NCBI GenBank assembly: GCA_001600455.1
Contig: BCKC01000003.1
Span: 2,428,168 to 2,492,167 of the forward strand
Direction of reading: 5' to 3'
DNA: 64,000 nt
DNA from: Endocalyx cinctus
Lineage: Eukaryota > Ascomycota > Sordariomycetes > Amphisphaeriales > Apiosporaceae
The position numbers and the translations under genes are program-made. The notes under the pieces are model-generated. The model was not told where the DNA came from. It ran no database searches and saw only the letters and a list, made by a program, of their open reading frames with translations. This document shows positions 1-64,000 of the stretch, piece after piece (position 1 is the first letter of the stretch; every line of letters begins with the position of its first letter).

Positions 1-821
1 TTCTTTGTCGCCAGGCGAGCGGTAAGATGAGAGATTTTGATTCTAGTATCTCGAATCCAGACCTCTAGGTTTAGTCCGGTTTTACTTAGGACTGGAGTGA
101 TCGAAGGGAACTGGCTGTCCACCTAGGGTCGTGAGTGTGTGAGTAGCAGCAAGCCTGTCTCAGGTACAGAACAGTGAGTATTTTGAGAGCGACTAAGGCG
201 TACCGTACCGTAGGATAATGGCCTGCCTGTCTTGCAGTTCTTGCTCAAGTTTGTTGTCGAGGGATAGCTAGATATCCAATTTACCGATGCACGGTGGTTA
301 CCCCATTTGCTGGTGATGAACGACTGAAGCTATCATTTCTGGTGCATTCGAGACTCGGGTCTTAATCTTTGTCGTCGACCTGAATTTCAGTGTCCCCATG
401 GCCGTGAACGCTAACTGGTACATCAGTATTAAAGTGAGTTTGAAGAAGATCCGCTCCATTTTCATGCTGGGGTCAAATGGTCATGCAGCCGACCGAGAAT
501 CTCATCGATTGACAATTTCATCTTTTTCAAGTTGACGGCAGTGTTATGGTCCATCGTAAGTGCTTCTTTTGTGGTATATATTCCCATGTTCGGTATCAAG
601 GAGTGTTTCTTTCTCTGGCCCGACACGGTACCACTGCTTGACTTGTTCCCACTGCCCTCAATGATGTTTCAGACAATCTTGGAAAATGGTGTTTCCTGGC
701 ATGATGTCTCTGCCGAATTTTCTCAGTTGTATCATCCTTTTATTATTGCTTTTCTTCAACTCAGTTTACAAGTTTGGTCTCTTTCCCTTTGCCTGCTATT
801 TTTCGTTCTCGGGCTAAAATG

Positions 822-1127
822 TTAATTGTTAGGTAGAAACAGTAGAAGTTGGCTACGGTTGCTAGATAGTACTTCATTAATAGCGATCTCTTGCCACCTG
901 TATTTCGGTCGCTGAGTGAATTCTTCACCACAGATTGATCGAAAGGCGATGCCATATAGATTGGAGTACTTCGTTTTCGCTGTTTCGGAGATACGAGCGG
1001 TCTGAGATGCCGTTAATGACTCTGTAGCTGCTGAAGGGGAGTCGCCTGAAATATCGCCCACCGACTGAGGGTTTGGTTTACAGTGCCATGGTCGAGGTAA
1101 TGTGGGAAGACTTCTATGTGTACTCAT
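822..1127 (-). pseudogene. possible RecQ/DEAD-like helicase fragment
   Basis: A 101-codon frame starts at a real ATG (1125-1127). Its C-terminal half reads roughly LYGIAFRS..GEEF, then WQEIAINEVLSSN, then QLLLFLP before a stop. This order resembles the Q-motif region and the start of motif I (usually LPTGxGKS) in the RecQ-like helicases found in fungal repeats and subtelomeres. The Walker lysine is not present: the frame stops two residues after the LP. No other helicase motif was found downstream. A GTG-started frame upstream (1379-1777, minus) with a KRKK patch could be part of the same relic. Similarity was judged by eye only, so this may be coincidence. Confidence 0.3.
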
Positions 1128-2161
1128 CCTTACTGATTAAAATCCGTCTTTGGTGACTTTCTTGTAGTAGCAGCAAGTAGCTGATACTTATGGTTGAAGC
1201 GCAGACAGTGCAGTGAGTTATGCCTTCAATAAATGAGCCCAGCTCGTTATTTAAAGAAAGTCATCTTTGGTCCTATATTGCATGATAGATATTATCAGAA
1301 TATTAGCCTCTATTATAGCTATTGGAAAGCATCGAAGTAGTTGCGTATCAATTATGATGTCGGGATCGCGGTACTCTATTATGACCGGAAACTTGGGAGT
1401 GCGGTTCCGACACCTTCGTCGTCAGGCTCCGAATCACTTCCGGCAGTTCCGTAAGCCGTCCTGACTTTTTGCGCACGCTGCAGCTTCTTTCGCTTTCTAC
1501 CAGTAGTAGTTCGAGTGAGCGATCTGATCGATCTGACTTGTCGCTGTGATGCCGGTGCTGCTTGGGGTTGCTGAGCCGCCGATGTCTCGAAAGGATGTCT
1601 TCTTGCTTGAGACAAGTGGTGTTTTGGAGCTGCTGGTTTATAAGGTTCTTCTGGTTGTGGTTTTACACTGGTTTCTGAGGCGCTACTGGCTCTGAGATAT
1701 TCGAGGCGCACTCGGGGTGTGAACTTCTTAATGTGGAACATGCCCGGTAACCAATGTCTAGTGATAGAATGACACACCGTTTACGATTTCGCTTCGAAAT
1801 CCATCGTGCTATTTGCTTGGCTGAACACTTGTATTGCTAAGTTTTGGAATAATCTCCCCATCTTCACATTATTAGCCTCCCCAAACGCGTGAGTCACGTG
1901 GAAGCCAGTACGTAGGCAATAGCTCCGGCGTGCTAGATCGATCGCAACCAGGATTACCAGTTCCCTTTGCAGTTTAGAGAATTACCTGCGACTCCATCTG
2001 CTTGATGCCTGATGCTGAATCATTGTAGTTGGACTAGAAGCAGCATACCACTAAGTGCATCCTCTCTAGGAGAGGGTATAAGGTTCATAGCTATTTCAAA
2101 AGTTCTTGATTCTGAAAGTGATGAAGTATTCTTCTTTATTGTCTGTATGATGTGGAGAAAT

Positions 2162-2417
2162 TTGGATTAGGACGGGAAACCTGGGTTGGACGAGGAATCT
2201 GTGATGTGATCGTTTCTGATGTTCTAATAGAAGTGATTGTATTGAGTTAGTCTAAGACATCGCAAACTAGAACTAGAACTATTTAATGACTATATCAAAG
2301 CATTCGTTCTGAGGCTGACATCAGCAATTACTGATGTCAGCGCGCCATAAAGCTATATCAATCTGGATGGGACGAGGAACCTGGATGGGACGAGAAACCT
2401 GGATGGGACGAGAAACC
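2162..2417 (+). repeat. decayed 18-bp minisatellite, five copies in two blocks
   Basis: Three head-to-tail copies of the unit TGGATGGGACGAGAAACC lie at 2364-2381 (one change), 2382-2399 and 2400-2417. Two more diverged copies, one of them 19 bp, lie at about 2162-2198. The 165 bp between the blocks are unrelated and include the inverted repeat at 2315-2340. Function is unknown. Confidence 0.8.
2315..2340. repeat. perfect 10-bp inverted repeat (hairpin)
   Basis: The arms are CTGACATCAG (2315-2324) and CTGATGTCAG (2331-2340), exact reverse complements around a 6-nt loop, CAATTA. It could be the remnant of a small inverted-repeat element or a palindromic protein-binding site. No gene nearby makes either role clear. 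Confidence 0.7.
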
Positions 2418-3510
2418 TAAGTAAGACAGATGAAGGATCGTCTGCTCTATATATTAGCAAGTCATCTTATATGTTTCAAGTATCTGGAGAGCTTACCATA
2501 TCTTCCTGGTTTCGTTTGTTTTGCCTGATGGAATCACCATTTTTATTATTGTTTCCTATAGTCGAGACTATGAACAGGAGATTAATTCTTGATCAGAAGA
2601 GTGAAAGCGGGGGATCGATCTCTGTTTTAACGATGTCTCTTGTACCAATCCTAGATATAACTGGCTTTATGGTGTGCCCAAATATGACAAGTCTGCTTGC
2701 AGTATTGTTGAATGCATTTGAACAAGAAGAGTAAGTAGTAAAATGTACGCTGATGAAACCAGGCTTGATAAGTGACGACTGGGGAAACAACTAGTTGACA
2801 GGGAAAATCGGAGAGGGTATTATTGACGTTTTAATGGTCATAGTACATTTGAGGATGTGAGTCGTGTTGGTAAGCAGCCAGCCGCACATTATGATGTCGT
2901 TAATGCGGGTAACCTTATTGATAAATTAAAAAACTGGCGTCATTAATATAATAGAGTAGTTTATAGCTGAAATGGTATATCGTGCATGTAATTGTTGTGT
3001 AGAATCATCCGATAGGAATTTCATGCTCGGTACTGATCCTTTGGACCTCGCCTGAGCGTACGTGGCGGGATACTGGTGCAAGGTGCTTTCAGGGCAAGAA
3101 GCTTTGAGGGCCGGTATTATGCACTCATCCAAGAGCCTTTGCTGGTATTCGTCCTTGAGGTGGTCGACTCGCTGATGATACCTCCTGTATCATTTGTGAA
3201 TATGAGGTACACAGTTGATTGGGCATAAAGAGAATTGTAGGTTCCAAGCAAGATGGAATTAAAAAGGTACACTGGATGGACTAATTGGGAATTTCCCAAG
3301 TTTTATTATTCTGCGGAACCAATCCCTTGGTTCGCCAAGAAGCAGATTTTATTGATCAAGTGTACCTTTCTGGTGATAGAACCACTATATATTTTTGGTA
3401 TTACCTATGTCTGTAGTGTTCTTGTCGGAGCCAGAGACCGTTCTCTTTATACCTCTGATCACATAGTCAGTGATACCAAGTTTAGCTTCCATATTAAGGT
3501 GTAGCTCCTT

Positions 3511-4848
3511 TTACCTTTTGTCAAAGTGAGGATGATTTCGTCTTTCCCAGGCTGCATCACCTACGACACGCCATTCGTGACTAATCCAGGACCTAAGGGC
3601 ATCCTCGTCGAAAAGATCACCGTTAGTCTTGAGATGACTTGGCACGGTAATTCCAAGTGATGTGTCGTTCTCTAGGATAATTTTCTTGAGGTTGCGGACA
3701 CACAGGGAACGATAGTGGGTCGTGATGGTATCTCCACGACGACCAGAGCTTGCAGCGTGGGAAGACTGGTCCACTGTGGCATCTGGCACCGAGGGCTTGA
3801 TAACATTTTTGAGGAGCATCTCTCGCTGTCTATTCACTAGCCACTGGTGATGTTGACGGTAGTATTGGTATTTTACATGAGGGAATGTTTTGAAGACCTC
3901 TTCACGGACGGAGTCTCTGGTTGGCGCTGGGTCTTGGATGTACCGACCTTCTAGGCGGCATTGCGGCTTGAACTCTTCAACCCAAGAAGCAAATACAGGG
4001 CGAGAGTTCATGCGGCGGCGATCGTTAGATTTTAAGTTGCTCTTGTCCGTCGTGTCCGAGACTGTTGCGAGGTCGGCTGACTCCTCTGTAATCGCCTCAT
4101 CAGATTTTAACGGTGATAAAGAGAAGAGTCTGCAGCTTGCGATATAGTGGAAAAAAGCGTCAAGTCGAGAGAAGGTCTGTTCCCATTGCCTGTCATCATC
4201 TCGGAGTCCTAGGAAGTGGAGAATTTCGCTCGGCTCTTTCGTGATCATGACTTTGGCCGCTTTCTTATTCAAAGCCTCGATTTCGGGGACTCTGATCCAG
4301 AGAGCCTCTTCATCTACAGTGAGTCCAAGCTTTCTCATCTCACTACCCATAATGCTCCAAAGATCACCGTGGCCATGTTTAAACAACATCCATTGGAGGT
4401 TATCAAGAGAGTGGTTGAAGTGGAGATCAACTTGAATGAAGCGCTCCCGAGACAATTCTAATGGAGATGTGTTCATATTGACACCTTCGTTTCTCTTCTT
4501 GATGGCATCGGCCTCTGCTAAATTGGGCCAGGGGATAGCGATTGAAGCAGCCGTAGGAGTGGCGTTTTCTATTCTCACAGCGTTCAATAACTTTGCGCAC
4601 ACCTGTAAAGGGTTGGCCAAAGGAGACTCTGCCTTGACGGATGGGAAGATATCTTTTTTAGGCCATGCCAAGAAAATATCGATGTCCCCAAAACTTTTCT
4701 TAGCCGGACCCTCGATAGGAGAAGCAACGACCAGAAAGACTTGACTAAGAATGGTTCGGCAGTGTTGAAGAACATGTTGATAGACATATTGGCTCATACG
4801 TGGAGTGTATAAAGGGTTAGGGCCAGAGGCAAAAATATTCCCACCCAT
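3511..4848 (-). CDS. fungal conserved protein with nucleotidyltransferase-like motif
   Basis: An intact single-exon gene of 445 residues. Near residues 50-60 it carries SFGDIDIFLAWP, preceded by PIEGPAKK. A G-D-x-D-x strand in this setting is the metal-binding signature of polymerase-beta-type nucleotidyltransferases. The body then reads RFIQVDLHF, LQWMLFKHGHGDLW and the run up to ILHFLGLRDDD, blocks I recognise from a large uncharacterised family of filamentous fungi. The mid-region (about 260-290) is low-complexity and charged, and the C-terminus is basic. The classical GS pair before the acidic motif is not obvious, so activity cannot be assumed. ATG at 4846-4848 gives the longest frame; a second Met 17 residues in (before SQYVYQHV) is also a credible start. 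It is an isolated gene with AT-rich DNA on both sides. No biological role is known to me. Confidence 0.7.
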   Translation of the reverse strand: MGGNIFASGPNPLYTPRMSQYVYQHVLQHCRTILSQVFLVVASPIEGPAKKSFGDIDIFLAWPKKDIFPSVKAESPLANPLQVCAKLLNAVRIENATPTAASIAIPWPNLAEADAIKKRNEGVNMNTSPLELSRERFIQVDLHFNHSLDNLQWMLFKHGHGDLWSIMGSEMRKLGLTVDEEALWIRVPEIEALNKKAAKVMITKEPSEILHFLGLRDDDRQWEQTFSRLDAFFHYIASCRLFSLSPLKSDEAITEESADLATVSDTTDKSNLKSNDRRRMNSRPVFASWVEEFKPQCRLEGRYIQDPAPTRDSVREEVFKTFPHVKYQYYRQHHQWLVNRQREMLLKNVIKPSVPDATVDQSSHAASSGRRGDTITTHYRSLCVRNLKKIILENDTSLGITVPSHLKTNGDLFDEDALRSWISHEWRVVGDAAWERRNHPHFDKR

Positions 4849-6601
4849 CTTTATGGCGAGGTCGAGAGATACATTGGTTTATGATGAAATTATATAAAAT
4901 ATTTACTTATGTTATAATGAAAGAGAGAATAATAGAGCTTGGGGATATTTGAAGGTACGGAATCAAAGGAAGTGTTGTTTTCTCTGTTGATTTACAAGAT
5001 GGTATAGAGTATGCGAAAGTGTTTGTGAAAGAAAAGGTGTAAAGAGGATAGTTAATAAATATATATATGCAGCGGTTTGGGTAAAAGGTGAAATAAACGA
5101 GAACTTATCCAGTTAAGAAAAAAGGAAAGCATGTATTGACTTTGAGAAAAGCATTCTGAGGCAGTTACTAATTTTCTGTACTTGCCATCATTGAAGTTGA
5201 TGGAATAAACGTTGTTCGCAACTCAGGAGTACAAGTTTGGCATATTAGTCTTTCAGGGGAATAACTTATGAAGTAACGGATAAAGCAAAGTTGGAATCAC
5301 TCTTTTCAGATGATTATGATATGGCCTAAGTGCTGATCAAATGACTCTTCTCTCTGCCTGCTCTTTAGTTGATTATGCGAAAGTCATCTGTAATAATCAT
5401 AGCATTAAAATGAATCTGCTCTTGAACGAGATTCTTCAAAGGGAAAGCATCATTGAATGGCACAATTCATTGTAAATGGGTAGTTATGTAAGGGTTAGGT
5501 TAGTTAGGTAGTGGAAATTACTTTACAGTTATTCAAATTGCGTGTGACTAACTTGAACAGGTATGTACTTAAGTATGGTTAGTCATATACAAGGAATATT
5601 ACATACCCCGAAGTCGCAGTAACTATGTGATTTCCTCTTTGGGAATATATATATACATATATTTACCAAAAAATATTAATATTGATATTATTATACACTA
5701 GGCATCGACTCATTTTCACATAGCTGTCTAAGAGTTAACTTAGAGTAATTACTAGAAAATAGCAGCTTGTTAGAATGTTAGCGTGGCTTGCATAAATAGT
5801 ATCGTTAAGTTTAACAGTATTTAACAGTGTATCCCCTGAAGAAACAGGCAGGCACAGGACAGGGTAACTATTGACTTCTAGTTAGCAGTTAGGTAATTAC
5901 CTGCTCCTAGTAAACTCCTTTAACCTCCTCAACTTGTCTGGGTGACTACTATTATTATAATAATATTCGCTTAAGTTTTAATATATTCTAGATACGAAAC
6001 ATATCTTAGGAAGTTACTTAGGTTACTATTTACTATAGTAGTATACTTACTATATTTTCAGCCTAATCAAGTTTCGAAATCGTTCTATCCCTATCCTAAC
6101 TATGTTTCTGTTCTGTTTCCATGGTTCCATGCAGGAGCCGTTTATTACAATGTATCAAGCTGCAGCATATTTGCTACTCAGCCTGAGCTAAGGCTGCTTG
6201 GTTAAGCCATCAGTCATAATCTAAGTGAATTATTGGGCTATGTTGCCAAGTGGAGTTCAAATGTGTATCAAAATGAGTCACTCCGAACGAAGAAGAAATC
6301 GGGCAAACCAGCGCGGCAGTTGTTTCAGCGTTGTACAACTCTATACCGCGAGCCCCGTATATGACGCAAACGCGTAATCACGTGCGGTCGCATCCTGCTG
6401 TACGACGTCTATCTCTACTCTAAAAGACTGATTACGGGAATAGAGACTTCAGGTTTTGCTGAAAGCGGAAAGTATATGAGCAGATAGACCTAACCGCGAA
6501 CTCCGAACTGCGTCAGGGGGTCATTCATCTCTTCATCGACGATAAGGTACCTAATCATTATCAACTTGGGATGATTAGGAACGTGGGAGGATGGCTACAA
6601 A
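4849..6601. other. AT-rich intergenic stretch
   Basis: No open frame of note on either strand. The composition is strongly AT-rich with long A/T runs (for example the TATATATA stretch near 5648-5662 and TAATATT tracts near 5950-5985). This fits non-coding or repeat-induced-mutation-altered DNA. No repeat ends or promoter can be assigned with confidence. Confidence 0.6.
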
Positions 6602-6604
6602 TAA

Positions 6605-7081
6605 GGGAGGTATCGCTACACACTCGATCACGTTGATGGACTCGCGACGAGGATACTTTTGGGAACTCCATGGTTCCGACAACATGGTGTCATGTGGAAC
6701 GTGATGGATTCAACAATGACGCTACAATTATCAGGAAACGTGGTGATATTAATGACTACGGTGAAAGCTAGTGTTCCAGTTGTCAGAAGAGTCGTCGTCA
6801 GAGAGAATACTGTCATACAACCGGGAACATTAACTTTGATACCCGTGGCGTATGCGGATTTACTCCGATAGGACCACTTCGGATTTCAGAAGAGATACAT
6901 CATGGATGCCGAGCATAATACGATACATAATTCTTTTCTGGATGCGATGACGCCGAAGATGGTGATGTATACGAATACAACCGCGAAGCCCGTAAGACTT
7001 CGGCGGAACGTGCGGGTCGGTACAATTCGTGAAGACTCATCAGAGGGCTCGACGCCCACTTCCTGGAACAAGACTATCCAC
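6605..7081 (+). pseudogene. relic of Ty3/gypsy-like retropepsin and linker region
   Basis: Read in one frame from 6605, the DNA encodes a stretch like the C-terminal half of a retroelement aspartic protease (HVDGLATRILLGTPWFRQHG, then a TMTLQLSG strand). It continues as the protease-to-RT linker typical of fungal Ty3/gypsy pol: PGTLTLIPVAYADL, a stop at 6869-6871, then DHFGF, MYTNTTAKPVRLRRNVRVGT. The pattern of a P-G-x(n)-IPV segment, a DxDFxF-like segment and a vxNxtxxPVxLxRxxxvGxI segment is what supports the call. The catalytic DTG/DSG part was not found upstream. The same frame runs on without a further stop into the SnoaL-like gene at 7088. Identification is by eye; no RT domain is present. 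Confidence 0.45.
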
Positions 7082-7087
7082 CAAACG

Positions 7088-7534
7088 ATGGCATCACTCA
7101 CAGACTACGAGCTCATCAAAAACGCCATCTCCCAAGTCAGCATCGGGGCCGACGTCCGCGACTGGTCCGCAATTCAAGCGTGTTTCACTTCGGACTGTGT
7201 CGTAGACTACACCCGTAGCGGTTTCGGGGTGATGGAGAACTTAGAGTCTACCATTACCGAGCTCAAGAAGCTGTTGGGCGATTTCTTCACATATCATTCC
7301 CTGTCTACGTAGAAGATCGCGATCATGGGCGAAGGCACCACTGCGAAGTCCACGGCGTATTGCACCGTAACGACGGGGGTGGGCGAGAAAGATGTGACAT
7401 CCATGGGCAGATACGAGGATGAACTCGTCAAAGTCGTTTCGGAGGGAGGGGAAATGATGTGGAAGGTTAAGAAGCGCGCGGCCATTCAAGCTCGTGGTAA
7501 TGCATCTTTACTCGGCATTGCCTCTTCTGCTTAG
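7088..7534 (+). pseudogene. SnoaL-like (NTF2 fold) protein, broken by one in-frame TAG
   Basis: From the ATG at 7088-7090 the frame encodes about 148 residues of a small fungal SnoaL/NTF2-like protein. It opens MASLTDYELIKNAISQ, continues with a DWSAIQACFTSDCVVDYT core, then HSLST, then KIAIMGEGTTAKSTAYCTVT and GRYEDELVKV, and ends at TAG 7532-7534. A single TAG at 7310-7312 interrupts it between HSLST and KIAIMG. Both halves are in the same frame and together match the usual family length and strand order. Family members typically have Gln at or near this point, so CAG to TAG is the simplest explanation. A C-to-T change in a CpA context is also the signature of repeat-induced point mutation. 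No intron can remove the stop without deleting conserved core. The family includes polyketide cyclases and many of unknown function. It converges with the MFS gene at 7825-9491. Confidence 0.75.
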
Positions 7535-7824
7535 GATATAGGTATCCTAACCAGGCGGTACAAACAAGTATATTAATATACAGTGCTTTATGTATGCGTT
7601 TCCAATATACCGATACCTTGGTTGATGATTGCGGCACTCCAAGACCTAAAAAATTCCCTGGGTATGATGCACAAAAGACGAGAGGCACAGAGGTAGCAAA
7701 CCTGTCTTTGATTGAAATTAACAATTTAATATATATACTCTGCTATCAGAACAAGTCCTGATATCTTTATATACGAAAGAAGTCTTCAGCTCAATATTGA
7801 AAATGACCAGATAGTAGGATGCCC

Positions 7825-9491
7825 TCATGAACCTCTCGTATATTTGGAGCGCTGTCGCCACACGTGCCCGTACCTGAAGACAAAAACGGGGATCGGCGCA
7901 AGAACTAAGCCCATGGCACCTAGGATACTTATACCAAAACCCCAGCCAAACTTTTCGACCAACGGCTGCGTGGCGAGGGGTAGAAAAGTGCCCATCAGAC
8001 ACCTGGTGACGATGACGGCCGTCATGGCCGAGGCCGAGTAGAGACCAAAGGCATCGACAACAAAAGCGGAGACGGGGAAGAAAGCCATGGTCAGGGTTAA
8101 TCCGAATAGGGCAAGAGTAATCATCATCAACGGCAACGGAAGGCGGTACTGGGCCACCCAACCGTAAATGGCAATTACGACGGCGACGGAGAATCCTCCC
8201 ATGATGCATAAGGGAAGACGGTATTCGGGCTGTCCGGCATCCTTGTAGTACTTTCGAAGGTTGATATAGATCTTGTCCAGGAACAAGTTGCAGATGATGA
8301 CCGTGATGGTAGATCCCACGCCTAATTACGATAATGTCATAGTGTGAGTATAGATATGCAAGATGCATAGAGCGAAGTAGAGCAGGCAATTAGAGCGGGT
8401 TTAGGTTTTGAGCATAGGACAACATACTAAAGTTGATATAGAAAAGACCTGTCTCGGACGGTGTAAGTCCATACATTTCTTCCAATATGTCGGGAAGGGT
8501 AGTAGACATGACGTAGAAATACGAGAAGGCTATGGAGCCGAATAGGGAGATTATCTGCAAGACGCCCGAATTCGCGAAGATGACCGCCGGTCGCATTACG
8601 GAAGCCCACAGTTTCCGAGCTCCGAGCTCTTCCTCCGTATCGAAGATGGTCTTCAGCCCGTTGTTCCCGGTCTCCTTCCGCAACCTCGCGGCCCGGCGCC
8701 TCAGGATCGGGACTTTATACGTCTCTCGGAAGCATGTCAGGAACAGCACCTCGCACACGGTGGCCAGGGCGGCGCACATCAGGAGGACGTTCCGCCAGCC
8801 TAGGCTTTCGGCAATGGCGCCGCTGATGGCGGGTCCGATGGCGCCTCCGATCAAGGGCGCCAGCATGATGATGCTCATGGCCGAACCCCGTCGCTCGGAG
8901 GGGTAAATGTCACCGACGATAGCAGGGCTCAGCACGTTGGAAGCAACGGCTAGACCGGTTAAGGCCCTCGAGCCAATTAGAAGAGACGTGCTCTTACATA
9001 GGGCCGAGAGCACGATAGCGCCAATAAACAATATATTGGCCCCATTTAAGACCGGGTAACGACCCAATATCTCCGATAAAGGGGCGATGAATAGGGGACC
9101 AGCCGCCTCTCCTAGTTCCCAAATCGTGACGAGGAGCACACTTGCTGATTTACTGGAGTGCCCGTGATCTAAGTCATCCACGATGAGATTTGCGATCGGA
9201 ACGACGCACACGCAAGTAGCCGTGCTAATCAGCAACCGACATTAGTATCACCACATATTTTCAAATGCTTTTTATTCGTGCGATTGGTGTAATGGATACG
9301 CACACGGTGAAAGCCATGCAGGCAAGCAAAGCTACGATACCCCATTTGTAAGATTCCGGCCAATCCATAGGGTTTTCCGGGTCACCGTTAGGATCGAAAT
9401 CCACCAGATCTTTATTATTGGTCACGGCATCTCCATTCTGTTCGGCATGGATAAGTGTAGTATCCGGTAGGAGTGGCTGCGTCTCGTCCAT
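7825..9491 (-). CDS. MFS transporter, DHA1 drug:H+ antiporter type
   Basis: A three-exon gene read on the minus strand: 9491-9304, 9224-8428 and 8321-7825, giving 493 residues. Intron 1 (9225-9303) has donor GTGCGT; intron 2 (8322-8427) has donor GTATGT and acceptor TTAG. Joining restores FTVTATCVCVVPIANLIVDD and YINFSVGSTITVIICNLF, as expected across these junctions. The hydrophilic N-terminus carries DFDPNGDPENPMDW, a hallmark of fungal DHA1 carriers. The MFS motif around SEILGRYPVLNGAN and about 12 hydrophobic segments follow. Such proteins export drugs or secondary metabolites, or carry polyamines, from the plasma membrane; the substrate cannot be read from sequence. It lies tail-to-tail with the broken SnoaL-like gene. 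Together they could be what remains of a small metabolite locus, which is inference. Confidence 0.9.
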
Positions 9492-10137
9492 TGCTGTTCA
9501 ATAACAAGCTTCCGGGCCCGCGGATAGATGTGATTAAGGGGGAAAAAAAAGTCAACGAACTCAAATTGCTTATGTTGAAAGATTATATGCGAGGAGGAAA
9601 AAAGAAAAGAAAAAAAAAGCGATTACTTCACCGAATTTTTTTTTTTCCACTTGCGCTAACCTACTGTACTAGATCCGGGTCTTACCTTATTATATCGGGG
9701 CGACTACGACTCTATACTATACCAACATTGAACCGCTCTGCCGCTGTAGGAGGTCCATCATTGCGACGCCAAGCTATTTTCAGCGGCGAGCATCGTCTTT
9801 CAAGTGGTCAAATGCGCCCTTGAAGAACGATATCGGTTTAGGATCTACTCTGTACGCTGTACGCATATGTATCTATGTATTAAATAGTGGAGTTAAAATG
9901 GAACTTACCGACTGTGCGTATGTATGTAGACCCAGGCAGGCAGGCAGCTAGACAGTTAGGGTTACTACATAGTAAGTCATTGAAGAGGCGATGAAAGAAG
10001 ATAAAGAGAGAGAAAAAAAAAGGAAGAATGAAAAAAAAATAAAGGTGTATCTGACATCCATGGATATAAAGCATATATGCTTACATACTATATCTAAACG
10101 GACATGGTAATCGAAGTTTCAAATTCGTACATAAAGA

Positions 10138-10178
<41 letters not shown>

Positions 10179-11550
10179 TATGTCCCTCTTCGGATCTTCC
10201 AGCGTGTCTGTGTAACGGATTTTATACACTACACTACGCTCAATGTGTCCATGTTCGTGCTCAGGTGCTCAGTCCTATCGGATATAAGAGTACATGACAA
10301 AGCGAGATAGGAATCGTCCCAATCGACCGAGTCGGTATGAATCATGCTCACTCATTTCTGACGTGTCATTTAGAGTCCAAGTAACATGAAACCAATAATA
10401 TAATTGATGTTGGCTCGATATTGATTGTTGAGCTATTTAAATGAAGAGATAATGATGGCTGTGTTGGGGAAGATTGACGATGATTGACAGATTTATTATC
10501 TTACATGCGATCTTATCGCCTAACTTTATAAACGATGGTGTACTTATTTCCGACGATAGCACGGTTACATGCACTAATGCGAGGGGCAGGTTTAACCCTA
10601 CCCTGGTTAATTACCTACTTCTGCTACTGTGTAGGCCCTGCCTGCCACCCTAGTCACCTAGTGTACAGTACCCTAATGCCATGCCTTGATGCCCCGGTAG
10701 AGCGAAATTTGTCTTTGCCGCAAACTATCATCGTCAAGGCGGTCAGTTTCATGAATCATGATAACTTCTAGGACGTAGATTCCTAAGCAAACAAAATTAT
10801 ATCCATGGATACAAGACAATACAAAGCGGAGGCTAGTTAAGTTTCCGTCCTTGAATAAAATTCAATTAGTTTGTTTTTCTACAGAGTACACTGTATTACA
10901 TTATTAATCTTCCAACCTATGAAATTATCGCCCCGCATTACCCTCGTTGCCCTCATCGCCCATCCATCATAAAATTGGTTTGTGCCGTACCGTATTACGT
11001 GCTTTTATCTACCTTTGATACCTTTGATACCTCTGATTTGTGAAGATAGTTACACCATTTACCTTTTACGGCGGCATTGAGTATTATTCAGCTCACCGTA
11101 TATCTCATAATATCTTACGTACTGTATTCCACTCGACTCCCCCCCAAGTACGGAATTAGTAAACATCGGAGGAAAGTTTGTATGTGATAGTAACATGCTA
11201 AGATCCATTCTGCCCTCCTCTTATTATACCATACATCTCTAAACTGTTTCTTTCCAGTTTTCTACCTTCCGTGTTGTGTGTAATCTAGTAAAAATGGATA
11301 GACTCTTGTTCGCGGATTACCAATCTTCTAACTTCCTATCTCCTTGATTAATGTCCGCTTACCTCGCAATAAATTCCTATCTTCAAATCTGCAACCTTGT
11401 TGACATGTCTCGAAGATAATTGGCCAGTGAATCTCTTATACTTAACTTGACGATTTCCCTCTTCAGGTCATTTCCTGGAGAGTAATTCTTAGTTTTACAC
11501 CTTAGTCCACCATACTATAATCCTTTTGCAATACGCTCACGTCAGTCACC
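9492..11550. other. 2-kb intergenic region upstream of the MFS and ABC transporter genes
   Basis: A shared divergent promoter region between the MFS gene (minus) and the PDR transporter (plus). It holds A-rich and T-rich runs near 9540-9650, a (GA)n tract at about 10142-10173 and pyrimidine-rich DNA before 11550. No credible coding frame was found. I did not recognise a specific drug-response element. Confidence 0.6.
10142..10173. repeat. (AG)n microsatellite, about 16 units
   Basis: An uninterrupted AG dinucleotide run between ACACA and CGAGATATG. It lies in the divergent promoter region of two transporter genes, more than 600 bp from either start codon. Confidence 0.9.
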
Positions 11551-14500
11551 ATGTGGGGTAGCGTGCTGGATACGGATACTCTTCGGCGTAGTGGTATAGA
11601 GACAAGTCAGTCACAGAGACATCATGGGGATCCCCAATCACATCTCGATCAAGGAGCTATTGAGGAGTTACCCGATCTTGAGGCCGCTCAGAGTAGAGAA
11701 GGAACATGGGGCGAACGAGATGTCGGCGGGCTCGACGAGTATCGGGCCATGGAGGAGCTGCACGAGTTAAGGCAGAATCTCACCCAATTACATAAGTCGA
11801 GGACTAGGGAGACCTACGATTTATCTAGAACGCACACAAGACGAACAGCGAATACGCATCCTGGTACAGATTTAGATATTCTCGAATCCGGTCAGGATGG
11901 CGATGACGAGGACGATTTTGAGCTCGGAAAATTCATGCGTGAGGGTCACTTTGAAAAGCGCTCGGAGACTGGCTCGCAAAAGAAGGTTGGCGTTGTATAC
12001 AAGAATCTCACCGTGAAAGGTACAGCCAACACGGCTTCGTCCGTCCGAACACTGCCGGATGCTATACTAGGCACTTTTGGCCCTGATCTGATTCGTGTCC
12101 TCCAGAAGTTCATACCTTCCCTACGATTCACAAAACCTCTTACGCGAACCCTGATCCACGATTTTACCGGCTTCGTTCGAGATGGGGAAATGATGCTTGT
12201 CCTCGGCCGGCCAGGTGCTGGTTGCAGCACCTTCCTTAAAGCTGTCAGCAACGACCGTACATCTTTTGCCGCTGTTGAGGGAGATGTATCGTACGGAGGA
12301 ATACCGGCCGAGAAGCAGAAAAAGATGTATCGTGGGGAGGTCAACTATAACCCCGAGGATGACATTCATTTTGCTTCCCTAAACGTCTGGCAAACTTTCA
12401 TTTTTGCCCTCATGAATAAGACCAAGAAAGGGTCCAAGGCGGATATACCCATAATTGCGAACGCACTCATGAAGATGTTCGGAATAAGTCATACCAAGTA
12501 CACACGAATCGGCGACGATGTGATACGCGGAGTGTCTGGTGGTGAGCGTAAGCGAGTATCGATTGCCGAGACCCTAGCATCCAAGTCAACCGTCATGGCC
12601 TGGGATAACTCGACCCGCGGCCTGGATGCCTCTACCGCATTAGATTATGCCAAATCCCTTCGCATCATGACCGACATCAGCAATCGAACGACCCTAGTCA
12701 CGCTCTATCAAGCGGGCGAAGGCATCTACGAACTCATGGATAAAGTATTAGTCATTGATCAGGGTCGCGAGATCTTCTCCGGGTCTGCCAAGGAAGCTAA
12801 GCAGTATTTCATCGACCTCGGATTCGAATGCGCCGAGCGACAGACGACGGCGGACTTTCTAACTGCCGTCACCGACCCTCGGGAGCGACGTTTCCGACCC
12901 GGTTTCGAGAATACGGCTCCCAAAACTCCGGAGGAGTTGGAGAGGGCCTTTCGCGGTTCTCATCACTACCAGGTCTTGCTACAGAGCGTCCGCGAATATG
13001 AGGAGCACCTACGGGAAACAGACTTCGAAGACGCAAAGAAATTCGAAACCGCCGTTCAAGAGGGCAAGTCCAAACATGTGAACGAGAAGTCCCCTTACAC
13101 CGTTTCTTTCCCCCGCCAGGTTTGGGCCTGCACGAAGCGAGAGTTTTGGCTCTTGCTTGGTGACAGAACCACGCTTTACACCAAGGCTTTCATCATCATT
13201 TCCAACGCCCTGATCGTCGGCTCGATCTACTACAAACAACCTTTCTCCACCGCCGGAGCCTTCTCTCGTGGTAGCACTTTAATCTTCGGTATCATCTTCC
13301 TGGGATGGCTCCAGCTGAGCGAACTCATTAAAGCTGTTTCTGGCCGTACCATAGTCGCGCGTCACCGAGACTACGCCTTTTACCGACCGTCCGCCGTCGC
13401 GCTCGCGCGGATCATACAAGATTTTCCAGTCGTCTTCGTCCAAGTTGTTGTTTTTGGTACTATATTGTACTTCATCTCTAACTTGGATGTGAAAGCTAGC
13501 AAGTTTTTCATAAACCTTCTGTTCACGTACCTAATGACTATCAACCTCACTGCGCTGTACCGAATGTTCGCTTCTCTATCTCCGGAAATCGACACGGCTG
13601 TGCGCTTCTCGGGTGTTGGTCTCAATCTGCTCGTCATCTTTTCTGGGTACATTATCCCAAAGACACAGCTTTTGAGCAAGTATATCTGGTTTGGCTGGAT
13701 ATATTGGATTAATCCAATTACCTACAGCTTTGAGGGTGTTATGACAAACGAATTTTTTGATCGCGAGATGCAATGCGCCCCCGAGCAACTTGTACCCCAG
13801 GGACCAGGAACTATGTCTGGATATCAAGGATGTGCACTAAGTGGTGCTCAAGCAAATTCTGATTTTGTTTCCGGCGAAGATTACGTCCAGACTGCCTACG
13901 GGTATGACCGGGCCAACCTCTGGCGAAATTTTGGAGTTGTCATTGCCTTCACCGTATTTTACATCATCGTCACTATTATCGCTACCGAGACCATCACGTT
14001 CACTCCAAATGATGGAGGAGCACTTGTGTTCAAGAACACTCGCAAGACTAATCAAAGAGTTAAGGAAGCGCGCGAGCCATCTGACGAGGAGAAGGCCACC
14101 GATGCTCTCGGAACCAATGGATCTTCTACGCCCCTCGATGAATCTCCTAGCAGATCCAACAAAAACCAAAACGAGGATCTAGGACAGCTGACGAAGAGTG
14201 ATTCAATTTTTACGTGGCGCGACCTCGAGTACACGGTCCCTTACCTAGGAGGCGAGCGGAAGCTGCTGAATAAAGTAAGCGGCTACGCCAAACCGGGTGT
14301 CATGGTGGCCCTCATGGGAGCTTCGGGAGCCGGTAAATCGACGCTGCTCAATACGCTCGCCCAGAGACAGAGCATCGGCGTCGTTACGGGCGAGATGTTC
14401 GTTGACGGACACGCGCTCGGACCCGAATTCCAACGCAACACCGGTTTCTGTCTCCAGGGCGACCTGCACGATGGCACGCAAACCATCCGCGAGGCGATCG

Positions 14501-16369
14501 AGTTCTCGGCTCTACTGCGCCAAGAAGCAAGCGTCCCGCGCGCCGAAAAGATCGCCTATGTGGACAAAATCATAGAGCTCCTCGAGCTCGAAGACCTTCA
14601 AGATGCTATCATCTCATCTCTGGGTGTCGAGCTGCGCAAGCGCCTCACTATTGGCGTTGAACTGGCGGCCAAACCTTCCCTTCTCCTCTTCCTAGACGAG
14701 CCAACTTCGGGTTTAGACTCGCAGTCGGCGTACTCTATCATTTCCTTCTTGAAAAAGCTATGCGCAGCCGGTCAGGCTATCGTCTGCACCATCCACCAGC
14801 CTAGCTCGGTCCTCATCCAGCAATTCGACATGGTACTGGCGCTGAACCCGGGCGGCAACACCTTCTACTTCGGCCCCGTCGGCGAGAACGGCAGTGAAAT
14901 CATATCGTACTTCGCGGAGAGGGGTGCCACCTGTCCTCCGGGGAAAAATATCGCAGAGTTCCTGTTGGAGACGGCGGCGAGGCCCCACCGGAGACCCGAT
15001 GGTACCAAAGTCGACTGGAACGACGAGTGGCGGTCCAGCGATCAGGCGCAAAAGGTGCTCGAGGAGATCGACAGCCTCAAGCGCGTCCGGAGTCAAGCCA
15101 TCTCCACGTCGACTGCGACGCCGTCAGAAGAACAACGGAGGGAATACGCGGCCTCGACGTATGCGCAGACGGTCGAGCTAACGAAACGCATGTTCAGGCA
15201 GTACTGGCGAGAGCCATCGTACGTGTACGGCAAATTTTTCGTGTCGGTCCTGATGGGCATCTTCAACGGGTTCACGTTCTGGCAGCTAGGCCACACGGTC
15301 CAGGACCTGCAGAACCGACTCTTCACCCTTTTCATACCGGTCATCATGCCGGCCGTCGTTGTGAACACGGTCGTGCCCAAGTTTTACTCCAACATGTCCC
15401 TGTGGGAGACCCGCGAGTACCCTTCTCGCATCTACGGATGGGTCGCCTTTTGCACGGCTAACGTCATCGCCGAGATACCTAGCGCCATCGTGAGCGCGCT
15501 TATTTACTGGCTTACCTGGTACTGGCCCTCGGGTCAGCCGACCCAGAGCGAGGCTTCCGGTTACACGTTCTTGATGGTCCTGCTCTTCTTCTTGTTTGTT
15601 AATTCTTGGGGTCAGTGGATTTGCGCCTTCGCTACGAGGGTGACGGTTATTTCAAATGTGAGTTTGGTTCTTATTATAATGAATAAAAATATAACAAAGT
15701 CATCATATCTATATAAGGAAATAGGAAATTCTAACACGACAAATAAACAGGTTCTCCCATTCTTCTTCGTAATATTCGCCCTATTCAATGGCATCGTGTA
15801 CCCTTACAGGATGCTTCCCGTGTTTTGGAAATATTTCGTCTACTACGCCAACCCGGCGACGTACTGGATTGGCGGCGTTTTGGGTGCCACCTTGCACGGC
15901 GTTCCAGTCGAGTGCGCCGTCACCGAGACGGCCCGATTCGACGCTCCACCGGGACAGACATGCTCCCAATACGCAGACGCCTTCGCTGACTCGGCTGGAG
16001 GATACCTGTTGAACCCTGAAGCGTCGAGGGATTGCCAATATTGCCCCTATAAGACGGGAGATCAATACTTAGCGACGCTGAATGTTGATCCAGGGCAGAA
16101 GTGGAGAGGTAAGTGATTGACATTTAAAAGTTCCATCAGCCAACGACGCCTTTTTTTTTTTTTTTTTGGTCAAGGAAGGAAAGAACTAGAGCTAACTCAA
16201 AGTGAATTTGAAAACAGATTTCGGTATCTTTCTAGCATTCTGCATCTCGAATTGGTTGCTACTTTACTTCTTCATCTACACGGTCCGCGTTCGCAAGTGG
16301 GCTTTCGGGTTTAGACAGGTCGGGAAGGCATTAAAGAAAATAGGAGATGTCGTGAGGAAAAGAAAGTGA
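11551..16369 (+). CDS. full-size PDR/ABCG-type multidrug ABC transporter
   Basis: Exons 11551-15657, 15751-16108 and 16218-16369 give 1538 residues, normal for fungal pleiotropic drug resistance pumps. The order is (NBD-TMD)x2. NBD1 has the degenerate Walker A GRPGAGCSTF (from residue 219), signature VSGGERKRVSI and TRGLD. NBD2 has canonical Walker A GASGAGKST (from residue 923), a degenerate signature LGVELRKRLTIG and LLLFLDEPTSGLD. This asymmetry is typical of the family. Intron 1 (15658-15750, GTGAGT...CAG) is 93 nt, in frame and free of stops; removing it restores VISNVLPFFFVIFALFNG. Intron 2 (16109-16217, GTAAGT...CAG) contains a long T run; the last exon adds the final membrane span and basic tail. 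Without exon 3 the protein would lack that span. It exports hydrophobic compounds across the plasma membrane using ATP; the substrate is unknown. Confidence 0.96.
15658..15750 (+). other. stop-free, in-frame 93-nt intron of the PDR transporter
   Basis: GTGAGT donor and AACAG acceptor. It lies between TVISN and VLPFFF, is exactly 31 codons long and lacks a stop. Unspliced transcripts would still encode a full reading frame up to the next intron, with a polar 31-residue insert next to a membrane span. Confidence 0.8.
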
Positions 16370-16714
16370 AACTTCGATACTAATGGGAAACAAAAAGTTC
16401 TGGTATTTTACTTGAAATAGAGCGGATGGTAGGTTAACGCTGAAGGTAATTGGAGACTCGGAAAGGGTCAAAGTAAAACATAGGATATTAACGGTATTAA
16501 AACGGCTTTAGCGAGTTGTTCAGGAATATGCTCTATCGTAACTGTCTAATACACATATTACATAATTTCACACACACGACGACTCAAACCATAAGTGAAC
16601 GGTAGTTAAGGAGATACATAATATTGACAGTATCTCTCTATAATGTCAGGGATCTGTTCCATAACAGCCGTGTAAATCTCCATCTCGGTACTCTAGATGA
16701 GTTTATGAATGATA
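16370..16714. other. short intergenic stretch between convergent genes
   Basis: The 3' flank shared by the PDR transporter (plus) and the small Cys-rich gene (minus). Nothing else is seen in it. Confidence 0.5.
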
Positions 16715-16924
16715 TTATTCGGGATTGTTGGCATAACTAGGACAGTCTGGGTCGTCGCACCAGGAGTCTTTGATGAACCTCGGAAGCGCCATCTCCGGCT
16801 TCTCACAATTTCGATGACGACGTCTCGCTTTCAGACATTGCTCAACCTCGAGTTTATCTTGGCCTGTCGTCTCGTCGAAGACCCGACACCCGCACATATG
16901 AAAGTGATCGTGTTGTTGGCACAT
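16715..16924 (-). CDS. small cysteine-rich protein (69 aa), paralogue-like to 17819-18151
   Basis: An ATG-started frame of 69 residues with Cys at 2, 11, 13, 30, 40, 56 and 61 and several His near the N-terminus. The arrangement is MC-x8-CGC, then C-x9-C, then WC-x4-C. The product of 17819-18151 has the same MC-x8-CG, C-x9-C and WC-x4-C spacings. That makes chance unlikely and supports a real gene of a small fungal Cys/His family, probably metal-binding. There is no signal peptide, so it is likely intracellular. I know of no function for this type of protein. It is single-exon, ends 346 bp from the convergent PDR transporter and faces away from its sister gene. Confidence 0.55.
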   Translation of the reverse strand: MCQQHDHFHMCGCRVFDETTGQDKLEVEQCLKARRRHRNCEKPEMALPRFIKDSWCDDPDCPSYANNPE

Positions 16925-17818
16925 TGTCCTTAATCGACTAATTTCTCTTTTTCGGGTAGATGTATAAGAAATTGGATCGGTAGGGAAGATGCGGGAGAGT
17001 TGGCAGACTCCTTTTTCTAGGTTGTTGTTTTGTTCTTGCCTTCTCTTTCTAGTGTTGACGTATGATGGTGGGAAAAAACATCATTGATATCTTATAGACG
17101 GAGGTCGAGACCAATATATGATTTATATAGTTCTTTGGAGAAACGTAATAACTGAAATAGTACAAAGGAACAAAGAGGTAAAGTCGTTGAGTGTCTTTGA
17201 TATTAATAGTTCTTCGGCCTTAGACACCGTGAGGCTCATAAAGACTAAAAGGGAAATGAGCTAAAGATAGATCATGAAGAGTTCTTTAGCTCGTGAAGAG
17301 CTCCTTGCTGGATATCGGTGATACCTTACATTACAGAAATCCGATGAAATGCAAACTCACCATAAGGTATGGGAAGTTTATTTGGTGCCATGTCAGAGGC
17401 TATGACAGTGTGAGTTGTAAATAATTGAAACCTAGAGTTTGAAAATCCTTCTCCAGCTAGCATGTGGGCTGAATTATCAAGTAAAGTGTATATGATTCAT
17501 CACGGCTACCTAAGCTTTCGCTCCCTTTCAAAAACCCCAAGATGGTTCAATGCTGATATGGAGATGCCGAAATTACCCCCCTTTGTGAGAGCTTGCCTCG
17601 TCCTTTGAATACCCCTTTGAATAAGAGTGCAAAATGAAGCCCTTTAACTACCACGCAGAGGATAAAGCTTGATAGCTTTCACCGCAAAGCATGATGTTTG
17701 AACAGGTCATCTCACCTCCTTACACGCTACCGCCTAGACTTGGTCTTTACACACACGGACAAACACCGCCACCGAAGAATAAGGAACATAGGACGAAGAC
17801 AATCAAATCATCGAATCA
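16925..17818. other. divergent promoter region between two small Cys-rich genes
   Basis: 894 bp separating the starts of the two cysteine-rich genes. No coding frame is seen. A direct echo ...AGTTCTTTAGCTCGTGAAGAGCTCC occurs near 17280-17305, but no defined element is assigned. Confidence 0.45.
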
Positions 17819-18151
17819 ATGTGTTGGGATATAACTACTAAGCTAGCATGCGGTCATCATTCCGGGGACAGAATGGTGCTCTGCAAGAGGTTTGAAAATG
17901 AGCCGGAAGACTGCAGGTGGTTGGAAAGAATACAGGAAACTTCGAGCTTCTGGTGCAAGAAACCTCATTGTCGCTTTCTAGCAATGAGACGTCTCATGGC
18001 TCCTCAGCCTAGATGCTGCGATCTAGATGAAGAGTGTTGGTGTTTAGGTGAAGAAAGACGTCATTCTCGTGAGGAAAAACAGAGACGAGAGAGAGAAGAA
18101 TGCAGCATGGAGGATTTTATGATAGACATCAACAGGGAAGACGGGATATGA
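17819..18151 (+). CDS. small cysteine-rich protein (110 aa)
   Basis: A single-exon frame from ATG 17819 with Cys at 2, 11, 22, 32, 46 and 51 and a further cluster (PRCCDLDEECWC) near residues 84-95. The first part shares MC-x8-CGH/C, C-x9-C and WC-x4-C spacing with the gene at 16715-16924. The C-terminal 30 residues are charged (RRHSREEKQRREREE) and likely helical. There is no signal peptide. The Cys/His pattern suggests zinc binding, but no named domain was recognised. The upstream CAATCAAATC leader and in-frame Cys conservation support the start. Proteins of this kind with an MCW opening are common orphan-type genes in filamentous ascomycetes. Confidence 0.6.
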   Translation: MCWDITTKLACGHHSGDRMVLCKRFENEPEDCRWLERIQETSSFWCKKPHCRFLAMRRLMAPQPRCCDLDEECWCLGEERRHSREEKQRREREECSMEDFMIDINREDGI

Positions 18152-18417
18152 AGATGACGATAATGGTAACAGACTGGTTAAGCTCTCTTCCTTGTAACTC
18201 CTATAGTGGAGAACAATTGGATATATGAATACCTTGGTTTGGTATATTATTGATAAATTGAAGTTATCTTTTAAACACATATAACTTAGATATCCCCCCA
18301 CGTCCCCCACCATTGATGACATATCCTTCTTTGTCTCTTTAAACTTCAATCTCCGCAATATAAACATCGCTCATTTTTCATCCCAAATAGCGATTGAAAA
18401 ATTGATATGACCTGACA

Positions 18418-19526
18418 ATGCGTGGACGCGGCGGCGCCCGAGGAGGTGCCCGAGGAGGATCTCGAGGAGGAGGAGGCGGCGGCGGAGGCCGAATGCCTTC
18501 TACCAAATGGAGTCGCTTGAAGCCCGTCGAACTTGATCCTTTGGAGGCAATGGGTTTACCCTCCAAAGGAGACAATAGGTATGTGCGGTATTACTCTTGT
18601 CCGATGTTGCGTTGCATAATTGAACACAAACTTTTCTGCCAAAGAATGTAATCTAATAATTCTCAAAACACGATGTACCTAGGTTACTAGACTTCAAGAC
18701 GCAAGAACGTTACCATACCAAAATCGTCGAACGCTATATGACATTCTGCTCCGATGCCGGCGAACGTGACGAGCTCCTGCGTCGATTCTCCTCTCTCGAT
18801 ATTACCTCCAAAAAGGAGAATTACGATCCTCCTCCCCCTTCTACATCTTCTACGAACAAATCTCTTTCTTCGAACGACAGCGGGCTGGCCCCGAGCTCTT
18901 CTTCCACGGGTTCGAACACAACGATAAACAGCGATACAAAAGGCCTATCTGACGTGTTATCGGCGCTCAGGAAACTGCGTGAAGGCATCGTAGCCTCTAA
19001 ACGGGCCGACGACTTCGCGATACAGGCTTACCTCTTCTGCATTCGGTTATCAGTTCTGGTCAAGCACCACGAGTCGTACCATCCCGCTATCCTTCATCTC
19101 CTACGCCGCATCCAACCTCATCATAGCATGACGACGGTCGAGCTTACCGAGGTGGTCGCCTACCTCGTCCTGGACACGGCATGTAGGAGGAACGACCTCG
19201 CCGAGGCGTACTCCCTGAGACATAGATACCGGCTCCGGGACGCCCGGATAGACGCGGTGCTGGACGCATTGACGCACGACAACTACGTCAAGCTGAACCG
19301 GCTGAAGAAGAGGGTCGACAGACACCGGGCAAAGATCCTCGAGTACGCCGACGAGGGCGTGAAGAAGCATCTCCTGAAATGTTTTGGTAGAACTTATCTT
19401 AGCGTCGACTTGCCCTTTCTCGAAACTTGCTCCGACGCGGAATGGGCTAGTCTCACTGTGGATTACGGCGTTGGCTGGGAATTAGACGGTGGGAAGGTCG
19501 TCATAAGAAAGGTGAAAGCACGATAA
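18418..19526 (+). CDS. RGG-tailed CSN8/PSMD8/EIF3K-domain (PCI-like) protein
   Basis: Exons 18418-18578 and 18683-19526 (intron 18579-18682, GTATGT...CCTAG) give 334 residues. The N-terminus (about 1-25) is an RGG/poly-Gly tract, an RNA-binding type of sequence. A short conserved block follows (KWSRLKPVELDPLEAMGLPS). The second exon starts in frame with LLDFKTQERYHTKIVERYM. After a Ser/Thr-rich disordered stretch (about 85-125) comes an all-helical region: SALRKLREGIVASKRADDF, AYLFCIRLSVLV, LLRRIQPHHS, VVAYLVLDTACRRNDLAEAY, then VGWELDGGKVVIRKVK. This helical-repeat plus winged-helix layout matches the CSN8/PSMD8/EIF3K family, whose members are scaffold subunits of the COP9 signalosome, proteasome lid or eIF3. 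Which complex, if any, this one joins is not clear. It converges with erdS. Confidence 0.75.
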
Positions 19527-20157
19527 AAAAAAAGTTGAAAAGGTTTAACGAATTTATTGATACCCTTGTGGAAATGAAGAAACAAAAAGATATATGATTA
19601 TTAATCTATATATATATATATATAATTATTAACTTCCCTTGTTCATCGCCATTGGTATCATAAGGGCCTGCCGTGCTCCTTCAAGATGGCATTTTCAGGT
19701 TGTTTAAGGTTGTTCCAAGTTTGGGGTCTTAGTATTGAGGTTCGACGTCTCGACGGAAACTTCATCATTATCATGAAAAGTAATTACGCTGAGCATCCTT
19801 AAACTAGAAATATTACAGGAGTGGGTATTCGAACTATATTATAAATGTAAATTATTTACAGATATATACTTTGGTGGAATCAATACTAATAATTAAGGAA
19901 AATGCCGCACAATGGTCCGGTGTATCAAACACTGGGGTATCGAATCCGTACTTCCTCGCTGTCTATTGAGGTAATAGAAAAAAACTCAAGAAAAAAATCG
20001 TCAATAGCAATAGTAATTATATCTCGTAAACATCATATTCGTAAAAAGTGAACATCTAATCCAAACTAGATTAGAGAGAGGGGACGAGAAGGGTGGTGGG
20101 AAACTCTTGTAGTTTTTAACTTTTTTTTTATCCCGAAGGTATCAGCTTTTTCTTTCT
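19527..20157. other. intergenic 3' region between convergent genes
   Basis: 631 bp between the CSN8-like gene and erdS, whose 3' ends face each other. It is AT-rich, with a (TA)n tract at about 19606-19624 and short A/T runs. No coding frame is seen. Confidence 0.6.
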
Positions 20158-23022
20158 TTACATCTCGTCTTCGAAGAATTTTATCAGCGTCCTTGCACCG
20201 GAGACACCCAGACCCATGAACGGGTAACAAATATAAACGGGATCATTCTTGGCTCCGAACTTGTCTCGGAACTCGCTCTTGGCCACGAGTCTCAACTGTT
20301 GCGCGACCGCCTTATAGACCTTAGCGAGGATCCGCGCCCGTACGCCATCAAGGTTATGACCCGTCGCCAACTCGCTCGTAGCTCCCGCTCCGAACGTGAT
20401 ACTCTTCACCCCCGCCGCTGTCAACACCCTTATGGACTGAGAGATAAGCGCCTCGATAGACCCCGACGGCGCCCCCGGGAAGTCCAGCGCGAATTTGATC
20501 TGGTACCCGTGCGCGGGCGATAACCGGTGCAAGACGACCAAGCCGGCTATCGCGCCGTGCTTATCTTCCGCCCACAGGTACCGCCTATGTTCGGGGGAGA
20601 TCCAAGGTCTCACCTCGGTGAGATGAACCTGCTTGCGCCCCGCGCGAGCCGCCTTCCACTCCTCTATGCGGGCGTCGCATTTCTTCATCACCTCCTCGGG
20701 TATCGGCTCTCCTAAACCCGTCTCCCTTATCTTGACGTCGGCGTTCCGCGCGCGCCGCTCCTTCTTGGTCACGACGTCGTCCTCGTCCTTCGCCTCGGCG
20801 ACGCCGCCGGGCTCGACCCGCTCCTCGGCCACGCAGGTGAGCGTCCGCCACCCGAGCTGCCCGCCGAGGATCTCCTCGACCTCGGCCGACACGAGGAGCC
20901 AGACCGGCCGCAGGTCCTCGGACGACTTGAGGTGTCGCAGGAACCGCGCGATCACGATCGGGTACTGGCGCGCGTCGCACAGCGGGTTGCCCATGATCAT
21001 GGCGTACCCGTTTTCCGACGCGTAACCCACGGCGGCGCCCGTCCTGTCGCCGGTTTCGGCGCCGGGGGCATCGACGTCGCGCCATACCTTGTACCGGTCG
21101 TCGAGCCACGAGGTGTTGGTCGCGTCGCCGTAGTTGACTATCAGCTTATCCAAGTCCGGGAGTTCTGGTTTTTCGCCGTTTTTCTCGTCTCGCAACGACA
21201 ACGACAACGACGAAGAGGAGGAGGACGACGACAGCAGCGCGTACCTGATCGTGTCGGCTTCCGGGAACGGCAAGACCTGCGACGGCTCGGTCGGCTTCTT
21301 GCCGCTCCTGTCCTGCAGCGACTTGGGGTCGCGCGGGAACATGGACGCGTTGCGGATGTCGCCCAGCCCCAGGAGGAGGAACAGGACGCGCTCGAGGCCG
21401 ATCCCGCAGCCGGCGTGGGGCGGCGCCCCCCAGGCAAACGCGGCCATGTACTCGTCCATGCCCCCGCCGCTGGGCTCGACGCCCGCTTTCCTCATGCGCT
21501 CGCGCAGCAGCTTCGGGTCGTGGATCCTCTGCCCTCCCGTCGTGATCTCCTGCCCCCGCAGGAAGATGTCGAACGAGTTCGTCTTGGACTCGTCGCTCGG
21601 ATCGAGATGCGTGTAAAAGGGGCGGGCCGAGGCCGGGAACTTGTCGATGATGTAGTAATCCGTCTTGTACTTCTCCTTGACGAGCTCGCCTATCCTAATC
21701 TCGGCGCGCGTCGACAGGTCTTCGTTCTCCGACGCCTCGTTTCCGGCGTCGTCCCTCCATCCGGATTTGTTCAGGAGGTCGACGGCTTCTTTGAACGAGA
21801 GACGCGGGGTCCGGTCCAGCCAGACGAGATCCTCGTGGGGAAACCGCGTTTTCACGTTGTCGAGTTCCTTGCGATACCGGGGAGAGTATACGGCGGCGAA
21901 GATAGCCTTGAACATCTCGTCTATGATGTCCAGAGCCTCGTGGTAGTTTTGCTGTATGGCCATCTCCAGGTCCATGCCGGTATACTCGGTCAGGTGGCGG
22001 TGGGTGTTGCTGTTCTCGGCGCGGAAGACGGGGCCGATCTCGAAGACGCGACCGAAGTCGGCCGAGATGGTCATCTGCTTGGCCAGCTGGGGGCTCTGCG
22101 CGAGGAAAGCGGTCCGGCCGAAGTACCTGACGGGGAACACCTCGGCGCCCGATTCCGTCGCGGCCGGCTGGAGTTTAGGGGTCTGTATCTCGATGAAATC
22201 CCGGTCCTCCAGGGAGACCCGAAAAGCGGCGCAGATGGCCGATCGGATGCGAAAGACGCTCTGCATGACGGGCGTTCTGAGGAAAACGATCCGGTTGTTC
22301 TCTCGGACCCGGTTCGACGCCGCGAGCTGGTCCTCGTGCGTCTCCTCGTTCTCCTCCACCTGGTCCATCGAGAAGACGTCGAGCGATAAGGGCTCCTCGG
22401 GCGAGACGAGCACGTGCATGCCGGTGATGAGCAGCTCGACGTCGTGCAGGTTGCACGACTTGACGGCCTCGGGCGGCTTCCGCACCTCGCCCCGGACGTG
22501 CACTATGCTTTCGGTGTAGAGATGCTCGGCCCAGCGGACGAACTTTTCCGACACGAGGCCGTCGCGTACCTGTAGGACGCCCTGCACGGTGTCGGACTGC
22601 TGTCGCAGGAGAACGAAGGCGAGCTTGGCGCTCATATTCCGGACATGGTGCACGCGGGCCGTCAAGCTCACGGTCTGGCCGATATGGCTCGGCGACAGGT
22701 CTCTAAGCTGAACGTCGTCCGACCGCGGTAAGTCATTTTCTGCGGAAAGAGTCCCGTACGCGGAGGCTATTTCGGGCGGATCAGCCGAGCGCGCCGCTTC
22801 CTCTTCCTCTTTTCGCTTCGACTTTAAGGATTGGCGGGCTTCCTGGGCGGATTCTCTCCGGGCGCTGGCTTCGTATAGGGCTTTTAGGCGTTTCTTTTCC
22901 GTCTCGTTCTCAAGCTCGTCTATGTCTCCGAGTTTTAGCTTGGTGATGTGATTCTTGGCACTGGAATGTCCGATAATCCTATTTAGTAGGAGCAGCGGCT
23001 TTTTAAGTGTGCCGGCAGGCAT
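20158..23022 (-). CDS. erdS: ErdS: aspartyl-tRNA synthetase-DUF2156 fusion (ergosteryl-aspartate synthase)
   Basis: A single-exon gene of 954 residues. Residues 1-100 are a Lys/Glu-rich eukaryotic extension. An OB-fold anticodon-binding domain follows (TVSLTARVHHVRNM...), then a class II AspRS core with motif 2 at about 333 (GPVFRAENSNTHRH) and motif 3 around Arg545 (GCGIGLERV). Next comes a poly-Ser/charged linker (about 595-620), then about 330 residues of DUF2156, an aminoacyl-tRNA-dependent transferase fold (from KLIVNYGDATN at 626, including YAMIMGNPL and GYQIKFALDFPG). Ordinary cytosolic AspRS ends soon after motif 3, so the fusion is diagnostic. In Dikarya this architecture is the ergosteryl-3beta-O-L-aspartate synthase: the synthetase half makes Asp-tRNA and DUF2156 moves Asp onto the 3beta-OH of ergosterol. 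Its divergent neighbour is the matching hydrolase ErdH. The synthetase motifs look intact. A separate housekeeping AspRS should exist elsewhere. Confidence 0.93.
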   Translation of the reverse strand: MPAGTLKKPLLLLNRIIGHSSAKNHITKLKLGDIDELENETEKKRLKALYEASARRESAQEARQSLKSKRKEEEEAARSADPPEIASAYGTLSAENDLPRSDDVQLRDLSPSHIGQTVSLTARVHHVRNMSAKLAFVLLRQQSDTVQGVLQVRDGLVSEKFVRWAEHLYTESIVHVRGEVRKPPEAVKSCNLHDVELLITGMHVLVSPEEPLSLDVFSMDQVEENEETHEDQLAASNRVRENNRIVFLRTPVMQSVFRIRSAICAAFRVSLEDRDFIEIQTPKLQPAATESGAEVFPVRYFGRTAFLAQSPQLAKQMTISADFGRVFEIGPVFRAENSNTHRHLTEYTGMDLEMAIQQNYHEALDIIDEMFKAIFAAVYSPRYRKELDNVKTRFPHEDLVWLDRTPRLSFKEAVDLLNKSGWRDDAGNEASENEDLSTRAEIRIGELVKEKYKTDYYIIDKFPASARPFYTHLDPSDESKTNSFDIFLRGQEITTGGQRIHDPKLLRERMRKAGVEPSGGGMDEYMAAFAWGAPPHAGCGIGLERVLFLLLGLGDIRNASMFPRDPKSLQDRSGKKPTEPSQVLPFPEADTIRYALLSSSSSSSSLSLSLRDEKNGEKPELPDLDKLIVNYGDATNTSWLDDRYKVWRDVDAPGAETGDRTGAAVGYASENGYAMIMGNPLCDARQYPIVIARFLRHLKSSEDLRPVWLLVSAEVEEILGGQLGWRTLTCVAEERVEPGGVAEAKDEDDVVTKKERRARNADVKIRETGLGEPIPEEVMKKCDARIEEWKAARAGRKQVHLTEVRPWISPEHRRYLWAEDKHGAIAGLVVLHRLSPAHGYQIKFALDFPGAPSGSIEALISQSIRVLTAAGVKSITFGAGATSELATGHNLDGVRARILAKVYKAVAQQLRLVAKSEFRDKFGAKNDPVYICYPFMGLGVSGARTLIKFFEDEM

Positions 23023-24516
23023 GGTGAAAAGGGGGAGAACCGGGGAAATTTGGACAAAAGTAGCTTGTAGATTGGTTTTAAGTAATTGGGGTATTTTGAG
23101 GGAATAATGTATTGTTAGGTAAATATGATGATAGGAGATGATAGGAGCAGAAACGAGAGGTGTTATGATTTGACGTCTTGAGTAAGTATTCAGGACACCT
23201 TAAATATAGATATATGACTAAATTTAGGTAAATCTAGTCAAGAAAGGAAGAAGATTCAAAGAAGGTATTGGGTATTAAATATACAAGGTCACGTAAAGGT
23301 AGGGTTTTCTTCTTCTTTTCTTCTTTGGAGATGTTAGAAGTAGGTTGTGTAAAATCTACGGGTTATAACTCATTTAACATGCAGTAGAGGGAAAGATGAC
23401 TTCGTATTGATCGAGGTTTCCTCTTAATTAATACCTAATGAAATATCAGCCTCGGTTGCCGTTTTTATAAGGACTTCATGTTCTTCCAGACTATTCATGC
23501 GCCCTGTATAATTCGAATCAAACCCCACGGTAGACGAATCATAATTCCATCCCATAGGTAGCTGTGCTACTAGTTATTGAATTGTTTAATAATAATGATG
23601 TCCAGGTTCACTACGATTAATTCTATCACAGTGAACGTAAATTACACGTAAGACAGGCCCGGAGCAAAAGCTCAGCTTCAACAGAACCAATTAGAATAGA
23701 GAAAGGAAGAAGATATTACCCATTTTGGAATATATCCACTTCTGCCCTAACCTGTTTTTATGCATCCTATTCCCGGATGCAATTCTACGGCTTTCCAGAT
23801 TGAAAATATTTCTGGTATGGTTATAGGCCTGTAACAATGGATATATAGCATAACGATCAGGGGATACAGAACTTGTAACATTTTATGACATCACCATTTT
23901 GATAGATCGAGATTCTTATGAAGAACATTTCCGTGTATTAAATTCATTATCTGAAATCTAATATATATCTTAACAAGATAATCATAATATGGAGAAAATA
24001 TTCGAAGTTATATACCTAGGTAAGGTATCATGTTTATGAAGTCTGGGAAAACGTATTAGTTAGGCGTATTGTTTTAGTTTGTTACGGGAGTGGCTTGCTT
24101 GGTATGGATATGCACCCGCATCCATTTTGAGATCGGTTGGGAGGTCATGCCATGCCATGATATGGATGCGTCACAGATAAGCTATTCTAAAGTATTAATC
24201 CAAGATATTTATTCATGGAAGATCTTTTTTTTATAGTAACTCTACTGTACATAATTTCCAGCTCGGGAAATTCTTATCATCCATTATATCCTATATCTAT
24301 CGATTTCATGTATTATTATTTCCTTACCTAAACATTAAATCATCTTCTTACCTCAAATCATCCGTGGCACTTTTTCTAATTTCAATTTCTTAACATTCTT
24401 ATTTAGATCAAATACATTCGCAAGAAAAAAGAATTACCTGAGGCTATACTTGGGATTGTTTTATTTAATTACTTAGAGAATAGAAAAAGAGAGGAAAATA
24501 TAAAACGAGAACAAAG
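23023..24516. promoter_or_regulatory. shared divergent promoter of erdS and erdH
   Basis: About 1.5 kb separates the divergent starts of erdS (minus) and erdH (plus). It is AT-rich with no coding frame. A TTCTTCTTCTTTTCTTCTTT pyrimidine tract lies near 23308-23327, and AT-rich DNA sits before each start. Head-to-head placement suggests coordinated control of the writer and eraser enzymes. That is inference; no specific factor site was identified. Confidence 0.5.
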
Positions 24517-25764
24517 ATGGAAACGGTCGCAGGTCTACCCACGAAAGTAGCGTCTATACCGGCGGGAACAGAATCTAACCCCGAACTCCCGCCCGAGAAG
24601 AAACCGGAAAAAGCTAGCGATAAGACCGGACCGCCCCCTTCACGTTTCTCGTTGCGCATGTCGGCTAATTGGTGGAGGTCGCTACAATGCATCGGCATGA
24701 ACTTACACTTCTTAGCCCCTCCTCGACCACCAAACCCGAATTTCACCAGGTCGATCCCATCCACTTTGTCTAGTAGAGGAGGTAATTTCGACCTGGAATT
24801 TTACCTTCCTAAAGGCTACGAGAAGAGAAAGGACTCTTCGTTACCCTCGTCGTCGAAGTGGCCGGTGGTGGTAAATTTTCACGGAGGCGGGTTTACGCTA
24901 GGGAACCCGACCGACGACGCCCGGTTCGCGCGCGTCGTCCTGGAGAAGTCCAAAGCCGTCTTCGTCTCGGTCGGATACCGCTTAGCCCCCGAGCACCCTT
25001 TCCCCGTAGCCGTAGACGACGGCGCCGACGCGCTTCTGTACCTCATACGCAACGCGGCCGATCTCCGCCTCGACCCGAACAAGATAGCCGTGTCCGGATT
25101 TTCGGCCGGCGGAAACGTCGCGATCACGGCGCCGATACGATTACGTCGATATTTCAACCAAGTCGCGGAAGGGATACCACAATACACGATATGCGCTCTT
25201 GCCACGTGGTATCCTATCACGGATTACACCCTGAGCAGGGCCGAGCGACGCGCGTCCGCGGTGCGCCCCGAGCAGACGCTTCCCGCTTCCCTGACCAACC
25301 TTTTCGACGCGTCTTACCTGTTTCCCCCGAACTTGGATCTCACGGACCCGTGCCTCTCTCCTTCCAGAGCTTCGGATAAGGAATTGATAGAATCCATTCC
25401 CCGCAATGTCCTGTTTTATACGTGCGAATGGGATATGTTGCTGCTGGAGGGAGAAGAACTCGCGCGGAGGTTGCAGAAGGCGCCGGTATCGAAAAAAGTC
25501 GCGTATACGATGATAAAAGGGGTTCCGCACGGGTGGGATAAAGGGCCTAACCCGATGAAGGCGCCGCCCAAGTCGGAGAAGCTCTACGAGGAATGCTGCA
25601 GTGGGTTAAGAAATGTATTCGAAGGAGGTGATCTTGATTCGGTGTTTCTAAAACCGCGGAAAGTTCCTTCAAAATCATCTTTCCTAAAGTCAACGAATAA
25701 CGATAATGGCGGTAAAGATGGTTCGAGTAGTAGTTTTAGTCAAACCTCTACTACGCCAGGGTAG
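24517..25764 (+). CDS. erdH: ErdH: alpha/beta hydrolase, predicted ergosteryl-aspartate hydrolase
   Basis: A single-exon gene of 415 residues in the hormone-sensitive-lipase/arylacetamide deacetylase branch of alpha/beta hydrolases. The oxyanion-hole motif HGGGF is at about 122-126, VGYRLAPEHPFP follows, and the nucleophile Ser196 sits in GFSAGG. The matching acid is Asp306 (EWDMLLLEGE) and the base His338 (VPHGWDKGP), so the triad is complete. The N-terminal 60 residues are Pro/Lys/Glu-rich and variable; the C-terminus is Ser/Asn/Lys-rich. There is no signal peptide. The assignment as ErdH, the esterase that removes Asp from ergosteryl-aspartate, rests on the fold and on its divergent pairing with erdS, an arrangement recurrent in fungi. 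By sequence alone it could be a general sterol or lipid esterase. Confidence 0.85.
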   Translation: METVAGLPTKVASIPAGTESNPELPPEKKPEKASDKTGPPPSRFSLRMSANWWRSLQCIGMNLHFLAPPRPPNPNFTRSIPSTLSSRGGNFDLEFYLPKGYEKRKDSSLPSSSKWPVVVNFHGGGFTLGNPTDDARFARVVLEKSKAVFVSVGYRLAPEHPFPVAVDDGADALLYLIRNAADLRLDPNKIAVSGFSAGGNVAITAPIRLRRYFNQVAEGIPQYTICALATWYPITDYTLSRAERRASAVRPEQTLPASLTNLFDASYLFPPNLDLTDPCLSPSRASDKELIESIPRNVLFYTCEWDMLLLEGEELARRLQKAPVSKKVAYTMIKGVPHGWDKGPNPMKAPPKSEKLYEECCSGLRNVFEGGDLDSVFLKPRKVPSKSSFLKSTNNDNGGKDGSSSSFSQTSTTPG

Positions 25765-26597
25765 ATGATAATAATTACTTACTATGTACGATTCTGGATA
25801 CATACGTACCTACTCCTTGATGTATTTTCAAACATGTATATTCAATTCAGCTATAACTACCTAAATAGTACATAATATTCTCAAATATGTAACATCTATA
25901 TCAGAAGATTTTAATATTATCTTGTCTTGATATAAATATATATATCCAATTATATAGGGCAACCCGATCACTGAAAGGTTTGGAGGGGTTTGAGGGGGAA
26001 CTGGGGGATCGTAGGAGAGGATGTAGCACTAAAATGCTACGCTACTACGTCATCCCGCTATCCATGTCAATTTATAGAAGTTTTACGTGCGCTAGGAGCA
26101 TTTATTCCGTACACCCAACGGCCACTAAAGTCACTAAAAGTCATCAACCCCTGTTCTACCGCTTATCCGCTAACGTCATTCTGTTTCTTTACTGTAACCA
26201 ATCGGTACCTACATCTTACAGTATCTACCTACCTGGTACCTACCTGGTATCTAGGTTAGTGTACTTAGGTACTTTCTTTAGGTATTCCTTAGCTTTTCTT
26301 AGCTATCGTCAGCGTTTACGAGTTGTACCGTAAATACTCCTGGAAGGTGGTTGATTATCTCAAATATTAGCAGATATCGTGGCGAAAGAAAACCCTCCAT
26401 TTCTCAAACTATGATGATTTATGCTTTCCTTTCTGCCTTCTCTCTTCAGATATATCCCGTGTGAAAGGCTATCCATCTACCATATCAGATTTAAACTACT
26501 AGCCATGTCGACTGAATGAATATGGAATATAGCGGCACCAGCTAACTAAAACGACCCACCAATCATAAGCGTAAACCTCGAGGAACAAAACGTACCA
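25765..26597. other. intergenic region downstream of erdH
   Basis: 833 bp, AT-rich near erdH. It includes two tandem copies of TACCTACCTGG at 26226-26236 and 26237-26247, part of the CTAGG/TACCT-type simple sequence scattered through this window. No convincing coding frame; the 117-codon frame at 25980-26333 has no domain or composition support. Confidence 0.55.
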
Positions 26598-27833
26598 ATG
26601 GCTGAGGAAAATTGCGATTCGCAGGGGGCTGTTCGTGAAGCGGCGGTGGCGGCGGTAAGAGGGGAGACAGAAAGTAGGAGTTCGACCAGCGAGACGGCGG
26701 GGCCGAGGAAAGGTCGGGAGGGAGATGAGGAAGTACTTCCTGGTCTACCACGACTAGAATACGATGTCTTTCACAACAAGCCCAAGTTATTCATCGTATG
26801 CGGCTTGTTGATCGCCGAGGCCAGCATATTACCTCTGATCCTATTTTATCCGCTCCGATACTATTCCGATTTACGTCCTGGAGTCTGTGAGTGATGACTT
26901 CTTCCTTCAACTCTCGTGCATGAAATAAATTGGCAAATCATCGAATATGGGACCGTTTCGAACCAGCTTTGCTTTTATATATCAAAACTGACATATAGAG
27001 TGATTTGAATGAAACAAAACGTAAAGACTTTGCCATTATCACGTCCTTCTTCGGCATCATATCCGGTCTCGAGTTCGCCCTGCGATCCTGGCGGCTCATC
27101 CTCAAAGACGACACGTACCGTCCCATCGACGGTAAACGGTGGCACTTCGACTTCGCCCACGTCACCCTCAGCAGCGGGTACACGGCGATGACGGGGATCC
27201 TGATCGGCGCCTCGATCCCGCACCCGCCCGTGGTGCGCGTTCTGGCCATCCCGCTTTCGCTCTTCCTCATCCAGCTCGGGTCCCAGTGCCTCGCCACGGG
27301 ATACATGTGCGCCAGGGGGCTGCCCGCCCTGTGCAAGGTCAGCTCCGTGGCGAAAGGGGAGCCCATACCCCCTCTGGTCCTGACTCTCGTGGAGGACATC
27401 ATCGCGGTCGACGGAGGGGCGGGTAAGCCCTATAGGAGGAGGATTCACGAGAGGTACCGCGTGAGCAGGCGGTTTAGAAAGATGGTCCAGCAGCTCAACT
27501 GGTTTTGGGGCGTTGGCTTGCTCTTGGATGGCATAGCGCTTATGGTGGTTATCTGGACGGTACCCCAGGATATCGGTTACGGAATTGGTAAGTCCAATAT
27601 TTTCTTTTTCTACTTCTTGAATAGGTGGAGAGGTTACTTTTCAAGAATTAGAAAAGAAAGCTGATACGTGATACCTAGGTTGGGCGGAGCCTTTGGTATT
27701 TGCTACCATATGGGCGATCATTACGGTACTATGGACGCGTCGAAGTGTGCGATTGGAGAAGAAACATTGGGTCCGAGATCTGAGAGATAATGGGCTACAG
27801 TTAGAAACGTCTCCAGTATCTCAGGTGGAGTAA
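26598..27833 (+). CDS. polytopic membrane protein of unknown function
   Basis: Exons 26598-26886, 27027-27587 and 27679-27833 give 334 residues. Intron 2 (27588-27678, GTAAGT...CCTAG) is clear. Intron 1 (26887-27026, GTGAGT donor) ends at AAAG; this is the only acceptor that keeps frame and avoids the TAG at 26996, but it is less certain. The N-terminal 50 residues are Glu/Ser/Arg-rich and cytosolic-looking. Six or so hydrophobic segments follow, including KLFIVCGLLIAEASILPLIL, FAIITSFFGIISGLEF, TLSSGYTAMTGILIG, VLAIPLSLFLIQLG, WGVGLLLDGIALMVVIW and EPLVFATIWAIITVLW, then a basic tail. It resembles a fungus-restricted family I know only as hypothetical. It lies 0.8 kb downstream of erdH on the same strand; a link to sterol aspartylation is conceivable but unsupported. 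Confidence 0.75.
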
Positions 27834-28386
27834 ATGCTTAGAAGCTTATGTACAGCGGTCTCACTTATTTTCTAACGATTTCATGATTAACGCCAAAAGA
27901 GATCGATCTGGCTTCCAGGATTTTTGACGGTATTTCTTCCACTAAGGAATATATATCCGTCGTTTGAACAGGTCTCTCGAAAACTGTATTACATCATACA
28001 TGGATTTCGATGCTGGCTTGAATCACGAAAGTCTCGTACATATTTTGTTCACATACTATACTAGATGAAACAAGCAGAATACCTAACAAAAACCATCGAA
28101 TCCATACGGAATCATGATAATAATAACTAACTAAATATGTACAGGAAGAAGTAGAGGTGTCAAGGTGTGCGTCATGTATACGTCTTTCTTTACATGCGTA
28201 CTCCCCAAATAATTCAAATATAACACCAAACAATGCAAATGTAGAAGCTCTAGTTAGTTTCAAGTCCGGCTAACAAGATTTTCTCATCTCTTCATTTATC
28301 TACTCATCGACCCCCCATTCCACTCATCAACAAACTCTTCTAGCTTCCCCCGATCCCGATACTCCTTCTTTCATAAAAAAGACCGC
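27834..28386. other. intergenic 3' region between convergent genes
   Basis: 553 bp between the membrane-protein gene and the convergent AA9 gene. Nothing recognised. Confidence 0.5.
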
Positions 28387-29390
28387 TTAGTTAGCAGCAG
28401 TCCACAAAGCCGGACCGGGAATCTCGTAACTGTCAAAGCCGCTGTACAAGTCGAACAAGATACCGGGGTCCTCGGCCGTGTACAAGGCCGTAGCGACGGT
28501 ACCGTCGCTGGGGGCCACAGTGCCGCTGCCGCCGACCTTGAGGTTCACGCACTGCGGGTAGGCCTGGGCTCCGTTGGCGCTGCCGGCGCTGTGCAGGGCG
28601 ATGATCTCGTGCCGCAGGACGTAATCGCCCGCTTGCAGGTTCGCAGGAATCGTCACCGTCGACGTGAAGTTCTCGGCGATCAGGTTGTCGGTCGCCCAGG
28701 TGGTGCCGTCGCTCTCGAGGCCGTCTTCGCTGATCTTGCTGAAGGAGAGGCTGGCGGCGTCGGCTATTTTTTTTTGTTTTCTCTCGTCAGTCTATCCAAG
28801 TCTTTTTTTTTTCCCTTAACTTCGGAGGGGGAGGAGGGGTGGGAGAAGTAAATACTGCTACTAACAATTGTAAGGAGCGATGTAGTTGATGACGGGTCCC
28901 TTGTGGGTGTCGGGCCAGGTGTTCCAGTACACCGTCATGGTATCGCCGGCGTTGACATCGTAGTAGAGCTCGGCGGTCGTGGCCGACTTGTGGCAGGCGA
29001 TATCCGAGGTGCCGAAGCTGTCGGGGGAGACGAACCCGTTGTCCTGGTTCAGGGCCTTCCAGCCGATCGTCTCGGGTACCTGGTCCTCGGGGAGGTAGTA
29101 CCAGCTAGGGTTCGCACCTTCGGCCTTTTTTTTTTTTTTGGTGTGTCAATTAGTATATCTCTATACAAGACGCTAGGGGAAAAGCTCAGGCTAAAAAGGA
29201 AGACAAAGAACGAAGAACCCGGGTTGGTGGTGCAAACCGAGATAAGCGAGAGAGATCAAGATATATTGAATACATGATGGTGTTAGATTTAACTTACAAA
29301 ATCGCCATCGGTGCTGACACCATCGACGTAGCCGTGGGCCGAAACGAGAGAGGCGGCAAGGCCTACAAGGGCGGCTGAAGTGCGCATCAT
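28387..29390 (-). CDS. AA9 lytic polysaccharide monooxygenase
   Basis: Exons 29390-29298, 29124-28866 and 28763-28387 give 242 residues. Introns are 29125-29297 (GTAAGT) and 28764-28865 (GTTAGT...ATAG). Residues 1-18 are a signal peptide ending VSA; cleavage exposes His19 (HGYVDGV), the N-terminal copper-brace histidine. The second copper His is about 105 (WPDTHKGPV) and the axial Tyr about 186 (AQAYPQC). Cys75 and Cys189 would form the conserved disulfide; the second disulfide of many AA9s (APCNGDC) is absent here, where the protein reads APYNSDA. There is no CBM1; it ends at YEIPGPALW plus six residues. The enzyme oxidatively cleaves cellulose or related glucans outside the cell, using copper and H2O2/O2 with an electron donor. 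Both 3' splice sites follow A-rich rather than T-rich DNA on the coding strand. Confidence 0.93.
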
Positions 29391-29522
29391 CTTATCAATA
29401 TAAATGATATTGCCTTAGATTCTTATTGATATATACGAACGAATGAAGGTTGAAAAGAACGATGACCCTGCTTTTGATCGACGGCTTAGAAGAAAGTGAA
29501 TTTATGAAGTGCAGACACCCTG

Positions 29523-29532
29523 TCTATTTATC
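29523..29532 (-). promoter_or_regulatory. TATA-like element of the AA9 gene
   Basis: On the minus strand this reads GATAAATAGA, about 135 nt before the AA9 start codon and in the expected position for a core promoter. This is position and composition only. Confidence 0.35.
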
Positions 29533-29663
29533 TACTTTAACCGGCAGAGAAGATCTAGGGAATTTTGATTTCAGACGATCCTCGCATTCAATATATATTT
29601 CACTACCTGACTAGCTATAGATTTCCGTTCTCACTTACTTCCTCTCTTCCTCCCTCCCCTTGT

Positions 29664-29710
29664 CCCCACCCCCTTTTCCACCTCCATGAAAAGCCAGCGG
29701 AAACGCGGAG
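29664..29710. promoter_or_regulatory. possible CreA carbon-repression sites upstream of AA9
   Basis: Two matches to the CreA consensus SYGGRG lie 47 bp apart, 274-320 nt before the AA9 start: GTGGGG on the minus strand (29664-29669) and GCGGAG on the plus strand (29705-29710). Paired CreA sites repress cellulase and LPMO genes in ascomycetes. The consensus is short and common, so this is suggestive only. Confidence 0.3.
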
Positions 29711-31570
29711 GAAGACAAGAAAGAAAAAAGTTATGGGTGGAATAATGGGCCGGTTAAGCGCATCGATCAGTCATCTGAAACTCTCTATTCCTTTCTTTTC
29801 TCGTGGTTTCTACACTATGATCTTCGACTAAGTTATTTCTTTCCTTCTTTCTATACTATTTTAGGCTTCATTATATTGGAAACCACGCGAGATTGGTGGC
29901 ATTGTCACAGAATGGGAAAAAGGGATAGTTGCCCAAGACTTGTTCCCGAACCCCTGATGCTGGGTGGTACGATTTGATTGGGCGGAGCCCCTGTCGTAAC
30001 GTCGTACCAAAACGGACGCTGAAGGTCCGGATTCCCACGTCCGTCCGTCTTTCTTCTCGCCCGGGACGAAGAAAGAAAAGATGACTTTTTTTCGGCCCGC
30101 TCGTTAATTATTTTTGGTTATTGTGGAGTTGATTTCCATGGGTTTATTGTCTAGTAACACCAATAACGTGGCCTGGTTTTTAAATTAAGTCACACACGCA
30201 CTTCGCATACACTCGCTGCTCAACCAAAAGCCAACAGTTTTCGGGTCGTTCTCGGCACATATATTAATTAATTATGACGTCGATCAACTAGTCCTTTTTC
30301 TAAAAGATGAATCAATCAGTTATCGTCTGCGGATACTTGAAATATATATCAGTCACCTAACCTCCGTGGTCTTGAATAAGGCAATGAAGTTGAAACTGGA
30401 GATCGTGAAATATAATGTACGATCTCTATAGCCTCACTTTTTTTTTGTTGGGACTACCATTCAATAATCTCGAAACAGAAGATAGCCTCGGCCAAAGACT
30501 GGATTAAGATATGACATGATGATTATTCACTCCCGAATGCAGCTCATTTATATGTAAACGCGGCAGGCCCTACGCGCGTCGCCGTTTGTTCAAAATCCTC
30601 CACGAATCGTTTGGAATTTATTGACACGAGAATTTTCCTTCCTCGCAGTATGACTAGGAAACCATAATAGGAGAACGTTAAAAAATTATTGATGGGTTGA
30701 TTCAGATCACCGTTTTACCATTCAGCTTGAAATTTCTGAGCAATTCATTATTTTACCCAACTCTTATTTTCCTCTCTGGACAGCGCTTATTTTCGAGAAG
30801 ATCAACAAAACTATAAATAAGATAGGTATAAACGTAGCTCTCCTACTCATCGTAAGAGAAACGAAAAGAAGGACCTCAATAGGATGGAAAGATGAAAACA
30901 TTGCCTAGCAATACAGGGGTAAAGGGGATGACTGGGGTATATACTCTGTAGGTATAGACGAGATGTTATATAATAGGGATGGCTTGTTACTTTAATATCT
31001 ATTCGTATCCAAACACACACCAACTCATCATCAAGCTAGAGCAAACTCTACATGAAAACCTAAGACCCCTTATTTGGTTAGATACGCGTCAATACATTGA
31101 AACAAAGAATTGAGCCAAGACATGACAAAATTATTGATCTTTGAGATCTCTCATTCATTATTCGCGAAGAGTAAACTTGCCTCCTCTAACGGATCATCAC
31201 AAGAATAGATCCGAGAAGCTATTAAAAAGACTATATAATGTGTACGTATACGCCAAGTGCCATTTGCCTTGCGCCATCCATATTAGAGGATAATTCATGC
31301 ATTTTGTCTAAGAGGAGCATCATGATCAACTTGCCCTCTCTCTCTTTTCTTTTGAGATCATAGGAAAAAAAAAAACCTTCGAATCTTTCTTTAATACTTC
31401 GCCTAAACCATTGTGACATCTTTCCCTCACACGGCTTGGAAAAAAACAAAGATTTCGCAACCATAAAACGCCATTTCTCTAATGCCCATCGCGGGGGTTC
31501 CGATACATTCCATAAAACATGATATTCCTTTTCATGCTCCGCGTCTATATACATTCCGTGCTTGGCTGTC

Positions 31571-34500
31571 CTACGGCCAAGCGCCGGACTGAGAATGATT
31601 TTTCCGAGCGGGTCGATCTCGGAAATAATTATACCGCATTGGGTCGTGTTCAGACGTAATATCGTCTTCTTGGGGTAAACCGCCATATCCCTGTGGACCA
31701 CCGCCGAGCATACCAGCACCACCGGGGGCGGAGGAAAAGCGATCCACGCTACGGTCTCGAGATGCAGCTCCAACCATGGGCATGGCAGCTGCGTTTCCTA
31801 TCAAATTGGCGCCACTGTCGTTCCCGTGGGTGTATAAGGGGCGTCGACCCCGGCCCGATTCTATTGGCGACATGTAAGGACTACTCATCGGAGGGGCATA
31901 GCCGCTAGGGTAAGTCATTCCAACATCGACGGTTGGTGACATAACTCTGCCGGGGCTGCCCACGCGAGGCACTGGTGCAAATGTTGGACTACCAGCTCGC
32001 GACCATGAGTCACTGCCATTCCACATGCTGCCTGGCGTATCGGGACGAACGATGTCAGTGGGACGACCGAAAAGATCACCCCCACCGTGCTCCGAGGCGA
32101 ATTCCGACCGATTTTTATAATACTCGAAATCAAGCTTCGATTCCGGCACAATCTCGAATCCAGGAATACCGGCAGATTTACCAGGCTTTCCAGCAGCCAT
32201 GTTGTTTAAGACATAAGCATCGGAGTAGCCTGAAGTAGACATCGTATCGCCAGAGTAGACTTCACGACCGTCGGAAAGCCGACCTTTGTATATCGAGGCA
32301 AGGATGTTCTGGGCCTTGGCGTGCACCATTGGGGTGATGAGACCTTTGTACAAGGCAGGGTGGCCAAACCGAGCTGCGAGTCGATCTGAGCGAAGGGGAT
32401 CCTTCAAGCCGGTGGCTTCAGTTCGCTTGCTCACATTGCGCGTCGAGTAGTAGTGAATCTTGTCGTCAAACGTTCGCGAGCAGTAGAGCTTGAAGATAAC
32501 CATGGTGAAAGGTAAAGGGATCGCCGCAAATGCCATCGTATGGGTGCCATCTCCACGGACAAACACGGCTAAAAATGTCACTAGGTTTGCCAGAATGGTG
32601 CCGAAAACGAAGCGGTTGAACAGTACGCGCCAAAACATGCCTCCAGATTCGGTTTTCGTGACGAAGATGTAGAGTAGTAAATATTTCTTTAGCCAGACAT
32701 CGATCGAAAAGTACAAGGCAGCGGCGGGTAAGACCATTGGCTGGAGTCCAGCGAAGCAGAGGGCGACGGTGGCGTAAAACAAGAAATAATTGTAATAACT
32801 AGCATAGTCAAATGCGGGTGGCGCGGTTAACTCGATCAACTCTCTAGGAGTCGGGCTGGAGAATTTGCGCATGCAATACGTGTAAATTAGAGTCCATAGC
32901 TGTGCGAGATCGGCAGCAGCACCTAGATTTCTTTGCAAAAGCCAGGTGACCCAAAAGATGGAAGTGTTGCAAAGGGACAGGAACAATGTTACTTGGAAAT
33001 TGTTCTCAAGGATGGCCTGCCATGCATCCATACCTTTCTGGGTATCAGAGACGACAGATGCGACAAAATTCCAGATGGAACTAAATAGCGAGAATACGAT
33101 CAAGTTGTTAAATACGAAGAAGGCGTAGAGTTTCGCTACAACGTGGCGCTCTCGTCCAGTCTTGGTCCGGTCGCCGGCGCGGACCGAAAGCCGCCGAAAA
33201 AGTATAGGTAGGACAAGGAAGACCAAGGAGGTGATAGCCGGGGACGCGACACCCTGAACGATAGACCAAAAGTCGGTATTGGCTGATAGCGTTCTCTCGA
33301 ATGTGTCCCAAACCAGGCCCAGATTGGTCAAGTTAACCAGGAAGATAGCGATTAACGCGTTTGGCACGATCCAGAGAAAGGTTAAGAGCAAAATCCACAA
33401 GTTCACGATGAGCCGTCGCCAGTTTCGAGTAGCAGGACTCAGGCCGATATTTTCCCAGATAATGTCGTTTGGTTTCGGGGCAAGACGCACAGTTGTACCG
33501 TGGGGCTTCTTCTTGCGCATAGCGTATGCGATAGCATGAGCTTCAGATATGTCGTCATAGCTAGCAAAACCATAAGGCAAGGTACTACGCTTGTCTAAGC
33601 TGGTTCTAGCCTCCTTCACCTCAAGTTCAAGCTCCCGGATACGCTGTGTCAAGTATTCAATAGCATCAACTTTTTGACCTTTAGGGTAGGTATCGTAGGA
33701 CGGATCCTTCTTGGACGGATAACACATCGGTCGAGACGATGGGAGATTTTGAGGGTCCCTAAGATACTTGGCTAAAACTTTCTCGAGCTTGCGAACGGTA
33801 TGGTCGTGTTGTAGGATGAGGTTCGGGATATGCTTCACGTTTCGTGCAACAACGGTCCTGGAGAACGAGGATTGGGGAATAACCGAATCGATAATTCTGG
33901 CGATGCCTTCATCGGAGCCCATTAATTTTGGGATATCGGTCAACTAAACTTTAATTAGCGATTTTCGGCGTCGAAGAATATGCCGCCAAGTCCAGCACAA
34001 CATACCATTAAAGTTCGAGCTGACAAGCTAGTTTGATATTCGTCGCTTTCGAAGTACAAGCGCCTTAATTGCATAACTCTTCTATAGTTATACCAGAGAA
34101 ATCCGCATACGATGAAGTTGATCAAGTACGCGACAACAAGTAATCCCCAGATCGATCGAGTGGAAGCGCTCATCGGCGTGAATCGAAGGAACCATCGCGT
34201 ATCGTCGCCTGTATCTTCATTTAAAACGTAATATATAGGTAGTAAAATACCACCGCCGACGAGACTGATGCTTAAGAACATATTACGACACATTCTCGTA
34301 AAACGCATGAATATGGCAGCATCCATGCCGGCATGGGCAACAAAGTCTTTCTCGCCCGTTCTCCACAAGGGAACAACCCAGGCGAGGTATCCTTTACCGA
34401 TCGGGGGCGGTGCATGTCTTTCGTCGGCGTGTTTCAATTTCGGAGCGTATACGACACTATTGTACGGGCGGAGGAAAGAGAATGCCACGGCGATGAAAAC

Positions 34501-34710
34501 AGTGACGCCTAACGATGTAGCCAAGGCAGACCAAATAGCACCACTTCCCAGCTGCGAAATATGTCAGTAGCGTGTCACGGCATTGTCGGGGAACAGTATT
34601 ATTACCGATTGCTTAAAGGGGTTTTGCAGCAACTCGAGCAGTTCCTCGGCTGGGCTCTTGGGGTCGTCCCTTATCATTAGACGTTCTACGTAAGGGAGAA
34701 GGTGCTCCAT
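31571..34710 (-). CDS. OSCA/CSC1-type calcium-permeable cation channel (DUF221/RSN1 family)
   Basis: Exons 34710-34606, 34551-34006 and 33943-31571 give 1007 residues. Introns are 34552-34605 (54 nt) and 33944-34005 (62 nt, GTATGT...TTTAG); joining restores SARTLMLTDIPK, the conserved entry into the cytosolic domain. The first exon carries a short leader; exon 2 encodes the N-terminal spans (VTVFIAVAFSFLRPYNSVVYAPK). A cytosolic loop with a helical pair follows (HDHTVRKLEKVLAKYL, EYLTQRIRELELEVKEA). The RSN1-type seven-span pore domain (IIWENIGLSPATRNWRR...) is next, then a long Ser/Gly/Pro-rich tail of about 250 residues. OSCA/TMEM63 proteins are osmotic- or tension-gated cation channels; the fungal members are linked to stress and membrane trafficking. 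The tail differs from well-known members and is probably cytosolic. Confidence 0.9.
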
Positions 34711-35700
34711 CTTGGAAGACAAGCGTCTCGGAGACGTCCGGAAATAGATAATCAGTCTTGTTCCTCCTTAAAAGGCGTGAATCTTTTGCGTCTGGCGCTC
34801 GAAAGACGAAATTTTACTGCCACATCGAGAGGATTAATAACCAGGTATTAATGTCGTGTAATTAAGTAAGCGAAATCTGGTTCGATTTTCTGAGGTTCCG
34901 ACGTGCAAGACTGGCGAAAGTTAAATCTTGTCTATATACACGCTCATCTATTATCAGGGGTGAAAAAAGTTGGCGTCAATTTCGAGGGATACGGTAGAAT
35001 TATCTCGTTATCGATAGTTGTGTGCGATCAAGCGAATGACTCGGGAATATAATGTGAAGTAGTTCGGCGCAAATTTTGAGGGAGGTGGAGAGAAGTAGCA
35101 ACCAAGGCACGGCGGTTGGAGAGACCAGTGATAGAATCCGAGGAGTGCTCTTAAAGTGAATGAGAAAGGGTTGGTCTTAGGATCGGATGGGTTTGAATTA
35201 TTAGATAGAAATTTCAAGGGGAAGAATACCAAACGAGCGTAATGATCAGACCAGAAACAAGTTGAAAGATGAGTAAATAGGTATTCTACCTCGTCTAAGA
35301 GGAATGTCTATAGGAGAAAGAGAAGATAGGGAGAATAGACCTGAGGGTTTGCGTAGTGTAGTGTGGTCAGGTACAAGATAAGAGATAGAATAGAAAAAAA
35401 AAAGTTTCTTATTTCCTAGAGGTATTTTTGGTACCCGGTACTTTGTAACAGTAGCGCGAAGTTGCTTATTACATTGTTAAATTACCGTGATTGCGGTAAT
35501 TAGAAGTAGAAGTACAACTGACTAGTTAAGTATGACAACCTTGAATTTAGACAACTTAAGTATGTACAGTACACTACAGAGTATGACTTAGGTACGCATA
35601 ACCCCCTTTACAAAGGTCAAATATACTATAATTGTACAATTGTCAGGACCGTTGGAAAAATCTTTAGTGTATGTACATGTCGGATAATAGAGTACCTAAG

Positions 35701-35752
35701 CAGCTAGGCTAGCTGCTAGGTAGGTACCTAGCCTGCCTAGCCTGCCTAGGTA
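35701..35752. repeat. CTAGG/CCTAG palindrome-rich simple sequence
   Basis: A stretch built from CTAGG, GGTACC and AGCCTGCCT units, with two copies of AGCCTGCCT and overlapping palindromes (GGTACC, CTAG). Similar TACCT/AGGTA clusters recur near 26226 and 60509 and elsewhere in the non-coding DNA. They look like a genome-specific simple-sequence class. Confidence 0.6.
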
Positions 35753-36149
35753 TTACAGACTCGGGCTGTCGGGTAGAGAATACTTAAGTAAATAGAATGG
35801 CCACCTGATCAATAAGCATTCGTCGTATCTATTCAATTTCAAAATTTGTTGTATTTGTCACTCTATTTGTCTATTTGTTACATACACGGTATGTTTACAT
35901 ATGTACGCATGTGTTGTTTGTTAGAATGTTATTAACATACGTTATTTAGAATGGTGTAGTACCCGTGGACCTTAGGTACATGTACTGTAGTATGTACTGT
36001 AGGTATGTCTCTGTAGTCTGGTGTTCTAGAATCATATCCCTTATATTGGGGGACCCCCATCAGATATTAGCGGACTAATAAGAATATGACAGTAAGTAAA
36101 GTATTCTGGGGCTATTTTTGACCTATCCATCCGATTGTTATGATCCGAG

Positions 36150-36280
36150 TGATCGCCTACCCCCGGTTCGCAGGTGGGAACGGCATCCTCGAATACGAGA
36201 ATTTTCAAGGGTATCCTTATGCACGGATTCCACGGTATTGCTAAGACCCCGACATCGAAGGGCAAGAGTTCGCATATCAT
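36150..36280 (-). pseudogene. possible decayed amidase-signature fragment
   Basis: A minus-strand frame begins MICELLPFDVGVLAIPWN, then has IPLKILVFEDAVPTCEPGV. In fungal amidases a segment like 'D-x-x-V-x-P-I-P-W-r' is followed by 'lPekLxiGvmxDDGvVxPhPPV', and the order and spacing here are similar. The key residues have drifted and the frame soon stops, so at best this is a short relic. By-eye similarity only. Confidence 0.25.
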
Positions 36281-36408
36281 AATATTATTATCCGTATGCG
36301 TAATGTGTCCAATAACATATATTACATCCTATTTCTCTCTCTCTTTTTTTTTCGCTCCTTATTTGTTCCTAGGCTGCTAGGTCAAGTCAAGAATAATTGA
36401 ACAAACCG

Positions 36409-36433
36409 AAAAAAAAAAAAAAAAAAAAAAAAA
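36409..36433 (+). repeat. A25 homopolymer
   Basis: An uninterrupted run of 25 A within intergenic DNA. It could be the 3' end of an old retroposed element, but no element was recognised next to it. Confidence 0.9.
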
Positions 36434-37952
36434 CGAGGCTTACATTCCCACTATGATATCAACTTAATACAAGTTAGAAAAAGTCAGGGTAAATACCTGG
36501 TTTAAAGGTAAAACTATTAGATGTGCCGCGTCAAAATACTACTCTATACCACCCAATTTTCCCAGTATTATTTGCATTTCAGCGCAATTCAGGGCATTTC
36601 AGGGTCCTCTTAATCGTTGATCTTAACCAAACTTGACAGGTACGGGTACTAAAGCTTAAGTCTAATGGGTAAGGTTGGTTTAGTTCAGCCTGCCAGCGTC
36701 CTCGGAATGACGTTTTGGGTTATGAAATTTCTTTTCCTTTCTTTTCTTTAGGTATCTTTTTTTTTTATCTCTACTATTTTATTTCTTGATTCGCAACATG
36801 TTACTGTAAGCGAAGATAAAATAAATAAGCCGACTTGTTTTTTGGGTGCATGATCCAAGATAATAATAGCCTACTAAATAAACAGAAGGCAACGTGACGA
36901 ACGGATAACACAACGCGATCCCACACGTTACAATCGAACGTGAACAGCAGGCTTGCTCCCAACAAAAAAAAATCTATATCTTGTGACTATGTCATTGGTT
37001 CGATCCCATTGAAAGAGGGAGCGATCGTGTGGAGGCTGAGCAGCTTAAAGCTAATCTCACCCACCGCCGTTCCTGCATTCTTCCTCAGTGCCGTAACAGC
37101 GCTCGCACATATGCGCCGACGAAGGTAGTATTATTTTGAAGGAAAAGACTCACTCAAAAACCTCAGTTGTTTTTGTAGATGCGAACCGCTTGCACCACCA
37201 TCTCCAGTTCTTAAAGAGCTTGGATTCCCCATGTGTATACCGTAAGTTAGAATTAAGAACTGCCAAGAATTCCCCATTGCGGGATAATAAATGGATCGTG
37301 ACCGAAGCACTAGCCGAAAAGACATAGGGTTAAGATGGGGAGAAATAGGTATTATGTAGGCCTCTTCGCTACCAAACGTATACGAGAGGCTAATTACATA
37401 GTGTAATCGTTCATTGGCGAGGAGGCCGCCGATGGAGAATATAACCACCGATTCTCATGTTCCTCCCAAAATCGCTTTCTTTTACGTTTTAACTTACTTA
37501 CGCTATCTATTGGCAATAGCAGAGCAGAAAATGGTGAATACGAAGGGAAATTTTAGAAAAAGAAATGAAAAATGAAAAATGAAAAAAAGAGCTTTTATTC
37601 TTCCAATGACTGAATCATGATTTATATGTACATATCCCTATGTTGTCCCTAAACAAAACAAAACAAAACAAAGCTGATAGAGTCTCGCGTGAACACCGTC
37701 CACTACGTAAACTCCAAAGTTAAAAAAGTTTATGGATCAGATAACTCAAAGCTATCGGTCCGCTTGGGTAAGAAAACATCATGGTATGGGACGGAAGTGA
37801 GCAAAACAAAACCCTGTACACCTCCTGTTGAAGCTAGCAGCGCCCTCTCTTTCTATTCAGAGGAGGGGAAGTGAATAGTTTAAAATGAAGCAGAAAACAA
37901 AAAGACACCATGTTTCTTTGTTTCATATTTTCTCTCTCATTTGCGAATCGAA

Positions 37953-39042
37953 TCAATCGGCCGAACCCTGACTTCTAGTCTTCCTTGCCGTCCGACCGAC
38001 GGGGGGAAGAACTTTCTTCTCCTTTTTCGGACGGGCGGGCTGTTTCTTCTGGGCCTCTTCCTCAGCGCCGTTAGCATCGCCGTTAGTCTTCTGCTTCTTC
38101 TCGGCTGGGGGTTGTTGATCTTCTTTTTCCTTTTCTTTCCCTTCTTCGTTCGCGTCACCGTTGACCTCCGTTGCTGCTTCTGCTACGGCTGCTGTCGATC
38201 TCTTCCTCTTATCCCCGACGCCGTCCGCCGACTGACCGTCGTTAGGAGAGGTGGCCGTCGTGACCTCCGGGACTTCCGTCTTCTCGGTTCCCGTGGTAAC
38301 CGTGGGCGCGGCGTCAGCAGTACTCGTAGTAGCAGAGTCAGCTTCTGCGACCGTAGCGTCGGCGCCGTCGGCGGTAGGTTTAGTATCGGACGGAATTAAA
38401 GCGCCCGACATGGCGACGTCGTTGGCGGGGGGCATATCCTGATCGCGGGTTTCTTCAACCGACACGGGCTTTGGCGGGTCCGACGTTTCTGTATCGCCGC
38501 TACCACCGTTTGGCTGGGCTGGCGCTTCGACCGCGCCGGCGTTGGTTGTCTCCGCATTAGCGGTCGTAGGGATGGGATCGGCTGGTTTCTCTGGCTGTTG
38601 CGCCAATTTGTCCGCCTCGTCCATCTTTTCGGCCAACGCGTCTTTCTTCGTCTCCTTAGAGGCGGACGAAGAAACGTCAGGGACGATCGGGACTACGGTA
38701 GCACTAGAATCTCCGTTTTTCTCGGGAGCCGTAGTCTTCGGCACCATGGTAGCATCTACAGTACTTGCTGGCTCCTTTGCGATAGGCGGAAGGTTGCCAG
38801 GGTCCGACTCAGGTACCTTGGTCTCAACGCCTGTGATTGGTGAGGGATAGGTTAGCGCACTGTATATATACTGTATCAGAGCTCCGGCACAAAGAGGGTG
38901 AGGTTGCGCGAAACACTGGGTAGAGTCAACGAGAAGTCAATTAAATAAATAAATGTAATCCAGATAGTCGCTATATCAAGATGAAGCAAAAATGCAAAGG
39001 ATTATTACCGTTCGCGACACCGTTAGTGGTCTTGTCAGCCAT
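37953..39042 (-). CDS. disordered nuclear-type protein with conserved C-terminal RTARKTRSQ motif
   Basis: Exons 39042-39009 and 38830-37953 (intron 38831-39008, GTAATA...ACAG) give 303 residues. The first exon encodes only MADKTTNGVAN plus one base. Almost the whole protein is predicted disordered: Ala/Thr/Glu/Pro-rich up to about 215, then alternating acidic and basic blocks with nuclear-localisation-like clusters (KRKR, KKQK, RPKKEKK). It ends PPVGRTARKTRSQGSAD. I recognise the GRTARKTRSQ tail as recurring in fungal hypothetical proteins. No enzymatic domain is present. A chromatin or nucleolar role would fit the charge pattern but is inference. The low-complexity composition makes it prone to indels. 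Confidence 0.75.
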
Positions 39043-41449
39043 GTCAATGACGTAATTGTTAGTAGCTATGGACGGAAGGACAGTGTTAATTTATAAGCGA
39101 CTCAAAAGAATATACGACCAAAGTACTTTAAGGAGTAAAAAGGAATAAAAATAAGAGAAGATATTTGATATTGAATGGTTGTGATACGTGGAATGATGAT
39201 TTGTTCTTGGACGTTAGTTGGATAATGGTAATGATGGTTATGAGAAAGAAAATGAGAAAATTAGAAATAGAGAGAATGTGAGCTTTGAGGAGCAAAGGTA
39301 AGAAGGTGAGGTCGGTCAAGCTTCATGCGCGCATCTCACGGATAGCAACGCAAGCCAATCAGAAAGCATGACGGACCGGGAAAACAATAAAGAAACGACC
39401 TCCTGTGTAGCTCACGTAACCTTGACACATAAGATGAACTAGGATACGGCTATCGGCCTTTTATTCTTAAAGTGAAGTACAGTATTCTTGCTTGCTTCCG
39501 ATCTCCAGTCTACTATTATGGATAGTAATCAATATGGATCCTAGGGAAAAAATGAGGGGAAACGGCATATTCCACCCATTCCATCCTGTTATAATGAACG
39601 GTGAAATCATTTCTCATAAGTTCCTGTTACCTGATTTCGTTTTTTTTTTTAGCCTGGAAGAATATGTTTTATCCCGTCGATCAAGATTGTTGTTAACCCT
39701 ATACAGTACTTGTACTTTTCGATTGCCGAGAGAATATGTGTGTGCAACGCTTTAAGTAGCCCTCACGGATTTATTGTTTTAGCTTCACCGTCCAAAGTTT
39801 AAAAAAACAGTAAAGTTTATGAAATGATTAATCAGCGTGCTTAGGTAAACATTTTGCAATATCCTAAGGTTAGATGTTACTTACCGTAGGAAGATGCTCA
39901 TCTTGATATCTACTTCTTCCTTCTTCGGTCATTCAATTAAGTACCTTACATCCTAGACGACGTAGATCTTAACTTCCTTCTTTATCCTTTTCAATTTGAT
40001 GTAAGTTTTCCTACACGTTTAACGCCATAGAAGAATAGTTGCATAAGAGGCAAGCTTTATAGGATCGGGGAGGCGTTCTCGTGGCTGTTCACCTGGTGAT
40101 AGGCGTGACAAAATATACCAAGTATCCATTAATCAACATAACCGGAGTTACTCTTCCTCTTGCTATATACCACTAAGATCTGAAGAAGCAAATTTTCATA
40201 CTACCCACGCAGCCACGCATCATTTCACATTTAGACCACTTTCAACAACTAGCGTTTAGCCACTGATAGATATACTACTAGACTATATACAGCCGCCACC
40301 CAGCTTAGAAGATCCTGCATGTAGAAGATCTCGTGTTTCCTTTCGAATCCTCCCTCCCCCTTTCGATGGGATAGGAGAGCTACCAAAGGTATTATTTGAT
40401 ATCGCCTTTATGTCCGGCTATAATCTATATCAATATAGCGTGAAATGAGATTCAGATATATATGATCATGTTGGAGTAAATCACCTAGGGAAAAAGGTCA
40501 ATTATGAGAGCTCGCAATCGGGCAGAATCAGTGCTGCAAAGGGAACGTTTCCTCGAACGATCTGATTAAGGATTGGAGATCTTCCAAGACTTCCTTCACA
40601 GGAATACGAGATCTCTCTGGAACTTTTCGAACTGATGCGGCCATTGATACTCGTAGAGGGTGAGACGGTATCGTGATTGACCGCGGCCAATCTCATTCTG
40701 ACCCCTTCTTGTAATACAATTGATCCTGTTAACAAGGGCACTCGCTGATCACCATCATACACGAAAAGCCGGTTCTCAAGTCTGATACATCCTCATAAGG
40801 CGATAGTTTCAAACTTATTATAATAATTGCCTAGAGATAAATTATTCCAAAGGGTAGTGTTCAAGCCGTACCTACCTCGCTTCAATGTATCAAGGAGATC
40901 CTCTAATAGTGCTATGTTTGAAAGAACTAGTGGACGATACATAGATCAAGAAGATCATGATGACAGCGAAGTGAATCTTTCACTTGTCCTCAGAATGTCT
41001 CGCATAATATACCTCTGAAGTGTCAACGCGACCCAGAACATTGAAACCTACCATCAAGGAAAACCTTAGGACTACATTGTAGCAAAATGACTATATTCCT
41101 ATCGATGAAAACAGTTTTCGGATTTCGGACATCAAAATAAGTCCATGCTTACAAATGGTATGTAAAATTGATGCCAAGGAAAAATTAAAGGGGGGGAAAG
41201 GAAGGGGGTATCTCCAATATACAAGTACGCACGCAAGTTCAGTCAATCAATATCATGAAGAGGTTGATTTATAAGCTATAATATATGGAATTATTGTAAG
41301 GGAGGAGAATGAGGCGAGTAGGAAGCATAAATAATAAGGGCTGCGACTGAGTCGCAGTGTATGCTATGGTGCTGGACTTTAGCAACAAACCGCAGACATT
41401 TTTAAAGAAGGCAGCGATCCTGATCACGCAATAATTATAAATCAATAAA
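39043..41449. other. 2.4-kb intergenic region
   Basis: A divergent region between the disordered-protein gene (minus) and the SDR gene (plus). Frames at 40502-40762 (minus) and 40827-41018 (plus) start at GTG/TTG and show no known domain. Nothing else is seen. Confidence 0.5.
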
Positions 41450-42436
41450 ATGGTTTCTTTGCAGATAGTACAGAAGTCTAACGCCCACATCGCGAATCTT
41501 CCCAAAGGGCTCGTTGTGCTGTTCATGGGTGCCACAGCCGGCATTGGAGAGAGCACCTTGAAGCAGTTCTCCCGATATGCCCCTAGCCCGCGTATATACA
41601 GCGTCGCACGACCCACAGCGGTCGCTACCCACGAGGAACTACTCGCGACGCTACGCGAATCCAATCCGAAAGCTACCTTTGAGCTAATCACGGCCGATGT
41701 GTCGCTGGTTTCCGAGGTCGACAAGGTCATCAACCTCATCAAGCAGAAAGAATCCAAGCTTGATATGTTGATCATGTCCATGGGGTTCATGGCCTTCGAG
41801 GGGCGCAAGACCACGAGCGAGGGCCTCGAACCGTCCATGTCGACCCGATACTACTCGCGTCACCGAGCCGTGCAAGGGCTGCTTCCGTTGCTAAACAACA
41901 GCCCGAACAGCCCGCGCATCGTATCCGTTCTGGCGGGCGGGTTGGAGGCCACCATGAACGAGGAAGACCTTGACCTGCGGGAGGGGGATCACTGGTCCTT
42001 CTGGAACGCGTCGGTCCACGCCGCCACGATGCACACGCTGACGCTCGAGAGGATTGCGCGCGAGAACCCTCGGCTGAGCATCGTGCACTGGCTTCCGGGT
42101 CCGACGGCAACGAAAGCGCTGGAGCGGGCTAGGAAATCCGGCATGTCCTTTACCAACGAGATGCCCGTCGAGGAGGCCGGCGAGCGTGCTGTTTTCTTGG
42201 CCACTAACGACCGGTATGCCGTGCAGAGCGGTGGTTTAGTGCCGGTGCCGGCGGAACTGGAGCCTGCGAAGAAGTCAGGGGGTGGTATCTTCCTAGTCAA
42301 TCCGAAAGGAGAAATCACCGAAAACGAAGCTGTGCTAGCTGATATGAGGGATAGAGGTGTAGATAAGGTAGTGTGGGATTTCACTGAAAACTTATTTGCT
42401 TCATGTGTGGGTCCAGCAACAAGCTCTCAGAATTAA
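41450..42436 (+). CDS. divergent short-chain dehydrogenase/reductase
   Basis: A single-exon gene of 328 residues. The Rossmann nucleotide motif is GATAGIGE at 27-34, followed by predicted strands IYSVARP and LITADVS. The canonical NNAG is replaced by MSMGF, and the Tyr-x3-Lys catalytic pair is replaced by a YYSRHRAVQ segment, where Arg stands in the Lys position. This variant forms its own branch of fungal SDR-like proteins, often seen in metabolite clusters, so standard alcohol/ketone chemistry should not be assumed. The C-terminal third (GGGIFLVNPKGE, VVWDFTENL) is also typical of that branch. ATG 41450 gives the usual MVSLQIVQ start. No cluster backbone gene is near. Confidence 0.85.
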   Translation: MVSLQIVQKSNAHIANLPKGLVVLFMGATAGIGESTLKQFSRYAPSPRIYSVARPTAVATHEELLATLRESNPKATFELITADVSLVSEVDKVINLIKQKESKLDMLIMSMGFMAFEGRKTTSEGLEPSMSTRYYSRHRAVQGLLPLLNNSPNSPRIVSVLAGGLEATMNEEDLDLREGDHWSFWNASVHAATMHTLTLERIARENPRLSIVHWLPGPTATKALERARKSGMSFTNEMPVEEAGERAVFLATNDRYAVQSGGLVPVPAELEPAKKSGGGIFLVNPKGEITENEAVLADMRDRGVDKVVWDFTENLFASCVGPATSSQN

Positions 42437-43840
42437 TGAGTGGTAAGTTGCTGCAAAGTTGATCGATTTTCTGTTGGTTAGTTCATGATAAATTCTTACT
42501 GGATAGTATGAAATGAAAAACTTAGACTAGGGTATGAGAAGAAATAATCATCATTAAAGCTGAAAATATGAACTGTAGTCCTCTAGAAATATCATTATTC
42601 AAGTAACATCAATTCTCATTTATAATTGTCGTCATTAGTCCAACATCATGTCTGTAATACTTTTGAAGATTGTAATATATATTGGTCTCTTGATACGACG
42701 TTAACGTCAAACTCGGCTATCTGCATTCTGTGTGCTGTGGTTCTGAAGCGCAGGCATACGTGCTGCAACGTTCAACTTACATCACCACGAGACAAGCAAA
42801 TAATGAAGGGGTGAAGAGGTCTACGATATCGGAAGCATTCTGATGTAGAGGCTTGCCGATATTGCCGAAAATATGCCTAACATACGCGGAAATAAGTAGG
42901 AGGCAAATTGTTTTCCTATCATGTGCAGTCTCTAGCAATTGCCAAGAATCCGCGTCGTCTTGTCATTTTTAGCTTTTGATAGGGTGAATTTTCATCGATA
43001 TACTTGAAAAAATTTATCATCTTTTAAGCACGCTATTTGCTACTCATTAGCGAGGTTATACCTGTGACTCGGAATTACGGAAGCTTTAACGGCTCTTGAC
43101 GGACTTTTCTCCAGGAGTCAATAACTACAGTATGTTGTGGTGCGAACGTTCTAGAAGCCGAGACCATGCCTAGAAGAGCCAAGGGCTTTAATGGCTTGTG
43201 AACACTTGGGGCCAAGGCGTAAGGATACTTCGATCAGTCGATATATCCTCTATTACGCGGCGCAAAACGTCGGGTTACCACATACCACCAAGCCTTGCGA
43301 ATGCACTCCCCACAACTAGTCAATTTCGTAGAGCCTCTTCGTGTGGCCTGTTTCTTGGAATATTGACGTATTTTTGCTTGGGATAGGACGCGTGCCAATG
43401 TTATTGTGGTGCCATTAACCAATCAAATCTTCAATTCGTCCATCGAAGCTACAGCATATGGAAATTCTCGTGGCTTATCATATCTACGAGCTTTTGATCA
43501 GTATGCCTATGATGCTGCTAAGCTCTTGGGTTTTTCTTGGCCATGACTTGAGATATGGGATAGATCGGCCTTGTTTACCATTGAAGCAGAGCCTTCAGAT
43601 GTACATAAGAGAGACATCCCTTCTGGAAATCCTAAATTATGAGATTAAAAGAGTTCTCCAAATTGTCTACACATGCGACTGAAATCCCGAGCCTTGAAAC
43701 GGGAAACGATACTGTCTTTTATGTTATAAGTAGACGTATATGGAATATTCTCCTGGTCAGGTTGTTCCTCGTATGCATTTTTCGGAACCTAGATCCTTGA
43801 ATTACGCCGTATACACAGAGTTGTAGCTCTAGCCTATGAA
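42437..43840. promoter_or_regulatory. upstream region of the ENA ATPase with GCCAAG sites
   Basis: 1.4 kb before the P-type ATPase start. Three matches to the PacC core 5'-GCCARG-3' occur: GCCAAG at 43178-43183 and 43211-43216 (plus) and at 43536-43541 (minus). ENA sodium pumps are induced at alkaline pH through PacC/Rim101 in other ascomycetes, so the sites fit. About one chance match per kilobase is expected. No coding frame here shows a domain. Confidence 0.35.
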
Positions 43841-46800
43841 ATGGCTGGCGAGTTTGAGCGCCATCCATTTCTGTTATCCGTTGAGGATGTCGTGAAGAGT
43901 CTGGATACAGATGTTGAAAAAGGTCTTTCCTCGGCGAAAGTTGCCGAGCTTCAGCAGAAATACCCGCCGAATGAACTGGATGTTGGTGGTTCCATTCCTT
44001 GGTACAAGATCTTTTTGAGGCAATTGTTCAATGCAATGATTCTTGTGAGTAGACTCCATGTTAGCTTTCTGTCTATTAAATGTTTCTTTGGTCACTAATT
44101 ACAAGACAAGGTTTTGTTCTTTGCTATGGGCCTTAGTTTCGGTATTAAAGATTATGTCGAAGGAGGCGTTCTCTTAGCTGTCATTATTCTTAACGTGTCA
44201 ATTGGGTTCTTTCAGGAGTATGGCGCTGAGAAAAAGATGGACGCCCTTAAAGCCCTCTCTTCCCCAAGTGCTATGGTTATCCGAGATGGAAAGACACAAG
44301 TTATTCCCAAGTAAGTGGATCGCTTCATCGTAAATCAACGCCAAAATAATCATAATAATAATAACTTGGCTGACTTTTGGTAGTGGTCAAGTTGTACCCG
44401 GAGAAATCGTTATGTTGAAGATGGGTGATACCATCCCTGCCGACGTCCGGGTTTTCGAAGCCATGAATCTATCTGCCGACGAACAATCGCTCACCGGAGA
44501 ATCTATCCCCGTCGAAAAGATCGTGGAGCCTCTAGAGGATGAAGAGCTGGGCATTGGAGATCGCGTGAATATAGCTTATGGTACGACTACGGTTCGGAAG
44601 GGCCGTGGCCGAGGTGTCGTGATAGCCACTGGAATGCAAACCGAGGTCGGTAAGATTGCTGCCTCGACGGCTAAGAAGCATCGTAAAGCCGGACGGTCGA
44701 TGAGTTATAAGAAATACGGAAAGCGACAGCCAATTATTGGTCTTACAAAACGTATCTATGACTTCTTCGGCAAGTTCCTTGGCCTCACCGAAGGAACGCC
44801 GCTGCAGATCAAGTTGTCGAAATTGGCCTATATGCTGTTCGGATGCGCCCTCCTGCTAGCCGTTATCGTGTTTGCTGTGAACAAGTTCAACACGCCACCT
44901 GAGGTTGTCATCTATGCTATCAGTACTGGAATTGCTATCATCCCGGAATCCCTTGTCGCGTAAGTGAAACGGACGACGCTGGTGGATAAGATGGGGGAGA
45001 GAAATCATTGCTAACTCGTCGCATAGGGTTCTAACTATCACCATGGTTGTAGCCGTGACCGTCATGAGAAAAGCCAATGTGGTTGTCCGTGATCTTTCGG
45101 CCCTCGAAGCCCTTGGTGGCGTTACCAACATCTGTTCTGACAAAACCGGCACGTTGACTCAAGGAGCTATGATTGTCAGAAAAGTATGGATACCTGCCAA
45201 ATCGATCTACGCCGTGAAGGATTCTAAGCATCCTAGCGACCCGACCGAGGGCACCGTTACGGTATCAGAAGTAAAAGACCAAACCGAGGAGTCGGAGAAA
45301 AAACGTGATTTCGACCAAGAGCGAAGCGCAGCTACATTGAAGTTTGATGTACCCGACGAGAAACTGCATCCTAAACCTAAGAATAGTCTCGATGGGGAAA
45401 GACAAGCCACTATGAACCCGGAGCTCGAAGCTTTCCTTCTTTCTGCTGCCCTATGTAACCTGGCTACCGTGAGAAAGGACCCTGATCCCAAAGACGACCA
45501 GCCTGAATGGCAAGTGACTGGAGAACCTACGGAGATCGCTCTCCAAGTCTTTGCTCATCGCTTCCAGAAAGGGAAGAAATCCACCGAAGCTCAGGGTTGG
45601 AAACAACTCGCCGAGTTCCCCTTCGACAGCAGTATCAAGCGAATGTCTGTTATCTACGATGGGCCAGGTTTGGATCACAGCATGGTGTTCACAAAAGGGG
45701 CGGTGGAGCGCATCATTGATCTCTGCACCAGCGTCGGTTCCGGAAGCGCCCAAGAACCTATGACAGACGAGTACAAGGAGCGTATCTTGAGTCAGATGAA
45801 TGTTTTTGCTAGCCAAGGTCAGCGTGTCCTAGCTATAGCATCTCGGCCTTGGGAAGGAAAATATGAGAAAACCGGCTCCAGCAATCCAGGTGATGACGAG
45901 GAGCTCCGTAAGAGTGTTGAGTCTGATCTCACCCTCCTTGGTTTGGCCGGAATTTACGACCCACCTAGAAGGGAAACTACGCCAGCTATTGCCGAATGTT
46001 CTAGTGCAGGCATTAAGGTGCACATGCTCACAGGTGACCATCCTTCAACCGCCGAGGCTATTGCCAAGGAGGTTGGTATCATTCCACGCAATCTAGGTAT
46101 TCTGGGCCACGAAGTAGCAAGCACGGTGGTGCAGAAAGCTAGCGACTTTGACAAACTTTCTGAAGCTGAAATTGATGCCTTACCTGAACTTCCTCTTGTA
46201 CTTGCCCGTTGTGCCCCTGATACCAAGACACGCATGATCGAAGCTCTTCGGCGTCGTTCGGCCTACATGGCTATGACTGGAGACGGTGTTAATGATGCCC
46301 CTTCACTTTCGCGCGCGGACGTTGGAATTGCGATGGGTTCCGGATCTGACGTCGCAAAATCTGCGGCCAAGATCGTGTTAACAGACGATAAATTCAACTC
46401 CATCGTTGCCGCTATCCGCGAGGGTCGTCGAATGTTCGACAATATCCAAAAATTCATTCTTCACTTGCTCACATCCAACGTAGGGGAGGTTATCTTGCTG
46501 ATCGCCGGTCTTGGATTCCAAGACTCATCTGGATTCTCCGTCTTCCCTATTTCACCCCTAGAAATCCTTTGGATCAATCTCATAACTTCGTCATTCCCCG
46601 CATTTGGCCTCGGTCGTGAACAAGCAGCACGTGATGTGATGCGCAAACCACCACACGACCGAAAGCGCGGCGTCTTCACGAACCAGATTCTTATCGATAT
46701 GGTCGTCTACGGTACTCTCATGGGTACTTTGACCTTACTATCGTTCGTAGTTGTGATTTGGGGCGCCAATGATGGACAGTTGGGAGAGAATTGCAACAAA

Positions 46801-47304
46801 TCCTACTCGGAATCGTGCATGCCCGTTTTCCGTGCACGAGCGACTGTATTTGCTGAGATCACCTGGCTCATTCTTATCAGTGCTTGGGAATTCAAAAACA
46901 TCCGACGATCCATGTTCAGACTAAACCCGGACAGCGAGAGCAAATTCCCACTATTCAAGGACTTGTATGAAAATAAATTCCTTTTTTGGGCTGTCGTCAT
47001 TGGTGCATTGAGTGTATTCCCGGTGGTTTATATTCCTGTTGTTAATACGAATGTGTTTAAACACACGGGAATCTCGTGGGAATGGGCTATCGTCGTCGTA
47101 GCGACTATTCTCTTCGTTTCAGGAATGGAACTTTGGAAATTGATCAAGAGAGAGTTCCACCTCCTCGAGGACAAAGCAGTCGTCAGCGGAGCCTTCTCTC
47201 AAGGAAGCGAAGAGGGTGGACGGAAGTTCCACCATACTTTCAGTATGGGAAGTCTAAAGAGTTGGAGGAGTATCGGGAGAAAGGATACCACGGAAAAGAA
47301 ATAA
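43841..47304 (+). CDS. ENA-type Na+/K+ P-type ATPase (type IID)
   Basis: Exons 43841-44044, 44111-44310, 44384-44959 and 45027-47304 give 1085 residues, the usual ENA length. Introns are 66, 73 and 67 nt with GTGAGT/GTAAGT donors. The N-terminal cation-ATPase domain is followed by actuator motif SLTGES. Transmembrane segment 4 carries IIPESLV, the phosphorylation site Asp365 is in SDKTGTLTQG, and the hinge motif TGDGVNDAPSL and C-terminal spans follow. The IIPESLV segment and the close fit to fungal ENA pumps, rather than SERCA or PMR1, support export of Na+ (and K+/Li+) at the plasma membrane. Such pumps are important at high pH, where a proton gradient cannot drive Na+/H+ antiport. All catalytic motifs are intact. 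Confidence 0.95.
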
Positions 47305-48143
47305 AATTGAAATACTGGGAAGAAAGATAGACAGTTGTAAGATGAATGTTAGGTGGTCTTATCACTCTTAACAAGCGCTATCTAGTCCGAGGGAGATGCT
47401 GTCTAGAATGTTACGGTGCAGAGAGAGGTAGTATTGAGGGGATTATTCGTCTCTTTAAGAGGAAAAGATTCATCTAATAGATACCCGGAAGTGATAATTT
47501 TAGAAAGTAAGATAGTTTTTGAATTTACAAGATTTAGAAAGTTGGGATAAACTTGTCAAAATCATCGTTAGATGAAACGCAATGCAACTCTTTTCTGCAA
47601 TCACCACGCGTTTTACTAGTAAACACACGCTTTTCTAGAAGATTGTGCACAAATACATAAAAAGAGAAATGAGATTATGAGTTATTCAGTATGAGTTATT
47701 CAGGATCATATGCTTGCATTAGGGTCTCGTAAGAAAATATGAAAATACAAGATAATCATCCATGGATGGAAGTAATCAAGTTCCAGACGGCCTGACGGCC
47801 AAACAGCCGGACAGTTTACACATTAAATTGTGCCACACCTACTGCGCCACATTTAGATATGGCGCTTCACCCAATTCTACGCTAAGGGACCCCGGGACCT
47901 TAGTAAGTGGTCCAGCTTCGTGTCGTGTTCAATTAATTTATTCCTACCGCGAACTGCCCCCTAAGCTTGGGTCGATCTCCTTACTTTAACCACCAACTTC
48001 AATCCACTCCTTTACTTTAATTAATTATTCTCTTCTCAATCGTCAACTTATTCTCTTCTCAATCGTCAACTTTGAATCCGATTCACTTTATTCTCTCTTC
48101 TTTATTTATTTTATTTGTAATTAATAACCCCCCGTACCTGAAA
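47305..48143. other. intergenic/promoter region of DPM1
   Basis: 839 bp between two plus-strand genes. It holds a 75-codon frame (47762-47989) that I take as chance, a tandem 23-bp duplication (48027-48072), and a CT-rich stretch just before the DPM1 start, typical of fungal housekeeping promoters. Confidence 0.55.
48027..48072 (+). repeat. 23-bp tandem duplication in the DPM1 promoter
   Basis: The unit ATTCTCTTCTCAATCGTCAA plus CTT occurs twice head to tail (48027-48049 and 48050-48072) with no mismatch, ending 71 nt before the start codon. An exact copy implies a recent event. It may duplicate a pyrimidine-rich promoter or 5'UTR element. Confidence 0.85.
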
Positions 48144-49020
<877 letters not shown>

Positions 49021-49309
49021 AGAAACTGGAAACACTATATTAAAGAGTCACGTCTACAGGGTTAAGCTTTAAGTAGGAGTCCTGGCGTTGGACGGATCGG
49101 GCATGTGTACAACAACAAAAAGAACAAAAGAATAATAATCTTGAAATGTCAAGATATCCTGCTACAAAATCTACAATGGCATTTTCACAGACGACATGGC
49201 ACAGAACCCGCTCCCCGTCTCAAAAATTTAATAAATTGACTCTAGAGTTAATTCTTTTTTTTTTTCTTAATTGTGATAAATTTACGGTGCCCCTTATTTT
49301 CTGAATAGC

Positions 49310-50288
49310 CTACATATTGCGACCACCAGTCACCATGATCGTCTGACCCGTCACATAAGAAAACAAGGGACTGCAGACGGCCAAAATTGCGCTCGCGGCC
49401 TCCGACGGCGCTCCGGGTCTCCGCAGGGGAATATCTGCATACATGAGGGGGCCCGCCTTCTTAGTCTGCGCCTCAGGAATGCCAACGCTGATCTTCTCGC
49501 CTCCAGGGCCCGTAACAAACGCTCCATTTTCCTTCGCCTGGGTGAGCCTGGTCTGGATATGTCCGAAAGCGACGGTATTAGCTCTGACGCCGAACTGGGG
49601 GCCCCATTCCTTAGCGATCGCCTTAGTCATGCCGGCGACGCCCGCTTTGGCCAGGGAGTAGTTGATCTGACCCGCGTTACCGTGGATGCCGCTGGTGCTG
49701 CTAATGTTGACGATGTTGCGGGGCTCGCCGTCGCGCACGCGGAAGTAGGGTGCGGCTTCGCGCACCAGCTTGAAGGGCGCCGTCCCGTGCAGCGCCACGA
49801 TCGTGTCCCACTGCTTGTCCGTCATCTTGTGGATCACCCCGTCCCATGTGTAGCCGGCGTTGTTGACGATGATGTGGATCTTGCCGCCCCCGAACTCGGC
49901 CGCCCGGGCCACGAGTTTCTTCGGATACTCCGCGTCCAATATGTCGCCCGGGACGGCGATCGCGCTCCCTCCCGAGGCGTTTATCTCCGCTGCTACGGAT
50001 TCCGCCTTTCCTGTTACGAGAAGAATTCGTTTTTAGTTATGCATTCTTGATCCCGTATTGCCCTTCAACCAAATTGGTTTTGTAGATTATTAAACGATAC
50101 CACGAGAGTAATTCAATCATACCTGCATCAATGTCGGAGATAACGACCTTCGCGCCCTCGTTCGCGAATAACCGCGCTGCTTCCGCCCCAATCCCTTGTC
50201 CGCTACCAGTTATAATGGCAGTTTGTCCCGCCAGCATACCCTTCGGGTAGTTCAGGTGAGCTGCTATTTTGGCTACCCGTTCGGCCAT
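49310..50288 (-). CDS. classical short-chain dehydrogenase/reductase (FabG-like)
   Basis: Exons 50288-50123 and 50010-49310 (intron 50011-50122, donor GTATGA, acceptor AACAG) give 288 residues. Joining the exons gives VVISDIDAGKAESVAAEINA without a shift. It has all classical SDR elements: the cofactor motif TGSGQGIG, NNAG, catalytic Ser in NISSTSG, and YSLAK (Tyr-x3-Lys). The N-terminus MAERVAKIAAHLNYPKGML is a recognisable start of a fungal SDR group. It should be an NAD(P)-dependent oxidoreductase; substrate unknown. An insert (VTGPGGEKISVGIPEAQ) sits in the substrate loop. Convergent with DPM1, 289 bp apart. There is no clear C-terminal peroxisomal signal (ends GGRNM). Confidence 0.9.
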
Positions 50289-53200
50289 CTTAACACCCTT
50301 TATCTCTTCGTCTCTTCGTCTTCTTTAAAATTGACCAGGGGTGGTATACGGACAAACTCTAGGATTGCTGGAATCGTCTCGTGTTCTTTTCTTTATTTAT
50401 TCCTTTATTTTATTTTCAATTGTCGACAAAGATAATGATAGCTATTACAGGAGTATGTACAGACTAGATTGCTTGAGAGCACCTTTATGATAGTATTGGA
50501 GAGGAAATCCATTGATCACACCGCACAGCTACCCCAAATATCTCAACCCCAGACACCAACCCTGCCGAGGTTCCCCGCCAATTTCGGTCAAATCGACTCC
50601 CAGTAAACGTATCGCCGACTCTTTTTTTTTTTTCTTGACCCTTACTTTCACTTACACGTTATAACCTAGGTAAGTATATCTCGTATGCTTTAACCACTCA
50701 TTAATAGCTCCCGAGGTCCATCGGAAATATGCTTTAAAGAATGAAAGCCAAGTACTACATAAAAACGCCATCTAAAAAGTTAACCAAATCTTCTGTGGCC
50801 TCAGACACTTAATTATTGAGTATCGAATATTTGGTTAGTAATTAGATAGAACAAGAAGGTTAATAACCAATGAAGGACTGTTATGCTCTTAAACTCTACT
50901 ACTTCCCAACTGCTGGGCTCTGTCTACGTAACTAAGCTTACTCTAGAATCCCACGTACACCCAACTCTTACATAAAATCGCCGTGAAGCACCAAGTGTGA
51001 GATACGTTGGAGTGCGTAGCGGTGAAACATCAGTATAGTTTAAGAGCCTAATAATTATTTTTAATTCGTGACCTCCATATTCTATCAATGAGGTGGATGA
51101 CTCCCCTTTATATAGACGTGCTTCGCTTAAGCTACACTCGGGATAGCTATAGGTGAGCAGCTAAAACAAGTCGACGAACTAATATTCCTAATAGTAAGCC
51201 AAACTTGCAAGCCGAACTCTATCAAACTCGGTTTTCATCTTCCGCTGAAATGATTATTCTGTTTTATAGTAAATTATATGATCATAAGAACTGCGCCGAC
51301 CTTTTGTCTCTTGCTTAATTCATGGCTCGTGTTACTTTCAAAAGAGACACGAAGCATTAAGTTGATGGAGTTCAGCAGGTAAATGCAATACGCTTATAAA
51401 GATAGAGGAATGTAACTTTATATCGAACTTCAATCTTCTGTTTCTTCCCCAGAGCGGGTGGAAAGCATGTACTTATGTTAACGAATGTTGCGTTAACAAG
51501 TGCCAGTGGAGCCCAAGCTAATTAATCCCAGAAGTTATGAATTGCCTCCTCTGAGCGTTTACGATGATATCGTAAGAACATACCATGTTATTCATCTTGG
51601 GAGGGCCTAAAGGACTAGGTTTGTTTAGCTACACCAACTCGCTAAAAATCCAAAGTGATATAGTGTAGGAGTGACGAGTAATGAGTTCTCGTCTATTTAA
51701 AGAGCTCAAAACTTGCTGTTTGAGTGGGAAAGCTGGTTTGAAAGTGATTTTATAGCGTATTGGCGGTAGTCGAACGAAGCTTATCAAGACAGCAGCAGAT
51801 TGCCGAACAGATTCTTCGGTTTTTCTTTCTCGGTCGTAAATGTAATCTATCGCGTTAACATAAAAACCGGACTTGCATGACTGAATAATACTGGACAATA
51901 TAGAGGATGGCCGCCGCTTGGCAATCATCTTATCGTCGCTCTTTTGAGACTCTTCCGCCGTTCTCCACCGGGGCTGTACCTATTCCTACTAGAAATAAGA
52001 CTTTCATCAGTGCGTTCATCCCAGATCTCATGAAGAGTTATGATCTGGTAAGAATAAAACGATCAATCCCATACAATTAGAATTGTAAACCAGAATAGTT
52101 GTTAGGTACGACAGTATCGAGCTAACTGTTAGATCGTATCATTAACAAGACAATTTGATAATATGGATAATATATGAAAGAATGGCGAACCAAATAATTT
52201 ACACCATTGGGCTGGAAAGACTGCTCACTTACTCATAGATAGCTACTCTGTAGGATAACGTATACTTTCCATAGCCTTTGGGCTTCTCGCTCCTCCCGCC
52301 AAGAACCATAATTTCGCCGATAAATAAAAATTCGATCCGATTTTTGGAGCGAGAAACTTACACAGTAAATAATCTCTTCGTTCATAGAGTCATAAACACT
52401 TATTCATTATCGCAAGGTTGTCTCCTTATACCTCATTTTCCCCTCAACCGTTCTTCATCTAGTTGTCTGACCCTGGCGGGTACGGTCACTGTATCCACCT
52501 ATCCTCTCCATATCTAAGATCACACGCTGATTATCCTGACCTGTGAATACCTTCTCAGGATTCCGATGCCACGGCAGTCGCGCGTGCTCCACTGCGCTTT
52601 ATATGTAGACGAGCCCTATTCCTTGCTACATATATGTTTAATAGAAATCTTGTTCTTCCCCAGTTTCCTGTCCGAGCGCGATTGTTTTAACCTAATCACG
52701 GGTGTTATTTAATCCTGGTGTAGTTTTCGGCCGAAGAGATGCCTCGCTTAGTTATGAAGAGAGATAATTGTATCTTAAATAAACCTATTCTCTTAACCTA
52801 CCTATTATGCATATTTCATCTCACCATGAGCTCTAAATCTTGCTTTAGAACCCTGCATCGTTAATCGTATATAATCCTTCAATCAAAAACACAATTATTC
52901 ATACTGCAATCATATGCTTCCTCCTCGGAATCAGGCTTTCATCATAGTACACTAACCAAAAAGATACCCTGGTCCTCGTTATATCCGGCAGAGTAACTTC
53001 AAAGTTACCATGGTATTGTACCTTACCGATTCCAGATCTTAAGATCTTGGCCAAGCGCCTAGGGGCTTGTCGACTTTAAGTAGAGTAAATAGTTTATTTT
53101 CATCACGATAATGCAATACCACCTTCCCACTCAGTAAAGCTTCCCGGCGGTATATGTAGTCGATTTACAATGGCATTGCCTACCTCCATTTTCAAGTCAG

Positions 53201-53371
53201 AATGGCGATGCGTTATCGGAGAGTGTAGTCCAACGCGACCCGAAATCATCGGAGATGATGTACTTTAGGGAACTATATATCTAGCCTCCTCGTGCTCGTT
53301 CATAAATAGTTCTTGCAAGCTGTCTTCGCGTCAGGCGTGGGATTAGAGCGATCTTCTCATTTCTAGACACA
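50289..53371. other. 3.1-kb intergenic region
   Basis: An AT-rich stretch between the SDR (minus) and subtilase (plus) starts. Frames present (for example 51629-51928, minus, 99 codons with ATG) show no domain and have non-coding-like composition. No repeat ends or RNA genes recognised. Confidence 0.55.
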
Positions 53372-56300
53372 ATGGCTCTTAGCAGGCTCATTTCTGTTGC
53401 CGCCTCTCTCCTCCTCGTGAGGACGGGGTTAGCATCTTTCCCCGATGATACCATCGTGCCCCTAAACGAAGCGAAGTCATTTCCCACGAGTGGCAGATAT
53501 ATTGTACAGCTGTCTCCGGGAAGCTCTTCTCCATTCCGAAAGCGGGATGGTAGCATGGTAATTATATCACCCTGATGACAAGTATGTCTTGACAGAACTG
53601 ACGTAACTGTGAATCAGGACGCGGACAGCCTACTCTCAACCGTCTCGAACACAGTTGGGGGCGAGCCGGCCAACGTACTAACTCTCGACTCCACGCTCTT
53701 TCAAGGTGTCGCGTTCGATCTGGCAGAAATCAATGCCACCTCGATTACGCAGATCCAGGCCTTACCGGGCGTCAAGGGCGCGTGGCCCGCCGGAATTATA
53801 ACCGTTCCCGAATCCGCTACCGAGCCCGTATTCGAGTCATCCGGCCGACCTACATGGTCTGCCCACTATATGACGCACGTTAACGAGCTTCACGAACGGG
53901 GACTCATCGGATCAGATATAATTGTCGCCATAGTGGACACGGGGGTGGACTACATGCACCCTGATCTCGGCGGTGGCTTCGGTGCCGGCTTCAAGGTCGA
54001 AGGCGGCTGGGACTTGGTCGGTGACGACTACGCGCCGAGTGGTTCACTGACCCCAGATCCCTACCCGAATGACTGCAACGGCCACGGAACGCACGTCTCA
54101 GGTATTGTGGGTAGTAGCAACCAGTACAATCCTGGCGTGGCGCCCGACGCGCGCCTTCGCATGTACCGTGTCTTTGGATGCGGCGATTCCACGACCGAAG
54201 ATGTGATCATAGCGGCCTATCTCAAGGCCTACGAAGACGGTGCCGATATCATCAGCGCCTCTCTCGGATCCGACAGGGGCTTCCCATACACCCCCACCAC
54301 CGAGGTCTTGTCCATGATCCAGGCAGCTGGCGTCTTTGTCTCTGTTGCAGCCGGTAACAGCGGCACAGACGGTGCTTTTTTGACTAGTAGCTTGGCTAAC
54401 GCCATAGATGTCACTGCTGTCGGTAGCGTGGAGCACACAGACGTAGCTGCATGGACAGTCAACGCGACCTCCAGCAACGGCACAATCCGAGAAATTGTAT
54501 ACACGCCCTGGCAAGGTGATAAGTTCGCCCTCAACAGCACCGCCCCAGGCTACTTCTATAATGATACCGCCAACCAACCGGTCTGCTGGGGCCAGCAGAC
54601 AAAGATTCCTGACGACCAGATCATGCTGCTACCCCGGGGCAACTGCTCCTTCTACCAAATGGATATCACGCTGACTTTTAGCGTTAAGTGGGCGTTCTTC
54701 TACAACTTTGAAAACGCTTCGTACTACTATCCCGAGCGAATCATTGTCGATGCAGGTATCCAGGCCAACAACATAGCAGTCATTAGCTACGAAGACGGCA
54801 TGTGGCTTCTCAGCCAGCACGAGAACGGCTTTGACGTCACGTACGACTTCACGGAAGAGAGCCGACCAGTAGAAGTGACGCATAATGGCTACGGCGGCGG
54901 AGCACTCAGCTACTATTCCTCCTGGGGACCGACCCTGGATGCCCGCATGAAACCTGAAGTTGCGGCTCCTGGTGGCTTGATCTTGTCGACCTATCCTGTG
55001 GATCTGGGCAGTTATGCCATTCTCTCCGGGACAAGCATGGCTACTCCATACATCGCCGGCGTCGCTGCTCTCTACTTCTCATCTCGTGGGGGTCGATCTG
55101 AGGGCTCGGCTCTCGAGCTCCACAACAGACTTGCCACGGGTGCCGAACCCCTACTAAGCCACATCGAGGGTGGAGGCATTGCACCCGTGGCCCATGCTGG
55201 GCCCGGGTTGGTTAACGCAGTTAAAGTCATCGACTACACAACTACAGTAGAGCCTCTTGCGATTTTGCTCAACGATACGGATCACTTTCAAGGCACTCAC
55301 ACCGTGACGGTTTCAAACAAGGGTACCGAGGATGTGACCTACCAGATTCTCCATGAAGTCCGATCTACCATCTTGACAAAGCCCCAGGCCAATCCTTGGG
55401 TAGGGCTTGAGCCACCAACGAGTGTAGCGGAAGGCGATGTAGCCAACGTCCAGGTATCTGTTCAGAACCTCACCGTTCCAGCTGGTGGAACAGCAGACTT
55501 TGTCGTCACCATAACGGAACCAGCAGAAATAGACCCCGCTATTCTTCCAGTTTATGGCGGAGCAATTCTTCTCTTCGGAAGCAACGCAGAAGCCTTACGG
55601 GTGACCTATCTCGGTAAGTGAAGAAATTCCCTTTGTTTTATCCATCAAAAACATATTCATATGCTTATCCGTATAAATCCTCTTTGCAGGCGTCAAAGGC
55701 TCTATTTACGGAAGTAATATTTGGGAAATGGAACGAGGTACTCCCCTATTTTTGGACCAGAATACCGGCGATTATCTAGAGGATGATGCTGTCTTTCAGT
55801 TGAGTCCAAGCAATGCTGTTCCACTCGGATACTATAACGCTCTTTGGGCCTCTGAGGAATTAAGTTTTGACGTGAGTTGTTTCAGATTTCTTTCTCATAT
55901 ATATACGCTCCAGCAAATGATTCGTACTTGACTATTCTTACTAACTACGACTTCTTTCTCTATTCAGTTTGTAGAAACTGACTGGACCGAGGATGACTGG
56001 GTATACCCGCCCGTTCCCGGAAAGAACAAATTCGTCGGATCTTGCATGGCACCTGCGGGTTCTAGCTACAACAGCTTCCCATTTTACTACCACCCACGCT
56101 TCACCGCTGGCCTCTACGCCGTGCCCAGCCTGAACTTCAGCGACGGCTCTCCCCTGGAAGAAGGCAGTTATCGCATGCTCGGTCGAGTGTTGCGCACCTT
56201 CGGCAACAGGGAGAATATCACAGACTGGCAACATAAAGTGTCTCCCGTGTTTAGTTTCGTCAAGCCGCCACCGTCTAACACGACTACCACCCCCACGCCG

Positions 56301-56804
56301 ACTCCTACACCCACCAGTACCACTATACCAACGCCAACAGGGCCCCTTCCACCGCTGGCCACTTGCGGTGAATCGACCCTCATGACCATTACTGCCGCCG
56401 TTGATAACACTACATACGGCTTACAGCCGTACTCAAACTTCCTCGCGTACGACTTCCTGGGCACGGCGTCCCACTACGAGGAGTTCGCACTCTACGATGG
56501 GGACGGCAGCGGCCGCCTGAAGACCCGTCTGCTTGACTCGGGTGCCGACGTCTTCGCCTCCGTCCACAGCAACGACAACAGTCTTGTGTACATGTACGCC
56601 TCTGACAAAGTTATCTCCCCTTGGTCATACCTCAACTGCACAGTGGGTGATGATGATGTGCTCACCTGCGTATCGGGAGACAAGACGCTCTTCTACAGCT
56701 GCGCGGAACAGAACACCATCGTTATTCGTCACGGCCTAGTCATTCAGGATGGCTGTACGGAGGTGAAGCTTATTGCTGAGAAGAAGGATATGAACTGCTC
56801 TTAA
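53372..56804 (+). CDS. secreted subtilisin-like serine protease (S8) with PA insert and C-terminal module
   Basis: Exons 53372-53557, 53618-55613, 55690-55871 and 55968-56804 give 1066 residues; introns are 60, 76 and 96 nt. Residues 1-21 are a signal peptide (ends GLA), and an inhibitor-like propeptide with a KR site follows. The catalytic triad is Asp169 (VAIVDTGVDYMHPDL), His218 (NGHGTHVSG) and Ser535 (SGTSMATP), with the oxyanion Asn in AAGNSG. A protease-associated-type insert separates His and Ser (about 350-450). An Fn3-like beta region follows Ser. The last exon has a Thr/Pro linker (around TTTTPTPTPTPTSTT) and a Cys-containing module of about 150 residues that I cannot name. The whole resembles the Vpr-like large subtilases of ascomycetes, used to degrade external protein. 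Several N-glycosylation sequons are present. Confidence 0.93.
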
Positions 56805-57107
56805 AACTATGACCTGCATTTGCTCGTCTGCTACTATTCGGAGGAACATTTTATCTTCTACATGTTATAATTATGTTTTGATGCTGACGACTGCTTGATG
56901 TACTTAATGCTTCATTGATTTTTCTTATGTATTAATTAAAATTAAAATCATATTCCATTTTGTTCTATTCTATTCTATAATACTAGCTACAAAATTAATT
57001 ACTCCGTTGAGAATCGAATTAATCAACTTGAAATTCCAAAGAATAAAATAATCTAACGCCGAAAATCACAATTATACTTTACGTATACATCTACAGTATG
57101 TACATTC
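56805..57107. other. short 3' region between convergent genes
   Basis: 303 AT-rich bp separating the ends of the subtilase and amidoligase genes. Nothing else seen. Confidence 0.5.
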
Positions 57108-59295
57108 TCAAACATGTGTTTCTCCGCTGCCACGAGTCATAAAAGGATCCGCCCAGTTCACTTTATCATTATCCGGGTAGGTGAAATATTGCGTGTCTGG
57201 GTCTCTTCTATCGATGAACCATTTCACGTCGGCCTGATCGATACCCATGAGACTCATCGCGGCGCGCCCGCTACCATCTCCAATCGCGTTGGTCAGCTCC
57301 GCGAAACCTTGCACGGTCGCGTCCCGGGAAAACATGATGATGCGTTCTACTATCTTCATCCACCGTATGATGTGGTCGGCGTCCAACGTCCCCTGCATCA
57401 TCCGTACCTCGATCGTCTGGTAGATACCCGGGCGCGGCAGCGGTGTGACCTTATTGCCGCTCAACAAAAATCGGACGCTGCAGCGTACAAATACTAGGTC
57501 TCCTCGCACTATTTTAGACGATGTAATATTAGCATTTTGTCTGATAATTAAAGAAAAAGGAAGTAAGGAAGGGGAGTGAGATATAAGCCATGATTCTGTG
57601 GCTTGAGCAAAGCAAGTCTTGGGATAAACTCCCAATAGCCAGCAGATAGCCTTTCATTATCATGACTTTTTCTCTTTTTTTTTCAATTTACTTACTGTAA
57701 GCTGTTAGTGAATCAATCTTAGGAGCATTCCATACGGCCCACAGAAACCGTTGATCTCCTTCCTCCAGATTCGTAGGAGGCACGTGTTCCTCGAAAGCGG
57801 CCACGTTCGCCGCTACCGTCTCTGGGTCATCTGGTTCATCAAGCACGGCGTTGGCATAGTCCTTGAGCATATCAGCGAGGTGACAGTGCGTCCGGATGGG
57901 CTTGTGCCAGCCGGACGTGTTGCCGGTGAGAGCGGTGCGGTCAATCCGGTGCAGCTTATATAGCGCTGGCTCGAGCATGTACCAGATGGTGACGAACCTC
58001 TTCAGGGTGGTCAAGGTCCAGCCGGCCTCCTGCCCGAAGTGGATATGCAGGCCGCTGGTCGTAGCCGTCATGGGCTTGTGAATGCGTAACCCGTTCCGCA
58101 GGGCCGCACATACGGCGCGGATCTGCTCGAACGTCTCAGGCCGGTTAAAGTCCAGCACTGGCGTCTTTATCTCGGCCGGGAACCACTGGTAAATGTGAGG
58201 CGGCACAATCACCCCTTGCAGCGCGGCCGGGATCGACCCGCCGGGTATCGTGTAAAGCTCGAGGCCGTCGACATGTGCTGCGATACCGACTGAGCTGTCC
58301 GCCGCGCAGTTCCATTGGTAGTAACTTTTGTTCAGTCCGTCGATCTTAACGAGGAGCAGGTCTTCGTTCTGGCTGAACGAATCCTCATAATCCAGCCGAG
58401 CCTGTTGCAAGTCTCTGCGATTTCTAGACCAAAATCGGAAGACGGCGCTGTTCTTCTCGGCATCGCTGAAGTTGTCCGGCAAGGAATCCCTTACTTTAGC
58501 CTGAAGCCCGTCGATAACCGCTACCTTAGTGAGACGATATTGGAAATCCGCCTTCGTTGTCTTGCAAGCTTCAAATGAGACCTGTAGGGCACGCACCGCG
58601 GCATCTAAGTTGTGCATCGCGGAAAGTGCAGGATTGAAAACATATTTGGGAACTGTCCAATTGTTCAAGACGACGTCGTTATCGTTAGGTTCTATGTCGT
58701 TTTCTTCGAGCGAGTCTCTATAATCGAATTCATGGAGCGGGTGTTGGGTCTCGACGCCTTCATCATATTCTTGCAACCTTTTAGCAACTATTAAGCCGGC
58801 ACTTCTCATGATGTCAACAATTCGATTTCTTATTGTATATCCGACTGCCTTGTGCCTCCATTCATAAGTCTTGAGTATTTCAGAAAACCACCTATCATCA
58901 TTGGGGTGAGGGTCAGGCCACGATACATTCGCCACGGTAGGGGCAACTAGAAATTCAAATTCGACGCCGACAGTTGTTCGATTGTTTCCCTTTCTCACTT
59001 CCTCTTTTTCTTCTTCTTTGCCTCCACCCTTATCCGATTTCTCTTGACTCCCATCTGATTTCCCCTCGGAGTCCTGATTTTCTTCATTTTCCGTATCGTC
59101 GTCGGATCCGCCACTTGGATCGTCACCTTCAGGGTCCGATACAGAACGTGCAGGCTCTATCCTACGCCTCTTGCTATTCTCATATTCTTCGGCATTCAGC
59201 CTTCTCTTGCAACGATTATTACTAGAACTGGACTCATTGGAACTTCGTGATCTCTTGAAACGTTGACTAGGGTCGGAATTTTTTGGTATCCTCAT
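57108..59295 (-). CDS. amidoligase-family protein with basic/acidic N-terminal region
   Basis: Exons 59295-57696 and 57508-57108 (intron 57509-57695, GTAAGT donor, GCTAAT branch-like, AATAG acceptor) give 666 residues. Residues 1-105 are disordered with basic patches (KRSR, CKRR, SKRRR) and a Glu/Asp/Ser-rich stretch, suggesting nuclear targeting. The domain starts at about 110 with GVEFEFLVAP, whose Glu112 and Glu114 fit the metal/ATP-binding strand of the amidoligase (COOH-NH2 ligase) fold. Further conserved pieces are the EIKTPVLDF strand, SGLHIHFGQ (His417, His419) and the exon-2 segment TIEVRMMQGTLDADHIIRW. These proteins are predicted to form amide bonds in an ATP-dependent, ATP-grasp/glutamine-synthetase-like way. 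Fungal members are numerous but functionally unknown. The substrate, perhaps a protein side chain or small molecule, cannot be inferred. The splice-acceptor choice is well supported by frame but not proven. Confidence 0.85.
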
Positions 59296-61303
59296 GTCGG
59301 CAGATACTGGAATCGGGTTCTTTTTAATAATTATTGTGTATTATTAAAATTATGATTTCGGGAATTCAAAATGTTCTTAGACATTATGGATATACGACAA
59401 ACATCGTGCAGACAGCTACCATGTCTTACTATATATTCTCATTATGCGGATAGAAGTTTGATTGCTTTGAATACAATTGTTTACGGTCCTCTTTGAGCAC
59501 AATGCGAACTCAATCTTTGTGACAAACTTGACTAGGTGCTAGGTAAAACGACCATACTCGTTTTCTTTCACTTTCTTAAAATTATACAATGCCTATGTTT
59601 CTTCACGTTTCCTTTGTGCTTGAAGGGTTCTATTACGACATCACAGATAAATATAGACAGAATCGCTGTCATACCCATCCTTACATTGCAAGCTTCAATC
59701 ACCCCATTTTCTTTCTGTGGCTTTCAGCAGATCTTAACATCAGTAACAACAAGATTGAGAGTGAGTAAAGTATCTCACGTCGCATGTCCTTTTAACACTT
59801 GGTAGTGATGATACCAGCCTGACATGCGCGGTAGGCGATAGCTGATTATATTGAACTTGAAACACTACGGATGGCTTCTTATAAACCTAATCGTCACTGA
59901 ACATCTGTTATTTGATTCCTGCCTCCAATAACTGGTAGAAGTTTGATCTTGCTTTGAGATGGTACTTGATTTGCATCTTAGGAGGCCGGTCTCATGACGG
60001 GAGTGAACTCTATTAAAGCAGAGTAACCATACCAAAGCTCTGTCATCAGCCTCCATAATAAATATATATATTGAAAAGTTTAAGTCCCAAGAATTTTCGC
60101 ATCAAGGGTGCGATCGTCACCGTACCTCGAAATTATTGCTGTGGCATTCGTCTAGCCAGACGCTGGCCCCTAAGTATATGATGGACCTCTCAAGATGACG
60201 TTATCGGCAAAACGGCTTTCCATCTGTATGATGCCTTTTAAATGGACCGGAGCTCTCCCGGCATCTTGGCATTTTCTGTGAAGTTGCAGTTCACAGACAG
60301 AGAGGTCCGAGTTTACAACACCATACCGTACAAGCATCCGCTTAAGCTCGTAACTTAATGTCCGAATTTAGCGCTTTTGCTACCGCTACCGCTACCACTA
60401 TCGCCTTCGCTACTGTACTGGGCGATCAAGCTAAATACAGCTGAGTTGTATGGGTTTAGTAGTGAATTACTACTCGTTAGAAACTGACCTACAACTACTT
60501 AAGTACTTACTTAGGTATGTACCTAGGTACTTAGGTATGTAATGATTAGGGTTGACCATTTATTCATATTGTAATGAATATGGATAAACACTGCTCACCT
60601 AGATTATTTACCGAGAAGAGCTTATAAACGATACTCGGAGTTTTAAGAAATTTCTCTATATATTTTTTGGCTCGCGAATAGACGAAGTAATTACACCATA
60701 GACCCTTATATAATATCATATTATTTTCTATTATATAGTGCGGTATTTATTTATATATTTCTAATGGGAGAACACGTACTTCAGTGGTCTATTAGTGGTC
60801 TATCACCAGTACTATGTAAAGGCATTGTGTCTGTCGTGTACATATAAAACATAGGCTGAACCCTGAGACGCTAATAATATCATCAATTTATGAAACATTC
60901 AACTGGAAAAGCACCGAAATAAATAAACGTTGACGTAGTCACGGGCGTTAGATCTTGTGTTCCGACTTGGGTTTGTCGCAGATCGGGCGCCCGAGTCGTT
61001 TCAGAGTAGGACGAGACACCAAGGCACATTGCGCGTTTCTTCGTTCTAGAAACGTCAATAAATTCCATAATTATAGCATTTCATTCATTCTTTTTTTTTT
61101 TTTTTTTTAATTATTTTAATACGTTGGTTGATCTCGTCCTCATTTCATCCAAATTCATTATCATCACCATCATATCCTCATTATTCCATTCATTCGCAAT
61201 TGCTAGTCAAGCTGCATTCAAGCTGGTCTTTTTTGAATAATTCTTTTTTCCCGTGTCTATTAAAATAATATCCCAAAGTCCTCCAAACGGATATAATAAG
61301 AAA
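59296..61303. other. 2-kb intergenic region
   Basis: Between divergent genes (amidoligase, minus; PEBP-like, plus). It contains (GCTACC)3 at 60379-60396, an ACTTAGGTATGT direct repeat with 20-bp period (60509-60541), and an 18-T run at 61091-61108 in the proximal promoter of the PEBP-like gene. No gene was found. Confidence 0.55.
60509..60541. repeat. 20-bp-period TTAGGTA repeat
   Basis: ACTTAGGTATGTA occurs twice, starting at 60509 and 60529, separated by CCTAGGT. Same simple-sequence class as at 35701-35752. Confidence 0.6.
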
Positions 61304-62266
61304 ATGTTGTCCAAAGCTGTCATCCTCACCGCGGTCTTCGCATCCGTGACCCAAGCCGCCACACCATCAGGCTTCGAGCCCGCGACACAGGAACTCCTCT
61401 CGGTCGCTTTTGGAGACGTTTCGGCGAGCGATGGAAATGTTTTGGCTAAAGACGGTGAGTTTTAACGCTGGTACTAGAAAGAGCTAGAAATCACGAAGCA
61501 CGGTCAACGGCTTGCGACTTTCAAGAAAAGGGAAGAAAAGAAAAACAGAAGCTAATGGACTGGGGGAAAAAAATTAATAGCGACCCAAACGGCACCATCA
61601 ATTGGAACCGCGAGCAAGCTGAGCGGTACTTCATTCGCCGTTATGATGATCGACCTGGACATCCCGACGAATAACCCGCCCGCGACGAACACGCTGCTCC
61701 ACTGGATGCAGACCGGACTGACGCAGAGCTCGACGGCGACGACGGTGGGCGACTCGCAAGCGTTCCTGCTGCAGACCGCCAGCAACCTAACGGCCTTCGC
61801 CGACTACATCGGACCCGCGCCGCCGGCCAGGATCCCCCTCTCTCACCGGTACACACAGATCCTGGTGGACACCTCGGACGCCAGCTCGGACAGCTTGGCC
61901 GCGCTGCAGACGGCGGCGTCGAGCCGGATGGGATTCGACGCCCTCAGCGTCCTGACCCAGGCCGGCCTCCAGGACAAGGTCCTCGCCGCCAACTTCTTCA
62001 ACGTCACGAACCCCGGCCCGGTCTCGTCCGCCGCTGCTAGCGGCGGTAAGAACTCGACCGCCACCACCAGCTCAGGAGTCGCCAGGGCGAGCGGTTCCGG
62101 AAGTGCCAGCGCCTCGGGAAGCACAAAGGCAACCGGCTCTGGCGCAGCTTCTACCCCTACGCCGACGTCGACGCTCATCCCCGTATCGGAGGCTACAGGA
62201 ATGGAACGCTTGAGTGGGCTATTTCTAGGAATCTTTGGTGCCGCTGCGATCTTCTGGTCATTGTAA
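61304..62266 (+). CDS. secreted, probably GPI-anchored PEBP-like protein
   Basis: Exons 61304-61454 and 61581-62266 (intron 61455-61580, GTGAGT...AATAG) give 278 residues. The signal peptide MLSKAVILTAVFASVTQA is followed by a phosphatidylethanolamine-binding-protein-like domain. Its marks are FAVMMIDLDIP (the ligand-pocket DPD-like segment), LLHWMQTGL (usually LHWLQ) and IGPAPPARIPLSHRY (usually GPxPPxGxHRY). The joined exon border gives AKDATQTAPSIGTASKL in frame. A Ser/Thr/Ala/Gly-rich stalk (about 190-245) precedes a C-terminal hydrophobic segment (LSGLFLGIFGAAAIFWSL), the pattern of a GPI signal. Extracellular PEBP-like proteins are widespread in ascomycetes; role unknown. The frame could start further upstream (61253, TTG-started), but the signal peptide fixes the ATG at 61304. 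Confidence 0.85.
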
Positions 62267-63084
62267 AAATTGTAAAAAGCATTATGACGTTACTTTTTTC
62301 TTTCTAGTTGGTTAGCGAGTTAAAATATATACCCTGGGCCAATTAAATGATTATCTCTATATCTAACAAAGTCTAATAGTTATATTATCTTGATAGACCA
62401 ATTTACAAATCGTTTTTAATAAATATATGAAAAGGAGGCAAATTATTATCGTTCTCAGCCCTTGCAGGAGGTTATGAAGCATATGTAATGTGTACATGTA
62501 ATCAGAAGTCAACCACTCTTCCGAACTTATTATTATTCTGTATATTTTCACCTCAGCCGTAATCAGTACCGTGCCACTTAGGAGTTAATATTCCCCGGCA
62601 GCCACTAATTTGGTAACGCAGTGAGACCTCGGCTCTACTTCTCAATCGGGAAAATGGTGGCAGTAATGTGCAGAAAAGCCCCATATTCCTTGGGTCCTGA
62701 CTCAGCACCACTAGAACCGATAAAATAACCTCTATGCTTGAAGCTATTATGAACCGTCATATTACCGTGATAGCTTGAATATATTGGACTCAAAAGCACT
62801 ATATTGATGGATCCACGTGGTTATCCGCTCGGATGCGCGCTGACAAAGGCTATGGAGTCTCGTCTAATTAGCTGAGAAAAGAAGTCTCTAGTCGGCGATA
62901 CTTTTGTTCGAGTTAGGGGAACAAACTTCAATGGCAGTTCCTATAGGAGATGTATAAAGATGACCATGTTGACCTTCTAATTGTCACGGGGAGTACTCAT
63001 CACTCTTCGCCATCATCATCACCTCTGCCTCTTTCTCTCTCTTTCTCCCCACAATCTTTCTTGGGCGTCTCCCACAGCACAAGG
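62267..63084. other. intergenic region
   Basis: 818 bp before the right-edge hydrolase gene. AT-rich on the left and CT-rich (TCTTTCTCTCTCTTTCTC-like) immediately before the start codon. No gene was seen. Confidence 0.5.
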
Positions 63085-64000
63085 ATGCATATGCTTCAAT
63101 ATCTTCTCTCCACGGGCTTCTTCGTCTCGGCAGCATCCGCCCTATCGCTACCGCCACGAAATGCCTCCTACACGACACTGTGTAAGGATATCAAAATCTC
63201 CGTCACCGTGACGGTGCCTCGTTACGTGGTGACGACCGAGATCAACGATAACTGGGACGCCGCCGCCCTCACCTTCAATCTGACTCGCCAAGACTTTTCG
63301 GATGTATTTTCTCAGCTCCTTGGCGACACCATGACGGAGCCGATAGAAAGTACCTACGAGATCGGTGCTACCGTGTGCGGAAGTAATGCGCCGACGCTAA
63401 TATTAACTCATGGAATCATCGAGTCGAAGAAGTATGTGTCCAGTTAACCTAAAAAAGCATCGCAATTGCTAACACTTGTTTTTTCTCTCATAGGTATTGG
63501 CACCCTGACTTCAAAGGTGCAGAGGAATACGACTTTATCACTGCTGCCATCGCTGCTGGCTACTCAGTGCTCAGTTATGACCGCATCGGCGTTGGATCAT
63601 CATCTAAGTATGCATTCTCGACCCTATCCACTTTTTCTAGCAGTTTATGTTTTATCTAACCATTCATATAATATAAATAGGGTTTCGGGTCTTGTCGACG
63701 CACAGTTTCAAGTGCAGACCGCCGTTTTAGGCTCTCTCATATCCTACGCCCGCTCCTCCATGAGCGCAACCAAAGTCGCCCTGATCGGACACAGCTACGG
63801 CGCGTACATCAGCGCGCAGACGTCGAGCTCGGACGCGGAAAGCGGTATCGACGCCGTCGTCCTCTCCGGTTACAGCGGCACCTTTGATTATTTTACCCCG
63901 TTCATCGCCGGAGCCGGGTTCCGGGTCGCGAGGGACGAGGACCCTCTCCGATGGGGCGACCTCGATCCGAGCTTCCTCACGGCCGTCGACCTCTTCGCCG
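63085..64000 (+). CDS. secreted alpha/beta hydrolase, cut by the window edge
   Basis: Exons 63085-63431, 63494-63607 and 63681 to beyond 64000; introns have GTATGT and GTATGC donors and TAG acceptors. The signal peptide is MHMLQYLLSTGFFVSAASA. The frame upstream of 63085 is open from 62950 (MYKDDHV...), but the second ATG fits secretion. The visible domain has LTHGIIESK (oxyanion region), a strand ending SYDRIGVGSS and the nucleophile motif GHSYG (IGHSYGAYIS). This is a typical alpha/beta hydrolase; the catalytic acid and His lie beyond the edge. Fungal proteins of this layout are of unknown substrate. Confidence 0.85.

Follow-up and report, generated by a model that had tools for sequence, protein, structure and literature searches.

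Organisation of the locus

The window, that is, the whole 64-kb stretch of DNA analysed here, lies on contig C3 of a 15-contig, 44.76-Mb genome and carries two divergent open reading frames, one for a fusion of an aspartyl-tRNA synthetase (AspRS) with a DUF2156 domain and one for an alpha/beta hydrolase (Table 1). Both are found, at 954 and 415 amino acids, where an earlier note on this DNA had placed them. No ATG-started ORF of at least 45 amino acids lies wholly inside the region between them (23023-24516); the largest there encode 43 and 44 amino acids, and a 77-amino-acid ORF that reaches into the region overlaps erdH antisense. In the intergenic sequence, short direct repeats form two families and there are five inverted pairs, all imperfect; none of these is put forward as a regulatory motif. 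No Rfam family was found at gathering score in 18000-27000, and no tRNA in the 64-kb window. Both promoters are presumed to lie in the intergenic region, and the divergent layout suggests that they may share a 1.5-kb control region.

Table 1. Features of the probable erdS-erdH locus (window coordinates; residue numbers refer to the respective protein)
Feature	Position	Strand	Basis or size
erdS-like gene, AspRS-DUF2156 fusion, 954 aa, one unbroken frame	20158..23022	-	ORF, Pfam, homologues
AspRS module, residues 118-565 (OB-fold 118-204, class II core 238-565)	21328..22671	-	Pfam
QSPQ at residue 309, FRAE at 333 and GLER at 542-545 in the AspRS module of the synthase			
DUF2156 / LPG_synthase_C aminoacyl-tRNA transferase domain, residues 661-933	20224..21042	-	PF09924
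Intergenic region between the divergent start codons, 34% GC	23023..24516	.	1494 bp
erdH-like gene, HSL-type alpha/beta hydrolase, 415 aa	24517..25764	+	ORF, Pfam, homologues
HGGG at 122-125, GFSAGG with Ser196, Asp306 and His338 in the erdH-like product			

Domains and homologues of the synthase

Three Pfam families match the synthase in one frame, all above cut-off: tRNA-synt_2 (252.6 bits), OB-fold (33.7 bits) and LPG_synthase_C (60.4 bits). The last of these, PF09924, scores against a cut-off of 27.5 with an E value of 2e-16, so that the DUF2156 similarity proposed for the C-terminal part, the absence of which had been named beforehand as counting against the proposal, is indeed there. Motif 2 (FRAE) begins at residue 333, as the earlier note had it; motif 3 (GLER) is likewise present but begins at 542, residue 545 being its arginine. 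The AspRS had also been described as an apparently intact class II enzyme, in keeping with which there are no departures at the near-invariant columns of residues 236-570, and FRAE, GLER and QSPQ are invariant across a 17-row alignment (the window protein and 16 of the best 120 homologues, hand-picked for spread, to which it is 64-74% identical over the alignment). Because Met1 is invariant in these rows and most of the following 25 positions are similar, the start codon is supported.

A homologue search with the synthase gave 3088 matches at E <= 0.001 among 7994 scored candidates, and the best 120 of the 3088 show 61-71% identity at 97-100% query coverage. Many of these 120 are annotated merely as aspartyl-tRNA synthetase or hypothetical protein, and two (P0071 and P0100) carry the name 'ergosteryl-3beta-O-L-aspartate synthase'. 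In the PDB, entries 9w9e, 9w9f and 9w9g reach residue 952 of the synthase with 936-962 bits (9w9f is aligned over residues 42-952, E 4.2e-288), whereas ordinary AspRSs end at about residue 570. A structure model of the synthase built from 17 rows is poor (pLDDT 52.1) and lends no support to the assignment.

The hydrolase and its linkage to the synthase

The hydrolase matches Abhydrolase_3 in Pfam (150.6 bits) and, with Ser at position 196, Asp at 306 and His at 338, has the full triad that had been claimed for it. All three, together with the HGGG motif, are invariant in an 18-row alignment, 17 rows of which were selected from the best 120 homologues. These 120 listed homologues are 57-71% identical to the window protein; many are labelled merely alpha/beta-hydrolase, and P0192, P0195 and P0196 (58-61% identity) have the source name 'putative ergosteryl-3beta-O-L-aspartate hydrolase', which is a name and not an assay. 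The structure model has a pLDDT of 81.3 (under 50 at the two ends, residues 1-35 and 390-415), and its 50 listed PDB matches are all esterases or lipases at 21-29% identity.

Linkage of the two genes was assessed in 38 named organisms, matched by eye between the two lists of 120 homologues. In 36 of the 38 the longest contigs carrying synthase and hydrolase are of identical size, where about 1.8 such agreements would be expected by chance if a genome size of 40 Mb is assumed; Daldinia loculata and Hypoxylon rubiginosum are the two organisms without a same-size contig for both genes. A shared contig of megabase length does not amount to adjacency, but nine of the 36 pairs are on contigs of less than 250 kb (0.03 expected), the smallest of 12,664 bp. 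Locus tags are consecutive in Anthostomella pinea (Uu.00g013410 / Uu.00g013420) and in Cercophora sp. LCS_1 (OQA88_2434 / OQA88_2433), and two additional pairs agree solely in contig size (20,598 and 342,330 bp). In Aspergillus, we take erdS and erdH to be adjacent. By these comparisons the erdS-erdH pairing appears widespread and not new, and the suggestion of the earlier note that the novelty lay in the locus is not supported, same-size contigs being seen in 36 of the 38 organisms compared.

The linkage also bears on whether the hydrolase might be a general HSL-type esterase that happens to adjoin erdS and is inactive on ergosteryl-aspartate (Erg-Asp). Such a role would agree with its assignment to general Pfam and NCBIfam families only, with NCBIfam scores below the cut-offs, and with the 22 further matches to it in its own genome. 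Nevertheless, the best of these in-genome matches reaches only 36% over 231 residues, far from the identities seen among the 120 listed homologues, and linkage to erdS recurs in 36 of the 38 organisms; we consider a general esterase decidedly unlikely.

A separate AspRS and the search for ErgS

ErdS is expected to coexist with a separate AspRS. A second, standard AspRS elsewhere in the genome, which the earlier note had named as a check, is present at C3:4687822-4689728 in three open pieces, the last of which has yeast AspRS (1eov/1asy) as its best match and ends at the last residue of the yeast enzyme; the gene is without a PF09924 match. It is this gene, along with the conservation of the DUF2156 part of the fusion across relatives, that makes it very improbable that the fusion is a plain cytosolic AspRS serving translation, with a DUF2156 domain devoid of sterol activity, even though its AspRS core appears intact and many homologues bear the aspartyl-tRNA synthetase label.

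An exon-by-exon search of the genome for a second PF09924 domain found none, the match in the fusion being the only one genome-wide even at E 10; the search was run with 14 control genomes, among which the presence of a fungus is not assured, and a split or diverged ErgS could escape it. Judged by PF09924, then, a freestanding ErgS is not detected in this genome. A search with residues 620-954 alone, aimed at freestanding ErgS, gave 139 matches. Among the best 120 of these, 86 have both PF09924 and PF00152, 32 have PF09924 only (fragments or freestanding proteins) and two have PF00152 only, and none is named ErgS.

Divergence and insertions in the synthase

Compared with 120 homologues, the synthase departs from near-invariant columns at 10 positions: two in residues 1-104, two in 105-235, none in 236-570, two in 626-760 and four in 761-954. 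Across the 121 rows the median number of departures is 4 and the maximum 19, with at least 10 in 12 rows, the window row included. The synthase is thus on the diverged side, though its relatives span a range that includes it. A tree of 31 ErdS rows places the window protein within a group of 24 (support 100/99), the named members of which we take to be Xylariales or near, so that the locus probably comes from a Xylariales fungus. Its neighbours in that group are Monosporascus and Diatrype (moderate support, 90/88), and its end branch is 0.34, against a median of 0.1.

In total, the synthase has 43 positions that most of the top 59 rows lack. Of these, 36 fall between residues 574 and 748 (window 20779-21303), where they make up four blocks: 574-577; 597-612, which contains a serine run; 652-660; and 742-748. 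The first two blocks are in the linker, the length of which varies among relatives too, whereas 742-748 fall inside the DUF2156 match. With inserted positions excluded, the aligned columns 551-750 are mildly less conserved than the rest, the second lowest of 60 rows. That the synthase is decaying and has lost sterol transfer, as the extra residues (one block of them inside the DUF2156 match), the long end branch and the six near-invariant departures in 626-954 might suggest, is scarcely credible given a frame open through 954 codons, insertions that lie partly in a variable linker, other intact rows with as many departures or more, and so slight a loss of conservation across 551-750.

Over the whole of erdS, GC at third codon positions is 0.82, and in the seven 100-codon blocks from codon 101 to 800 it is 0.85-0.97. 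The corresponding values are 0.50-0.77 for 13 other ORFs of the window, and 30 ORFs sampled genome-wide have a mean of 0.62, with 0.82 reached by two of the 30; the high value of erdS is not unique. The long antisense frame at 20716-22389 is probably a consequence of this high third-position GC. Faster evolution of the GC-rich stretch was considered and dropped, the effect being mild once inserted positions are excluded.

Relation to known systems

Collectively, full-length homology of the fusion, the apparently intact AspRS core, the triad and HGGG motif of the hydrolase, the separate AspRS and the recurrent linkage support well the ErdS/ErdH reading put forward in the earlier note, and the two genes are very probably orthologous to those of the ErdS/ErdH system of fungi. 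In such a system the AspRS module of ErdS would load aspartate onto tRNA-Asp, and the fused DUF2156 domain would make ergosteryl-3beta-O-L-aspartate by passing the aspartate of Asp-tRNA on to ergosterol, at its 3beta-hydroxyl; the ester would be split again into ergosterol and aspartate by ErdH, acting as a serine hydrolase. What this analysis itself contributes is the domain make-up, the conserved motifs, the separate AspRS and the linkage in relatives, whereas substrate, product and hydrolysis we infer from work on homologues. A more elaborate reading, in which a conserved divergent write/erase module has its Erg-Asp level set by the shared intergenic region, ErgS is absent, steryl-amino acids are aspartate-only and lineage-specific insertions tune transfer between the modules of ErdS, seems decidedly unlikely.

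The ErdS paper reportedly appeared in PNAS in 2020 and the ErgS paper in JBC in 2022, and the activity of ErdH is said to have been published. That fungal proteins aminoacylate ergosterol is noted in a passage of PMC10580965, and both ErgS and ErdS are treated in part of PMC10449517; PMC12492740 contributes no more than a reference entry. As the earlier note had maintained, the chemistry is already described: the ErdS reaction is stated in a passage of a review (PMC9437257), according to which a single protein combines AspRS activity with that of DUF2156. The window fusion has both modules. In A. fumigatus, AFUA_1G02570 appears as erdS, the ergosteryl-3beta-O-L-aspartate synthase, in a passage of PMC11619415 and as an AspRS in one of PMC4551469; 'ErdS' occurs once in the available text of PMC12717516. 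Among the papers listed by literature text searches, with the primary ErdS and ErgS papers outside their scope, none seemed to deal with ErdH or with the erdS-erdH arrangement. With the ErdS chemistry in print and the same pairing seen repeatedly in related fungi, the locus, though real, is an ordinary one and adds one more member to a known system.

Relative to the Xylariales rows, the window protein differs from ErdS in its 36 extra residues. The three PDB entries that align to its residue 952 (Aspartate--tRNA ligase, cytoplasmic; 862-947 aa) have a shorter linker and lack most of the inserted residues. The hydrolase is, like ErdH, an alpha/beta hydrolase linked to erdS, the comparison being made via homologues with putative names. 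ErgS, the ergosteryl-3beta-O-glycine synthase of Ascomycota, is also a sterol-acting aminoacyl-tRNA transferase (in a passage of PMC10449517), but it takes glycine from a separate synthetase, whereas the window protein has its AspRS in the same chain and so is not of the ErgS type. Bacterial LysX, like the window fusion, combines a synthetase and an MprF-type domain in one protein (in a passage of PMC9437257); LysX / MprF, however, place lysine onto a glycerolipid, and the LysRS part is C-terminal (NF002821 is matched at profile positions 588-1096).

It has been suggested that ErdS matters in fungal membrane remodelling, trafficking, antimicrobial resistance or pathogenicity (in a passage of PMC9437257). 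We would further expect an aspartate ester to alter the charge carried by the principal sterol of fungal membranes. The present locus is useful mainly as a well-delimited pair for the comparison of synteny and insertions.

Other genes in the window

Downstream of erdS, a 262-aa open frame (18738-19526, +) without a Pfam or NCBIfam match resembles, by eye, small PCI-type subunits such as CSN8 and may be of this kind. A single 1531-aa open frame at 11521-16116 (+) encodes a CDR/PDR-type ABC transporter, and a 550-aa open frame at 57688-59340 (-) matches Amidoligase_2 with 42.1 bits against a cut-off of 22.
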